From positions 1 through 55,680 of the IMG/VR virus record IMGVR_UViG_3300029983_000358: a DNA stretch of 55,680 nucleotides, one strand, 5' to 3'. The DNA comes from a virus. Below are positions 1-55,680 of the stretch, piece after piece (position 1 is the first letter of the stretch; every line of letters begins with the position of its first letter). The position numbers and the translations under genes were made by a program. Under the pieces are notes generated by a model. It was not told where the DNA came from. It was given only the letters and a program-made list of their open reading frames with translations, and did no database searches.

Positions 1-297
1 TCCTAAATACTCTTCTTCTATGTCTTCTTTACTTTTTGCTGATGATGAAATATATTCATATTTTAATATATTTCTTAAATGACAATCAGGATATATAAAT
101 ATAAAAAAAACTCCAACTATGTGATTATAAAGAAAGCTATAATCTACTTCATTCTTAGTTAATTCAACTAAGCAATTTAATAACACATTATATACATCAT
201 CAGTCTCAATATTAAATAACATATAATATATCTTATTTGGCTCATAAGTATTGTCTTCTGTATAAACAGAATTTTCATTAAATCTTTTTATATTCAT
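1..297 (-). CDS. Partial tagged small protein (IDY family)
   Basis: The gene runs off the left window edge, so only its first 99 codons are visible. It begins MNIKRFNENS, the FNE form of the N-tag. It continues with LVELTKNEVDYSFLY followed by a hydrophobic, strand-like VGVFFIFIYP, the core layout of the IDY family. One base separates its start from the stop of the gene at 299-655, so it continues the same leftward operon. The C-terminus is outside the window, so the C-tag cannot be checked. Function unknown. Confidence 0.85.
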   Translation of the reverse strand, partial: MNIKRFNENSVYTEDNTYEPNKIYYMLFNIETDDVYNVLLNCLVELTKNEVDYSFLYNHIVGVFFIFIYPDCHLRNILKYEYISSSAKSKEDIEEEYLG

Positions 298-298
298 A

Positions 299-655
299 TT
301 AAATATTAAATTTGCTTGATTGAATTAATAATTCAATGTCATCTTTTTTTATAATTCTATTTCCTATGCGTAATCTTGTTTCTATTATACCTTCTTTAGT
401 TTCATTTTTGCTTATCATGAAATTTGGAATTGTAGAGTCCAGTTCATAATTTGTAAACGCGTATATTCTGAAGTAATTGAAATTTTTATTAAAATAAAAA
501 ATCACGTAATCTATTTTATATCTTTCTAATGATAATATATCAGAAGTTAAGTCCTCTAATTCATTTTCAATAATATCATCAGGATTATCATTATACATAT
601 TATAATATGTATTTACTTTATTTTTATTTTCATTAAATTGTATATATGTTTTCAT
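299..655 (-). CDS. Tagged small protein (IDY family)
   Basis: A 118-residue protein of unknown function. Its N-tag MKTYIQFNE is the closest in the window to the capsid-targeting peptide of T4 internal proteins as I recall it (MKTYQEFIAEA). The middle holds an acidic helix-like stretch (ENELEDLTSDILSLERY), then KIDYVIFYF and alternating hydrophobic residues that suggest a small alpha/beta fold. It ends SSKFNI. Its start codon directly follows the stop of the upstream gene at 656-973, which suggests translational coupling. Confidence 0.9.
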   Translation of the reverse strand: MKTYIQFNENKNKVNTYYNMYNDNPDDIIENELEDLTSDILSLERYKIDYVIFYFNKNFNYFRIYAFTNYELDSTIPNFMISKNETKEGIIETRLRIGNRIIKKDDIELLIQSSKFNI

Positions 656-973
656 TTATAAGTTGAATTTTATTGCGTTTAATATAGTTTCTAAATAAAT
701 TTTATTCTCACTATAGTATAAAATTTCTTCTCTATTGATCATGAATGAATTTTTATACTTTATAAGTGTCTCATCTGTTATTTCTTTAATGTCTGGTATA
801 TTATCGTATTTTACTATGTATTCATACATCCCTCCGTTATCTATTTTTGTTAATACTCCAATATTATTTCTTGTGAATTCATTTATTTTAATATTTGAAT
901 GATATTCACATATTATATAATCACCTACTTTTATATCGTCAATTATATTTTCATATTTTTTTATATGCTTCAT
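656..973 (-). CDS. Tagged GDYV-family protein
   Basis: 105 residues: N-tag MKHIKKYE, then KVGDYIIC at residues 15-22, NNIGVLTKI, YIVKYDNIP, NREEILYYSE and the C-tag KFNL. The order of short hydrophobic strands and the GDYV turn is what an SH3-like barrel would show; this is inference and no function is assigned. It lies between 974-1372 and 299-655 with no gap on either side, in one leftward transcription unit. Confidence 0.9.
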   Translation of the reverse strand: MKHIKKYENIIDDIKVGDYIICEYHSNIKINEFTRNNIGVLTKIDNGGMYEYIVKYDNIPDIKEITDETLIKYKNSFMINREEILYYSENKIYLETILNAIKFNL

Positions 974-1372
974 TTATAAGTTGAATTTTTTCGCTCTCAT
1001 TAAAAATATTATTTCATCCTTAGTTATTTTTAACCAATCCACATTTTTACGTAATTCTATGACTTTTTCCTTTGATAAATATCCAGAAAAATATGAATTG
1101 TCTATGAATTTTGATATTCTTATTTTTTCTCTATCATCAGGAAAGAAATTAATTCTTATAAATGAACCATTTGTCATGTCTTGATAATATATTACATAAT
1201 CTATATTTGAATCTTCCAGTATTTTTATTTTCTCTATGACTTTGATTAATAATTTTTCATCATCAAATATAGAATTTGATACTATCATAGTGTCAGAATG
1301 ATAAGAACGTGGTTTAAATTTAGATTCATTAGATGATTCATTAAATGATAGATAAGAATTTATGTTATTCAT
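974..1372 (-). CDS. Tagged small protein (IDY family), operon head
   Basis: 132 residues, first gene of the leftward operon. The N-terminus MNNINSYLSFNES is a lengthened variant of the N-tag that keeps FNES. The core reads EDSNIDYVIYYQD, then SFIRINFFPDD, and the protein ends AKKFNL. An AAATATATAGAT box lies directly upstream of the ATG, so a promoter is likely just before this gene. Function unknown. Confidence 0.88.
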   Translation of the reverse strand: MNNINSYLSFNESSNESKFKPRSYHSDTMIVSNSIFDDEKLLIKVIEKIKILEDSNIDYVIYYQDMTNGSFIRINFFPDDREKIRISKFIDNSYFSGYLSKEKVIELRKNVDWLKITKDEIIFLMRAKKFNL

Positions 1373-1375
1373 ATG

Positions 1376-1389
1376 ATCTATATATTTAA
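1376..1389 (-). promoter_or_regulatory. Late-promoter-like box upstream of 974-1372
   Basis: Read on the reverse strand, TTAAATATATAGAT ends three bases before the ATG of the gene at 974-1372. It matches the ATATATAGA core found ahead of many genes in this window. Transcription would start very near the start codon, giving a very short leader. Confidence 0.45.
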
Positions 1390-1402
1390 TTTACAATTCA
1401 TA

Positions 1403-1438
1403 AAAAAAGAACCTATGAAATTAATCATAAGTTCCTTT
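1403..1438 (-). terminator. Rho-independent terminator after 1469-2209
   Basis: On the reverse strand a GGAACTTATGA stem pairs with TCATAGGTTC across a TTAATT loop, with two G-U pairs, followed by seven T. It sits about 30 bases past the stop of the gene at 1469-1831 and separates that pair from the next operon. Confidence 0.75.
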
Positions 1439-1468
1439 TATTTAAATTATTATTATTATTAATTTATT

Positions 1469-1831
1469 TTATACTATTATTTTAATATTAAACTTCTCCT
1501 CATATAATTTTATTTTTTCTTTTTGATATTTAATATTCGAATTTGTTGTATAATCTAAAAGAAATTGTAAAATTTCAATGTGATCTTTAAATATTTTCTG
1601 AGATAAGAACTTTTGTATTCCAATATTTCTATCTGAGATATTTTCAATTGAATCGTAAAAATTTCTAACAATATCAAAAATTACATACAATTGTTCACTA
1701 AAATCAAGTGATAATATTTTATCAGAAACAATAACAATATCTTTATCAATTTTTAATCCATTTAAAATTGACTTAGTTAATTCTAATATATCATCAGGAT
1801 TACCATTAAATATAAATTCTCCTTTTTTCAT
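1469..1831 (-). CDS. Untagged helical protein, paralogue of 1838-2209
   Basis: 120 residues, not recognised. It pairs with the gene just upstream: both begin M(K/E)KG.F, then have a PDD/FEEL..LTKS(I/V)LN.L segment, SD.ILSL(D/E)FS(E/K)QL and KFL.QK.FK.H.EIL. The composition suggests mostly alpha-helix. It lacks the N-tag and ends FNIKIIV, which contains FNI but not at the terminus. Six bases separate it from its paralogue, and a strong terminator follows. Confidence 0.85.
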   Translation of the reverse strand: MKKGEFIFNGNPDDILELTKSILNGLKIDKDIVIVSDKILSLDFSEQLYVIFDIVRNFYDSIENISDRNIGIQKFLSQKIFKDHIEILQFLLDYTTNSNIKYQKEKIKLYEEKFNIKIIV

Positions 1832-1837
1832 AAATTA

Positions 1838-2209
1838 TTATATTTTACTTAAATCAATTACTATGTTATGAGTTTTCTCGTGTAATTCAAGTAGTTGAGT
1901 TCTGCTTAATCCATCATGTCCTTCATCAAAGAAAATGTCTACTAAAATTTCTCGGTGAGGTTTAAATTCTTTCTGAATTAAAAATTTTTCAATTGTTTTT
2001 ATTTCAATTTTAGATCTATCAGTTAATGAATACAAATTATTTATGATATCATTAATTACTAGTAATTGTTTACTAAATTCCAGAGATAATATGTTATCAG
2101 ATATTTCCTTTGAATTTTCTTCCATGCTTAAATCATTCAAAACTGATTTTGTTAATTCAGATAATTCTTCAAATGATTCACTTGTAGCCACAAATATTCC
2201 TTTTTCCAT
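1838..2209 (-). CDS. Untagged helical protein, paralogue of 1469-1831
   Basis: 123 residues, not recognised; a diverged duplicate of the following gene, with SDNILSLEFSKQLLVI and IEKFLIQKEFKPHREIL as the best matching segments. No membrane segment, signal peptide or catalytic motif is visible. It heads a two-gene unit transcribed away from the rightward genes that start at 2341, with about 130 bases of AT-rich divergent spacer. Confidence 0.85.
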   Translation of the reverse strand: MEKGIFVATSESFEELSELTKSVLNDLSMEENSKEISDNILSLEFSKQLLVINDIINNLYSLTDRSKIEIKTIEKFLIQKEFKPHREILVDIFFDEGHDGLSRTQLLELHEKTHNIVIDLSKI

Positions 2210-2321
2210 AACTTTTCATTTTAAATTGAGTACAAAAATATCTATTAATTCATATAATCCCTAATATTAATGTATAATATTATAATTTATTAACCTTAAT
2301 TCATATTTATTTTTACCTTTC

Positions 2322-2340
2322 TTAAAATTATATATAGCAT
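2322..2340 (+). promoter_or_regulatory. Late-promoter-like box upstream of 2341-2583
   Basis: TTAAAATTATATATAGCAT abuts the ATG at 2341 and contains the ATATATAG core seen before fibre genes. It heads the rightward operon 2341-4108. Confidence 0.45.
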
Positions 2341-2583
2341 ATGAAACATTTAAAACAATTTGAAAATAAAAAAGAATTTGAAGTTGGAAATTATGTTCAA
2401 ATAAATTATACAATAGGTAAAATTGTTGGAAGAATAATAGAAATTGACGGTAATGATGCAATTCTTGATACAATTAATGGAATGAGAATTGTATTCTCAT
2501 TCATTAACTATTTAGAAATAGCAAATAATAAACAAATAGAAATTTTTATAATGGAGAAAAATGCAAAAAAATTTAACTTATGA
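2341..2583 (+). CDS. Short tagged protein, GDYV-like
   Basis: 80 residues: N-tag MKHLKQFE, then EVGNYVQI (an altered GDYV turn), GKIVGRIIEIDGNDAIL and the C-tag KKFNL. It is a shortened relative of the GDYV family that lacks the YDNIP and EI.YWS parts. Its stop overlaps the next start (TTATGAAA: TGA inside ATGA). Confidence 0.88.
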   Translation: MKHLKQFENKKEFEVGNYVQINYTIGKIVGRIIEIDGNDAILDTINGMRIVFSFINYLEIANNKQIEIFIMEKNAKKFNL

Positions 2584-2912
2584 AACATTTAAAAATATAT
2601 GAAGGTTATAATATGCCAGAAATAGGAGATTATGTCATATGTGATATAACTCCTGGACAATATGATGAATTTAGAGAACTTAAAGATTTTCTTATTGTTA
2701 ATATAGGATTAATAATTTATGCTCCTAAATATTCAGATGAGTATGACTATGTTATAAGTTTTGATAATTTACCTAAAAATCTTGATTCTATGTTTGGCTC
2801 TAATACAAAAAATGGAAGAGGATTGAAATTCTCAATCGATGAGATTAAACATTTTAGTAAAGATAAGGAAAAAATGAAGATTATACTATCATCAAATAAA
2901 TTTAATATTTAA
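2580..2912 (+). CDS. Tagged GDYV-family protein
   Basis: 110 residues with every family block: MKHLKIYE, PEIGDYVIC, NIGLIIYA, YVISFDNLP, SIDEIKHFSKDKEKMKIIL and SNKFNI. It overlaps the preceding gene by four bases, and the following LRR gene starts one base after its stop, so a barrel-type and an LRR-type tagged protein sit in one operon. Confidence 0.9.
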   Translation: MKHLKIYEGYNMPEIGDYVICDITPGQYDEFRELKDFLIVNIGLIIYAPKYSDEYDYVISFDNLPKNLDSMFGSNTKNGRGLKFSIDEIKHFSKDKEKMKIILSSNKFNI

Positions 2913-2913
2913 T

Positions 2914-3540
2914 ATGAAATACATTAAAAAATTTGAAAGTTCAATTAAAAAAATGATTTTGATTGGCGAAAATTTGACTGAGTTGCCTGAATTACCAGAT
3001 ACTCTTATGAAATTGCAATGTTCTGATAATAAATTGACATCATTATCTAATTTACCTAATACATTAAATGAAATATATTGTAACAATAATATGATAATTG
3101 AAATTTCTAAATTACCAGAATTTTTAACTGATTTTGCTTGCTCATATAATAAATTAAAAAAATTGCCAAATTTGCCTAATACATTAAAAGAACTTTTTTG
3201 CTGTGATAATAAACTAACAGAATTACCTATTCTGCCAGATAACTTAAGAATTCTTAGCTGTGATAATAATAATTTAAATGAATTACCGATTTTACCAAAA
3301 AAATTAACATTATTATCTTGCTCTGGAAACAATTTAGAGAAATTGCCTGAATTACCAGATGGCTTATTGGATTTATATTGTTATAATAATAATTTAAAAG
3401 AATTACCTATATTACCAATTACATTGAAATCGTTGGCTTGTTCTGGTAATAATTTACCATATACTAATTTAAAAGAATATGATGAGTGGTTAGAAATAAA
3501 TCATCCTGATATTTTTATGACTAGAAAATTTAACATATAA
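2914..3540 (+). CDS. Tagged leucine-rich-repeat protein, 8 repeats
   Basis: 208 residues. After MKYIKKFES come eight 20-residue repeats of the form LP.LP..L..L.C..N.L.., then the cap NNLPYTNLKEYDEWLEIN and RKFNI. The repeat length and the double LP motif match YopM/IpaH-type LRRs, with Cys where those have Val. Such repeats build a curved binding surface; the partner is unknown. No E3 ligase or other effector domain follows the repeats. Confidence 0.92.
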   Translation: MKYIKKFESSIKKMILIGENLTELPELPDTLMKLQCSDNKLTSLSNLPNTLNEIYCNNNMIIEISKLPEFLTDFACSYNKLKKLPNLPNTLKELFCCDNKLTELPILPDNLRILSCDNNNLNELPILPKKLTLLSCSGNNLEKLPELPDGLLDLYCYNNNLKELPILPITLKSLACSGNNLPYTNLKEYDEWLEINHPDIFMTRKFNI

Positions 3541-3541
3541 T

Positions 3542-4108
3542 ATGAAATACATTAAAAAATTTGAAAATTCAAATATAGAATTGAATGATAATCATAAAAA
3601 TTTAACTATATTGCATAAATTACCAAGAAATTTAGTAAAATTGGAATGCTCAGATAATAAATTGATTAATTTACCTACGTTACCAAAAACATTAGAATAT
3701 TTAGATTGTTCTGGTAATAAATTAATTAAATTGCCTGATATACCAGATTCCTGTAAAAAATTGTATTGTTATAATAATAAATTAACTAAGTTGCCTAAAT
3801 TGTCACAGAATTTAAAAATTATATCTTGCGCAGACAATAAATTAACAGAATTATCAGAGTTACCTGAATCATTAGATAAATTATATTGTGGTGAAAATAA
3901 ATTGACAACTTTACCTAATTTACCAAGCAAATTAACTGTATTGTCTTGTAGATTTAATAAATTAACTGAGTTGCCTATTTTACCAGAAACAATAACAACA
4001 TTGTATTGTGAAGGAAATGATTTAGGATATTCTGATTTGGATGGTTATTATGATTGGCTGGAAATTAATCATCCTGAAGTAGTTGATGCAAGTAAATTCA
4101 ATATATAA
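3542..4108 (+). CDS. Tagged leucine-rich-repeat protein, 7 repeats
   Basis: 188 residues: MKYIKKFEN, seven LRRs, cap GNDLGYSDLDGYYDWLEIN, and C-tag SKFNI written AAATTCAATATA, a different codon set from its neighbours. It follows the previous LRR gene by one base and ends three bases from the stop of the convergent gene at 4112. The two C-tag coding sequences face each other as a nine-base inverted repeat. Confidence 0.92.
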   Translation: MKYIKKFENSNIELNDNHKNLTILHKLPRNLVKLECSDNKLINLPTLPKTLEYLDCSGNKLIKLPDIPDSCKKLYCYNNKLTKLPKLSQNLKIISCADNKLTELSELPESLDKLYCGENKLTTLPNLPSKLTVLSCRFNKLTELPILPETITTLYCEGNDLGYSDLDGYYDWLEINHPEVVDASKFNI

Positions 4109-4111
4109 AAA

Positions 4112-4507
4112 TTATAAATTGAATTTGTCTGCTGTTAATATCATTTCTAATTCTTCAATTGTTTTACCAAATGCTTTTATATTTGTTTCATTTAGATGAA
4201 TAACCTTATTTTTTTTAGAACCTAAATTAAAATAATCCCTAATTATATCTGGAATATTTTCATATTCAAAATAATTTGATATTTCAGGATGTTTGTTTGA
4301 TATGTCATATGATACATAATATGTTCTTAAAGTCTTTCCGTTTACTACTACTTTTCCTCCATAATTTCTTATTCTACCAATATTATTAGTTAAAAAGTCA
4401 TAAATATCTCCTCCTAAATTGTAATTACTATTATCATATTCAAAAATAATATAATCATTTATTTTTGGCTCATTATTTGTGTTTTCATTGAATCTTTCTA
4501 TTTTCAT
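4112..4507 (-). CDS. Tagged GDYV-family protein, long form
   Basis: An upstream in-frame ATG at 4573 would add 22 residues, but that stretch overlaps the previous gene. I choose the ATG at 4507, which gives the N-tag MKIERFNEN. The 131 residues include KINDYIIFEYD in place of GDYV, NNIGRIRNYGG, YENIPDIIRDYF, EELEMIL and DKFNL. It has an insertion of about 20 residues before YENIP. Last gene of the long leftward operon 4112-9822. Confidence 0.88.
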   Translation of the reverse strand: MKIERFNENTNNEPKINDYIIFEYDNSNYNLGGDIYDFLTNNIGRIRNYGGKVVVNGKTLRTYYVSYDISNKHPEISNYFEYENIPDIIRDYFNLGSKKNKVIHLNETNIKAFGKTIEELEMILTADKFNL

Positions 4508-4509
4508 TA

Positions 4510-4827
4510 TTATATGTTGAATTTTCTGGATTGTAAAATAGTTTCTAAATCTTCTATGTTGTCTGACCAACATAATATTTCTTTCCTTGAAAAAGTAGTT
4601 GTACCTTTATTGAAATATTTTTCTGTATCTTCTGGTATGTTTTCATATTGAACTACAAATGGATATTTATCTCCTCTATTAAATTCTATGCAAATACCAA
4701 TATGACTATTAACAAAAGTTCTAGATTTAAATGCTCCAACGTAATCATTAGATAAAATGTATTCTCCTACCATTGGAAAGTCTTTTTTATCAGACATTAA
4801 TTTTTCAAACTCCTTTATATACTTCAT
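4510..4827 (-). CDS. Tagged GDYV-family protein
   Basis: 105 residues: MKYIKEFE, then MVGEYILSN (GEYI for GDYV), SHIGICIEF, YPFVVQYENIP, FSRKEILCWSDNIEDLETIL and RKFNI. It lies two bases from its neighbours in the leftward operon. Function unknown. Confidence 0.9.
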   Translation of the reverse strand: MKYIKEFEKLMSDKKDFPMVGEYILSNDYVGAFKSRTFVNSHIGICIEFNRGDKYPFVVQYENIPEDTEKYFNKGTTTFSRKEILCWSDNIEDLETILQSRKFNI

Positions 4828-4829
4828 TG

Positions 4830-5174
4830 TTATAAGTTGAATTTATTTGTTTTTACTATATATTTTATCTTCTCCAAATCATCTCTTTTTATTTGAGTAT
4901 ATCCATTATTAGGTAGATTATTTTTTATGTCTTCTATGCTTGCAAATGATGAATTATCAAAATATCCTACTAATAAATCTATTTTTGGCGTTCTTTTAAA
5001 ATATATGAAAATTTCATATGTATTATCATGAGAATATATATAATGTTTTATTCTATTTTTTTCTAAATCATTTAAATCACGTATTAAAACTAACTCATCC
5101 TCTTTGCTATCTAAATTATAATTTTGGTAGTAGATATCAAATTCCCTACCTTCATTGAATCTTTCAATTTTCAT
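4830..5174 (-). CDS. Tagged small protein (IDY family)
   Basis: 114 residues: MKIERFNEG, an acidic first third, DLNDLEKNRIKHYIYSHDN as the IDY-type core, EIFIYFKRTP strands, and TNKFNL. Its ATG shares one base with the stop of the upstream gene (TAATG), so translation is probably coupled. Function unknown. Confidence 0.9.
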   Translation of the reverse strand: MKIERFNEGREFDIYYQNYNLDSKEDELVLIRDLNDLEKNRIKHYIYSHDNTYEIFIYFKRTPKIDLLVGYFDNSSFASIEDIKNNLPNNGYTQIKRDDLEKIKYIVKTNKFNL

Positions 5175-5530
5175 TATAATGTATTATTATTTTCACTATT
5201 TCTTATTGATTCTAATTCATTTTTATTGTCCCCCCAATATCTAATCTCACCGTTGAATGCATAAATTTCCTTGATATCATTATCAGATTCATAGTCACCA
5301 TAAACATCATCAATATAGCTGTAATTTATAGTATAAAGAACTTCATATTTTTTAATAGAATTATTGTTACCTCTATTTATTTTTTTATTTTGGTCGTCAA
5401 TATTTGTTATTAATCCAATAGAATCATTTATATTCTTTTTGTCATGACGGTTATTTACATTTAGTAATACATAATTGCCTATCTCAGGCTCTCCATTGTT
5501 CAAACTCTCATTAAATCTTTTAACTCTCAT
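5174..5530 (-). CDS. GDYV-family protein that has lost the C-tag
   Basis: 118 residues with the N-tag MRVKRFNES, PEIGDYVLLN, DSIGLITNI, YEVLYTINY, GEIRYWGDNKNELESI, but the end reads NSENNNTL instead of S.KFNL. An AAT-AAT-AAT run replaces the tag codons, which looks like slippage or mutation of a former C-tag. It is useful as a natural tag-loss case inside an otherwise tagged operon. Confidence 0.88.
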   Translation of the reverse strand: MRVKRFNESLNNGEPEIGNYVLLNVNNRHDKKNINDSIGLITNIDDQNKKINRGNNNSIKKYEVLYTINYSYIDDVYGDYESDNDIKEIYAFNGEIRYWGDNKNELESIRNSENNNTL

Positions 5531-5532
5531 TA

Positions 5533-5874
5533 TTATATGTTATATTTTTTAGAAACTAAGATAATTTCCAATTTAGATTTATCCTTAGAAGAATATTTTA
5601 TTTCTTCTCTTAAAAATCTGATAGCTGATTCATATTTATTGTCCAAGTAGCCAACATGTAATGATTCAGGTATGTTATCATATTGTACAACATATTTATC
5701 ATCCCTACTTTTTTCTCCATTTATGTCTATTACTTTTCCAATATTATTATTTACAAGAATATTAAAGTCATCAAATTTATAATTTTCTGGATCATATTCA
5801 TTGCATATTACATAATCACCAATTTCAATTTTTTTCTTATTTATATTACTTTCATTGAATCTAATTATCTTCAT
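5533..5874 (-). CDS. Tagged GDYV-family protein, KYNI variant
   Basis: 113 residues: MKIIRFNES, KIEIGDYVICNEYDPE, NNNIGKVIDING, KYVVQYDNIPESL, FLREEIKYSSKDKSKLEIIL and KKYNI. The Phe of the C-tag is replaced by Tyr, so an aromatic residue is kept. Two-base spacings join it to both neighbours. Confidence 0.9.
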   Translation of the reverse strand: MKIIRFNESNINKKKIEIGDYVICNEYDPENYKFDDFNILVNNNIGKVIDINGEKSRDDKYVVQYDNIPESLHVGYLDNKYESAIRFLREEIKYSSKDKSKLEIILVSKKYNI

Positions 5875-5876
5875 TG

Positions 5877-6209
5877 TTATATATTAAATTTATTTGATTT
5901 TAGAATTAATTCTAATTCTTTTTTATCTTGAGTCCAATATTTTATTTCAGTGCGCTTCATTCTTACTGTATTATCACTATTGAAAAAAATATGTAAATTA
6001 TGTGGAATATCATAAAATCTAATAGCATACGGATGAGTTGGATATTTATCATAATCATTCTTTACATACATACCAATAGATGACATCATAAAATTATCAA
6101 TGTCACTAAAATCATTTATAGTACTATCATGATTGTCATTGCATATTACATAATCACCAATTTCTGGGTTTCCTTCATTTAAACTCTCATTAAATCTTAT
6201 TATCTTCAT
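5877..6209 (-). CDS. Tagged GDYV-family protein
   Basis: 110 residues: MKIIRFNES, NPEIGDYVICND, SSIGMYVKND, YAIRFYDIPHNL, KRTEIKYWTQDKKELELIL and SNKFNI. Very close to 5533-5874 in the first 20 residues, which suggests a recent tandem copy. The start overlaps the upstream stop by one base. Confidence 0.9.
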   Translation of the reverse strand: MKIIRFNESLNEGNPEIGDYVICNDNHDSTINDFSDIDNFMMSSIGMYVKNDYDKYPTHPYAIRFYDIPHNLHIFFNSDNTVRMKRTEIKYWTQDKKELELILKSNKFNI

Positions 6210-6583
6210 TATATGTTAAATTTATTTGATATTGTTGATAGATAAATTGATTCTATATCTTCTTTATTTACTTTTTCAAAATCTGTGTTATTGAACCAAT
6301 GTCTAACTTCTCCTAAATCTTTACGATCAGTCACATGTTTAAAATTGTGAGTATTGGCAAAATCATAGAATGTGTTAATTGAGTCGTTTATATATGAATA
6401 TAATATAAAATTCCAACTTGAATCTACTCCTTCTTTATAATATATATCATATAATAAAAATCCAGATTTTATTAAGTCTCTAATATCATCATTTAATATT
6501 TCAACTCCAATGTCATCACATTTATAAGTTTTTAGATATAATTTGAAATTGTTGATGCTTTCATTAAATCTATTAATCTTCAT
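6209..6583 (-). CDS. Tagged small protein (IDY family)
   Basis: 124 residues: MKINRFNES, a lysine-rich lead, IRDLIKSGFLLYDIYYKEG as the core, then WNFILYSYIND, KEDIESIYLSTI and SNKFNI. It alternates with GDYV genes in the operon, a pattern repeated at 4830, 6951 and 8291. Function unknown. Confidence 0.9.
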   Translation of the reverse strand: MKINRFNESINNFKLYLKTYKCDDIGVEILNDDIRDLIKSGFLLYDIYYKEGVDSSWNFILYSYINDSINTFYDFANTHNFKHVTDRKDLGEVRHWFNNTDFEKVNKEDIESIYLSTISNKFNI

Positions 6584-6585
6584 AA

Positions 6586-6948
6586 TTATAAGTTAAATTT
6601 TTTAGTTATTAAATTAAGTTCTAATTCTTCTTTGTTTTTAGAATAATCTAATATTAAACTATCTCCAAATAAACACAAATTGTTAACAATTGGTTTAATT
6701 TCAATATCAGGATCATTATGAAATCTATTTAATATATCATCAGGTATGTTATCATATTTAACTTTAATATCATGACTATAACGATAAATATAATATATTT
6801 GACCTACATTATTATTTATAAAATTTATAAATTTTTTATCATCATCATCAGATGATGATCTTAACATTTTATTCGCATTTATTAAAACATAATCATCTTC
6901 ACTAGGTTCATCATATTGTAGGCTATCATTAAATCTATTAATCTTCAT
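6586..6948 (-). CDS. Tagged GDYV-family protein, acidic insertion
   Basis: 120 residues: MKINRFNDS (Asp for Glu at position 8), SEDDYVLIN replacing GDYV, a DDDDKK stretch, NNVGQIYYIY, KVKYDNIPDDIL, YSKNKEELELNL and KKFNL. The Asp at position 8 would matter if that residue is the P1 site of a head protease. Confidence 0.9.
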   Translation of the reverse strand: MKINRFNDSLQYDEPSEDDYVLINANKMLRSSSDDDDKKFINFINNNVGQIYYIYRYSHDIKVKYDNIPDDILNRFHNDPDIEIKPIVNNLCLFGDSLILDYSKNKEELELNLITKKFNL

Positions 6949-6950
6949 AT

Positions 6951-7328
6951 TTACAAGTTAAATTTATTTGATCTTAAAATAATTTCAATATCTTCTCTAT
7001 TAGTATTTTTATCAAAGTCATTATTTATTAATGTTTTTCTGAATCTTTCTACTGTACTTATTAATGAATACCATGTCAAATAATGATATTCATTTATCAG
7101 TCTTTCATCTTCTACATTTTTAGGATAACAATATAAGTAATATATATTAAAATCCATATCAACCTTAATATCATATTTTATATCATTAGATTCCAAAATA
7201 TCTATTATTTTTATTATCTTATGCGATATATTGATAATATTTTTATTTTCGTATCTATATTCTGCAAAATATATATTGTGATAAGGTTTATTATTTTCTA
7301 CATTATCAGTAGTTTTTTTAATTATCAT
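6951..7328 (-). CDS. C-tagged IDY-family protein without a clear N-tag
   Basis: 125 residues starting MIIKKTTDNVE, where the aromatic residue of the N-tag is missing. The core is ILESNDIKYDIKVDMDFNIYYLYCYP, and the end is REDIEIILRSNKFNL. It shows that the C-tag can occur without a canonical N-tag. Two-base spacing to both neighbours. Confidence 0.87.
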   Translation of the reverse strand: MIIKKTTDNVENNKPYHNIYFAEYRYENKNIINISHKIIKIIDILESNDIKYDIKVDMDFNIYYLYCYPKNVEDERLINEYHYLTWYSLISTVERFRKTLINNDFDKNTNREDIEIILRSNKFNL

Positions 7329-7330
7329 AA

Positions 7331-7624
7331 TTATAAATTGAATTTATTAGTATTTGATAATAAATCTTTATTCATTTTTAATTCTTCTAAATCATGAGAA
7401 TGTAGCAATATTTCATCCCTACTGTACATTTGGTTGTCATTAGCATCTCCTATCTGTATTTCATATGTATAATAACCAGTTGGACCTTCTACTATATAAA
7501 CTACCTCTCCTATGCAATAATCAAAGGTGTCTTTATGCCCTTTTCTCTTGCAAATTACATAATCATTCATCCAAATATCTGGATATTTAGAGTAAGTATC
7601 TTCAAATGTTTTTATATGATTCAT
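7331..7624 (-). CDS. Tagged GDYV-family protein, short
   Basis: 97 residues: MNHIKTFED, WMNDYVICKRKGHKD, CIGEVVYIV, YTYEIQIGD, SRDEILLHSHDLEELKM and NKFNL. The GDYV turn reads NDYV and the YDNIP block is absent. Its start overlaps the upstream stop by four bases (ATGA). Confidence 0.89.
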   Translation of the reverse strand: MNHIKTFEDTYSKYPDIWMNDYVICKRKGHKDTFDYCIGEVVYIVEGPTGYYTYEIQIGDANDNQMYSRDEILLHSHDLEELKMNKDLLSNTNKFNL

Positions 7625-7959
7625 ATATTAAATTTCTTAGCATTTATCATAGTTTCTAAATCATTTATATTTTTATTCCATAATTCAATCTCCCATTTTC
7701 CAAATTGAAAATTATCAGTCTTGCCACTTTTTTTCGTGATTAAGTCATATTGCATTCTAAATTCACTGAAATTATCAGGAATATTATCATAATGAACAAT
7801 ATATGGATAATTTTTATCTTCAGATATACTAACAATTTGACCTATTTTATCCTTTATAAATTTATTCCTTTTAATATTATTTGAAGATAATTTCGATACA
7901 CAATAAACATAATCACCAACTTCTGGATTATTTTCAAATGAGTTAAAATCGGTTATCAT
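7621..7959 (-). CDS. Tagged GDYV-family protein, atypical N-tag
   Basis: 112 residues: MITDFNSFEN has FE at positions 8-9 but lacks the early lysine. Then NPEVGDYVYC, DKIGQIVSI, YPYIVHYDNIP, GKWEIELWNKNINDLETMI and KKFNI. Overlaps both neighbours by four bases. Confidence 0.88.
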   Translation of the reverse strand: MITDFNSFENNPEVGDYVYCVSKLSSNNIKRNKFIKDKIGQIVSISEDKNYPYIVHYDNIPDNFSEFRMQYDLITKKSGKTDNFQFGKWEIELWNKNINDLETMINAKKFNI

Positions 7960-8288
7960 ACGTTGAATTTGTTAGTTTTTAATATTAGTTCTAATTTTTC
8001 CTTATCTTTATCCCAGTATTTTATTGCTCTTCTAGCAATCTCACATTCATAGAAGCTTTTATCATTTTTAGTCTTTCTACTGAATTCATTTTTTAATTCT
8101 CTTGGTACGTCTTCATATTGAATAACATATATTTTCTGAAGATTATTCCATAAATAAGAAAAACTCAATTTTGAAATATTATTATTTATAAAATCATATA
8201 ATTTTGTTTTTACATTTACTTCACATAAAATATAATCGCCATTCTCTGGCTCATCTTCTATGCTTTCATTAAATCTTTTTATGTTCAT
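7956..8288 (-). CDS. Tagged GDYV-family protein, KFNV variant
   Basis: 110 residues: MNIKRFNES, ENGDYILCEV, NNISKLSF, IYVIQYEDVP, RRAIKYWDKDKEKLELIL and NKFNV. The last residue is Val, the only such case in the window. Its ATG overlaps the stop of the next gene in the reading direction. Confidence 0.9.
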   Translation of the reverse strand: MNIKRFNESIEDEPENGDYILCEVNVKTKLYDFINNNISKLSFSYLWNNLQKIYVIQYEDVPRELKNEFSRKTKNDKSFYECEIARRAIKYWDKDKEKLELILKTNKFNV

Positions 8289-8290
8289 TA

Positions 8291-8701
8291 TTATATGTTA
8301 AATTTTCTTGATCTTATTCTCATCTTAAATGCTTCTAAATTTTGAATATTCTTTGAAGATACATTATCAAATTTGTCATATTTATTTAATAATTCTTTTT
8401 CTATCTCATCTATCTCATCTATCTTCAATCCTAAATACATCTTATTTGTAAAATCACTATATAAATATTCCATTCCCCATAAAATATCACGTTGATTTAT
8501 GTCATATCTATTTTTGCTATTATTATAAATAAATGCATACACAATTGCAATATTTCTTAAATTGTAATAAATGTTATAATCAATATTTGAATTATCTAAA
8601 TTACTCAAATCTTCTATTAATTCATCATATGATTCATATTTTTTGGAATATAAATCGCATGTCTGTTGAGATTTTTCTTCATATGTCTTTATATTTTTCA
8701 T
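8291..8701 (-). CDS. Tagged small protein (IDY family), long
   Basis: 136 residues: MKNIKTYEE, DLSNLDNSNIDYNIYYNLRN as the core, IAIVYAFIYN strands, a long acidic helix-like KIDEIDEIEKELLNKY and the C-tag SRKFNI. Its start overlaps the stop of the ankyrin gene by four bases. Function unknown. Confidence 0.9.
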   Translation of the reverse strand: MKNIKTYEEKSQQTCDLYSKKYESYDELIEDLSNLDNSNIDYNIYYNLRNIAIVYAFIYNNSKNRYDINQRDILWGMEYLYSDFTNKMYLGLKIDEIDEIEKELLNKYDKFDNVSSKNIQNLEAFKMRIRSRKFNI

Positions 8702-9162
8702 ATATTAAACTTATATATTTTTTTAGCCAGTATATACTCATTATATTTATCTGGATATAATTTCTTTAAAATACTAGCATTCTCAAAATTTAAATGATCA
8801 AACATATACATACCTTTATGATCTCTTTCTCCCCAATATGCTCCTGCATCAGTCAGCATTTTTATTATTTCAATACAATATTCTCTATTACCTTTTGACG
8901 CTAATATGATAGGAAACATTGGTGATTTATTTGGTAAATTAGGATCTGCTCCATTTTCAAGTAATTCCTTTATTATTATTATATTTTGATAAGAAACTGC
9001 CATTATTAGAGGAGTGTTTCCAAACTGACTAAATATATTAACATTATCAAAAGAATCAATAACCCTTTTAATTGAATCTTTTTTATTAGAATAACTAATA
9101 ATGGACATTAATTCACCAATAGTATAATCATTAGAATTCTCAAAAGTCTTTAAATATTTCAC
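8698..9162 (-). CDS. Tagged ankyrin-repeat protein with GTG start
   Basis: 154 residues, starting with GTG at 9162. N-tag MKYLKTFEN. Two to three ankyrin-type repeats follow: FGNTPLIMAVSYQN then IIIKELLENGADPN, then a diverged KSPMFPIILASKGN then IEIIKMLTDAGAYW. It ends IYKFNI. Ankyrin repeats mediate protein binding; the target is unknown. The same head and tail as the barrel and LRR families on a third unrelated fold argues that the ends are modules. The GTG arises where the upstream stop reads ATGTGA. Confidence 0.88.
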   Translation of the reverse strand: MKYLKTFENSNDYTIGELMSIISYSNKKDSIKRVIDSFDNVNIFSQFGNTPLIMAVSYQNIIIIKELLENGADPNLPNKSPMFPIILASKGNREYCIEIIKMLTDAGAYWGERDHKGMYMFDHLNFENASILKKLYPDKYNEYILAKKIYKFNI

Positions 9163-9491
9163 ATGTTAAATTTATTTGTTGAGATATTTAATTCTAATTC
9201 TTCTAATGTAGAACCAATTTCTAAAATATCTGTAACATAAAATAATTTTGATTTTATATTTTTATCACTAATATAATTAAAGTATGCACTAATAATATCA
9301 GGTACATTTTCATATTTTACTACAATTGTAAATACCTCACCGTTTGAAAAAGTACCTATTTTTATAATTTCTCCTGGATTATTTTTAACAAAATTTGAAA
9401 TAGATTTTATTCCTACTGGTTCAATTAGTACATAATCTCCTACTTCTGGTACTTTTTTATTTATGCTCTCATTAAACTTTAATATTTTCAT
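9159..9491 (-). CDS. Tagged GDYV-family protein, KFNM variant
   Basis: 110 residues: MKILKFNES, VPEVGDYVLIE, NPGEIIKI, IVVKYENVPDII, EELELNI and NKFNM. The terminal Met comes from the ATG in AACATGTGA, which leaves the following gene to use GTG. The tag and next start codon therefore trade off here while both tags stay readable. Confidence 0.89.
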   Translation of the reverse strand: MKILKFNESINKKVPEVGDYVLIEPVGIKSISNFVKNNPGEIIKIGTFSNGEVFTIVVKYENVPDIISAYFNYISDKNIKSKLFYVTDILEIGSTLEELELNISTNKFNM

Positions 9492-9492
9492 A

Positions 9493-9822
9493 TTATATGT
9501 TAAATTTTTTAGTCTTTATGATAGTTTCTAATTCTTCTTTATTCTTAGAAAAATATAATATTTCTTCTTTTTTAAATGGTATCGTATTATAATCATTATT
9601 ATTATTTGTATAGCTACTTAACTGACTTGGTAAATCATCATATTTTATTGAATATGGATAATTTATCATATCTTTACTCGTTGTATCTATAATAATGCCA
9701 ATATTTACACTTGTAAATTCATTTAATGATTTCTCACCTGATTCATCACTATGACAAATTACATAATCTCCAATTTCTGGCTCATTTTCATTTATATTCT
9801 CATTAAATTTTCTAACTTTCAT
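9493..9822 (-). CDS. Tagged GDYV-family protein, operon head
   Basis: 109 residues: MKVRKFNEN, EPEIGDYVICHSD, VNIGIIIDT, YPYSIKYDDLP, FKKEEILYFSKNKEELETII and KKFNI. It is the first gene of the leftward operon ending at 4112. An AAATAAATATATAAT sequence sits just upstream and may be the promoter. Confidence 0.9.
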   Translation of the reverse strand: MKVRKFNENINENEPEIGDYVICHSDESGEKSLNEFTSVNIGIIIDTTSKDMINYPYSIKYDDLPSQLSSYTNNNNDYNTIPFKKEEILYFSKNKEELETIIKTKKFNI

Positions 9823-9869
9823 ATTATTATATATTTATTTTAAAATACCATAATATTTAACACTATTAT

Positions 9870-10316
9870 TTATACAACTTTATAATCAAAATAATCTTTT
9901 ATATTTTTATACTTAATTTCTAATTTTTTATTAAAGGTATATTGATAACTTCTATCTGATTTGACATCATTAAAAGTTACATTATATGTCCTAAAATGTT
10001 TAATGTCATTTAATTTATCAAATATGAACATTAAAGCACTTCTTTCATCAGGTAATCCATTATTAATTAAATAATCTCTGATATTATAGTCACACATAAA
10101 AATATTTCTTAGATTATCTATCTCAAATAAACATATTCCTTTATCTACATCAGGCAATATCTTATCATCTTTATTATCTATCTGGCATAATTTATTGTGA
10201 CGTATGTATGATATGTCATAATACAATCCTATGACATCACGTGGTTGTTTAGTTCTAACTATATAGCAGGAATTAAATATACTCAAAAACCAGTTACTTA
10301 AATCTTTGTTGTCCAT
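9870..10316 (-). CDS. SCY-family protein (diverged subgroup)
   Basis: 148 residues: MDNKDLSNWFLSIFNSCYIV, VIGLYYDISYIRHNKLC, GICLFEID, CDYNIRDYL. Compared with the main SCY array, the YDE motif is YDI and FEQD is FEID. It overlaps the upstream gene by 23 bases, more than the usual 4-8. No N-tag or C-tag. Function unknown. Confidence 0.85.
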   Translation of the reverse strand: MDNKDLSNWFLSIFNSCYIVRTKQPRDVIGLYYDISYIRHNKLCQIDNKDDKILPDVDKGICLFEIDNLRNIFMCDYNIRDYLINNGLPDERSALMFIFDKLNDIKHFRTYNVTFNDVKSDRSYQYTFNKKLEIKYKNIKDYFDYKVV

Positions 10317-10764
10317 ATGGTTTTAATATTGTATTAATATCTAATGAAGTTAATTTTAATTTAAGACTATCAATTTTAACAGTATTTATAACAGCAAAAT
10401 ATGTAGGAGTATAATCATGAAATCTAGTGTATTTCAATATCTCTTGTATAAATTTTTGAATATCATTATCAAGAGTTTTAGATTTTATATCAGATTCATT
10501 AAATTTCTTTCTTAAATGTGACCAAATAATATAATAATCACATGACATCATATTATATTTAATGTCAATGTCAAATAATTTTATTCCTTTGTTGAAATTT
10601 GGAATAAATGATAATTCTTTTTTACTTATAACACACAATTTCTTACTACGAATAAATGACTTATCGTAATATAAATATACATGATTAGGAAAAATATCAC
10701 TTGATACTACATAGCATGACTTAAATTTACTCCAAAACCATTTACTTAATTCTTCTTTATCCAT
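10294..10764 (-). CDS. SCY-family protein (diverged subgroup)
   Basis: 156 residues: [54 protein letters not shown]. The C-terminal third (KIDSLKLKLTSLDINTILK) resembles that of 10766-11260. Second of three tandem copies; one base separates it from the upstream copy. Confidence 0.86.
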   Translation of the reverse strand: MDKEELSKWFWSKFKSCYVVSSDIFPNHVYLYYDKSFIRSKKLCVISKKELSFIPNFNKGIKLFDIDIKYNMMSCDYYIIWSHLRKKFNESDIKSKTLDNDIQKFIQEILKYTRFHDYTPTYFAVINTVKIDSLKLKLTSLDINTILKPYGQQRFK

Positions 10765-10765
10765 G

Positions 10766-11260
10766 CTATTTTAATATTTTTTTAATGTCTAAATATTTAA
10801 TTTCTAACTGATTAATATCTATAGAGTATAATTCTGGACTTGATTTTAAATCTAAACTGAAAGAACTTGTGCATAAATATGAATGAGAAATAAAAAAATC
10901 TCTATCGTTATGAGAAAATATATTAAATTTGAATATTTCTCCTTTAATAAATTTGTCCAACTCATTGACATTTGATGAGTAATTTGATTCTAAATAACTA
11001 TATATCTTATCATAAGAGCAATTGATACCATAAAGAGAACAATGTATGATTAATAATAATTCACTCTTACCAATGTCAGGTAAAATAGCTTCACTGTCAT
11101 TAATATTATAATATATTGAATTTAATCTTGATAATTTATTACGACGAACATAAGATTTATCATATAATAGATATAATAATTCTGGTTGTGTTGTATCATT
11201 TGCTACATAACAAGATTTTAATATGTCCAAAAACCATTTAATAGATTCATTCTTTGTCAT
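10766..11260 (-). CDS. SCY-family protein (diverged subgroup), operon head
   Basis: I start at the second of two adjacent ATGs (11260), because MTKNESIKWFLDILKSCYVA then aligns with the family; 11263 is the alternative. 164 residues with YLLYDKSYVRRNKLSRLN. The LF.QD segment is replaced by SELLLIIHCS. The tail IDINQLEIKYLDIKKILK matches its two neighbours and differs from the TKL..Y.P tails of the main array. Confidence 0.83.
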   Translation of the reverse strand: MTKNESIKWFLDILKSCYVANDTTQPELLYLLYDKSYVRRNKLSRLNSIYYNINDSEAILPDIGKSELLLIIHCSLYGINCSYDKIYSYLESNYSSNVNELDKFIKGEIFKFNIFSHNDRDFFISHSYLCTSSFSLDLKSSPELYSIDINQLEIKYLDIKKILK

Positions 11261-11353
11261 CATCTGTAATAAAAACTTTATTTGTAATCTCTATATTTTT
11301 TACAAATATACTAAATTATATCCTATCTAACAAATATAAATGTTCAACATGAA

Positions 11354-11371
11354 AAATTAATATATAACTAC
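11354..11371 (+). promoter_or_regulatory. Late-promoter-like box upstream of 11372-11686
   Basis: AAATTAATATATAACTAC lies directly before the ATG at 11372 and shares the TTAATATATA core with other start-proximal boxes. Confidence 0.4.
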
Positions 11372-11686
11372 ATGAAATATATTAAACAATATGAAGAAAA
11401 AGACTATATTCCACATGTTGGCGATTATGTTCTATGTCATACAGAATCTGACACAAAGGATAAAGATACTTTTAATCACACGATAGGTTATTTTGATAGA
11501 ATGTTTTCAAGCTATTATGTCATAAGATTTGATAAAAAACAGGAGATGAAACAAGGTAATAGAATATATGCAAAAAATGATTTAGATAAAATATATTTAT
11601 ATGCTTATAAATATGAAGTTATATATTGGTCTAAAAATAAAGAAGAGTTAGAATTAATATTAACCGCAAATAAATTTAACCTTTAA
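11372..11686 (+). CDS. Tagged GDYV-family protein
   Basis: 104 residues: MKYIKQYEE, PHVGDYVLCHTES, HTIGYFDRM, YYVIRFDK, YEVIYWSKNKEELELIL and NKFNL. It keeps the C-tag (codons AAA TTT AAC CTT) although the next gene is an unrelated membrane protein. Tag conservation therefore does not depend on a tagged downstream gene. Confidence 0.9.
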   Translation: MKYIKQYEEKDYIPHVGDYVLCHTESDTKDKDTFNHTIGYFDRMFSSYYVIRFDKKQEMKQGNRIYAKNDLDKIYLYAYKYEVIYWSKNKEELELILTANKFNL

Positions 11687-11691
11687 TAACT

Positions 11692-11856
11692 ATGAATTAT
11701 AAAAATAAGTATTACCTTTGTAGACTAATAATTAATACTAAGTCTATTATGAAAATGCACAACAAAGAAATTATTAAATATGCTATTCGATGGGCAGTAA
11801 TTGCATATGTTTTTCTTTCTATTTTATATATTTCATATATTCATTTTATTCATTAA
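11692..11856 (+). CDS. Small single-span membrane protein
   Basis: 54 codons from the ATG at 11692; a second ATG at 11749 would give 35 residues starting MKMHNKEIIKYAIRW. Either way a hydrophobic segment of about 20 residues (AVIAYVFLSILYISYIHF) forms one membrane helix preceded by positive charges. It sits between a tagged gene and a two-span membrane protein. Function unknown; a holin-like or envelope role is possible but unsupported. Confidence 0.6.
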   Translation: MNYKNKYYLCRLIINTKSIMKMHNKEIIKYAIRWAVIAYVFLSILYISYIHFIH

Positions 11857-11865
11857 CATCACATT

Positions 11866-12081
11866 ATGAAACTAACACTTGGAAATTTATTAATTATAAC
11901 TACAATAGTTTTTACATTATTTGTAGATTTTATATATATTGTAAAGTTTGGTAATCCATTTATATCTCAATTTGGTGGATATTATCAAACATTTGTATAT
12001 ATTACGCTAGAATTTATTATAGTATTTTCTTTAGCATGGGTAGTTAGTTTTATTATAAAACATTGGAACACTGAATTATAA
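11866..12081 (+). CDS. Small two-span membrane protein
   Basis: 71 residues with two hydrophobic segments (LLIITTIVFTLFVDFIYIV and FVYITLEFIIVFSLAWVVSF) joined by a loop with GNPF and GGYY, and a short charged tail. Nine bases follow the preceding small membrane ORF, so the two may work as a pair. The stop leads into a bidirectional terminator. Function unknown. Confidence 0.78.
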   Translation: MKLTLGNLLIITTIVFTLFVDFIYIVKFGNPFISQFGGYYQTFVYITLEFIIVFSLAWVVSFIIKHWNTEL

Positions 12082-12116
12082 AAAAAGTTCAACTTAATTA
12101 TAAGTTGAACTTTTTT
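12081..12116. terminator. Bidirectional terminator overlapping a C-tag
   Basis: A 16-base perfect stem, AAAAAAGTTCAACTTA paired with TAAGTTGAACTTTTTT, around a four-base loop, with T runs on both strands. It lies between convergent genes. The right arm is also the coding sequence for the KKFNL end of the gene at 12098-12433. Confidence 0.85.
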
Positions 12117-12433
12117 GTGTTTATATATCTCTCTGCATTATCTATATCAAATGAAAAGTATTCAATCTCACTATCATCAAATACAATAACTTTTACATCA
12201 TTAATCTTGGATATCCAAACTCCATCAGGTATGTCATCATATGTTACAGCATATTTATATTTAATATTCCAATTATCTTTTACTATCCTACCTATTTTAT
12301 TCTGTATAAATTCCTGTTGTTCAGATTTATTATTATTATAAAAATTATTCATATCATTATCAGAATATGAACACACCACATAATCTCCTAATGATGGTTC
12401 ATCAACAATCTCTATTAATTTTAATTTTTTCAT
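12098..12433 (-). CDS. Tagged GDYV-family protein
   Basis: 111 residues: MKKLKLIEI (Ile for the aromatic residue of the N-tag), PSLGDYVVCSYSD, NKIGRIVKD, YAVTYDDIP, SEIEYFSFDIDNAERYI and KKFNL. The codons for the C-tag form half of the terminator stem, so that stretch is under two constraints. It overlaps the upstream gene by four bases. Confidence 0.89.
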   Translation of the reverse strand: MKKLKLIEIVDEPSLGDYVVCSYSDNDMNNFYNNNKSEQQEFIQNKIGRIVKDNWNIKYKYAVTYDDIPDGVWISKINDVKVIVFDDSEIEYFSFDIDNAERYINTKKFNL

Positions 12434-12735
12434 ATATTGAACTTTTTAGAATTAATTATTGACTCAATAGTATCTTTATCACTGTTCCAATTTATTATCT
12501 CTTCCCTTTTAAAAACTATAATTCTTTCATTATCAATAATATTGTTCCATAAATCTCCTGGTATATTATCAAAAGTTATAAAATAAGAATATTTACCACC
12601 ATCATAATATTTAACAATTTTACCAATTTTATCTTTTATGAAATCGTTATATTTATCAAATTCACCAATATCACCACATGAACAAATGACATAGTCTCCT
12701 ACCTTTGGCTCAGATTTAATCTCTTTGTCTTTCAT
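12430..12735 (-). CDS. C-tagged GDYV-family protein lacking the N-tag
   Basis: 101 residues beginning MKDKEIKSEPKVGDYVICS, so the GDYV block comes about seven residues early and no aromatic-Glu tag is present. Then DKIGKIVKY, YFITFDNIPGDL, KREEIINWNSDKDTIESII and KKFNI. Overlaps both neighbours by four bases. Confidence 0.88.
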   Translation of the reverse strand: MKDKEIKSEPKVGDYVICSCGDIGEFDKYNDFIKDKIGKIVKYYDGGKYSYFITFDNIPGDLWNNIIDNERIIVFKREEIINWNSDKDTIESIINSKKFNI

Positions 12736-13094
12736 ATATTAAATTTTTTAGATATTAATATCAATTCTAATTCTTTTATATCTTTACTACAATATTCAAT
12801 GTCATAAATATCTCTAGATAATTCAAGATAAACATCAGAATAATTATCATCTTTATCAAGACTCAATAACTCTTTTATTCTAACAGGAGCATCTTTATAT
12901 TCAATGTCATATATAACTTCATTATTTCTTTTTCGACGTCTTATTCTATAAATTTTACCTACATGAGAGTTTAAATAATCTCTTTGATAATTACTGTCGA
13001 TATCTGAATAATCAACATCATCATTAATTATTACATAATCACCAACTTCTGGATTATCTTTATTTAAACTATCGTTAAAATTATTTATTTTCAT
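12732..13094 (-). CDS. Tagged GDYV-family protein
   Basis: 120 residues: MKINNFNDS, NPEVGDYVIIND, SHVGKIYRIRRRKRN (a basic stretch unusual for the family), YDIEYKDAP, YDIEYCSKDIKELELIL and KKFNI. Head of a three-gene leftward unit. The spacer upstream contains a GTGGTCACA inverted repeat. Confidence 0.89.
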   Translation of the reverse strand: MKINNFNDSLNKDNPEVGDYVIINDDVDYSDIDSNYQRDYLNSHVGKIYRIRRRKRNNEVIYDIEYKDAPVRIKELLSLDKDDNYSDVYLELSRDIYDIEYCSKDIKELELILISKKFNI

Positions 13095-13111
13095 ATGTTA
13101 ATTTTATTCAG

Positions 13112-13156
13112 TGGTCACAAATTATTCTATAATTTACCGCATTATGATGTGACCAC
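13112..13156. repeat. GTGGTCACA inverted-repeat pair
   Basis: GTGGTCACA at 13112-13120 and its exact complement TGTGACCAC near 13148-13156, separated by about 27 bases, in the spacer between 12732-13094 and 13188-13814. The same eight-base core recurs at several intergenic places (near 27671, 28320, 29502, 30140, 35913 and 35970). A regulator-binding site is possible; a weak hairpin is the alternative. Confidence 0.5.
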
Positions 13157-13187
13157 AAAGATAATAAATATTTTTCAATTATGAAAA

Positions 13188-13814
13188 TTATAAATTAAAT
13201 TTTCTTGCCATTACTTTTTCTGGATATTTAATCGCAAACCATTCTCTATATTCTCTTAAATCTGAATACGGTAATTCATTACCTGTACATTCTAAATCTA
13301 CTAAGCTTTGAGGTAACTCAGGTAACTCTGTTAATTTATTATTTGAACAATCTAAAAATTCTAAACCATCAGGCAAATTAGGCATTGATGTTAATTGATT
13401 TCCTGTACATTGCAAATCTCTTAATGTGCTTGGTAACTTAGGTAATGAAGTTAATTTGTTATTCATACAATATAGTTCAATTAATATGTCAGTAAGATCA
13501 GGTAACTTAATTATTCTATTATCTGAACAATATAGATATTTTAATGAACTTGGTATTTTATCTAACTTATTCAAGTCATTTTCAGAACAATTTAATGTTA
13601 TCAATGTATTCGGTAACTTAGGCATTAAAGATATTGGATTACTCTCGCAATCTAAAATTTCTAATTTAATAGGTAATTTTGGTAAAGATTTTATATTATT
13701 ATTAGCACAACTTAAATATGTTAATGTATCAGGCAACTCTGGTATTTCTGATAATCCACTAAATGAACAATTTAATTCTGTGGTCACACTCTCAAATTTC
13801 TTTATGTATTTCAT
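13188..13814 (-). CDS. Tagged leucine-rich-repeat protein, 8 repeats
   Basis: I start at the ATG at 13814, which gives MKYIKKFES and leaves a one-base gap to the upstream stop; the longer start at 13877 would overlap the upstream gene and bury the tag. 208 residues: N-cap ELNCSFSGLSEIPELP, eight LRRs, cap GNELPYSDLREYREWFAIK and RKFNL. The N-cap is shared with 13816-14565, marking them as a duplicate pair. Confidence 0.9.
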   Translation of the reverse strand: MKYIKKFESVTTELNCSFSGLSEIPELPDTLTYLSCANNNIKSLPKLPIKLEILDCESNPISLMPKLPNTLITLNCSENDLNKLDKIPSSLKYLYCSDNRIIKLPDLTDILIELYCMNNKLTSLPKLPSTLRDLQCTGNQLTSMPNLPDGLEFLDCSNNKLTELPELPQSLVDLECTGNELPYSDLREYREWFAIKYPEKVMARKFNL

Positions 13815-13815
13815 A

Positions 13816-14565
13816 TTATATGTTAAATTTTTTAGACATTCCCTGAGGAGTTTTAGAAAACCATTTCTTATATTCATCTAAATTATCATAAGGTAAATTA
13901 TTATCAGAGCAATTCAATGTTATTAATGTATCAGGTAACTCTGGTAGTTCTTTCAAATTATTATTTGAACAAGATAAATATCTTAATGACTTAGGTATAA
14001 ATAAAATTTCATTTAAAAGATTATATGAACAATATAATTCTTCTAATTTATCAGGTAAATGTGGTAAATTTGTTAAATTATTATATGAACAATCCAATGA
14101 TTCTATTGTATTGGGTAATTTAGGTATCTCTATTAAATGATTTTTGTTGCAATATAAATATTCTAATTTTCCGGGTAATTCTGGTAATTCATTCAATTTA
14201 TTATTAGAACAATATAATTCTAATAAAGTATCAGGTAATTTTGGTAACTCAGATATATTATTTTTAAAGCAATCTAAATATTCTAATCTTATTGGTAATT
14301 CTGGTAAATCCATTAACTTATTATTACCAGAATAAAGTATTCTTAAATTTTTAGGTAACTCAGGAAAGATTTCAAATTTATTGTTACTAAAATTCAAATT
14401 TAATAATGTACTAGGCAATTTTGGTAAATATGTCAAATTATTGTCTTTACATACCAAATGTTCTAAGCCTTCATATAACTCTGGTAATTCAGATAACCCG
14501 CTAAAAGAATAATCCAACTCTGTTTCAACACTCTCAACACTCTCAAATTTCTTTATATACTTCAT
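13816..14565 (-). CDS. Tagged leucine-rich-repeat protein, 10 repeats
   Basis: 249 residues, the longest LRR protein here: MKYIKKFESVESVE, ten LRRs, cap NNLPYDNLDEYKKWFSK and TPQGMSKKFNI. One repeat has Phe in place of the usual Cys (LNFSNNKF), another lacks it (LYSGNNKL). The TPQGM.KKFNI end recurs in 26388-26828, over 12 kb away, with a shared 21-base DNA stretch. Confidence 0.92.
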   Translation of the reverse strand: MKYIKKFESVESVETELDYSFSGLSELPELYEGLEHLVCKDNNLTYLPKLPSTLLNLNFSNNKFEIFPELPKNLRILYSGNNKLMDLPELPIRLEYLDCFKNNISELPKLPDTLLELYCSNNKLNELPELPGKLEYLYCNKNHLIEIPKLPNTIESLDCSYNNLTNLPHLPDKLEELYCSYNLLNEILFIPKSLRYLSCSNNNLKELPELPDTLITLNCSDNNLPYDNLDEYKKWFSKTPQGMSKKFNI

Positions 14566-14566
14566 A

Positions 14567-15253
14567 TTATATGTTAAATTTTCTAGCCATGGCTATATCT
14601 GGAAATTTATTATCAAACCATATTTGGTATTGTTCTAAATTTTCATAAGGTAAATCATTACCCAAACAATTTAAATATATTAATGACATAGGTAACTCAG
14701 GCAACTCAGTTAATTTGTTATTTGAACAATCTAATTCTCTTAATGTACTAGGTAAATCAGGTAATAATTCTAACTTATTAAAATTACAGTGTAAATGTTT
14801 TAACGTATTAGGTAAATCAGGTAATGATTCTAATTTATTACCAGAACAATAAAAATATACTAATGAATCAGGTAACTCAGGTAATGAAGATAATTCATTA
14901 TTTGAACAATATATTTCTCTTATATAATGAGGTAATTCTGGTAATGAAATTAAACTATTTGACATACACCTCATCATTTTCAAACTATTAGGTAACTCAG
15001 GTAATGATTCTAATTTATTAAAATTACAAAGTAAATTTATTAAAGTATCAGGCAATTCTGGTAATGATTCTAATTTATTGCTGTTACAATTTAACACTTC
15101 TAATGTGCTTGGCAACTTAGGTAAATATTTTAAATCATTATAAAAACATGATAATTTTATTAATCCATCAGGTAATTCAGGAATTTCTTTTAATCCTGCT
15201 ATGGAATAATCTAAATCTTTTATTATTGTATAATATTTGTTTATGTATTTCAT
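14567..15253 (-). CDS. Tagged leucine-rich-repeat protein, 9 repeats
   Basis: 228 residues beginning MKYINKYYT, a weakened N-tag with no Glu at position 8, then nine LRRs with many LES turns, cap GNDLPYENLEQYQIWFDNK and RKFNI. It lies one base from its downstream neighbour and seven bases from the upstream gene. Confidence 0.91.
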   Translation of the reverse strand: MKYINKYYTIIKDLDYSIAGLKEIPELPDGLIKLSCFYNDLKYLPKLPSTLEVLNCNSNKLESLPELPDTLINLLCNFNKLESLPELPNSLKMMRCMSNSLISLPELPHYIREIYCSNNELSSLPELPDSLVYFYCSGNKLESLPDLPNTLKHLHCNFNKLELLPDLPSTLRELDCSNNKLTELPELPMSLIYLNCLGNDLPYENLEQYQIWFDNKFPDIAMARKFNI

Positions 15254-15260
15254 TTATATT

Positions 15261-15635
15261 TTATATGTTAAATTTTTTAATCATTGAATTAAAGTACCAT
15301 TCTTTGTATCCTTCTAAACTATCATAAGGTAAATGATTTCCTTTACAATATAATAATGTTAATGTATCAGGTAACTTTGGTAGTATTTTTAATTCATTGT
15401 AACCACAATCTAAATATTCTAATTTATCAGGAAGTTTTGGTAAAGTTTCTAATTTGTTACAACTACAATCTAAATATATTAATGAATCAGGTAACTCAGG
15501 TAGCTCAGCCAATCTATTATTATAACAATATAAATGTTTCAACGTATCAGGTAACTCTTCTCTTAGTTCAGTTAATCCTCTATTAGACTTATATAAAAAT
15601 TTAATTTCTTTCTCAAAAATTTTAATGTGTTTCAT
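15261..15635 (-). CDS. Tagged short leucine-rich-repeat protein, 4 repeats
   Basis: 124 residues: MKHIKIFEK, four LRRs, cap GNHLPYDSLEGYKEWYFN and KKFNI. One of the shortest members; four repeats is probably near the minimum for a stable LRR arc. The start overlaps the upstream gene by four bases. Confidence 0.9.
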   Translation of the reverse strand: MKHIKIFEKEIKFLYKSNRGLTELREELPDTLKHLYCYNNRLAELPELPDSLIYLDCSCNKLETLPKLPDKLEYLDCGYNELKILPKLPDTLTLLYCKGNHLPYDSLEGYKEWYFNSMIKKFNI

Positions 15636-16081
15636 ATGTTAAATTTATTTGCATTAACTACCTCAGGATGATTAATATTCAGCCATTCATTATATTCCGC
15701 CAGATTTTTAAAAGGAGCATCATTTCCTTTGCAAAATAATTCTTTTAATGTGACTGGTAATATTATAGGACATTTAATTAATATATTATAATCAAATGAT
15801 AAATATTCTAATCTACTTGGTAACTCTGTTAATTTTTCTAAATTATTATCATAACATGACAAAATTCTTAATGATTTTGGTAACTCAGGTAACTTAGTTA
15901 ATTTATTATCTGAACAATACAATTCTTCTAGCCCATTTGGCAACTCAGGTAGTTCAGTTAATCTATTGCCATAACAGTATAATTTAATTAATGTTTTAGG
16001 TAATTTTGGTAATGTGCCTAATCCGTTAGCATTATAATATAATTCTTTCACTACTTTTTCAAACATTTTAATGTATTTCAT
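15632..16081 (-). CDS. Tagged leucine-rich-repeat protein, 5 repeats, operon head
   Basis: 149 residues: MKYIKMFEK, five LRRs of which the last is irregular (IKCPIILPVTLKELFC), cap GNDAPFKNLAEYNEWLNIN and NKFNI. APF replaces the usual LPY in the cap. An AATATAATATATACTC sequence precedes the ATG and may be the operon promoter. Confidence 0.91.
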   Translation of the reverse strand: MKYIKMFEKVVKELYYNANGLGTLPKLPKTLIKLYCYGNRLTELPELPNGLEELYCSDNKLTKLPELPKSLRILSCYDNNLEKLTELPSRLEYLSFDYNILIKCPIILPVTLKELFCKGNDAPFKNLAEYNEWLNINHPEVVNANKFNI

Positions 16082-16125
16082 GTGAGTATATATTATATTT
16101 CAATTGTCAAATCCTTATATTGAAA

Positions 16126-16153
16126 AACTCAGTTAAAATTAATTAACTGAGTT
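16126..16153 (-). terminator. Fibre-type terminator after 16162-18045
   Basis: AACTCAGTTAA paired with TTAACTGAGTT, followed on the reverse strand by five T. The same stem occurs after every fibre gene in the window except the propeller protein. Confidence 0.85.
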
Positions 16154-16161
16154 GTTTATTT

Positions 16162-18045
16162 TTATTCATTAGCATTTACAATTGTGTTCCTGTCGTATGC
16201 TAATTTTTGTTGTCCTGATGAATCTACATATAATTCTTTTGTGTAAGATTGATAAACATGAGTAGATGATGAGAAATCCAATCCACCACTAGTACTAAAT
16301 GAATCAAAAATATTATTCATTCTAAAATAACTTCCAATCCTATTATTTTGAAATAGATTTCCAATACTATTATATCCAAAATTACTACCAATAGTATTAT
16401 AATTAACAAAATTTCCAATAGTATTACCATAAAAATAACTATCAATACTATCATTTCTAAAATTACTACCAATACTATTATTTATAAAATTACTACCAAT
16501 ACTATTATAATAAAAATAACTTCCAATACTATTATAATAAAAATCAATACCAATACTATTATATGCAAAATTACTACCAATACTATTAGAATTAAAATTA
16601 CTACCAATACTATTATATCCAAAATTACTACCAATACTATTCATTCTAAAATTACTACCAATACTATTATAATAAAAAACACTACAAATATTATTCATTC
16701 TAAAATCACTACCAATATTATTAGAATAAAAATCACTACCAATACTATTAGCATTAAAATAACTACCGATACTATTAGAATTAAAATAACTACCAATACT
16801 ATTATAAAAAAAATCACTACCAATACTATTAGCATTAAAATAACTACCAATACTATTAGAATAAAAATAACTACCAATACTATTAGAATAAAAATTACTA
16901 CCGATACTATTAGAATTAAAATTACTACCAAAAATGACATTATTTGAATTATATAATATTTCTATATTTGAATTAGGAAATTGAATAATATTAGAATATG
17001 CTGTTTCATAATTACTCCAATCACTCCACATATTATAATCAGTATATTCGGTTGAACATGATATTCTTAAATTACCAACAGATAAATTATCAGGAAAGAT
17101 ACTAATATAACTTAAATTATTCCATTCAAATAACTTCCAAACTTTTTCATTGTCTTGACTTGGATCTACATTGTATGTATTATTAGTTATACAAATATAA
17201 ATATTTAATGAATCTTTATATGAAACAACACTATTTCTAGTATAGGTTATTCCTGAAATCCAACTATTAGTAACATTTATTTGCCATCTTCTAAACTTAG
17301 CTTGTCTAAAATCAAAAGGAATATCATTATTTTGTAATGTATCTATTCTTCTATAAATATATCCCTTTGTACAACCTGGAATCATAACTTGATCATTTTT
17401 ATGATTGTAATAAATTACATCCTGAGGATATAAAGTAGAATAAGCTTCTGGTTTCAATGTATTTAATCCACTAGCTGTAACTAATAACGGTTCAATGATA
17501 CCAGTAGATAAATAATCATTTGGATATTCAAAAACCTTTGTATCACTCCAATAATTAGGTGATTCATTAGTTGCTATAAATGGAACTCCATCACTTACAT
17601 AACCTACATTACTAAAATCATCATCAGAGTTTTCATCAGGATTATTAGTTTTAAATAAGTAATATATGATATATTCCTTTCCTATTTCTAAATTATTCCA
17701 ATATTCAGTGTACGGTATTACATGTACTGTCTGATAATCAGTTATTAAATATGAAGAATTTATTGTTAATCCACTATTATTTATTAATTCACTCAATTCA
17801 TTATATGTAACATTAGTTACTACACTTCCAGTACTTCCTGTATTTGATGTACCATCAACTCCTGATGTACCATTTAATCCATTTACACCTGAAGTTCCAG
17901 ATGCTCCAGAATTTCCGTTTCCAGTTGTTCCTGTCATTGCATAAACTTCATTAAAATTGTTATTAATTTTAATGAATGAATCTCTTAGATTATCACCAGT
18001 GCCGTCATTAGGATATGTGCCGATATTAATTGTTTGTTTGCTCAT
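16162..18045 (-). CDS. Tail-fibre-like adhesin with nonapeptide repeats
   Basis: 627 residues. Residues 1-40 (SKQTINIGTYPNDGTGD ... INNNFNEVY) match a motif common near the N-terminus of phage fibre and structural proteins. A short collagen-like stretch (GTSGVNGLNGTSG) follows, then VTNVTYNELSELI, YLITDYQTVH, GCTKGYIYRRIDT and FRRWQ blocks, then a W..G.TY.RN.VV..K segment resembling a chitin-binding CBM5/12 fold (inference). About 20 copies of NSIGS.F.. come next, and the end is STHVYQSYTKELYVDSSG. Probably a surface appendage that contacts the host. Confidence 0.85.
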   Translation of the reverse strand: MSKQTINIGTYPNDGTGDNLRDSFIKINNNFNEVYAMTGTTGNGNSGASGTSGVNGLNGTSGVDGTSNTGSTGSVVTNVTYNELSELINNSGLTINSSYLITDYQTVHVIPYTEYWNNLEIGKEYIIYYLFKTNNPDENSDDDFSNVGYVSDGVPFIATNESPNYWSDTKVFEYPNDYLSTGIIEPLLVTASGLNTLKPEAYSTLYPQDVIYYNHKNDQVMIPGCTKGYIYRRIDTLQNNDIPFDFRQAKFRRWQINVTNSWISGITYTRNSVVSYKDSLNIYICITNNTYNVDPSQDNEKVWKLFEWNNLSYISIFPDNLSVGNLRISCSTEYTDYNMWSDWSNYETAYSNIIQFPNSNIEILYNSNNVIFGSNFNSNSIGSNFYSNSIGSYFYSNSIGSYFNANSIGSDFFYNSIGSYFNSNSIGSYFNANSIGSDFYSNNIGSDFRMNNICSVFYYNSIGSNFRMNSIGSNFGYNSIGSNFNSNSIGSNFAYNSIGIDFYYNSIGSYFYYNSIGSNFINNSIGSNFRNDSIDSYFYGNTIGNFVNYNTIGSNFGYNSIGNLFQNNRIGSYFRMNNIFDSFSTSGGLDFSSSTHVYQSYTKELYVDSSGQQKLAYDRNTIVNANE

Positions 18046-18051
18046 TAATAT

Positions 18052-18070
18052 TTTTATTTCTATATATTAA
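18052..18070 (-). promoter_or_regulatory. Late-promoter-like box upstream of 16162-18045
   Basis: Reverse-strand TTAATATATAGAAATAAAA, seven bases before the ATG at 18045. Nearly identical to the boxes before the other fibre genes. Confidence 0.65.
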
Positions 18071-18072
18071 AA

Positions 18073-18100
18073 AACTCAGTTAAAATTAATTAACTGAGTT
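18073..18100 (-). terminator. Fibre-type terminator after 18109-19947
   Basis: Same AACTCAGTTAA / TTAACTGAGTT hairpin as at 16126, directly followed by the late-promoter box of the next gene. End of one cassette and start of the next are thus fused in about 50 bases. Confidence 0.85.
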
Positions 18101-18108
18101 GTTTATTT

Positions 18109-19947
18109 TTATTCATTAGCATCTACAATTATCATCTTGTCATATATTAACTTCTTATTACCTGATGAATCTATGTATAATTCTTTATTGTATTGATTGT
18201 AAACATGAGTAGATGATGAAAAATCCAATCCACCACTAGTACTAAATGAATCAAAAATATTATTCATTCTAAAATAACTTCCAATCGTATTATAATAAAA
18301 CAAACTTCCAATACTATTATTTTGAAAATTAATTCCAATACTATTAGAATTAAAATTACTACCGATACTATTATTTATAAAATTACTACCAATACTATTA
18401 TAATAAAAATAACTTCCAATAGAATTGTAATTGAAATAACTTCCAATATTATTATCATAAAAACCACTTTCAATAGAATTATTCTCACATGAAATTCCTA
18501 TTGTGTTATTTCTAAAATAACTTACAACATTATTATTATCAAAATTCCTTCCAATGTTATTAGAAGAAAAACTACTTACTATTATATTATTACTAAAACT
18601 ACTTCCAATTGTATTATTACTAAAAATACTTCCAATAATATTATATTGACACCCTTTTCCTATGCTATTTTGATAATATCCACTTCCAATTGTATTATTC
18701 ATAAAATCCATTCCAATTGTATTATTATTAAATTCACTTCCAATAATATTATTTCGAAAATTGCTTCCAATATTATTACCATCAAATCCACTTCCAATTG
18801 TATTACAATTGAAATCACCACCAAAAATCACACTATTTGAGTATCTAATTAAGTCCCCATATTGTGAATTAGATGAGCCTATTTTATTTGAATATGATGA
18901 TAAATAATTAGTCCAATCACTCCACATATTATAATCAGTATATCCTGTTGAACACATAATTTCTACATTATTACCAATATAACAAGAATCTGGATAAATA
19001 CTTATATATGATAAATTACTCCATTCAAATATCTTCCAAAAATTATCACTATCTTGAATTGGATCAATATTAGTTACATTATCAGATAAACATATATAAA
19101 TATCTGAATTTCCACATAATACTACATCATTCCTATTATAAGTAGTACTTGAAATCCAAATGTTAGTGACATCAATCTGCCATCTTCTAAATTTTACATT
19201 CCTGAAATCAAAAGATATATCATTATCATGTAAAGTATCAACTCTTCTGTAAATATATCCTTTTGTGCATCCAGGTGTAATAATTTGATCACTCTTATGA
19301 TTATAATAAATTACGTCCTGAGAATATAAAGTAGAATATGCTTCTGGTTTTAATGTATCAACACTACTTGATGTTACTAATAAAGGTTCAATTTGTGAAG
19401 TAAACAAATAATCAGTTGAGTAATCATATACATAAGTATTATCCCAATAATTAGGATATTCATTCGTTGATACAAATGGAACACCATCACTTAAATATCC
19501 AACATTACTAAAATCGTCAGATTCATCATCAGGATTATTGCTTTTGAATAAATGATATATAATATATTCTTTACCTATTTGTAAATTGTTCCAATATTCT
19601 GTATTAGGTATAATATGTACTGTCTGATAGTCAGTAATTAAATAAGATGAATTTGTTGTTAATCCACTATTATTTATTAATTCACTCAATTCATTATATG
19701 TAACATTAGTTACTACACTTCCAGTACTTCCTGTATTTGATGTACCATCAACTCCTGATGTACCATTTAATCCATTTGTTCCATTAAATCCTGATGTTCC
19801 AGATGTTCCAGAATTTCCGTTTTCTGTTGTTCCTGTCATTGCATAAACTTCATTAAAATTGTTATTAATTTTAATGAATGAATCTCTTAGATTATCTCCA
19901 GTTCCATCATTTGGATAAGTACCGATATTAATTGTTTGTTTGCTCAT
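18109..19947 (-). CDS. Tail-fibre-like adhesin with nonapeptide repeats, paralogue of 16162-18045
   Basis: 612 residues. The first about 110 residues and the last about 60 are nearly identical to 16162-18045, including at DNA level, while the nonapeptide region differs (NNTIGS.F.. with more NNI and fewer NSI). The middle keeps YLITDYQTVH, GCTKGYIYRRVDT and the W.S.TY.RNDVV segment. This pattern of constant ends and a changed centre suggests duplication followed by gene conversion at the ends. Confidence 0.86.
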   Translation of the reverse strand: MSKQTINIGTYPNDGTGDNLRDSFIKINNNFNEVYAMTGTTENGNSGTSGTSGFNGTNGLNGTSGVDGTSNTGSTGSVVTNVTYNELSELINNSGLTTNSSYLITDYQTVHIIPNTEYWNNLQIGKEYIIYHLFKSNNPDDESDDFSNVGYLSDGVPFVSTNEYPNYWDNTYVYDYSTDYLFTSQIEPLLVTSSSVDTLKPEAYSTLYSQDVIYYNHKSDQIITPGCTKGYIYRRVDTLHDNDISFDFRNVKFRRWQIDVTNIWISSTTYNRNDVVLCGNSDIYICLSDNVTNIDPIQDSDNFWKIFEWSNLSYISIYPDSCYIGNNVEIMCSTGYTDYNMWSDWTNYLSSYSNKIGSSNSQYGDLIRYSNSVIFGGDFNCNTIGSGFDGNNIGSNFRNNIIGSEFNNNTIGMDFMNNTIGSGYYQNSIGKGCQYNIIGSIFSNNTIGSSFSNNIIVSSFSSNNIGRNFDNNNVVSYFRNNTIGISCENNSIESGFYDNNIGSYFNYNSIGSYFYYNSIGSNFINNSIGSNFNSNSIGINFQNNSIGSLFYYNTIGSYFRMNNIFDSFSTSGGLDFSSSTHVYNQYNKELYIDSSGNKKLIYDKMIIVDANE

Positions 19948-19953
19948 TAATAT

Positions 19954-19972
19954 TTTTATTTCTATATATTAA
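19954..19972 (-). promoter_or_regulatory. Late-promoter-like box upstream of 18109-19947
   Basis: Reverse-strand TTAATATATAGAAATAAAA just upstream of the ATG at 19947, identical to the box at 18052-18070. Confidence 0.65.
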
Positions 19973-19974
19973 AA

Positions 19975-20002
19975 AACTCAGTTAAAATTAATTAACTGAG
20001 TT
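19975..20002 (-). terminator. Fibre-type terminator after 20009-22408
   Basis: AACTCAGTTAA / TTAACTGAGTT hairpin immediately after the stop of the FISUMP-containing fibre gene and before the promoter box of the next. Confidence 0.85.
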
Positions 20003-20008
20003 AGTTTA

Positions 20009-22408
20009 TTATGCATTTGCATCTACAATTATCATCTTGTCATATATTAACTTCTTATTACCTGATGAATCTATGTATAATTCTTTATTATATGAATTAT
20101 AAACATGAGTGGATAATGAGAAATCTACTCCAGTATAATCAAAATTAAAATTATCAAAAACATTATTCATAATAAACCCACTTCCAACTGTATTATATTT
20201 AAAATCACTTTCAATAGTATTCTGATTGAAATTATCACCAATATTATTCTGATAAAAATTATATCCAGTTGTATTTTTAGAGAAATTATTACCTATTGTA
20301 CAATTAGAAAAATAAATTTTTAATATATTATTATTAAAGTTATCTCCTATTGAATTATTATTAAACACTCCATTAATAATATTACTATTAAAGTTATCAC
20401 CAATAGAATTATTATATTGAAAATAATTTTTTATATCATTACTAGCAAAAGAATTTCCTATTTTATTACTTTGGAATCCATTTCCTATTAAATTATCCCG
20501 AAAATCACCCAAAATAATATTATAATTAAATGAACTTCCTATTATGTTATTTTGAAAACTATCTCCTGTTTTATTATTATAAAAATTAATTCCTGTATTA
20601 TTATATTGAAAATATTTTCCTATATTATTATCATGACAATTATCACCCATTACATTATTGTTAAAACTATTTCTAATTATATTATTAGTAAAATAATTTC
20701 CGTTAATCTCATTTGAATTAAATCCATCTAAAATAATATTACCATAAAAATCATCACCAGATGAATTATTATGAAATCCATTAGAAATTGAATTTCTGCC
20801 AAAATCACCATACGTATTATTATTTGTAAAATCAGACCCTATTGAATTATTATAAAAAACATCTATTATTATATTATTTCTAAAATTATTCTTTATTGAA
20901 TTATTACTAAACTCTGCATAAATATCATTATTACTAGATGAACCATAAAAAATAGAATTACTATAAGATATATTATTACGATTAGCCATTGAATTAATCT
21001 TATTCGAATAAGAAGATATATAACCATTATAACCCCAATTGATCCACATGTTATAATCAGTATATCCAGTTGAACAATTTATTGAAAAATTAGAAAGACT
21101 CCAGCTATTATTAACTGGACTTACATAACTTAAATTGGTCCATTCAAATAACTTCCATGAATTTTCATTATCACTTGATGGATCAATTCCAGTTACATTA
21201 TCATTTAAACAAATATAAATATTATTAGAGTTAGGATATAAAACTACACTATTCTTATTGTATGATGTTGAATTTTCCCATGTATTTGATGTGACGTCAA
21301 TTTGCCACCTACGAAACTTAACATTTCGGAAATCAAATGGAATATCATTATTCTGAAATGTATCTATCCTTCTATAAATATATCCCATTGTGCTACCATC
21401 TATCACTTTTGTCATTGCCATACTATCTACGATTTTTGGATCATTACTCACTTCATAGTAAATTATATCTTGAGGAAATAAACTTGAATATGACTCAGGC
21501 TTTAATGTATTTAATCCACTTGCAGTTACTAATAAAGGTTCTATGATACCAGTATTAATATCACTTGTATTAGGTATGGCATGAACTGTCTGATAATCAG
21601 TAATCAAATACTGACTACCAATTGTTAATCCGCTATCATTAATCAATTCACTTAATTCATTGTATGTAACATCAGTTACGGAAGAACCTCCTCCTGTTGG
21701 TAAATTGTCAATATCACTAGCATATATCTTTCTATCTAATGTTGGTCTAATATGAGTTAAGTCATCAGTTGTCGTTATGTCATATACATTATTTTCATCA
21801 TCATTATATGAACATACTGCACCAAATGTTCCAGAAAAATCTGAACCAATAGGATCACCATTTTGATAATGTCTAACTGCTAAATTCTGTTGCAACCACA
21901 CTTGGCTACCAATTGTTACAGAGTGATAAGTGTCTCCATCAATAATTACATCGCCTTCATTATTAGAATCATTTTTAATAAGCTTAATATATGATCCAAA
22001 TTTTAAAGAATCAACCCCTCCAGAATTTCCAACATAAAATGTATTATTAACATAATAATAAACGTATTTAATGTAAGAGCCATCCCACTCCGTAGTCATA
22101 ATTCTTTCTAAACTATTAATACCGGCAAATTCAAATGGGTAATTATATTGACCACCATATATACCTCCAGATAATAATATCGGGAATCCATTGGCTTCAT
22201 TTAATGTTTGGCATTCTGCTACTGTAGCTATATGCCATCCTATAGGAGCAATACCTCTTGAATCAGTTGCTGCATACCAATTGTAAAGCCTGCCGTATTT
22301 AATAGTTTTTCCTGTAATTGAAGGTATTAATTCCCAAAATGATTCACCAGTACCTCCGCTCAATTTTCCATCTACCCACTCTTCACTTGCTAATTGTATA
22401 TTTAACAT
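20009..22408 (-). CDS. Tail-fibre-like adhesin with FISUMP-type domain
   Basis: 799 residues, the largest protein here. It opens with the anchor LNIQLASEEWVDGKLSGGTG. Next is a FISUMP-like region: KYGRLYNWYAATDSRGIAP, GWHIATVAECQTLN, and later TYHSVTIGSQVWLQQNL. FISUMP domains are typical of Bacteroidota surface proteins. Then come the shared VTDVTYNELSELI, YLITDYQTVHAIPNT, YIYRRIDT and CBM-like W..STSYNKNSVV segments, over 30 degenerate nonapeptides, and the STHVYNSYNKELYIDSSG end. Confidence 0.85.
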   Translation of the reverse strand: MLNIQLASEEWVDGKLSGGTGESFWELIPSITGKTIKYGRLYNWYAATDSRGIAPIGWHIATVAECQTLNEANGFPILLSGGIYGGQYNYPFEFAGINSLERIMTTEWDGSYIKYVYYYVNNTFYVGNSGGVDSLKFGSYIKLIKNDSNNEGDVIIDGDTYHSVTIGSQVWLQQNLAVRHYQNGDPIGSDFSGTFGAVCSYNDDENNVYDITTTDDLTHIRPTLDRKIYASDIDNLPTGGGSSVTDVTYNELSELINDSGLTIGSQYLITDYQTVHAIPNTSDINTGIIEPLLVTASGLNTLKPESYSSLFPQDIIYYEVSNDPKIVDSMAMTKVIDGSTMGYIYRRIDTFQNNDIPFDFRNVKFRRWQIDVTSNTWENSTSYNKNSVVLYPNSNNIYICLNDNVTGIDPSSDNENSWKLFEWTNLSYVSPVNNSWSLSNFSINCSTGYTDYNMWINWGYNGYISSYSNKINSMANRNNISYSNSIFYGSSSNNDIYAEFSNNSIKNNFRNNIIIDVFYNNSIGSDFTNNNTYGDFGRNSISNGFHNNSSGDDFYGNIILDGFNSNEINGNYFTNNIIRNSFNNNVMGDNCHDNNIGKYFQYNNTGINFYNNKTGDSFQNNIIGSSFNYNIILGDFRDNLIGNGFQSNKIGNSFASNDIKNYFQYNNSIGDNFNSNIINGVFNNNSIGDNFNNNILKIYFSNCTIGNNFSKNTTGYNFYQNNIGDNFNQNTIESDFKYNTVGSGFIMNNVFDNFNFDYTGVDFSLSTHVYNSYNKELYIDSSGNKKLIYDKMIIVDANA

Positions 22409-22415
22409 AAGTTAT

Positions 22416-22434
22416 TTTTATTTCTATATATAAA
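22416..22434 (-). promoter_or_regulatory. Late-promoter-like box upstream of 20009-22408
   Basis: Reverse-strand TTTATATATAGAAATAAAA, about eight bases before the ATG at 22408, directly behind the LRR-operon terminator. Confidence 0.65.
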
Positions 22435-22446
22435 AATATATAAAAA

Positions 22447-22474
22447 AATAACATTTGTGAACACAAATGTTATT
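22447..22474 (-). terminator. Terminator of the LRR operon
   Basis: Perfect 13-base stem AATAACATTTGTG / CACAAATGTTATT with a two-base centre and a T run on the reverse strand, 25 bases after the stop of the LRR gene at 22499. Confidence 0.85.
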
Positions 22475-22498
22475 ATATACCTTACTAATTTTTATATT

Positions 22499-23185
22499 TT
22501 AAATATTAAATTTGCTCATATCACCAACCTCAGGCTGATTCTCACTCATCCATTTTTTATAACCATCTAAATCATCATAAGGCAAATTATTACCATCACA
22601 ATCTAAATATAATAATGATGAAGGTAATATAGGTAATGTTTTTAAATTGTTGTTAGAACATTTTAAATCCTTTAAGCCCTCAGATAAATAAGGTAAGGAT
22701 GATAACTCATTGTTCTTGCAATCTAATATTTTTAATCCATCAGGTAAAGTAGGCAATGAAGTTAAAAAATTATCAAAACAATGTAACTCTATTAATCCAT
22801 CAGGTAAAGTAGGTAATGAAATCAATTTATTGTCCCTACAATATATCTCCCTTATATTCTTAGGTAAATTAGGTAATGAATATATTTCATTATTAGAACA
22901 ATCTAAATATATTAATCTATCAGGTAAAGTAGGTAATGATGTTAAATGATTTTTTGAACAACATAACTCTAATAATCTGTCAGGTAACTCTGGTAATGAA
23001 TCTAATAAATTACCCCTACAATCTAAATCTTCTAATGTACTTGGTAACTTAGGTAACTCTGTTAATATGTTATATTTACATGATAAATTTGTTAATCCTT
23101 CTTGTAAATCTGGTAACTTACCTAATTTTTTTATATCACAAATTAACGTTTGTTCAATACCCTCAAACTTCTTTATATATTTCAT
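22499..23185 (-). CDS. Tagged leucine-rich-repeat protein, 9 repeats
   Basis: I start at 23185 (MKYIKKFEG), which overlaps the GNAT stop as ATGA; the longer start at 23215 would lie inside the GNAT gene. 228 residues: nine LRRs, three of them with LPTLPDGL, cap NNLPYDDLDGYKKWMSEN and SKFNI. Last gene of the leftward array 22499-29843. Confidence 0.91.
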   Translation of the reverse strand: MKYIKKFEGIEQTLICDIKKLGKLPDLQEGLTNLSCKYNILTELPKLPSTLEDLDCRGNLLDSLPELPDRLLELCCSKNHLTSLPTLPDRLIYLDCSNNEIYSLPNLPKNIREIYCRDNKLISLPTLPDGLIELHCFDNFLTSLPTLPDGLKILDCKNNELSSLPYLSEGLKDLKCSNNNLKTLPILPSSLLYLDCDGNNLPYDDLDGYKKWMSENQPEVGDMSKFNI

Positions 23186-23595
23186 GATTTTAGTTTTTTT
23201 ATTAAGATGAAACATGAATCCTTATCAGTATCATCTTTATTCATTTTATCAGAATCTTGAAACACTTTGAACCCACAACCTAAATATAATTTTACAGCAC
23301 CTTCATTATTTTTAAATACAAGTAATGTGATAATATCAATACCAAGATCATCTTTAATATAATCAAACATCTGATTTAGTAAGTATTTAGCATACCCTTT
23401 TCTCTTAAATCTATTAACAGTCCTTAAATTAAATATTGTAATATACTCGTCCTTAAACCATTTATCTGGTTTTTCTATCCTATATTCAGTCTCAGATACT
23501 AATATATCATCTAAAAATAACTGAAATTTATTATTAGTCTTGTCAATTATAAAGGTTTTTTCTTCTTTCTTCTCATAACTTTTTATATACTTCAT
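23182..23595 (-). CDS. GNAT-type acetyltransferase with N-tag
   Basis: 137 residues. After the N-tag MKYIKSYEK comes a GNAT-like core: NLRTVNRFKRKGYAKYLL fits the acetyl-CoA binding R/Q-x-x-G-x-G/A loop, and LLVFKNNEGAVKLYLGCGFK is the usual end of the fold. The likely reaction is transfer of an acetyl group from acetyl-CoA to an amine; the substrate is unknown. It is the only recognisable enzyme among tagged proteins and it lacks the C-tag, ending KKLKS. It sits between tagged genes with four-base or two-base junctions. Confidence 0.85.
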   Translation of the reverse strand: MKYIKSYEKKEEKTFIIDKTNNKFQLFLDDILVSETEYRIEKPDKWFKDEYITIFNLRTVNRFKRKGYAKYLLNQMFDYIKDDLGIDIITLLVFKNNEGAVKLYLGCGFKVFQDSDKMNKDDTDKDSCFILIKKLKS

Positions 23596-23597
23596 GA

Positions 23598-23999
23598 TTA
23601 TATGTTAAATTTATTTACATCAATAAACATCTGATATCCTTTTGTGTCAAATGATAAATCATCTGGTAGATTATCTAAATTTATTATATGTAATATACTA
23701 TTATTAATAAGACTACTAGAAAGATTTTTTGATTCATGATATATATTAGACTCAATATAATCAAATAATCCTGGATATCTATAAATAAATTCAGGAGTAG
23801 CAAATATTCTACCATCTTTATCAACTTGATTTATCTTAAATATTGTCTGATTACGGTCATTACACATATTTATATCATTATAAGGCAAACTTTGAATATT
23901 AATATAATCTCCATCCTTTTTAATCAATTCTAAAAAATCATGTAATCTATTAAAAAAAATATTCTGAGACATTGTTTCAAATTTCTTTATATACTTCAT
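23598..23999 (-). CDS. Tagged protein of unknown fold
   Basis: 133 residues: MKYIKKFET, then FFNRLHDFLELIKKDGDYIN, NQTIFKINQVDKDGRIF, PEFIYRYPGLFDYIESNIYH, HIINLDNLPDDL and NKFNI. LDNLPDDL faintly recalls the YDNIP block but no GDYV block precedes it. Not recognised; directly upstream of the GNAT gene by two bases, so the two are co-expressed. Confidence 0.87.
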   Translation of the reverse strand: MKYIKKFETMSQNIFFNRLHDFLELIKKDGDYINIQSLPYNDINMCNDRNQTIFKINQVDKDGRIFATPEFIYRYPGLFDYIESNIYHESKNLSSSLINNSILHIINLDNLPDDLSFDTKGYQMFIDVNKFNI

Positions 24000-24001
24000 A
24001 G

Positions 24002-24502
24002 TTATATGTTAAATTTATTTGCAGAATACTTCTCTGGAAATTCTTTAAAATCCTTATAACCATCTAAGTTATTATAAGGTAAATTATTACCATAACAATA
24101 TAACCTCTCTAATGAATCAGGTAACTCTGGTAATTCAGATATATTATTGCTCTCACAATCTAAATATTTTAATGTATTAGGTAATTTAGGCAATGATGTT
24201 AATTCATTACTTGTACAAAACAATTCCTCTAATGTATCAGGTAACTCAGGCAACTCACTTATTTTATTATAACAACAATCTAAGCCAATTAATTTAGTAG
24301 GTATCTCTGGTAATTTCGTTAATTTATTACTAGAACAATTTAAATTTTTTAATGTAACAGGTAACTTTGGTAACGTAGTTAAATCATTACCAAGACAATT
24401 TAAATTTAATAATGTACTAGGCAACTTCGGTAACTTACTCAATCCTTTTTGAAAACAATTTAATGTTGTTACTATGCCCTCAAACTCCTTTATATACTTC
24501 AT
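24002..24502 (-). CDS. Tagged leucine-rich-repeat protein, 6 repeats
   Basis: 166 residues: MKYIKEFEGIVTTLNC, six LRRs, cap NNLPYNNLDGYKDFKEFPEKY and ANKFNI. The cap ends FPEKYSANKFNI, shared with 25936-26385 (FPEKYAANKFNI) but not with its direct neighbours, so cap exchange between copies is likely. Confidence 0.91.
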   Translation of the reverse strand: MKYIKEFEGIVTTLNCFQKGLSKLPKLPSTLLNLNCLGNDLTTLPKLPVTLKNLNCSSNKLTKLPEIPTKLIGLDCCYNKISELPELPDTLEELFCTSNELTSLPKLPNTLKYLDCESNNISELPELPDSLERLYCYGNNLPYNNLDGYKDFKEFPEKYSANKFNI

Positions 24503-24504
24503 AA

Positions 24505-24822
24505 TTAAATATTAAATTTTGTTGCACAAACTGATAACATATATTTATTTTTCTCCTCATCTGTAGCATCTTTTGTTATTTTATTTATATTAGACCTTTT
24601 GATTTGTATGTAACCATCACTTAACGTATTGAAATTAACATCTTTTGATTTTATCTCATATGTATCACCAATATAATTACAAAAATAATCATAAAATTCA
24701 TAATTTAAAGAATTAGTCTTAGATAACCTTAATTTACCTATCGCTCTGAAATCTTTATAATTATAACTAAATATATCATCAAATGATTTTACTATACCCT
24801 CAAACTCCTTTATATACTTCAT
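24505..24822 (-). CDS. Tagged protein of unknown fold
   Basis: 105 residues: MKYIKEFEGIVKSFD, identical for its first 12 residues to the LRR gene that follows at 24002, then an unrelated body (YDYFCNYIGDTYEI, GYIQIKRSNINKIT) and TKFNI. GYIQIKRSNI resembles GYTQIKRDDL in the IDY gene at 4830-5174. The shared N-terminus on different bodies is direct evidence of head swapping. Confidence 0.88.
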   Translation of the reverse strand: MKYIKEFEGIVKSFDDIFSYNYKDFRAIGKLRLSKTNSLNYEFYDYFCNYIGDTYEIKSKDVNFNTLSDGYIQIKRSNINKITKDATDEEKNKYMLSVCATKFNI

Positions 24823-24824
24823 GA

Positions 24825-25412
24825 TTAAATATTAAATTTTCTTGATTGAAAAATATCAGGCTGATTTATCTCTAACCATTCATTATATTCTTTCAAATTT
24901 TTATATGGTAAATTATTACCGCCACAATCTAAATATTCTAATGTATAATGCAATAATGGTAACTCACTTAAATTGTTATCATGACAATCCAATTCTTTTA
25001 ATGATAATGGTAATATAGGTAGAGAAGTTAAATTATTTTTATAACAACTTAATTTTATTAATGTACTTGGTAATTTAGGTAACTCAGTCAATTCGTTTTT
25101 ATAACAATTAAATTTTATTAATGTATCAGGTAATTCAGGTAACTCAGTTAATTTATTATTACTACAAAATAATACTTCTAATCCATCAGGTAAAGTTGGT
25201 AAAGAGTATAATAAATTTTTACCACAATATAACTCTTTTAATGTATCAGGCAACTCTGTAAACTCACTTATCTTATTTCCACTACAATACAATTTCTCTA
25301 ATGTATCTGACAACTCAGGTAACTCTGTTATGCCTTCTCCAAAACTTGTATTAGTTAATTTTAAGATATTGTCTTCGTTCTCTATATGTTCAAACTTTTT
25401 TATATACTTCAT
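24825..25412 (-). CDS. Tagged leucine-rich-repeat protein, 7 repeats
   Basis: 195 residues: MKYIKKFEH, an acidic lead of about 15 residues, seven LRRs, cap NNLPYKNLKEYNEWLEINQP and RKFNI. The last repeat has LLHYTLEYLDC in place of LPDTL. Two-base junctions on both sides. Confidence 0.91.
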   Translation of the reverse strand: MKYIKKFEHIENEDNILKLTNTSFGEGITELPELSDTLEKLYCSGNKISEFTELPDTLKELYCGKNLLYSLPTLPDGLEVLFCSNNKLTELPELPDTLIKFNCYKNELTELPKLPSTLIKLSCYKNNLTSLPILPLSLKELDCHDNNLSELPLLHYTLEYLDCGGNNLPYKNLKEYNEWLEINQPDIFQSRKFNI

Positions 25413-25414
25413 TG

Positions 25415-25933
25415 CTATATGTTAAATTTATTTGCTCCACCAATCTCAGGATGATTTTCTTCTAACCACTTCTTATATCCAATTAAATCATTATAAGGTA
25501 AATTGTTCCTTGAACATGTTAATGTTCGTAATGTATTAGGTAATAAAGGCAACTCACTCAAATTGTTATCCTGACAATATAACTCCTTTAATCCATCAGG
25601 TAAAATAGGTAACTCACTTAATTTATTATCAGCACACGATAATATAAATAATGTATCAGGTAACTTTGGTAACTCAATTAATTCATTTTCATAACAATAT
25701 AATATCTCTAATCCATCAGGTAGATTTGGTAATCTCTCTAATCTGTTCCTTGTACAATCTAAATATCTTAATGTATCAGGTAACTTAGGTAATGTATGTA
25801 AATTGTTAAGAGAACAACGTAACTTCTCTAATGTATCAGGTAAATTAGTTAAATCATTAATATTTTCATCATTACAATCTAAATCTGTAACAATACTCTC
25901 AAATTTCTTATTAAATCTCTTTATATACTTCAT
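25415..25933 (-). CDS. Tagged leucine-rich-repeat protein, 6 repeats
   Basis: 172 residues: MKYIKRFNKKFESIVTDLDC carries two overlapping tag-like elements in tandem (KRFN then KKFES), as if one head had been inserted ahead of another. Six LRRs, cap NNLPYNDLIGYKKWLEENHP and NKFNI. Confidence 0.91.
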   Translation of the reverse strand: MKYIKRFNKKFESIVTDLDCNDENINDLTNLPDTLEKLRCSLNNLHTLPKLPDTLRYLDCTRNRLERLPNLPDGLEILYCYENELIELPKLPDTLFILSCADNKLSELPILPDGLKELYCQDNNLSELPLLPNTLRTLTCSRNNLPYNDLIGYKKWLEENHPEIGGANKFNI

Positions 25934-25935
25934 AG

Positions 25936-26385
25936 TTATATGTTAAATTTATTAGCTGCATACTTCTCTGGAAATTCTTTCCAATCATTATAACTATCCA
26001 AATCATAATATGGAAAATCATTTCCTCCACAATCTAAATTCTCTAATGATGCAGGCAAATCAGGTAATGAATTTAACTTATTATTAGAACAATCTAATAT
26101 CCTTAATCCTTCAGGTAACTTTGGTAAATATTTTAATTTGTTGTTGTAACAATATAATATCTCTAATGTATTAGGTAACTTCGGCAATGACATTAAATAA
26201 TTACTGTTGCAATATAATGTCTTCAAATTGATAGGCAACTCAGGTAATTCATTTAAATAATTATCATTGCAATATAATGTAACCAATCCATTAGGTAAAT
26301 CAGGTAATACAGTTAAATAAGATTTAGAATAATCTAATGGCATTATCAAAATTTTTATCTTCTCAAAACTCTTTATATACTTCAT
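25936..26385 (-). CDS. Tagged leucine-rich-repeat protein, 5 repeats
   Basis: 149 residues: MKYIKSFEK, five LRRs, cap GNDFPYYDLDSYNDWKEFPEKY and ANKFNI. The lead between tag and first repeat (IKILIMPLDYSKSYLT) is more hydrophobic than in its neighbours. Confidence 0.91.
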   Translation of the reverse strand: MKYIKSFEKIKILIMPLDYSKSYLTVLPDLPNGLVTLYCNDNYLNELPELPINLKTLYCNSNYLMSLPKLPNTLEILYCYNNKLKYLPKLPEGLRILDCSNNKLNSLPDLPASLENLDCGGNDFPYYDLDSYNDWKEFPEKYAANKFNI

Positions 26386-26387
26386 TG

Positions 26388-26828
26388 TTATATGTTAAAT
26401 TTTTTAGCCATTCCCTGAGGAGTTTTAGAATACCAAAATTTATATCCATCTAAATCCTCATAAGGTAAATTGTTACCACCACAATGTAATATACTTAAAT
26501 TTTCAGGCAACTCAGGCAAATCACTTAATTTATTGTTAGAACAATATAACATTTTCAATGTATTAGGCAACTTAGGTAATGACGTTAATTCATTATTAGT
26601 ACAATATAATTCTTTTAATTCAATAGGTAACTCAGGCAACTCTGTTAAATAATTAAAATTGCAAACTATATTCTCTAATGTATCAGGTAATATAGGTAAC
26701 TCAGTTAATTTATTACGATGACAACGCAATGTTATCAAATTATTAGGCAACTTAGGTAATTTTGTTAACTGTTGATCAGAACATTCAAAATCTGTAACTC
26801 TACTCTCAAACCTCTTTATATACTTCAT
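26388..26828 (-). CDS. Tagged leucine-rich-repeat protein, 5 repeats
   Basis: 146 residues: MKYIKRFES, five LRRs, cap NNLPYEDLDGYKFWYSK and TPQGMAKKFNI. Its end matches 13816-14565 at both protein and DNA level (shared ATTCCCTGAGGAGTTTTAGA). Confidence 0.91.
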   Translation of the reverse strand: MKYIKRFESRVTDFECSDQQLTKLPKLPNNLITLRCHRNKLTELPILPDTLENIVCNFNYLTELPELPIELKELYCTNNELTSLPKLPNTLKMLYCSNNKLSDLPELPENLSILHCGGNNLPYEDLDGYKFWYSKTPQGMAKKFNI

Positions 26829-26830
26829 TG

Positions 26831-27211
26831 TTATATGTTAAATTTATTAGCTGAATAAGACTCAGGAGATTCTTTCCATTCCTTATACTCTCTCAAGTTA
26901 TTATAAGGCAAATAATTACCATCACATTCTAAAAATTCTAATCCTATCGGTAAATTAGGTAACTCCCTTAACTTATTATCAGAACAATCTAAATATTGTA
27001 ATGTATCAGGTAACTCTGGTAATGAAGTTAAATAATTACCACTACAATATAATAAATCTAATGCATCTGGTAACTTAGGTAACTCTGTTAATTCATTATA
27101 ATTACAATTCAAATAAGTTAATGTATCAGGTAACACTGGTAATATTTTTAAATTACTACTAGATAAATCTAACTCTGTTACTGTACTATCAAATCTCTTT
27201 ATATACTTCAT
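26831..27211 (-). CDS. Tagged short leucine-rich-repeat protein, 4 repeats
   Basis: 126 residues: MKYIKRFDS (Asp at position 8), four LRRs, cap GNYLPYNNLREYKEWKESPESY and ANKFNI. Asp in place of Glu also occurs at 6586 and 12732. Confidence 0.91.
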   Translation of the reverse strand: MKYIKRFDSTVTELDLSSSNLKILPVLPDTLTYLNCNYNELTELPKLPDALDLLYCSGNYLTSLPELPDTLQYLDCSDNKLRELPNLPIGLEFLECDGNYLPYNNLREYKEWKESPESYSANKFNI

Positions 27212-27213
27212 TG

Positions 27214-27600
27214 TTATATGTTAAATTTTTTACCATTACTAACCTCAGGATGATTTACTTCTAACCATCTATTATATTCTCTTAAATTGTTATAAGGTAA
27301 TTTGTTACCACTGCAATTAAAATCTATTAATGAATTAGGTAATATAGGTAACTCTCTTAATCTGTTATCACTAATATCTAAATATAGTAAATTATAAGGT
27401 AAATTAGGTAAAGAATCTAAATTGTTAGATTGACAATATAATTCTTCTAATGTTATAGGTAACTCTGACAACTCTGTTAAATTATTATAAGAACAATTTA
27501 AATATTCTAAATTTTCAGGTAAATGCGGCAACTCAATTAAATGCTCATTAGAACAATCTAATGATATAATAGTATGCTCAAACTTTTTAATGTATCTCAT
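27214..27600 (-). CDS. Tagged short leucine-rich-repeat protein, 4 repeats
   Basis: Start at 27600 (MRYIKKFEH) rather than 27642, because the longer form adds an unrelated hydrophobic lead. 128 residues, four LRRs with one Ile replacing Cys (LDISDNRL), cap GNKLPYNNLREYNRWLEVN and KKFNI. The upstream spacer holds a copy of the CCTCACCGAAG repeat. Confidence 0.9.
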   Translation of the reverse strand: MRYIKKFEHTIISLDCSNEHLIELPHLPENLEYLNCSYNNLTELSELPITLEELYCQSNNLDSLPNLPYNLLYLDISDNRLRELPILPNSLIDFNCSGNKLPYNNLREYNRWLEVNHPEVSNGKKFNI

Positions 27601-27670
27601 AACATTATATATTATTTTATAAATGCCATAAATCTTAATCAATCATAATTTTAAACAAAAAATAACAAAT

Positions 27671-27710
27671 GTGACCACAAATGTTACTTTAACCCTCACC
27701 GAAGTTTTAA
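27671..27710 (-). repeat. Intergenic repeat element, copy 1
   Basis: GTGACCAC near 27671 followed at 27686-27710 by ACTTTAACCCTCACCGAAG and TTTTAA. On the coding (reverse) strand it lies right after the stop of 27712-28290 and about 85 bases upstream of 27214-27600. Three more copies are at 28347, 29530 and 29854. Probably a regulatory or 5'-leader element. Confidence 0.6.
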
Positions 27711-27711
27711 T

Positions 27712-28290
27712 CTATATGTTGTATTTTCTACTATTAATAACCTCAGGATGATTAATAGAAAGCCAATCATTATAACCATCCAAACCATCATAAGGTAAAT
27801 TATTATGATCACAAACTAAATATAGTAATGACTTAGGTAAATTTAATGGTAACTCACGTAAATCATTATAAGAACATTCTAATAACTCTAACGTATCAGG
27901 TAACTCTGGTAACTCACTTATGTTATTCTCAGAACAATTTAACTTGATTAATCCATTAGGTAATGTAGACAAACTTTTTAATTTGTTGTCAGAACAAAAT
28001 ATGTATTTTAATCCTTCAGTTAAGCCAGATAAATCTTCTAACCTGTTGCTGTTGCAATTTAAATAATCTAATGAAATAGGTAACTCAGGTAACTTAGTTA
28101 ATCTGTTGTTAAAAAAACTTAAATTTACTAATCCATCAGGTAAGCCAGATATTGTAGTCAATCTGTTGTTATAACAAAACAAATTTATTAATGTACTAGG
28201 TAACTCTGGTAATACCTCTAAACCCTTATCACTTAAATCTAACTCTGTTATTGGAATAATAAATTTCTCAAACTGCTTTACATGCTTCAT
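27712..28290 (-). CDS. Tagged leucine-rich-repeat protein, 7 repeats
   Basis: 192 residues: MKHVKQFEK, seven LRRs including ISGLPDGL and LSGLTEGL variants, a repeat with an extra residue (LPLNLPKSL), cap NNLPYDGLDGYNDWLSINHP and RKYNI. Unlike the tightly packed genes downstream, it stands alone between two repeat-element spacers, so it may have its own promoter. Confidence 0.91.
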   Translation of the reverse strand: MKHVKQFEKFIIPITELDLSDKGLEVLPELPSTLINLFCYNNRLTTISGLPDGLVNLSFFNNRLTKLPELPISLDYLNCNSNRLEDLSGLTEGLKYIFCSDNKLKSLSTLPNGLIKLNCSENNISELPELPDTLELLECSYNDLRELPLNLPKSLLYLVCDHNNLPYDGLDGYNDWLSINHPEVINSRKYNI

Positions 28291-28319
28291 AATCTATATG
28301 TATTTTTTTAATAACAAGT

Positions 28320-28371
28320 GTGACCACAAAAAATCAATAAAATGTTACTTTCTCCCTCACCGAAGTTTTAA
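28320..28371 (-). repeat. Intergenic repeat element, copy 2
   Basis: GTGACCAC near 28320, then ACTTTCTCCCTCACCGAAG with TTTTAA at 28347-28371. It lies between the stop of 28382-28891 and the start of 27712-28290, the same arrangement as copies 1 and 3. Confidence 0.6.
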
Positions 28372-28381
28372 AATATCTAAA

Positions 28382-28891
28382 CTATATACTAAATTTAGAA
28401 GCAGCATATACATCTGGATGATTCTCCTTTATCCATCTCCTGTAACCATGTATATTATTATAAGGTAATCCATTACCATCACAATATAAATATTCTAATG
28501 AAGAAGGTAAATGTAAAGGCAACTCAGTTAATTTATTGTTATTACACGTCAATTCAATTAATGACTCTGGTAATATAGGCAGTGAAGTTAAATTGTTATC
28601 ATCACATCCTAAATATTCTAATCCATTAGGTAAATTAGGTAACTCACTTAATCCATTACCATTACAACCTAAATCAACTAATGTATCAGGTAATTCAGGT
28701 AACGAACTTAAATTATTATGATCACAATATAAAACTGTTAAACCATTAGGTAACTCTGGTAACTCCTTTAATCTATTACCACTACACCTTAACTCCCTTA
28801 ATTCATTAGGTAAATCTGGTAATACTTCTAAATCAGCTAATGATACATTTATATCTGTAACCATACTCTCAAACTGCTTAATATGCTTCAT
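28382..28891 (-). CDS. Tagged leucine-rich-repeat protein, 6 repeats, KFSI variant
   Basis: 169 residues: MKHIKQFES, six LRRs with Gly-rich turns (GCNGNGL), a final repeat with an extra residue (LPLHLPSSL) as in 27712-28290, cap GNGLPYNNIHGYRRWIKEN and SKFSI. The Asn of the C-tag is replaced by Ser, the only such case. Confidence 0.91.
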   Translation of the reverse strand: MKHIKQFESMVTDINVSLADLEVLPDLPNELRELRCSGNRLKELPELPNGLTVLYCDHNNLSSLPELPDTLVDLGCNGNGLSELPNLPNGLEYLGCDDNNLTSLPILPESLIELTCNNNKLTELPLHLPSSLEYLYCDGNGLPYNNIHGYRRWIKENHPDVYAASKFSI

Positions 28892-28894
28892 AAA

Positions 28895-29401
28895 CTATAT
28901 GTTAAATTTTCTACTATTAAATACCTCAGGATGATGTATTGACATCCAATGATTATAACTAATCAAATCCTTATAAGGTAACCCATTACCACGGCAATTT
29001 AAAAGTCTTAATCCATCAGGTAATATAGGCAATGACTTTAATAAATTACCTGTACAATATAACTCCTTTAAACCCTCAGGTAAATTAGGTAACTCCATTA
29101 AATTGTTGTCAGAACAATATAACTCCCTTAATCCATCAGGCAACTTAGGTAACGATGTTAATTCATTTATACTGCAATATAAATATACTAATGATTCAGG
29201 TAACTCTGGTAATGATACTAATTTATTACTACCACAATATATTGTAATTAAACCATTAGGTAAAGTAGGTAATGATACCAATAAATTGCTGTTGCACTCC
29301 AATGTCTCTATAGTAGAAGGCAAATCAGGTAATAATTCTAAATCCTTGTGAGAATATACTAATTTCCTAACTATCTCTTCATTTACTTTTAAATGCTTCA
29401 T
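28895..29401 (-). CDS. Tagged leucine-rich-repeat protein, 6 repeats
   Basis: Start at 29401 (MKHLKVNEE); the longer form from 29449 adds a non-homologous lead. 168 residues: a weaker N-tag with Asn for the aromatic residue, six LRRs, cap GNGLPYKDLISYNHWMSIH and RKFNI. Three bases separate it from 28382-28891. Confidence 0.9.
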   Translation of the reverse strand: MKHLKVNEEIVRKLVYSHKDLELLPDLPSTIETLECNSNLLVSLPTLPNGLITIYCGSNKLVSLPELPESLVYLYCSINELTSLPKLPDGLRELYCSDNNLMELPNLPEGLKELYCTGNLLKSLPILPDGLRLLNCRGNGLPYKDLISYNHWMSIHHPEVFNSRKFNI

Positions 29402-29444
29402 AATATTATATATTAATCTAAAATACCCCAAAATAACAACCCAA

Positions 29445-29467
29445 CACAATTAGAGACGCATTCCAAT
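29445..29467 (-). repeat. Single diverged copy of the GCGTCTCTAATTG repeat
   Basis: Reverse-strand TGGAATGCGTCTCTAATTG, sharing 13 identical bases and similar flanks with the tandem pair at 38724-38803. Here too it lies a few dozen bases upstream of a start codon. Confidence 0.45.
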
Positions 29468-29501
29468 AAATTCACTTAATATCAATATGTTAAACGATAA
29501 C

Positions 29502-29554
29502 CGTGACCACAAAATAACCAAAAATATTCACTTTCTCCCTCACCGAAGTTTTAA
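29502..29554 (-). repeat. Intergenic repeat element, copy 3
   Basis: GTGACCAC near 29502, then ACTTTCTCCCTCACCGAAG with TTTTAA at 29530-29554, ahead of 28895-29401 and just after the stop of 29565-29843. Confidence 0.6.
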
Positions 29555-29564
29555 ATAATTAATG

Positions 29565-29843
29565 CTATATGTTAAATTTCATAGAATTAAGTATAACCTC
29601 TATTGATTCTAAATTATTAGAATAATGCTTTATGTCCTGTAAATTGCAATAATACCTCTCTATTCCAATATAAAAATATAAAAGATGATATAAACCATCA
29701 GAAATTGATGTTATCTTACCAAAGTTGTTTGATATGAAATTTATTTCATCATCTCCATTACCTATATATTCACCATAACATATAACATAATCTCCTACCT
29801 GCGGTATATTCTCAGTCATTTCAATTTCCATTTCAATTTCCAT
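29565..29843 (-). CDS. C-tagged GDYV-family protein, no N-tag
   Basis: 92 residues starting with a short in-frame repeat MEIEMEIEM, so any of three ATGs could be used. Then IPQVGDYVICYGEY, NNFGKITSI, YYCNLQDIKHYSNNLESIEVIL and MKFNI. Close to 30664-30930 (YLCNLQCILYWSNN), a copy across the divergent region. No aromatic-Glu head is present. Confidence 0.87.
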   Translation of the reverse strand: MEIEMEIEMTENIPQVGDYVICYGEYIGNGDDEINFISNNFGKITSISDGLYHLLYFYIGIERYYCNLQDIKHYSNNLESIEVILNSMKFNI

Positions 29844-29853
29844 TTAATTATTC

Positions 29854-29878
29854 ACTTTCTCCCTCACCGAAGTTTTAA
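29854..29878 (-). repeat. Intergenic repeat element, copy 4
   Basis: ACTTTCTCCCTCACCGAAG with TTTTAA, eleven bases upstream of the start of 29565-29843. No GTGACCAC is directly beside this copy. With no gene immediately upstream, it may mark the remnant of a lost cassette. Confidence 0.55.
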
Positions 29879-30344
29879 TATCAAAAAAATATTTAAAATG
29901 CTCTAAATATTCAAAATCTTCTAAATATCTACAAAAATGATTACAATCATTTGATAATCAACTAAATATGAATGCATTATATCATCATACAAATATACTA
30001 ATAAATATCGGTACTGACAAATTATAAAACAAGAAAAATAGTGCTAAATATAGTGCTAAATTTGTGTCCGTGACGTGCCAAATTGATGAAATACTTGGTA
30101 AAATTTCTTAAAATGACACTTTTTTAACTAAAAATTAATGGTGGTCACGTAATAATGTGAAAATAAAAACATTGACCACTGACGGTGGTCCAAAGAAAAA
30201 TAAATCTTCTAAGATAGTATGCATATATTTCAACGTAACCACCTAATACTCAGACCTTTACAAATTTCCATAAGTCTTTGATAATCAGTACTTTAAATTT
30301 TAACAAGATTTATGGATCATTATGATTTAGGAAATTTAGGAATC

Positions 30345-30385
30345 ATTAAGTTAAAATTATAAAAGGAAAGATAATGGAATTTAAC
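30345..30385. repeat. 41-base direct repeat, copy A
   Basis: ATTAAGTTAAAATTATAAAA then GGAAAGATAATGGAATTTAAC. Copy B begins 77 bases later. Confidence 0.6.
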
Positions 30386-30421
30386 GTTTGCTGAAATGTT
30401 AAAATCCTTTAAGTTAAAATT

Positions 30422-30462
30422 ATTAAGTTAAATATTATAAAGGTAAGATAATGGAGATTAAC
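30422..30462. repeat. 41-base direct repeat, copy B
   Basis: ATTAAGTTAAATATTATAAA then GGTAAGATAATGGAGATTAAC, differing from copy A at a few bases. A third partial AAGTTAAAATTATTAAG lies between them. Confidence 0.6.
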
Positions 30463-30644
30463 ATAAAGTATTGATGTTAATATATTTATAAATTTGTATT
30501 ATATACAATAAATAAGAATATAATTAAATATAATTAAACTTGTTAATATATAGATATTATTACACATTACTGTAATTAGAAAAATAAAAGAATGATAAAA
30601 GATAGTGGATTTTTACAAATGTAAATTTCTTAAAATAATATATC

Positions 30645-30663
30645 TTTTTTAATATATAGAAGT
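30645..30663 (+). promoter_or_regulatory. Late-promoter-like box upstream of 30664-30930
   Basis: TTTTTTAATATATAGAAGT directly before the ATG at 30664; a near match to the fibre-gene boxes but ahead of small tagged genes. Confidence 0.55.
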
Positions 30664-30930
30664 ATGATAACAATTTTTAAGACATTTGAAATGAATGAAT
30701 ATAAACCTGATGTAGGAGACTATGTCATTTGTTCTGGAGAATTTTCATCAAATAAAAATTTCATAACAACTCATATTGGTAAGATAAGACGTATTGATAG
30801 TTGGCAATATAAAATAGAATATAAATATAGTGAAAATGATTACTTATGTAATTTACAGTGCATCTTATATTGGTCCAACAATAAAGAAGAATTAGAATTA
30901 ATATTAAATACAAAAAAATTTAACATATGA
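30664..30930 (+). CDS. Tagged GDYV-family protein
   Basis: 88 residues: MITIFKTFEMN carries the KTFE element four residues later than usual. Then KPDVGDYVICSGE, THIGKIRRI, YLCNLQCILYWSNNKEELELIL and KKFNI. The stop overlaps the next ATG (ACATATGAAA). It resembles 29565-29843 across the divergent spacer. Confidence 0.89.
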   Translation: MITIFKTFEMNEYKPDVGDYVICSGEFSSNKNFITTHIGKIRRIDSWQYKIEYKYSENDYLCNLQCILYWSNNKEELELILNTKKFNI

Positions 30931-31217
30931 AATATATAAAGACATTTGAAATGAATGAGAATAAGCCAGAAGTAGGAGACTATGTCATTTGCACATATAT
31001 TGATGATTCTGATGATAGTAGAGATTATGTCAATAAATTTACTTCTTCTCATGTTGGAAAAATAATTGAGATATTAATAGATATTGACTATCCTTATAAA
31101 GTAGAATATTCAAATAATAATAATATTATGATATTTAGTGATAGTGAGATTTTATATTATAGTAAGGATAAAGAAGAATTAGAATCAATTCTGCAATCAA
31201 ACAAATTTAACATATAA
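30927..31217 (+). CDS. Tagged GDYV-family protein
   Basis: 96 residues: MKYIKTFEMNENKPEVGDYV shares KTFEMNE.KP.VGDYVIC with the preceding gene, so the two are a recent duplicate. Then SSHVGKIIEI, YPYKVEYSN, SEILYYSKDKEELESIL and SNKFNI. The C-tag is kept although the next gene lies 30 bases away. Confidence 0.9.
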   Translation: MKYIKTFEMNENKPEVGDYVICTYIDDSDDSRDYVNKFTSSHVGKIIEILIDIDYPYKVEYSNNNNIMIFSDSEILYYSKDKEELESILQSNKFNI

Positions 31218-31219
31218 AA

Positions 31220-31236
31220 TTTATATATAATAAAAA
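31220..31236 (+). promoter_or_regulatory. Late-promoter-like box upstream of 31247-31567
   Basis: TTTATATATAATAAAA about ten bases upstream of the ATG at 31247. Confidence 0.4.
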
Positions 31237-31246
31237 AAGAAATGAT

Positions 31247-31567
31247 ATGAATCATATAAAAAAATTAAATGAATTTACGAATTACTCTGATGATTTGGGT
31301 GAAACATTACCACGTGAGTTATTAAACACGGGTGAGGATAGTGATGATATTGGTGCTGAAGATAGTTCTGATATATTATCGTTATCACCTAAATTAAGAG
31401 CAGTGATTGGTCAAATAATGAATTTGAGTGCTCAGGGTGAATATGACGAAGTAGAAGATATATATTCAACATTAACTGATGAAGAAGTAGATAGAATAAC
31501 TGATCTATTAGAACGATTGACTGACATATTTTCCAATCAATTTAGGAATAAGGTAAGGCAGAATTAA
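31247..31567 (+). CDS. Acidic protein with a loose N-tag
   Basis: 106 residues: MNHIKKLNEF resembles the N-tag but without the aromatic residue at its place. The body is strongly acidic (TGEDSDDIGAEDSSD) and then helical (EVEDIYSTLTDEEVDRITDL), ending NKVRQN with no C-tag. Base composition is slightly less AT-rich than its neighbours. Not recognised; acidic, helical head-core proteins of phages can look like this, but that is only a thought. Confidence 0.85.
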   Translation: MNHIKKLNEFTNYSDDLGETLPRELLNTGEDSDDIGAEDSSDILSLSPKLRAVIGQIMNLSAQGEYDEVEDIYSTLTDEEVDRITDLLERLTDIFSNQFRNKVRQN

Positions 31568-31570
31568 ATA

Positions 31571-31601
31571 AAAAATGTGAACTGATTTAGTTCACATTTT
31601 T
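31571..31601. terminator. Bidirectional terminator
   Basis: AAAAATGTGAACT paired with AGTTCACATTTTT, five-base loop, between convergent genes 31247-31567 and 31605-32027; T runs on both strands. Confidence 0.85.
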
Positions 31602-31604
31602 TAT

Positions 31605-32027
31605 TTAAAATACCTTAATTGTGAAGTCATCTTCATCACAAGTATATTCTGTGAATTTCAGATTATAATCTAATGATTCTTGAGTAATTGAATATGAATT
31701 TATATTTTTATTGTTATGTAATATATCAGTAATAAGGTTTTTAAGTATAATATAGCTATCAGTATAATAATTATCTTTAAAGAACTTCCAGATTTCATCA
31801 TAGTCACAGAATAAAACTTTATCTTTTTTATTTTGTTCAAATAATAAAATTCCTTTTATATTAATTGGTAACTTAACAGTTTTATTATTTAATTTAGACA
31901 GTTTAAGTTTTCTAATAAATTGTTCATCATATATCCAGTATATGGAATCAGGATACGCAGCACGCTTAACTGGATAGCATGAGTTAAATTTATTTAATAA
32001 CCATTCACTTAGTTCTTCTTTATTCAT
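31605..32027 (-). CDS. SCY-family protein
   Basis: 140 residues: [62 protein letters not shown]. The tail (LKFTEYTCDEDDFTIKVF) lacks the TKL..Y.P repeat of its upstream neighbour. An AAATATTATACA sequence precedes the ATG. Function unknown. Confidence 0.88.
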   Translation of the reverse strand: MNKEELSEWLLNKFNSCYPVKRAAYPDSIYWIYDEQFIRKLKLSKLNNKTVKLPINIKGILLFEQNKKDKVLFCDYDEIWKFFKDNYYTDSYIILKNLITDILHNNKNINSYSITQESLDYNLKFTEYTCDEDDFTIKVF

Positions 32028-32035
32028 TGTATAAT

Positions 32036-32575
<540 letters not shown>

Positions 32576-32592
32576 CTACAAAGATAATACAT

Positions 32593-32973
32593 TTATTTGA
32601 TAATATTAGGTCTTAGTGGATAATAACTATGATATGGAGTATATAAGAACAATTTTTCATTATCTAACAATATTTCCAGTATAAGACATTTAACTTCATT
32701 GTAGTCAGTTGAGTAATTTGTTATAAAAAATGACCACACTTCATCATAATCACACCATAATTTTTTAGTGAATACATTTTGTTCAAATAAACATATGCCT
32801 TTGATTTGGTTTGTAATTATATAATCAGAATTACATATCTTACACATTTTAATCTTTCTTGCAATTTGTTCATCATAGTACCAATAAATGCAATTAGGAT
32901 AATCAGAATGAGTAATAGAATAGCACAAATTAAATTTGTTATTGAACCATTTTCGTAATTCTTCTTTATTCAT
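32593..32973 (-). CDS. SCY-family protein, operon head
   Basis: 126 residues: MNKEELRKWFNNKFNLCYSI (Leu for Ser before Cys), YPNCIYWYYDEQIARKIKMC, GICLFEQN, CDYDEVWSFFITNY, then ILLDNEKLFLYTPYHSY as a single C-terminal unit. Short compared with its neighbours because it has only one such unit. Confidence 0.88.
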   Translation of the reverse strand: MNKEELRKWFNNKFNLCYSITHSDYPNCIYWYYDEQIARKIKMCKICNSDYIITNQIKGICLFEQNVFTKKLWCDYDEVWSFFITNYSTDYNEVKCLILEILLDNEKLFLYTPYHSYYPLRPNIIK

Positions 32974-33072
32974 AATTTAATATAGTTTAGGTAGGATAAA
33001 GATATGTAAAAATTTTGAGTTACACAATTATTACTACATTTATTATTACATTATTTTTGAAATAAATGCTAC

Positions 33073-33106
33073 AAAAAAAAGAAGAACTAAATGTTCTTCT
33101 TTTTTT
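33073..33106 (-). terminator. Terminator after 33105-33359
   Basis: AAAAAAAAGAAGAAC paired with GTTCTTCTTTTTTT around TAAAT, overlapping the stop codon of the tagged gene. Confidence 0.8.
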
Positions 33107-33359
33107 ATATGTTAAATTTATTAGTTATTTTACTGATGTCATAACTTTCAATTTGATCTGGTGTCATTAGATATAATACTTTCTCTTCAAAATAAAGTGT
33201 AGGATATTCTTCTAATGAATATAAAAATTCTTTTCTATATTTAGAATATTCTGCTTCAGATACAACTCCTCTTCTACCTCCTGTTGATATAACACAATCT
33301 CCTACTTTAAATTTACTCATACTATTATCAATCTTTTCAAACTCCTTAATGTATTTCAT
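33105..33359 (-). CDS. Tagged SH3-like protein, paralogue of 35074-35343
   Basis: 84 residues: MKYIKEFEK, KFKVGDCVISTGGRRGVVSE, YLMTPDQIESYDISK and NKFNI. The VGD turn plus a short basic GGRRGVV loop suggests a KOW/SH3-like domain (inference). It pairs with 35074-35343 through KF(K)(V/K)GD and LMTP(D/E)QIE.Y, with the large inverted repeat lying between the two genes. Confidence 0.87.
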   Translation of the reverse strand: MKYIKEFEKIDNSMSKFKVGDCVISTGGRRGVVSEAEYSKYRKEFLYSLEEYPTLYFEEKVLYLMTPDQIESYDISKITNKFNI

Positions 33360-33376
33360 GCAGGTATATATTAAAT

Positions 33377-34378
33377 TTATTTAACGTTTGTGTCATTCAA
33401 AGGAGAACTAAGTATATCATAAATTCGATAAATACTTTCCCAAACATATACAGCTCCCTCATGATTTGAATTATCAACATATTCAGCAAACAATAAAACT
33501 TTTCCTCCAACTTCTACTATTTCAGGATCTGCTACTTGATTTGTATCAGGAAAAGGTGATCTTGTGATATCCAATAATGGATAGTATATCTTTTCAAAAT
33601 ATAATGGATTATTAAAATCTGCCTCTGCATATCCAAGAATTGAAGGTGGAGTTGCCTGCATTGAATAATGATAAAACATTTTAAATATACCATTATCATA
33701 GAATACTTTTGCTCCACCATGAGAACTATATGCAGGAGCTAATCCATTAACAACACCAACCATCTCCCAGCCACTTTCCATTGAGATGCTTTTTAATAGT
33801 TTCATACCCCATGGACTTCCTGAATCCATTGATTCACGACCTTCAATAAACCAGTAAAAATAGCCATCAATTCTGTATGGAATTATACAATGATTACCAA
33901 ACATACCCGCTTTAAAATTACTAACAACATCCAATAAAGTTTTACTAATTACCGTAAAATTTCTACCATCTGTGGATGATAACATTGCACAATAGTTGCT
34001 ACTCCAACAACTAACTACCATATATACCTTGGAGTTAAATATAAAAGCGTAACTACATTTTACTATAGCTGAATCAATACCTAATAATGCTGAATTAACT
34101 GCAATTGATGTATTGGTAGCAATATGATTTAATACATCATACTCAGCTACATTAATATGTTCTGATTCCCATCCCTCAGTATAATAAATAAAATTTATAC
34201 CATTAAACTTTACAAGTCCAAATTCCTGAGCACTAGGTACTGAAAGTCCTTGTACCAATGTAGCAGAATCATTTGAAATCAATTTTTGCTTTAAACTCAT
34301 AGCACCACTATCTCCTCCTGTCGAACCAGTTAATTGCACTCCTACCCATTCTTCACTTGCTAATTGTATATTTATCAT
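33377..34378 (-). CDS. Fibre-type protein with five-bladed-propeller-like body
   Basis: 333 residues. The anchor INIQLASEEWVGVQLTGSTG is that of the fibre family, but the rest is different: NHCIIPYRIDGYFYWFIEGR, SSHGGAKVFYDNGIFKMFYH, SILGYAEADFNNPLYFEK and VADPEIVEVGGKVLLFAEY. These look like blades of the GH43/GH32-type beta-propeller. A glycan-binding or glycan-cleaving tip is likely; without an alignment I cannot name catalytic residues. No fibre-type hairpin follows its stop, unlike the other fibre genes. Confidence 0.8.
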   Translation of the reverse strand: MINIQLASEEWVGVQLTGSTGGDSGAMSLKQKLISNDSATLVQGLSVPSAQEFGLVKFNGINFIYYTEGWESEHINVAEYDVLNHIATNTSIAVNSALLGIDSAIVKCSYAFIFNSKVYMVVSCWSSNYCAMLSSTDGRNFTVISKTLLDVVSNFKAGMFGNHCIIPYRIDGYFYWFIEGRESMDSGSPWGMKLLKSISMESGWEMVGVVNGLAPAYSSHGGAKVFYDNGIFKMFYHYSMQATPPSILGYAEADFNNPLYFEKIYYPLLDITRSPFPDTNQVADPEIVEVGGKVLLFAEYVDNSNHEGAVYVWESIYRIYDILSSPLNDTNVK

Positions 34379-34413
34379 ATTTTTTTATGATTATATATTA
34401 AATTTAATTACTG

Positions 34414-34551
34414 AATATTACTGTGGTGACTTCTATTATTTAACAATCTTTAACTTGGTATATCCGATATAAAGCGTTATCTTTGTATCGTGATTGACAG
34501 TGTAATGCCTGGAGTATATTCTCCAACGCGGGACATTACGTAACTGTTAAA
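34414..34551. repeat. Left arm of large imperfect inverted repeat
   Basis: Four blocks match the right arm exactly in reverse complement: AATATTACTGTGGTGA (34414-34429), TTTAACAATCTTTA (34439-34452), AAAGCGTTATCTTTGT (34471-34486) and TACGTAACTGTTAAA (34537-34551). The sequence between blocks has diverged. Confidence 0.85.
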
Positions 34552-34859
34552 CAATCATTATAAATGTTATCACTTTAACTGTTTTAACCTAACAATATTA
34601 AACTTGTTAAGGATTTAACTCTTCACAAATGTACAACACACTTTAAATCAAATAGTTACAGAGATATACAGGAAATATGCAGGATTAACGCATAATTATA
34701 GATGTTAATACGGTATATAAAATGCATAAACGTAACTCTGTTATTTACAGATAGTTACAAGTAAGTCCTATAATAATATATTATGATCAATACTAATTTC
34801 CTGTTATAACTGTTAAGGATTTAACTACTGTTATACTAATCTTAAATAAGTTAAAATGT

Positions 34860-35012
34860 TTTAACAGTTACGTATTACCCCGCTCTCGGGCTCCATGATC
34901 CTACGTCCATGTTATCAAGACAAAGATAACGCTTTTAATTGATTTTACAAAATTTTATATGGTTAAGAATAAATAAAGATTGTTAAATTTAACATATCAC
35001 CACAGTAATATT
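34860..35012. repeat. Right arm of large imperfect inverted repeat
   Basis: Mirror blocks at 34860-34874, 34920-34935, 34974-34987 and 34997-35012. A GC-rich CCCGCTCTCGGG palindrome lies at about 34878-34890. The corresponding place in the left arm has GCGGG and TGGAG...CTCCA. Confidence 0.85.
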
Positions 35013-35056
35013 TACAAAGTAAATACCTGCAACAGCAGTAATGTTCGATAAATAAA

Positions 35057-35070
35057 TTTTAATATATAAC
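35057..35070 (+). promoter_or_regulatory. Late-promoter-like box upstream of 35074-35343
   Basis: TTTTAATATATAAC three bases before the ATG at 35074. Confidence 0.4.
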
Positions 35071-35073
35071 AAT

Positions 35074-35343
35074 ATGAGACACATTAAAAACATTAAACAA
35101 TTTAAATCAAGTAGAAATTCTAAATTTAAAAAAGGAGATTATATCATGTCAACTAAAAGTAATAAAAAAGGTATTATAGATAATATAATATCTTCTGATA
35201 AACCTGAAGATTTTGAATTTGCATATCATTTAAAAGATTATAAAGATAATATTTATCTTAAAGATACAAGTATAATATTAATGACACCAGAACAAATTGA
35301 ACAATATAACCTTGAAAAATCAACTGATAAATTTAACCTATGA
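35074..35343 (+). CDS. Tagged SH3-like protein, paralogue of 33105-33359
   Basis: 89 residues: MRHIKNIKQFKSS has the KQF element slightly displaced and Lys instead of Glu after it. Then KFKKGDYIMSTKSNKKGIID, ILMTPEQIEQYNLEK and DKFNL. Its stop overlaps the ATG of the LRR gene at 35340. Confidence 0.88.
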   Translation: MRHIKNIKQFKSSRNSKFKKGDYIMSTKSNKKGIIDNIISSDKPEDFEFAYHLKDYKDNIYLKDTSIILMTPEQIEQYNLEKSTDKFNL

Positions 35344-35906
35344 AATATATTAAACACTTCGAAAGATCTTATGTAACAGTAAATTATTCTAATCAACATT
35401 TAACTGAACTTCCTATATTACCTGATATATTATATGAATTGTATTGCTCAAATAACGACATATATAAGCTACCTACATTACCTGATACATTAATATATAT
35501 TACCTGCGCTAATAATAATCTTAATGAGCTACCTGAGTTGCCAATATCATTGAAACATTTATTTTGCTATAATAATAAATTGAATGAACTACCTAAATTA
35601 CCTGACAGCTTATTAACATTGTCATGTAGTAGTAATAACATTACTGAACTTCCTATACTACCTAATAAATTAGAGTCATTGTCATGTAGTGGTAACTATA
35701 TATCTGAGCTACCTATGCTACCTAATACATTGATTGAACTGAATTGTAGTGACAATAACCTTACCATGCTACCTATACTACCTGATAGCTTAAAAACATT
35801 GTACTGTAATGGTAATGAACTACCATACACTAACCTCAAAGAGTATAATGAATGGCTAACGATAACCCATCCTGAAGTAATCAACGCTAAGAAGTTTAAC
35901 ATATAA
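35340..35906 (+). CDS. Tagged leucine-rich-repeat protein, 7 repeats
   Basis: 188 residues: MKYIKHFER, seven LRRs with LPILPD and LPMLPN turns, cap GNELPYTNLKEYNEWLTITHP and KKFNI. Codon use is a little more GC-tolerant (AAG, CTA, AGC) than in other LRR genes, and the C-tag is written AAG TTT AAC ATA. Last gene before the non-coding block 35907-37238. Confidence 0.91.
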   Translation: MKYIKHFERSYVTVNYSNQHLTELPILPDILYELYCSNNDIYKLPTLPDTLIYITCANNNLNELPELPISLKHLFCYNNKLNELPKLPDSLLTLSCSSNNITELPILPNKLESLSCSGNYISELPMLPNTLIELNCSDNNLTMLPILPDSLKTLYCNGNELPYTNLKEYNEWLTITHPEVINAKKFNI

Positions 35907-36056
35907 TATAATGTGACCACATACCATTACATATGTACATACCTTAACACATACCTTAACATTATTCACACGTGACCACACAAATGCCATAGACATATAC
36001 CTTAACATATCATAAGGACAACACGTACATATAAATGTCCTGAACATTATCTACAC

Positions 36057-36097
36057 AATAAATGCTCTTAACATTTTATTTGTTGAGAGCATTTATT
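36057..36097 (+). terminator. Strong terminator-like hairpin
   Basis: AATAAATGCTCTTAACA paired with TGTTGAGAGCATTTATT (17 pairs, one U-G), seven-base loop, followed by GTTTTC. It ends transcription from 35074-35906 or starts the structured block. Confidence 0.7.
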
Positions 36098-36137
36098 GTT
36101 TTCTATACACTACACAGTATATCTTTATATGTATATA
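36092..36137. repeat. 46-base perfect direct repeat, copy 1
   Basis: TTTATTGTTTTCTATACACT followed by ACACAGTATATCTTTATATG and TATATA; the second copy begins exactly 220 bases later. Confidence 0.85.
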
Positions 36138-36311
36138 GTTCCGTAACACCACATCATGTGATATACTTTTCTTTCATCATTCAACGAGGGTCTAATGAAC
36201 TTACTCTCCTGATGCGTTAATTCGGGTGAACTCAACCCTATATAAAATGTATAGATACATTTTATTAATAAGTTTAATTTATTATACATATGTATCTACA
36301 TTAATAAAAAG

Positions 36312-36357
36312 TTTATTGTTTTCTATACACTACACAGTATATCTTTATATGTATATA
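36312..36357. repeat. 46-base perfect direct repeat, copy 2
   Basis: Identical to 36092-36137. The 174 bases between the copies include a GGGTGAACTCAACCC hairpin and an ATAAAATGTAT-AG-ATACATTTTAT hairpin (36242-36265). Confidence 0.85.
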
Positions 36358-36589
36358 AATATAATATACAGTAGTCTATCATACTTGTATGCTTATACAT
36401 ATAACTATACTGATGTCATTGATTATAATACTATGCATAGTTATAACTATGTTGTCATGGTGGATGAATGATATACACAGGTTGTGTGTAATACTTGGGT
36501 ACTACTGGGGTGCTATCCACTGGGTGGTATCTGGTATCAACATATCAATACTGCTGCTAAGGTATCTAAGTACCATGATAGAAATCTTA

Positions 36590-36835
36590 GAAATTTTTAA
36601 AGAGTTCTTCACAAGGTTGTCCATCAAGAGAGGGAGCGAAGAAGTTCATGAACATTTGTCGGAGATGACGACGCGCGAAAGTCGGCCGTGACTTACTAAG
36701 TGTTAATACGAATTCGCACTTGAGTCGGATGTTCATGAACACTTGCCTACTAGACTTGGTGATGGTGTTGAGCGACTTGCGCGTGTAGAGTGTGTATGCA
36801 GGTATAGGGCAGCCATGGCGAAAAATTGTTAATAT
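36590..36835. other. GC-richer, hairpin-rich block, candidate structured RNA
   Basis: Base composition rises sharply (by eye near 50% G+C against well under 30% around it). It contains GTTCATGAAC palindromes near 36646 and 36729, the second extended to TGTTCATGAACA, and stretches such as GACGCGCGAAAGTCGGCC. It is not read by a convincing ORF. A structured non-coding RNA or foreign insert is possible. Confidence 0.4.
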
Positions 36836-36885
36836 TTGAGTATGTTAATATTTGAAAAATTCCCCATGTGTTTTTTATATCAATA

Positions 36886-37220
36886 TTTGAATTTTTTTTT
36901 TGGAAAAATTTTAGAGGTATTTTACCCAGTTAAAATATTGAAATATGAGAAATCAATTTTTTTTTTTTGGAAATTTTTTGAGTATTTTGTATCAGAGTAT
37001 TTTTTAAATAAATTAAGTTGGATATTGAAATTCAAAAAATTTTTTTTGGTAAAAATTTAGAGTTATTTTACCCAGTTAAATTGTTACTATATGTTAAATT
37101 CAAAATTTTTTTTTGGGGAAAAATTTTAGAGTTATTTCTCAGAGTTTTTTTATGTTAAGTAATTTTGTACAATAAAGAGTTATATTTAGGAATCAAAAAA
37201 TTTTTTTGGGAAAAAAATTT
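36886..37220. repeat. Array of five A/T hairpins with G loops
   Basis: Five degenerate units, each a T run, then GG to GGGG, then an A run that can pair back, then TTT.GAG.TATT. GG positions are about 36902, 36969, 37048, 37115 and 37208, so spacing is 67, 79, 67 and 93 bases. Two units share TTTTACCCAGTTAAA. Function unknown. Confidence 0.75.
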
Positions 37221-37238
37221 GAGGTATTATTCTCAGTG

Positions 37239-38431
<1,193 letters not shown>

Positions 38432-38503
38432 ACAATTATATTTAAGTTATAAAGGTAATAAAAAATTTTGGAATAAAAAAATTATCTGAAGTATAATAGA
38501 AGG

Positions 38504-38525
38504 TTTTTTTATATATAGAAGAAAA
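38504..38525 (+). promoter_or_regulatory. Late-promoter-like box upstream of 38531-38614
   Basis: A T run then ATATATAGAAGAAAA, five bases before the ATG of a 27-residue ORF. Same core as the fibre-gene boxes. Confidence 0.55.
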
Positions 38526-38530
38526 GTAAT

Positions 38531-38614
38531 ATGGAAGACATTATCACAACCAGTACGACTACTAAGGCATTTAAGGGAACTTCACCTGGAGATGATCCTA
38601 TTGTAGTAGGTTAA
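38531..38614 (+). CDS. Possible 27-residue peptide
   Basis: ATG to TAA encodes MEDIITTSTTTKAFKG then TSPGDDPIVVG. The start lies at the expected distance from a good promoter box, and codon use is richer in C-ending codons than nearby genes. It may be a genuine micropeptide or the surviving N-terminus of a deleted structural gene; no downstream continuation was found in the next 230 bases. Confidence 0.4.
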   Translation: MEDIITTSTTTKAFKGTSPGDDPIVVG

Positions 38615-38723
38615 AAACATTTTTAAGCTATTGAAGTTGCTCATCATATATTTCATGGTGGGTTTATTTTGCGTGTTGTGTTAGTCATAAGGTGAGGTTA
38701 TTTCAAGTGTTCAGAGTTGGTAG

Positions 38724-38803
38724 TTTGGGGAACGCGTCTCTAATTGATTAGGCTTGAGTGTAATTGATGACTTTTGGGGAACGCGTCTCTAATTGATTAG
38801 GCT
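38724..38803. repeat. Tandem 31-base direct repeat
   Basis: TTTGGGGAACGCGTCTCTAA then TTGATTAGGCT at 38724-38754 and again at 38773-38803, 49 bases apart, in the spacer before the fibre gene at 38848. A diverged single copy lies at 29445-29467. Regulatory role possible. Confidence 0.8.
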
Positions 38804-38820
38804 GTTCTTCAAATATAAGA

Positions 38821-38840
38821 TTTTATATATAGAAATAAAA
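38821..38840 (+). promoter_or_regulatory. Late-promoter-like box upstream of 38848-40374
   Basis: TTTTATATATAGAAATAAAA, seven bases before the ATG at 38848. Confidence 0.65.
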
Positions 38841-38847
38841 ATAATAA

Positions 38848-40374
38848 ATGATAAATATACAATTAGCAAGTGAAGAATGGGTTGAGGAACAGTTTGGCGG
38901 AGGTACTGGTGGATCAACAGGCAACACAAATTCAGTAACTGATGTTACATATAATGAATTAACATCATTAATTAATACTAATAATTTAACTATTGGTGGA
39001 CAATATTTAATTACTGATTATCAAACAGTACATAAGATACCTAATACAACTGATATAAATAGTGGAATGACAGAACCTTTATTAGTTACAGCAAGTGGAG
39101 TTAATAAATTAAAGCCTGAGGCATATTCAAGTTTATTTCCTCAGGATATAATTTACTATAATTACTATAGTGATCAGACTATGGTAATTGGATGTACTAA
39201 AGGTTACATTTATAGAAGGATAGATACTGCACAGAACAATGATATTCCTTTTGATTTTAGGAATGTTAAGTTTAGAAGATGGCAAATAAATGTTAGTGAA
39301 GTTTGGAATTCTGGAACAACATATAATCGTAATAATGTTGTTTTAAGCGGTAATACAAATAATATTCTGTATGTTAGTATAGTAAGTGGAAATACAGGTA
39401 ATCAGTTAAGTAATACTAATTATTGGAATACATTTTATATGATAAGTAACAAATCATATGTAAGTACGACAAGTGTAGGATATCAGTTTAATGCTTTATA
39501 TTTACCTTGTTCTACTGGTTATACAGATTATAATATGTGGAGTAATTGGAATGATTATAATACTAGTTTTAATAATATTATAGATAAACAATTTTTAATT
39601 CCTATGTCAAATATATATGGATCAGATATGATTACATATTCAAATAATGTAATATTTGGTTATCAATTTAATAACAATAAAATAGGTTCATATTTTTTCA
39701 ACAATACTATTTTTAATTCATTTAGTTTTAATAAAATAGGTTCATATTTTTTCAATAATTTGATTGGTTTTGGATTTAATAATAATTCAATAAAAAACAA
39801 TTTTTCTGATAATTTATTAGATGATTTTTTTCAAAATAATTCAATAGATGATTATTTTGACAGTAATATTATTGGAATAAATTTTAGATTTAATACAATT
39901 GGAGGTATGATTAATTGGAATACAATTTTGAATAATTTTCAGTATAATACAATTGGAAATGCTTTTCAAAATAATAGTATAGGAAGTTTATTTAATAATA
40001 ATACTATTTTTGGTAATTTTTATTATAATACTATCGGAAGTAATTTTCAAAATAATACGATTGAAAATGTATTTACATTTAATAATATTATAATGTATTT
40101 TCAAAATAATAGTATAGAAAGTTATTTTAATAGTAATACAATTGGAAGTAATTTTCAATATAATACAATTGGAAGTTATTTTAATAGTAATACAATTGGA
40201 AGCAATTTTACAATGAATAATGTTTGTGATTATTTTAATTTTGATCATAGTGGATTAAATTTCACATCATCCACTCATGTTTATAATCAATATTCTAAAG
40301 ATTTATTTGTTAATTCATCAGGTCAAAGAAAATTAATTTATGATAAAGTAACAATAGTAGATGCTACTGCATAA
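38848..40374 (+). CDS. Tail-fibre-like adhesin with nonapeptide repeats
   Basis: 508 residues. Anchor INIQLASEEWVEEQFGGGTG, then VTDVTYNELTSLI, YLITDYQTVHKIPNT, GCTKGYIYRRIDT and FRRWQINVSEVWNSGTTYNR, a CBM-like segment with NILYVSIVSGNTG, CSTGYTDYNMWSNW, and about 23 nonapeptides (NTIGS.F..). It ends STHVYNQYSKDLFVNSSG. No collagen-like stretch. First large gene of the rightward cluster. Confidence 0.85.
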   Translation: MINIQLASEEWVEEQFGGGTGGSTGNTNSVTDVTYNELTSLINTNNLTIGGQYLITDYQTVHKIPNTTDINSGMTEPLLVTASGVNKLKPEAYSSLFPQDIIYYNYYSDQTMVIGCTKGYIYRRIDTAQNNDIPFDFRNVKFRRWQINVSEVWNSGTTYNRNNVVLSGNTNNILYVSIVSGNTGNQLSNTNYWNTFYMISNKSYVSTTSVGYQFNALYLPCSTGYTDYNMWSNWNDYNTSFNNIIDKQFLIPMSNIYGSDMITYSNNVIFGYQFNNNKIGSYFFNNTIFNSFSFNKIGSYFFNNLIGFGFNNNSIKNNFSDNLLDDFFQNNSIDDYFDSNIIGINFRFNTIGGMINWNTILNNFQYNTIGNAFQNNSIGSLFNNNTIFGNFYYNTIGSNFQNNTIENVFTFNNIIMYFQNNSIESYFNSNTIGSNFQYNTIGSYFNSNTIGSNFTMNNVCDYFNFDHSGLNFTSSTHVYNQYSKDLFVNSSGQRKLIYDKVTIVDATA

Positions 40375-40393
40375 TTATTTTGAATATTTTGAT

Positions 40394-40975
40394 ATGGTAT
40401 ATTTTATAAATTTACCAATTAGGACTGATAGATATGATAACATAATGAATATGTTTAGAATATTAAATATAACTAAATATAAGAAAATTGTTCCTATCAC
40501 TGATGATATTAGTTCTACTAAATCTTGTAAATCATCTCATATTAGTTGTATAGATGATGCTATAGAAAATGATTATGATAAGATATTTATATTTGAGGAT
40601 GATGTTTGTTTTAATCAGGATAACATAGAGATTGAAAAAAAATTAGATTATCATTTAGATATTTGTTTTAATTTTTTAAAGAACAATAATTGGAATTTAT
40701 TTTATTTTGATAATATGATACAATTCAGGAAGGAGAATAATATCATTAAAGGAATATTCAGAGATAAAGTACATAAAGGAATTGAAAAAATTCCAGGTAA
40801 ATTATTCACTCATAGTTATGCTATTCATAAAGAATCTTTTAAATGTATAAAGGATTTTGCATCATCTGATTTAAATATTGATAGTATTTTATATATTATA
40901 AAATTGGACAATAAGTATATGTATTGTGAGGGAATATTTGATCAATCGTTAAATATAACATCTGATATTAATTAA
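40394..40975 (+). CDS. GT25-type glycosyltransferase
   Basis: I take the ATG at 40394 (MVYFINLPIRTDRYDNI), 19 bases after the fibre stop; an earlier ATG at 40361 overlaps the fibre gene. About 193 residues. INLPIRTDR at the N-terminus and CKSSHISCIDDAIEN then FIFEDDV are the signature segments of family 25 glycosyltransferases, the EDD being the metal/nucleotide-sugar site. That family includes LPS sugar transferases and collagen galactosyltransferases. Lying among collagen-like fibre genes and sharing a terminator with one, it may glycosylate fibres; altering host surface glycans is the alternative. Confidence 0.75.
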   Translation: MVYFINLPIRTDRYDNIMNMFRILNITKYKKIVPITDDISSTKSCKSSHISCIDDAIENDYDKIFIFEDDVCFNQDNIEIEKKLDYHLDICFNFLKNNNWNLFYFDNMIQFRKENNIIKGIFRDKVHKGIEKIPGKLFTHSYAIHKESFKCIKDFASSDLNIDSILYIIKLDNKYMYCEGIFDQSLNITSDIN

Positions 40976-40980
40976 ACAAA

Positions 40981-41008
40981 AACTCAGTTAAAATAATTTA
41001 ACTGAGTT
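40981..41008 (+). terminator. Fibre-type terminator after the glycosyltransferase
   Basis: AACTCAGTTAAA paired with TTTAACTGAGTT, then a T run. The glycosyltransferase lies upstream of the hairpin that ends the fibre cassette, so the two genes are probably one transcript. Confidence 0.85.
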
Positions 41009-41022
41009 TTTTAGTTTGTTAA

Positions 41023-41041
41023 TTTATATATAGAAATAAAA
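41023..41041 (+). promoter_or_regulatory. Late-promoter-like box upstream of 41048-42625
   Basis: TTTATATATAGAAATAAAA, seven bases before the ATG at 41048. An alternative ATG at 41041 is out of frame. Confidence 0.65.
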
Positions 41042-41047
41042 TGATAA

Positions 41048-42625
41048 ATGATAAATATACAATTAGCAAGTGAAGAGTGGGTTGAAGGACAATTAGGCGG
41101 AGGTACTGGTGGTTCTTCAGTAACTAATGTTACATATAATGAATTGGGCGATTTGATTAATAATAGTGTATTAACAATTGGAAGTCAGTATTTGATTACA
41201 GATTATCAGACTATTTATATTGATGCATATTATGGAAATACTTTCACTGGTATAATTGAACCTTTATTAGTAACAGCTAGTGGAGTTAATACATTAAAAC
41301 CAGAAGCATATTCAGCATTATATCCTAAGGATATTATATATTATGATTTCAATAATAATACTAATGTTATACATGGTTCTACTAAAGGATATATTTATAG
41401 AAGGATAGATACAATACAGAATAATGATATGCCTTTTGATTTTAGAAATTTTAAGATTGTAAATAATTATATAAGTAGTGGAGTTACAGTTTATAATTTT
41501 TTTGTTGATTATTCAACTGCTTTTAATAATAAAATAGGAGCACTAAATTATAGAATAGATCAAAATAATTCTATAATTTTAGGAAGTAATTTTCGTGATA
41601 ATACAATAGGAGATGGTTTTAATAGTAATACAATAGGAAGCAATTTTAAGAATAATAAAATAGGAACTGGTTTTTCAGGTAATACAATAGGAGACAATTT
41701 TAATGATAATAGTATTGAAAATTACTTTATGTATAATTCAATTGGAAAATTTTTTAGTGGTAATACAATTTCAAATAATTTTTACCATAATACAATTTCA
41801 AATAATTTTTACAATAATATAATTGGAAGTGATTTTAATAAAAATGACAACATAGGAGATAATTTTAACTCTAATAATATTGAATCATATTTTCAAAATA
41901 ATAATATTGATATTAATTTTAGTGGTAATACAATTTCAAATAATTTCAACTATAATACAATTTCAAATAATTTTTACAATAATATAATTGGAGGTAATTT
42001 TACTAGTAATAATATTGCAAGTAGTTTTTATAATAATTTAATTGGAGCAGATTTTAGTTCCAACTCTAATATTGGAAATAATTTTAATAATAATTCAATT
42101 GGAAGTCTATTTTCCAATAATGATACAATTGGCGCAAATTTCAACTATAATACAATTTCAAATAATTTCAATTTTAATAGTGTGGATAATTATTATCAAT
42201 ATAATAATATAGGAAGCAACTTTCAATATAATACTATATTAAGTAACTTTCAAAAAAATTCAATTGGAAGTGATTTTAATACTAATACTTCAATTGGATA
42301 TGGATTTGAAAGAAATGCAATTGGAAGTAATTTTAATAATAATTCTATTGAAAGTATTTTTAGTGGTAATACAATTGTAAGTGATTTTAATTATAATTCA
42401 ATTGGAAGTAACTTTCAAAATAATTCAATTGGAAGTAACTTTAATACTAATACAATTGGAAGTAATTTTACTATGAACAATATATGTGATAATTTTGGAT
42501 CTGGATTAGATTTATCATCATCAACATATATCTATTTAGCCTATACTAAAAACTTATATGTTGATTCAACAGGGCTTAACAAGTTAGTATATGATGTGAC
42601 AACAATAGTAGATGTCATTGAATAA
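41048..42625 (+). CDS. Tail-fibre-like adhesin dominated by nonapeptides
   Basis: 525 residues. Anchor INIQLASEEWVEGQLGGGTG, VTNVTYNELGDLI, YLITDYQTIYID, GSTKGYIYRRIDT, then the CBM-like module is missing and the protein goes directly (VNNYISSGVTVYNFF) into about 38 nonapeptides, with SNNFY and HNTIS variants and a few inserted residues (NDNIGDNF). It ends STYIYLAYTKNLYVDSTG. A natural deletion variant of the fibre plan. Confidence 0.85.
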   Translation: MINIQLASEEWVEGQLGGGTGGSSVTNVTYNELGDLINNSVLTIGSQYLITDYQTIYIDAYYGNTFTGIIEPLLVTASGVNTLKPEAYSALYPKDIIYYDFNNNTNVIHGSTKGYIYRRIDTIQNNDMPFDFRNFKIVNNYISSGVTVYNFFVDYSTAFNNKIGALNYRIDQNNSIILGSNFRDNTIGDGFNSNTIGSNFKNNKIGTGFSGNTIGDNFNDNSIENYFMYNSIGKFFSGNTISNNFYHNTISNNFYNNIIGSDFNKNDNIGDNFNSNNIESYFQNNNIDINFSGNTISNNFNYNTISNNFYNNIIGGNFTSNNIASSFYNNLIGADFSSNSNIGNNFNNNSIGSLFSNNDTIGANFNYNTISNNFNFNSVDNYYQYNNIGSNFQYNTILSNFQKNSIGSDFNTNTSIGYGFERNAIGSNFNNNSIESIFSGNTIVSDFNYNSIGSNFQNNSIGSNFNTNTIGSNFTMNNICDNFGSGLDLSSSTYIYLAYTKNLYVDSTGLNKLVYDVTTIVDVIE

Positions 42626-42645
42626 TTAGATTTATAAAAAATTAA

Positions 42646-42670
42646 AAACTCAGTTAATTTAACTGAGTTT
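42646..42670 (+). terminator. Fibre-type terminator after 41048-42625
   Basis: AAACTCAGTTAA / TTAACTGAGTTT hairpin with T run, about 20 bases past the stop. Confidence 0.85.
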
Positions 42671-42699
42671 TTTATTTATTGTTTAATCAGTTAGTTTAA

Positions 42700-42718
42700 T
42701 TTATATATAGAAATAAAA
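42700..42718 (+). promoter_or_regulatory. Late-promoter-like box upstream of 42725-44515
   Basis: TTTATATATAGAAATAAAA, six bases before the ATG at 42725. Confidence 0.65.
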
Positions 42719-42724
42719 TTAACT

Positions 42725-44515
42725 ATGATAAATATTCAATTGGTGAGTGAAGAATGGGTTGAAGGAAGGTTATCTGGAACAACAGGTGGATCAACAGGTA
42801 CGTCTGGTACATCAGGTCAAAATGGAACTAGTGGAACAGCAGGTAGATCAGGCACATCTGGACAGAATGGATCAACTGGAAACACAGGAAGTTCTGGTAA
42901 TTCAGGAACGTCAGGAACTTCAGGACAGAATGGATCTGCTGGAAATTCAGGAACTTCTGGTACATCAGGTTCAGGAACATCTGGAACATCTGGTAATTCT
43001 CCTAGTGGAAGTACAAGTACAGTTACAAATTTGACATATAATAGTTTATCTAATTTAATATCTTCAAATGGATTAACAATAGGTAATCAATATTTAATAA
43101 CAGATTATCAGACAGTATATGTAATTCCTAAAACAACTGAGTTAAGTTCAGGAACAACAGAACCTTTATTAGTTACAGCAAGTGGTATTAATTCATTAAA
43201 ACCAGAAGCATATTCAGCATTATATCCTCAGGATATTATTTATTATAATTATACTAATAATCAAAGTATGGTATCTGGTTGTACTAAAGGATATATTTAT
43301 AGAAGGATAGACACAATTCAGGTTAATGACATACCTTTTGATTTTAGAAAGGTAAAGTTCAGAAGATTTCAATTGAATGTTACTAACATTTGGAATAATA
43401 GTACGACATACAATAAGAATGATGTTGTTTTAAGTGGTGGAACAACTAAGATTTATATTTGTATGAATAATCTTGTGACTGGAATTGATCCATCCATTGA
43501 TTCAATTTGGAAATTATTTGAATGGGGTAATTTAAGTTACACAAGTCCATATAAAAATAGTTGGGCTTTGTTCAGTGTTAATATTCCATGTTCGACTGGA
43601 TATACAGATTATAATATGTTTTGGGATTATTCATCGAGTTTCAATATTTCAATTGAACAGTCATCAACAAATATAATATCAAACAATAATTCAGTCACAC
43701 TTGGATCTGGTTTTTATAATAATACTATAGGAAACAATTTTTATGAGAACACAATAGGAAATAGTTTTAATACTAATACAATAGGAGATAGTTTTTATAA
43801 TAATTCTATTTCATATGCATTTAATAAAAATAAATTAGGAAACAGTTTCGCTATTAATTCAATAGGAGGAAGTTTTTCTGATAATACAATAGGAAATAGT
43901 TTTAATTTTAATGTAATAGGTGATAGTTTTACTTATAATTCAATTGAACGTAATTGTCAATTTAATTTTATAGGATATGGACTCACTAATAATATTATAG
44001 ATATCAATTTTGGATATAATATAATAGGAAACGCTTTCACTTTAAATGTGGTAGGAGGAAATTTTGGTACTAACACGATAGGAAACAATTCTTCTTTGAA
44101 TGTAATAGGAGGAAATTTTGGTAATAATAAAATAGGAACTAATTTTGGATATAATTCAATAGGAAGTAATTTTGGTGCTAATACAATAGGAACTAATTTT
44201 ATGTATAATACAATAAAAAGTGGATTTGGTACTAATATAATAGGAACTGATTTTGGACATAATTCAATATCAAATTATTTTGGTATTAATACAGTAGGAA
44301 ATTATTTTACAAATAATTCAATAATAGAGACATTTAGTGGTAATACAATAGGAAGTAATTTTGCTCACAATTTTATTCAATGTGGTGTTACTGGAACAAA
44401 TTTTTTATCATCTACTTATGTTTATAATTCATATACAAAAGAAATATTTAGTAATTCTTCATCACAGTTAAAGTTAATATATGATAAGACTGTTATTGTG
44501 AGTGCAAATGCTTAA
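42725..44515 (+). CDS. Tail-fibre-like adhesin with long collagen-like segment
   Basis: 596 residues. Anchor INIQLVSEEWVEGRLSGTTG, then about 75 residues of GTSGTSGQNG-type Gly-X-Y triplets (residues about 20-97) without proline, followed by VTNLTYNSLSNLI, YLITDYQTVYVIPKT, GCTKGYIYRRIDT and the CBM-like WNNSTTYNKNDVVLSGGTTK. About 28 nonapeptides follow, many with NFG, and the end STYVYNSYTKEIFSNSSS. Thr and Ser in the Gly-X-Y stretch are possible glycosylation sites. The first 60 residues are nearly identical to 47052-48797. Confidence 0.86.
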   Translation: MINIQLVSEEWVEGRLSGTTGGSTGTSGTSGQNGTSGTAGRSGTSGQNGSTGNTGSSGNSGTSGTSGQNGSAGNSGTSGTSGSGTSGTSGNSPSGSTSTVTNLTYNSLSNLISSNGLTIGNQYLITDYQTVYVIPKTTELSSGTTEPLLVTASGINSLKPEAYSALYPQDIIYYNYTNNQSMVSGCTKGYIYRRIDTIQVNDIPFDFRKVKFRRFQLNVTNIWNNSTTYNKNDVVLSGGTTKIYICMNNLVTGIDPSIDSIWKLFEWGNLSYTSPYKNSWALFSVNIPCSTGYTDYNMFWDYSSSFNISIEQSSTNIISNNNSVTLGSGFYNNTIGNNFYENTIGNSFNTNTIGDSFYNNSISYAFNKNKLGNSFAINSIGGSFSDNTIGNSFNFNVIGDSFTYNSIERNCQFNFIGYGLTNNIIDINFGYNIIGNAFTLNVVGGNFGTNTIGNNSSLNVIGGNFGNNKIGTNFGYNSIGSNFGANTIGTNFMYNTIKSGFGTNIIGTDFGHNSISNYFGINTVGNYFTNNSIIETFSGNTIGSNFAHNFIQCGVTGTNFLSSTYVYNSYTKEIFSNSSSQLKLIYDKTVIVSANA

Positions 44516-44534
44516 CTCATAAAATACCTAAAAA

Positions 44535-44562
44535 AACTCAGTTAAAATATTTTAACTGAGTT
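44535..44562 (+). terminator. Fibre-type terminator after 42725-44515
   Basis: AACTCAGTTAAAA / TTTTAACTGAGTT hairpin followed by six T. Confidence 0.85.
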
Positions 44563-44591
44563 TTTTATTTTCAATTGTTAATTTTATTTAA

Positions 44592-44610
44592 TTTATATAT
44601 AGAAATAAAA
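44592..44610 (+). promoter_or_regulatory. Late-promoter-like box upstream of 44617-46578
   Basis: TTTATATATAGAAATAAAA, six bases before the ATG at 44617. Confidence 0.65.
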
Positions 44611-44616
44611 ATATAA

Positions 44617-46578
44617 ATGGATGAAATAATATATTTAGCTAATCAAAACTGGGTAACTGATATAGTAGGAAATTTAACAGATGGTAACACAATTCAATAT
44701 AACACTGAACAAGTTGTATCAGGTTCTATTATATTAGACAAGAATATTAAAGTATATGATATATCAACAGCGTCAGGATTAACAGTAACTGTAAATACAG
44801 GAAATGTTGATATGAGTAAATATGTTCAATTATATTTAAAAATTAAACTTAACGATTATGTGTCATTAAGTTTTCCAAATAATTTTTTATTTGACAATTT
44901 AGAATATCCAACAGAAGTAGGTGAATATATGTATACAATGTCATCATCAGATAATGGCATTACTTGGAGGCTAGGACTTATTTATAAAAATATCGCTACT
45001 GTTGGAATTGATGAAAATGGATTTGAGATAATAGGTTCAGTTATAAGATATGTTGATGGAGATAATGGATTAGATACTAATGATGGATTATCATGGACAA
45101 ATTCGTATAAGAATATTCAAACAGCTATTGATTTGTCAAATTCTGGTGATGCAATTTTTGTTAAAGGATCTGAAAGTGGAATTACTTATTTACCTACTAC
45201 ATTAAGAACAATTGGAGATGCCAGATCTGCATCATTTCTTCTTAAGACTGGAATAAATATATTCGGAGGATTTATTGGTACTGAAAGTTCTCTATATGAG
45301 CGTGATATGGTATCTTACAAAGAAATATTAAGATTACCATCTGGAAATATAGATTTATTTGTTCCTGTACCAAAAAATAAAAGTATAATGTCTGGTAATT
45401 TATTAGGTTCTCAGATAACTTCTTCATATACTACTCTTTATTGTAGTTCAGGTATAAAATCAGTTGTAAACGGATTTCAAATATCGGATTCTTTCAATGA
45501 CTCAATACCATATTTATGTGCAGGAATTCATTCTTCAGGTACATTAATATTATCAAATTGTCAAATAATTAATAATATTGAATCTTACGATTACTGGTAT
45601 TCATCATGGAGTGGTGTTTATGGAGCAAATCTTAATAACTGCTTAGTATCTTTTAATTCATCAATTGGAAATATAAATGGTGGAGTAGGAGTTATAAATT
45701 CATCAATTAGTAATTCTATAATTTCAAGTAATGTTAATACTGGAACAGTTAATTCTGATATGGGAGACCGATATGGATATAGTGGATCAGCAGGAGCAAT
45801 AAATTCATCACTAACGAACTGCTTTATAAGTAATAATTCTACAGTTGGAAGTGTTTCAGCAGGTTTTTTATCATCATTTTCAAATTCTGATATAAATAAA
45901 AACATTAGCACTGCTGCTAAAGGAACAACACTTTTTATTTCGAATTTAGTAAATTGCTCTATTAACTCTAATGAATCTCTTAACTATTTAAGTTACTCAG
46001 CAGGATCATATAATTCAAATTTGATCAGTTCAATTGTATATAATAATTATTCAAATGGTAATGTAGGAGGAGTAAGTGGTGGAACATTAATATCATGCTC
46101 AATTTTTAACAACTACGGAGCAAGTCTAGTTGGAGGAGCAGAATCTGCTAATCTTATAAATTGTTCAGTTGTCAGAAATTCAGGAGGTGGTACAAATAAC
46201 TGTGTATTAAAGAATACTGTAGTTTGGGGAAATAAATCAATAGCTGGAACTCAAAATAATGTAGTTAATACAAATTCAAGTATTGAAGAATATTCTGCAT
46301 TTGAAAATGACGAACGACCAGGTATTGGAAATATATCAATTTCTACTAATAATAGTGGAGATACTAATAGTCCTTATTTTGATATAATATCTTTAAATTC
46401 AGGAGTAGTAGATGATGTATTAGTTTGTAATCTTAATATTTCAGAACAATCTTTTTTAATAGACAACGGAATAAATAGCGATAATACTTCTGGTTATGGA
46501 TCTGTTTTTGATGTAAAATCAAATAATAGAATTAGTGGAACTACTATTGATATTGGAGCTTATGAATTTCAAAAATAA
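44617..46578 (+). CDS. Right-handed beta-helix fibre-type protein
   Basis: 653 residues. N-terminus DEIIYLANQNWVTDIVG is a diverged form of the fibre anchor. From about residue 145, YVDGDNGLDTNDGLSWTNSY then NIQTAIDLSNSGDAIFVKG and GINIFGGFIGTESSLYERD match the parallel beta-helix/pectate-lyase-like surface proteins of Bacteroidota. Ser/Asn-rich coils follow (LINCSVVRNSGG, LKNTVVWGNKS), and the end DIGAYEFQK is that of choice-of-anchor-Q-type proteins. No nonapeptide repeats. Likely a tail spike or fibre tip; depolymerase activity is possible but no catalytic residues can be named. Confidence 0.82.
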   Translation: MDEIIYLANQNWVTDIVGNLTDGNTIQYNTEQVVSGSIILDKNIKVYDISTASGLTVTVNTGNVDMSKYVQLYLKIKLNDYVSLSFPNNFLFDNLEYPTEVGEYMYTMSSSDNGITWRLGLIYKNIATVGIDENGFEIIGSVIRYVDGDNGLDTNDGLSWTNSYKNIQTAIDLSNSGDAIFVKGSESGITYLPTTLRTIGDARSASFLLKTGINIFGGFIGTESSLYERDMVSYKEILRLPSGNIDLFVPVPKNKSIMSGNLLGSQITSSYTTLYCSSGIKSVVNGFQISDSFNDSIPYLCAGIHSSGTLILSNCQIINNIESYDYWYSSWSGVYGANLNNCLVSFNSSIGNINGGVGVINSSISNSIISSNVNTGTVNSDMGDRYGYSGSAGAINSSLTNCFISNNSTVGSVSAGFLSSFSNSDINKNISTAAKGTTLFISNLVNCSINSNESLNYLSYSAGSYNSNLISSIVYNNYSNGNVGGVSGGTLISCSIFNNYGASLVGGAESANLINCSVVRNSGGGTNNCVLKNTVVWGNKSIAGTQNNVVNTNSSIEEYSAFENDERPGIGNISISTNNSGDTNSPYFDIISLNSGVVDDVLVCNLNISEQSFLIDNGINSDNTSGYGSVFDVKSNNRISGTTIDIGAYEFQK

Positions 46579-46587
46579 ATAATAATT

Positions 46588-46980
46588 ATGAATATATTTA
46601 AAAGAACGTATGTAAAAATGATAGATAAAGTTACTATCGAAAAAGCACCAAAAAGTAAAGATGGAATAGTTGGATTTAATAACAATTCTGATTTATGTAT
46701 TGAAAATGGTTACAAAGAATTGAGATTTTCATCTGGAAGTACTGGTTGGAAAATTTACACTGATATGGGTGATTATATTCAAGAAGGATTATATGAATAT
46801 GATTCTTTATCATATGAATCACAAGTATCAGGACTTATTAATTCTGAATATACATATGATCAGCAATTAGCAATTCAACGAAAAAAATTAGCTGGAATAG
46901 ATGAAGCAATTTTTAATCAATTTAATGTATTTTGTGAGATATGTAAAAAAAGTATAAAACTTAAAATCATAGGAAATTAA
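46588..46980 (+). CDS. Unknown protein downstream of the beta-helix gene
   Basis: 130 residues starting MNIFKRTYVKMIDKVTIEKA; a second in-frame ATG at residue 11 is possible. Segments: GIVGFNNNSDLCIENGYKEL, GSTGWKIYTDMGDYIQEGL, YTYDQQLAIQRKKLAGIDEA. Not recognised. It lies nine bases after the beta-helix gene and shares its terminator, so it could be a chaperone or assembly partner of that protein; this is inference from position only. Confidence 0.82.
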   Translation: MNIFKRTYVKMIDKVTIEKAPKSKDGIVGFNNNSDLCIENGYKELRFSSGSTGWKIYTDMGDYIQEGLYEYDSLSYESQVSGLINSEYTYDQQLAIQRKKLAGIDEAIFNQFNVFCEICKKSIKLKIIGN

Positions 46981-46985
46981 TAAAA

Positions 46986-47010
46986 AAACTCAGTTAATTT
47001 AACTGAGTTT
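46986..47010 (+). terminator. Fibre-type terminator after 46588-46980
   Basis: AAACTCAGTTAA / TTAACTGAGTTT hairpin with T run, directly after the stop. Confidence 0.85.
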
Positions 47011-47023
47011 TTTATTTATTGTT

Positions 47024-47044
47024 TTTTAATATATACAAATAAAA
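47024..47044 (+). promoter_or_regulatory. Late-promoter-like box upstream of 47052-48797
   Basis: TTTTAATATATACAAATAAA, a variant of the common box with TATACAAAT for TATAGAAAT. Confidence 0.55.
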
Positions 47045-47051
47045 AAAATTA

Positions 47052-48797
47052 ATGGTAAATATACAGTTAGCGAGTGAAGAATGGGTTGAAGGAAGATTAT
47101 CTGGAACAACAGGTGGATCAACAGGCACCTCTGGTACATCAGGTCAAAATGGGACTAGTGGAACAGCAGGTAAATCTGGAACATCTGGACAGAATGGATC
47201 AACTGGAAACACAGGAAGTTCCGGTAATTCAGGAACGTCAGGAACTTCAGGACAGAATGGTTCAGTTGGATATGGAAGTTCTGGACAAAATGGTACATCA
47301 GGAACATCAGGTATTAGTATAAGTTCTAGTGGAGGTACAAATTCAGTTACAAATGTCACATATAGTGGATTAGTAACATTAATTAATAATAGTGGATTAA
47401 CTACTAATCAAGCATATTTAATTACTGATTATCAAACTATACATAGAATACCTGAAACAACTATTATAAATTCAGGAACAACAGAACCTTTATTAGTAAC
47501 TGCAAGTAGTGTTAATACATTAAAGCCTGAGACGTATTCAAGATTATATCCGAATGATATAATATATTATGATTTCAATAATAATCAAAGTATGATGCCT
47601 GGATGTGCAAAAGGATATATTTATAGAAGAGTTGATACATTAAAAAATAATGATATTCCATTTGACTTCAGACAAGTAAAATTTAGAAGATGGCAATTGA
47701 ATGTTACAAACATTTGGAATTCAGGATCAACATATATGAGAAGTGATGTTGTTTTAATCAGTGGGACAACACAAATTTATATATGTTTAATTGATAATGT
47801 AATTGGTGTGAATCCATCAACACAAACAAATCAAATTATTTGGAAACGTTTTGAATGGGCTAATTTAAGTTATTCTAGTCCAAATATAACAAATTGGTAT
47901 CTTTATTTTAGTATTCCAACATCCACTTTATATACTGATTATCTGATGTTTAATACATATGATAGTACAATTTATTCTAATAGAATAAAACAAGATTACA
48001 TTGGAGATGGAGATATACTTAATTGTAATAATACTGTATTTTTTGGAAATAATATTAACTGCAATACAATTGAATCATATTTTAGTTATAATAGTATTGG
48101 AGCTAGTTTTTTTAATAATACAATAGGAGGAAATTTTGAACACAATAGTATCGGAGTTAATTTTACATTTAATACAATTGAAAGTAATATTATGAATAAT
48201 AGTATTGGAGCTAGTTTTTATAATAATACAATAAGAAGCATGTTTCAATATAATACTATTTCAGATGTGTTTTTTTATAATAGTATTGGAGAATATTTTA
48301 TTCATAATTATATTGGTGAAGCGTTTTCTCGTAATACTATTGAATCATATTTTAGTTATAATAGTATTGGATATGCTGCTCTATGTAATACTATTGGAAA
48401 TGGCTCGCAAAATAATAGGATTGGTTCTAATTTTCAAAATAATAATACAGGAAATTCTTTTGGTGGATATTTTAATGGTAATATTATTGGGAATTATTTT
48501 CAATTTAATACTATTGGAAATGGATTTGACATCAATAACATTGGAAATGTTTTTAGCTATAATACTATTGGTAACGCGTTTAATCGTAATGTAATTGGTA
48601 GCAATTTTAAGATGAATAATGTTTGTGATAATTTCAATATTGGTAATTATGATGTTGGTATTAACAATTATCATTTATCAGATTTTACAGCATCTACATA
48701 TATTTATAATAGTTACACAAAAGATTTATATGTTGATTCATCTGTGATTCAAAAGTTAGCATACGATAGAAATACTATTGTTAATGCAAATGCATAA
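47052..48797 (+). CDS. Tail-fibre-like adhesin with long collagen-like segment, paralogue of 42725-44515
   Basis: 581 residues. Anchor VNIQLASEEWVEGRLSGTTG, Gly-X-Y stretch to about residue 90, VTNVTYSGLVTLI, YLITDYQTIHRIPET, GCAKGYIYRRVDT, CBM-like WNSGSTYMRSDVVLISGTTQ, about 26 nonapeptides, and the end STYIYNSYTKDLYVDSSV. Its start is nearly identical to 42725-44515 but the repeat region is different, again constant ends around a variable centre. Confidence 0.86.
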   Translation: MVNIQLASEEWVEGRLSGTTGGSTGTSGTSGQNGTSGTAGKSGTSGQNGSTGNTGSSGNSGTSGTSGQNGSVGYGSSGQNGTSGTSGISISSSGGTNSVTNVTYSGLVTLINNSGLTTNQAYLITDYQTIHRIPETTIINSGTTEPLLVTASSVNTLKPETYSRLYPNDIIYYDFNNNQSMMPGCAKGYIYRRVDTLKNNDIPFDFRQVKFRRWQLNVTNIWNSGSTYMRSDVVLISGTTQIYICLIDNVIGVNPSTQTNQIIWKRFEWANLSYSSPNITNWYLYFSIPTSTLYTDYLMFNTYDSTIYSNRIKQDYIGDGDILNCNNTVFFGNNINCNTIESYFSYNSIGASFFNNTIGGNFEHNSIGVNFTFNTIESNIMNNSIGASFYNNTIRSMFQYNTISDVFFYNSIGEYFIHNYIGEAFSRNTIESYFSYNSIGYAALCNTIGNGSQNNRIGSNFQNNNTGNSFGGYFNGNIIGNYFQFNTIGNGFDINNIGNVFSYNTIGNAFNRNVIGSNFKMNNVCDNFNIGNYDVGINNYHLSDFTASTYIYNSYTKDLYVDSSVIQKLAYDRNTIVNANA

Positions 48798-48802
48798 AAT
48801 AA

Positions 48803-48828
48803 AAAACTCAGTTAATTTAACTGAGTTT
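48803..48828. terminator. Fibre-type bidirectional terminator
   Basis: AAACTCAGTTAA / TTAACTGAGTTT hairpin with A run before and T run after, between the convergent fibre gene and the SCY array. Confidence 0.85.
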
Positions 48829-48830
48829 TT

Positions 48831-49287
48831 TTATTTCAATACTATTAATTTTTTATATGAACTTGGAAGTAGAGATGACCAATCAGCTTCTCTAATTTCT
48901 AAATTTTTCTTACTTCTTATTAGTTCAGGATATCTAAATCCTTGTGAATTTTTTTTTGGTGAATACTTATTTAGTTGTTTATAATCATTTATAATTTCAG
49001 TTATAAATTTTTCAATTTGTATATAATTATTTATATAATTATTTTCAAAGAATTTCCAAACATATTCATAATGAAAGTAAATAATTTTATATTTAATATT
49101 TAAACTAAATAAGCATATTCCATTAACTTGATTTGGCGATGTTATTTTTATATTATATAACTTAAACAATTTAAGTTTTCTAATATATTGTTCGTCATAG
49201 AAATAAAAAACGTAATCATTCCATTCTTTATCTACTACTGGATAGCAATATAAAATTTTGCTAATCAACCAATTTGATAATTCTTCT

Positions 49288-49295
<8 letters not shown>
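48831..49295 (-). CDS. SCY-family protein, last of the 13-gene array
   Basis: 154 residues: MSKEELSNWLISKILYCYPV (Tyr for Ser before Cys), YVFYFYDEQYIRKLKLFKLY, GICLFSLN, HYEYVWKFFENNY, then NDYKQLNKYSPKKN and a charged tail. Starts inside the end of the upstream gene by eight bases. Confidence 0.88.
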
Positions 49296-51932
<2,637 letters not shown>

Positions 51933-51936
51933 ATTA

Positions 51937-52856
<920 letters not shown>

Positions 52857-53252
52857 TTATAATCTTGATTTTATAATACTATTTTCATATATATTTTTAA
52901 TCATACCAGGTAAAGGATTATAATCGAATAAAATTGGATGATCTTTTAGTAGTTTTTTTATTAGTTTTTGAATATCATAGTAGTCATATGAATAGTTTTT
53001 TTCAAAGAACTTCCACAATTCTTCACTCAGCCATAAAATTCTAAATTTATTATCCTGATTAAATAAAAATGTTCCTTCAACATTATTAATTGAAATTAAC
53101 TCTTCTGTATTATTTAATTTAAACAATTTAAGTTTTCTTATATATTTTTCGTCATAAACTAAGAATACACTATCTGGATATAATTCTACTTTAACTTGAT
53201 AGCAGGAATTATATTTATTCCAGAACCAATCATATAAATCTTTTTTATACAT
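52857..53252 (-). CDS. SCY-family protein
   Basis: Start at the second of two ATGs (53252), giving MYKKDLYDWFWNKYNSCYQV and the standard eight-base overlap. 131 residues: [41 protein letters not shown], then KDHPILFDYNPLPG and a basic end. Confidence 0.86.
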   Translation of the reverse strand: MYKKDLYDWFWNKYNSCYQVKVELYPDSVFLVYDEKYIRKLKLFKLNNTEELISINNVEGTFLFNQDNKFRILWLSEELWKFFEKNYSYDYYDIQKLIKKLLKDHPILFDYNPLPGMIKNIYENSIIKSRL

Positions 53253-53654
53253 CATTTAAATATAAACTTATTTTCTTGTAATTTTTCAATGATATATTAG
53301 CTGTTGATGAATTCATTGTTGGTAAATACATATTTAAATTAGTAATATTTTTTAGTATATCTTTCATGAATTTCTGATTATCATAGTAATCATCGGAATA
53401 GTATCTGAATAAAAAAGTCCAAATATCATCATTACAACGAAATTTTAATTTTTTAAAATCTTGTTGAAATATACAAGTTCCGTTAATTTCATTTGTAATT
53501 TTTATGTCTTGATTATTTATTTTGCCTAATTTAATTTTTCTAATGAATTGTTCATCATATATCCAAAAAATTATACTTGGATAATCCTCATGTTTAACTT
53601 TATAGCATTTTTTTAATGTCTCCAATATAAAATCACTTAATTCTTCTTTTGTCA

Positions 53655-53655
<1 letters not shown>
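53245..53655 (-). CDS. SCY-family protein with two C-terminal units
   Basis: 136 residues: [61 protein letters not shown]. Tail LKNITNLNMYLP, ten variable residues (TMNSSTANIS), then LKNYKKISLYLNDV: again a 12+10 pattern. One-base overlap with the upstream stop. Confidence 0.88.
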
Positions 53656-54429
<774 letters not shown>

Positions 54430-54564
54430 ATGATAATATTTAATTTACAAAGATACAAAAATAAATCTGATTAATAAACTTTTTTATAATATAATCATAC
54501 AATATTTTGAGCATAGTTCGTTTTCTGTGTTTAATTTTTAAATCATATTAAAAAATTAGTTGAA

Positions 54565-55083
<519 letters not shown>

Positions 55084-55119
55084 ATATTATTAACTAATAA
55101 TTGAAAAACTTTTTTATAA

Positions 55120-55137
55120 ACATCTCATATAATAAAT
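55120..55137 (+). promoter_or_regulatory. AT box upstream of 55138-55353
   Basis: AACATCTCATATAATAAAT before the ATG at 55138; shares TATAATAAA with the box before 54631. Confidence 0.35.
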
Positions 55138-55353
55138 ATGACAAAAACAATTGAATTATTAGAGAAAGAGATTAAGTTATTAACTGAAGCCAGAGATGGA
55201 ATTGGAAAAGCATTTAATGTTTTGAAAAGAGATAATATAGAAGATGATCATCTCAGAGAATTGTATAATGAATTTGATTATAAATTAAAAGATTATCAAA
55301 ATTCAATTGATGATATTAAAGAGAACAATTTAAGATCTTGCGTATCTAATTAA
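55138..55353 (+). CDS. Small coiled-coil protein
   Basis: 71 residues, highly charged and helical (IELLEKEIKLLTEARDGI, YKLKDYQNSIDDIKEN), with heptad-like leucine/isoleucine spacing typical of a coiled coil. No tag. Base composition is less AT-biased than the arrays. Not recognised. Confidence 0.82.
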   Translation: MTKTIELLEKEIKLLTEARDGIGKAFNVLKRDNIEDDHLRELYNEFDYKLKDYQNSIDDIKENNLRSCVSN

Positions 55354-55408
55354 AAATATTCACGGTTACATGAAACCTCGATAATCATGTGACTTCCTCG
55401 CCAGGGAC

Positions 55409-55439
55409 AAAAGCTATCATGTAAAAGTGATAGCTTTTT
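55409..55439 (+). terminator. Terminator after 55138-55353
   Basis: AAAAGCTATCA paired with TGATAGCTTTT, eight-base loop, then T. The 55 bases before it also contain a GGTT-ACATGA-AACC hairpin, so a longer structured 3' end or small RNA is possible. Confidence 0.75.
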
Positions 55440-55463
55440 AGGCATTTATTAAAACTAAAAAAC

Positions 55464-55680
55464 ATGAAATTAAAATTTGAAATTGATTTAGAAGACGTTG
55501 ATCAGGTACTTAATTCAATTGATCCAAGACTTATTGAAAGGTATCTTCGCAATAAAAAATTAGAAAACTGTTTAAATCCTACTGAACTACCTCCACTTGA
55601 ATTAAACCCTATATTTTGTACAGATGATTATAATATAGATTTTCCTTTAAACTCATATCAAAACACATACGTTAATATAT
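55464..55680 (+). CDS. Partial protein of unknown function at right edge
   Basis: Opens with ATG at 55464 and stays open to the window end (72 codons seen): MKLKFEIDLEDVDQVLNSID, then RLIERYLRNKKLENCLNPTE and a proline/aspartate-containing stretch. The start KFEIDLEDVDQVL suggests a beta strand and helix. No N-tag of the usual form. Truncated by the window, so family cannot be judged. Confidence 0.65.
   Translation, partial: MKLKFEIDLEDVDQVLNSIDPRLIERYLRNKKLENCLNPTELPPLELNPIFCTDDYNIDFPLNSYQNTYVNI

What the first reader, a model, noticed from the sequence alone, without database searches (positions are those of the whole stretch)
34414..35012. Large imperfect inverted repeat without genes
Arms of about 138 and 153 bases share four exact blocks (16, 14, 16 and 15 bases) in mirrored order, with diverged spacers of different length, around a 308-base centre rich in GTTAA/TTAAC steps and a duplicated GTTAAGGATTTAACT. 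Between the arms lie further hairpins. It could be a large structured RNA closed by long helices (phages carry several such RNAs of about 600 nt), a replication origin, or the remnant of a mobile element. Paralogous genes (33105 and 35074) flank it on the two sides.
Basis: partly seen in the sequence, partly recalled or inferred. Interest (0 to 1): 0.78.

Follow-up and report, generated by a model that had tools for sequence, protein, structure and literature searches.

The report
Mirror-image phage gene switch region
The large inverted repeat in this giant phage of (probably) Bacteroidota is best read as two start signals facing each other across a shared stretch of about 430 bases, so that each of two outward-pointing gene sets is read through the other's start signal; this would act as a mutually exclusive switch, although no transcript data exist to prove it.

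Summary
The repeat is real (four exact mirrored blocks of 15-16 nt; half-to-half score 111 against a shuffle maximum of 63; fold z about -9) and non-coding. The 'large RNA closed by long helices' reading is not supported. The 16-nt block AAAGCGTTATCTTTGT is the core of a Bacteroidota-type promoter (TTTG-N19/20-TAnnTTTG). That motif is demonstrably this phage's promoter: 49 intergenic against 3 coding sites in 532 kb, typically 18-70 nt before a start codon. The repeat holds one such promoter in each arm, both pointing inwards (34454-34485 +, 34921-34951 -). They are the two best-scoring untrained sites of the window, both kept in a second phage lineage. They are the only convergent pair in that 532 kb; none exists in 1.18 Mb of two huge-phage relatives. 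Each predicted transcript crosses the shared ~430-nt centre and becomes a 540-590-nt leader of the gene on the far side, antisense to the other. Mirrored leader elements and three GTTAN6TAAC operator-like sites lie between. The cassette is ~79% identical in phage B, although both neighbouring genes are unrelated there. Best mechanism: excludon-like, mutually interfering two-way switch (inferred; no RNA data). Rivals: structured RNA, transcription-primed origin, invertible segment.

The parts
34379..35073 (.). whole divergent intergenic control region (no ORF over 23 aa)
34414..34429 (+). outer arm block, left: AATATTACTGTGGTGA
   Evidence: exact match to right arm; also in phage B; these two places only in the window
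34997..35012 (-). outer arm block, right
34438..34452 (+). second arm block, left: ATTTAACAATCTTTA
34974..34988 (-). second arm block, right
34454..34485 (+). inward promoter P(right): CTTG-N20-TATCTTTG, reads towards 35074
   Evidence: PWM 20.7 bits, not in training set; 23.6 in phage B
34921..34951 (-). inward promoter P(left): TTTG-N19-TATCTTTG, reads towards 34378
   Evidence: PWM 20.5 bits, not in training set; 18.4 in phage B
34490..34917 (.). shared centre predicted to be transcribed from both strands (start sites inferred from the -7 elements)
   Evidence: inference
34502..34539 (+). 5' hairpin of the predicted + leader (GUAAUG...CAUUAC with UGGAG/CUCCA); phage B differs only at unpaired positions
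   Evidence: alignment; fold z -3.7 for 34492-34566
34528..34551 (+). leader element GCGGGnnAnTACGTAAnTGTTAAA, left copy
34860..34883 (-). leader element, right copy
34566..34579 (.). operator-like GTTAN6TAAC site 1 (kept in phage B)
34606..34619 (.). operator-like GTTAN6TAAC site 2 (kept in phage B)
34812..34825 (.). operator-like GTTAN6TAAC site 3 (not kept in phage B)
33377..34378 (-). left target gene: 333-aa tail-associated-like protein (N-terminus MINIQLASEEWV shared with other tail-region proteins)
   Evidence: no PHROG/Pfam hit
35074..35343 (+). right target gene, 89 aa, paralogue of 33105-33359
35340..35906 (+). second gene of the right set, leucine-rich-repeat-like protein (PHROG 21719)

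Best explanation
The inverted repeat is a two-way transcription control cassette made of two mirror-image modules facing each other. SHOWN BY COMPUTATION: each arm carries, from the outside in, the block AATATTACTGTGGTGA, a phage/Bacteroidota promoter pointing inwards, and about 40-55 nt downstream the element GCGGGnnAnTACGTAAnTGTTAAA; three GTTAN6TAAC sites lie between them. INFERRED: RNA polymerase starting in the left arm (about 34490) reads rightwards through the centre and the right arm into 35074/35340. Polymerase starting in the right arm (about 34916) reads leftwards through the centre and the left arm into the 33377-34378 tail-like gene and the minus-strand genes behind it. The two 540-590-nt leaders are antisense to each other over about 430 nt, and each transcript runs over the other promoter. 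Firing of one should therefore occlude, collide with or (through double-stranded RNA) destabilise the other, making the two gene sets mutually exclusive, excludon-fashion. A regulator bound to the paired leader elements or the palindromic sites would set the choice. The conserved 5' hairpins are probably leader stabilisers or attenuator-like elements.
For: Motif TTTG-N19/20-TAnnTTTG in phage A (304 kb): 16 intergenic vs 6 coding hits with 2.6 intergenic expected, all 16 on the strand of the next gene. A PWM trained without the repeat's sites gives 49 intergenic vs 3 coding hits in 532 kb, about 0.4 per 55 kb in Markov sequence, and usual distances to ATG of 18-70 nt. Both arm sites score 20.7/20.5 against 15.9 for the next untrained site; both are kept in phage B at 23.6/18.4. 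They are the only convergent pair within 900 nt in 532 kb, at the same locus in A (436 nt apart) and B (456); none in 1.18 Mb of LR756500/LR756501. The published Bacteroidetes -7 box is TAnnTTTG (PMC5682007, PMC3090145), and the largest huge phages are predicted to infect Bacteroidetes (PMC7162821). Leader element: exactly two inverted copies per contig in six IMG/VR contigs, the other two hits in IMG/VR and GTDB being coding chance matches. GTTAN6TAAC: all 3 of the window's copies fall in the repeat; only 6 in 235 kb of the same phage. Cassette ~79% identical in B while flanking genes are unrelated. Excludon definition: PMC7154746.
Against: No transcript data: promoter activity, start sites, termination and mutual repression are all unmeasured. 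The left site's -33 box is CTTG (TTAG in B), not TTTG. The 543-589-nt leaders are far outside the usual 18-70 nt, so an unrecognised second promoter nearer each gene is possible. Only two lineages are available. No regulator gene was identified. The mirrored sequence outside the promoters (GTGGTGA, TTTAACAA) has no demonstrated role.
Confidence: 0.6

Rival explanations
1. A large structured non-coding RNA (about 430-600 nt) is the functional product, transcribed from one of the two promoters (or from outside); the complementarity closes its helices.
For: Fold z about -9 on both strands; GC-rich, nearly invariant 5' blocks (68 nt identical between A and B) in a ~22% GC genome; in the two-sequence consensus fold 4 two-sided and 10 one-sided compatible changes, none broken; pair conservation over the whole repeat above a shuffled-substitution null in all four tests (P 0 to 0.015).
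Against: The promoters sit inside the arms and point inwards, so the outer helices cannot belong to either RNA. In the part both RNAs share, pair conservation is inconsistent (P 0.04, 0.29, 0.51, 0.0). No Rfam family at gathering score, and only chance-level matches to unrelated small RNAs at E <= 10. The arms are explained by promoter sequence alone. Only two lineages, so covariation has little power.
Confidence: 0.2
2. Replication origin: the two inward transcripts prime leading strands in both directions, with the repeated GTTAAGGATTTAAC sites as initiator-binding repeats.
For: Overlapping face-to-face transcripts, AT-rich centre, repeated palindromic sites and direct repeats between divergently oriented gene blocks; one such locus per phage.
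Against: Third-position GC skew follows gene strand and does not switch at the locus. LR756500 and LR756501 lack the element, as do other long related contigs. It sits in a tail-gene region; no initiator gene was recognised next to it.
Confidence: 0.08
3. An invertible DNA segment (phase switch) that flips between the outer blocks.
For: The ~17 nt inside GTGGTGA look exchanged between left and right arms in A vs B (15/17 and 16/17 crosswise, 10/17 and 11/17 straight; read), as if the core inverted once. Bacteroides uses invertible promoters for surface structures (PMC3090145).
Against: All sequenced copies of a lineage have the same orientation (4 of phage A, 3 of phage B). No serine or tyrosine recombinase in the sampled phage A and B records; the only hit is in G014. 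Inverting a mirror-symmetric cassette would leave a promoter facing each gene.
Confidence: 0.07
4. Remnant of a mobile element with terminal inverted repeats.
For: Terminal-repeat-like symmetry; non-homologous neighbours in A and B.
Against: No other copy in the seven phage A and B records searched and no match in 12 further records beyond single promoter-like stretches. Same place relative to the second conserved non-coding region and the tail genes in both lineages. The blocks are explained as promoters.
Confidence: 0.03

Closest known systems
Excludon (overlapping long leaders of neighbouring genes; proposed from Listeria work, PMC7154746)
   Same: Predicted long leaders of two outward-pointing neighbouring gene sets overlap and are antisense to each other.
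   Different: Here BOTH transcripts have the long leader, both promoters lie across from their genes, and the promoter-leader modules are mirror-image copies; in a phage; mutual repression is not measured.
Face-to-face promoter switches of temperate phages (e.g. pR-pL of coliphage 186)
   Same: Convergent promoters with overlapping transcripts and operator-like sites between them.
   Different: No recognisable repressor genes downstream (tail-like protein; small protein plus leucine-rich-repeat protein); longer overlap (~430 nt); Bacteroidota promoter type; phage not known to be temperate.
Invertible promoters of Bacteroides (capsule loci, PMC3090145)
   Same: TAnnTTTG promoters inside inverted repeats, surface/adhesion-type target genes.
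   Different: No recombinase found in phage A or B records, no opposite orientation seen, two promoters rather than one.
Large phage-associated RNAs such as ROOL and GOLLD (from own knowledge)
   Same: Intergenic, about 600 nt, strongly folding, in large phages.
   Different: No Rfam match; closing arms are promoters upstream of the predicted start sites.

Membership tests
Bacteroidota-type promoter (-33 TTTG / -7 TAnnTTTG) | -7 box TAnnTTTG with a TTTG-like -33 box 19-20 nt upstream | tested here: met
   Right arm exact; left arm CTTG-N20-TATCTTTG (TTAG in phage B); PWM 20.7 and 20.5 bits
Bacteroidota-type promoter (-33 TTTG / -7 TAnnTTTG) | motif concentrated upstream of genes in this genome | tested here: met
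   49 intergenic vs 3 coding; 16 of 16 strict intergenic hits co-oriented with the next gene in phage A
Excludon | overlapping antisense leaders of neighbouring genes | tested here: inconclusive
   predicted from promoter positions only; no RNA data
Excludon | expression of one transcript represses the other | not testable with these tools
   needs RNA-seq or reporter assays
Temperate-phage face-to-face repressor switch | convergent promoters with overlapping transcripts | tested here: met
   promoters predicted: only convergent pair in 532 kb; transcripts themselves not measured
Temperate-phage face-to-face repressor switch | downstream genes encode mutually antagonistic DNA-binding regulators | tested here: not met
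   no such family hit for the flanking genes
Rfam large RNAs (ROOL, GOLLD and any other of 4227 families) | match to the family covariance model | tested here: not met
   0 hits at gathering score; none of these families at E <= 10
Invertible promoter segment | cognate serine or tyrosine recombinase in the genome | tested here: not met
   no PF00239 or PF00589 match in phage A/B records; genomes may be incomplete
Invertible promoter segment | both orientations present in the population | tested here: not met
   same orientation in 4 phage A and 3 phage B copies
Replication origin | strand-composition switch at the locus | tested here: not met
   third-position skew by gene strand; a weak test
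Mobile element with terminal inverted repeats | further copies at other loci | tested here: not met

The most novel reading that the evidence does not exclude
A self-contained mirror-image switch cassette: two promoter-plus-leader modules of the same kind facing each other, conserved as a unit while the genes on both sides are exchanged, so that any two gene sets put on its flanks become mutually exclusive; one ancestral inversion of its core would have swapped which leader serves which side. This would be a symmetric, cargo-independent two-way selector for tail-region genes of giant phages.
Probability: 0.3. Interest if true: 0.65.

Novelty: new variant of a known kind. Interest (0 to 1): 0.5.

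Why it matters
If right, it shows that a 600-base 'structured RNA-like' inverted repeat in a giant phage is really a symmetric two-way promoter switch, and gives a testable case of excludon-type mutual exclusion in a phage tail-gene region. It also supplies a statistically supported promoter model for these uncultured Bacteroidota giant phages, which makes their transcription units readable from sequence, and it warns that long imperfect inverted repeats with strong fold scores need not be RNAs.

Tried and rejected
ROOL/GOLLD-type RNA by Rfam at both thresholds: nothing. More homologues by exact seeds in IMG/VR and GTDB: only two lineages; the other seed hits examined were almost all inside ORFs and had no matching local repeat. 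The element in LR756500/LR756501 by nhmmer and in 12 further related records by BLAST: absent apart from single promoter-like matches. Structured RNA by pair conservation: inconsistent once restricted to the transcribed part. Whole halves as one 300-nt inverted duplication: homology ends at GTTAAA. The arms as a leader common to many genes: the outer block and leader element occur nowhere else (within the mismatches allowed) in the phage sequence examined, apart from weak 3-mismatch matches of the outer block. Tiny ORFs just after each start (MPGVYSPTRDIT / MDVGSWSPRAG) as leader peptides: all three codon changes between A and B are non-synonymous, so no evidence of coding. Origin by GC skew and recombinase search: negative.

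Full report
WHAT WAS CHECKED. The window is a 55,680-base IMG/VR virus record. The inverted repeat is there: blocks of 16, 15, 16 and 15 exact bases in mirrored order at 34414/34997, 34438/34974, 34471/34920 and 34537/34860, and the direct repeat GTTAAGGATTTAACT at 34606 and 34812. Half-to-half alignment scores 111 against a shuffle maximum of 63, and the region folds with z about -9 on either strand. It fills the whole 695-nt gap between divergent genes (minus-strand ATG at 34378, plus-strand ATG at 35074), with no ORF above 23 aa.

WHERE IT COMES FROM. Near-identical copies lie in three other IMG/VR contigs (phage A; 100% over 701 nt). A second lineage (phage B: L009, L012, L017) carries it at about 79% identity over ~600 nt. 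A protein from elsewhere in phage A is 50-53% identical to one in the huge phages LR756500 (462 kb) and LR756501 (735 kb). Al-Shayeb et al. describe a 735-kb genome and predict Bacteroidetes hosts for their genomes above 634 kb, all in the Mahaphage clade (PMC7162821); that the 735-kb record here is that genome is my inference from its size. In B both flanking genes are different: the left pair shares only a ~35-residue N-terminal LASEEWV stretch, the right pair nothing. The order repeat, plus-strand genes, second conserved non-coding region, minus-strand genes, plus-strand tail genes is kept. So the cassette is conserved independently of its immediate cargo.

THE KEY STEP. A BLAST hit of one arm alone to a site just before a gene elsewhere in the same phage (G017:172820) showed that AAAGCGTTATCTTTGT contains TATCTTTG, a Bacteroidota -7 box (TAnnTTTG; PMC5682007, PMC3090145). 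The strict motif TTTG-N19/20-TAnnTTTG in 304 kb of phage A gives 16 intergenic hits against 2.6 expected, all 16 on the strand of the next gene, mostly 18-67 nt before its start. A weight matrix built from 25 such sites, leaving out the repeat's own, finds 49 intergenic and 3 coding sites in 532 kb; Markov sequence gives about 0.4 per 55 kb. The two arm sites (34454-34485 +, 20.7 bits; 34921-34951 -, 20.5 bits) are the two best untrained sites of the window, and both exist in phage B (23.6 and 18.4 bits). They face each other 436 nt apart (456 in B) and are the only convergent pair within 900 nt in the 532 kb; 1.18 Mb of LR756500/LR756501 has none.

ANATOMY. From outside in, each arm has AATATTACTGTGGTGA, TTTAACAA, the promoter, a GC-rich stretch, and GCGGGnnAnTACGTAAnTGTTAAA. 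The last element (searched as GCGGGnnAnTACGTAnnTGTTAA) occurs in IMG/VR exactly twice, inverted, in each of the six contigs with the repeat; the two other hits in IMG/VR and GTDB are in coding sequence. Mirror homology stops there. Between the modules lie three GTTAN6TAAC sites, the only three in the window; phage A's 235-kb contig has six in all. The first part of the + leader can form a hairpin (GUAAUG...CAUUAC around UGGAG/CUCCA) whose stems are unchanged in B while three unpaired bases differ. The first ~50 nt of the - leader are identical in A and B.

HOW IT MOST LIKELY WORKS. Shown: promoter motif, orientation, conservation, uniqueness. Inferred: starts near 34490 (+) and 34916 (-); each RNA crosses the centre and the opposite promoter and becomes the leader of the far gene (543 and 589 nt from promoter to ATG, where 18-70 nt is usual). 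The leaders are antisense over about 430 nt. Occlusion, polymerase collision and double-stranded RNA would make the minus-strand gene set (33377-34378, 33105-33359 and the following genes) and the plus-strand set (35074, 35340) mutually exclusive, with the paired leader elements or GTTAN6TAAC sites as regulator targets.

WHY NOT A 600-NT RNA. The arms that would close it lie upstream of both predicted start sites. The matrix list shows no inward-pointing site just outside the repeat. Pair conservation is above the null for the whole repeat but inconsistent within the transcribed centre, which is what conserved promoters in the arms would produce. No Rfam family matches. Structured leader segments remain likely.

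OTHER READINGS. Origin: possible in principle (two overlapping transcripts could prime both leading strands), but skew does not switch and the relatives lack the element. Invertible segment: the ~17 nt inside GTGGTGA match crosswise between A and B (15/17, 16/17) better than straight (10/17, 11/17), suggesting one past inversion or conversion, but no recombinase was found in A or B and each lineage shows one orientation only. Mobile element: no further copies.

LIMITS. Two lineages only; metagenome collection not searchable; no expression data; contigs incomplete. The promoter claim is strong (about 0.85); the switching function is an inference from architecture (about 0.6 for the combined statement).

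Noticed in passing
window 36300-36860 (+): Second conserved non-coding region, GC-richer than its surroundings, kept in three lineages (A; B: L009 about 2760-2140; C: G007/L157). It has an invariant long helix GTTCATGAACATTTGTCGGA / TCGGATGTTCATGAAC and branch hairpins; alifold z -2.4 to -2.9 on +. No Rfam family. A better structured-RNA candidate than the finding itself.
   Followed up: partly
window ~36089-36134 and ~36321-36366: A ~45-nt direct repeat (TTTATTGTTTTCTATACACTACACAGTATATCTTTATATGTATATA); related contigs G017 and G018 end or start near here.
   Followed up: no
window 36870-37160: Array of short T-rich repeats (TTTTTTTTGGAAAAATTTTAGAG...ACCCAGTTAAA), also in phage B and C.
   Followed up: no
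window 34505-34543 (+) and 34911-34876 (-), approximate: Tiny ORFs right after both predicted start sites: MPGVYSPTRDIT (MTGVYSPKRGIT in B) and MDVGSWSPRAG (identical in B); both contain a G-x-[YW]-S-P run. No coding evidence.
   Followed up: partly
window 34430-34446 and 34980-34996: The stretches just inside the outer blocks are exchanged between left and right arms in phage A versus B, as after one inversion of the core.
   Followed up: partly
L009 about 5640-4850 (minus): In phage B the gene right of the repeat and its upstream stretch from the outer arm block onward are duplicated in tandem, breakpoint near CACCACA.
   Followed up: no
window 31605-32973, 37239-38431, 48831-54429 and other contigs: Large expanded family of ~150-aa proteins ([20 protein letters not shown]...), many tandem paralogues, no match in the phage records searched with one member.
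   Followed up: partly
L063 290-700 (LR756500): Non-coding region with near-perfect ~43-nt inverted-repeat arms around ~330 nt; fold z -7.2; no Rfam hit.
   Followed up: partly
L122 18159-18390 and L067 14509-14921: Group I intron in LR756501 and tmRNA plus tRNA cluster in LR756500, both in records without annotation.
   Followed up: no
window 16162-22408: Tail-fibre genes with T4 gp9/10 N-terminal domain and a Fib_succ_major domain protein.
   Followed up: no
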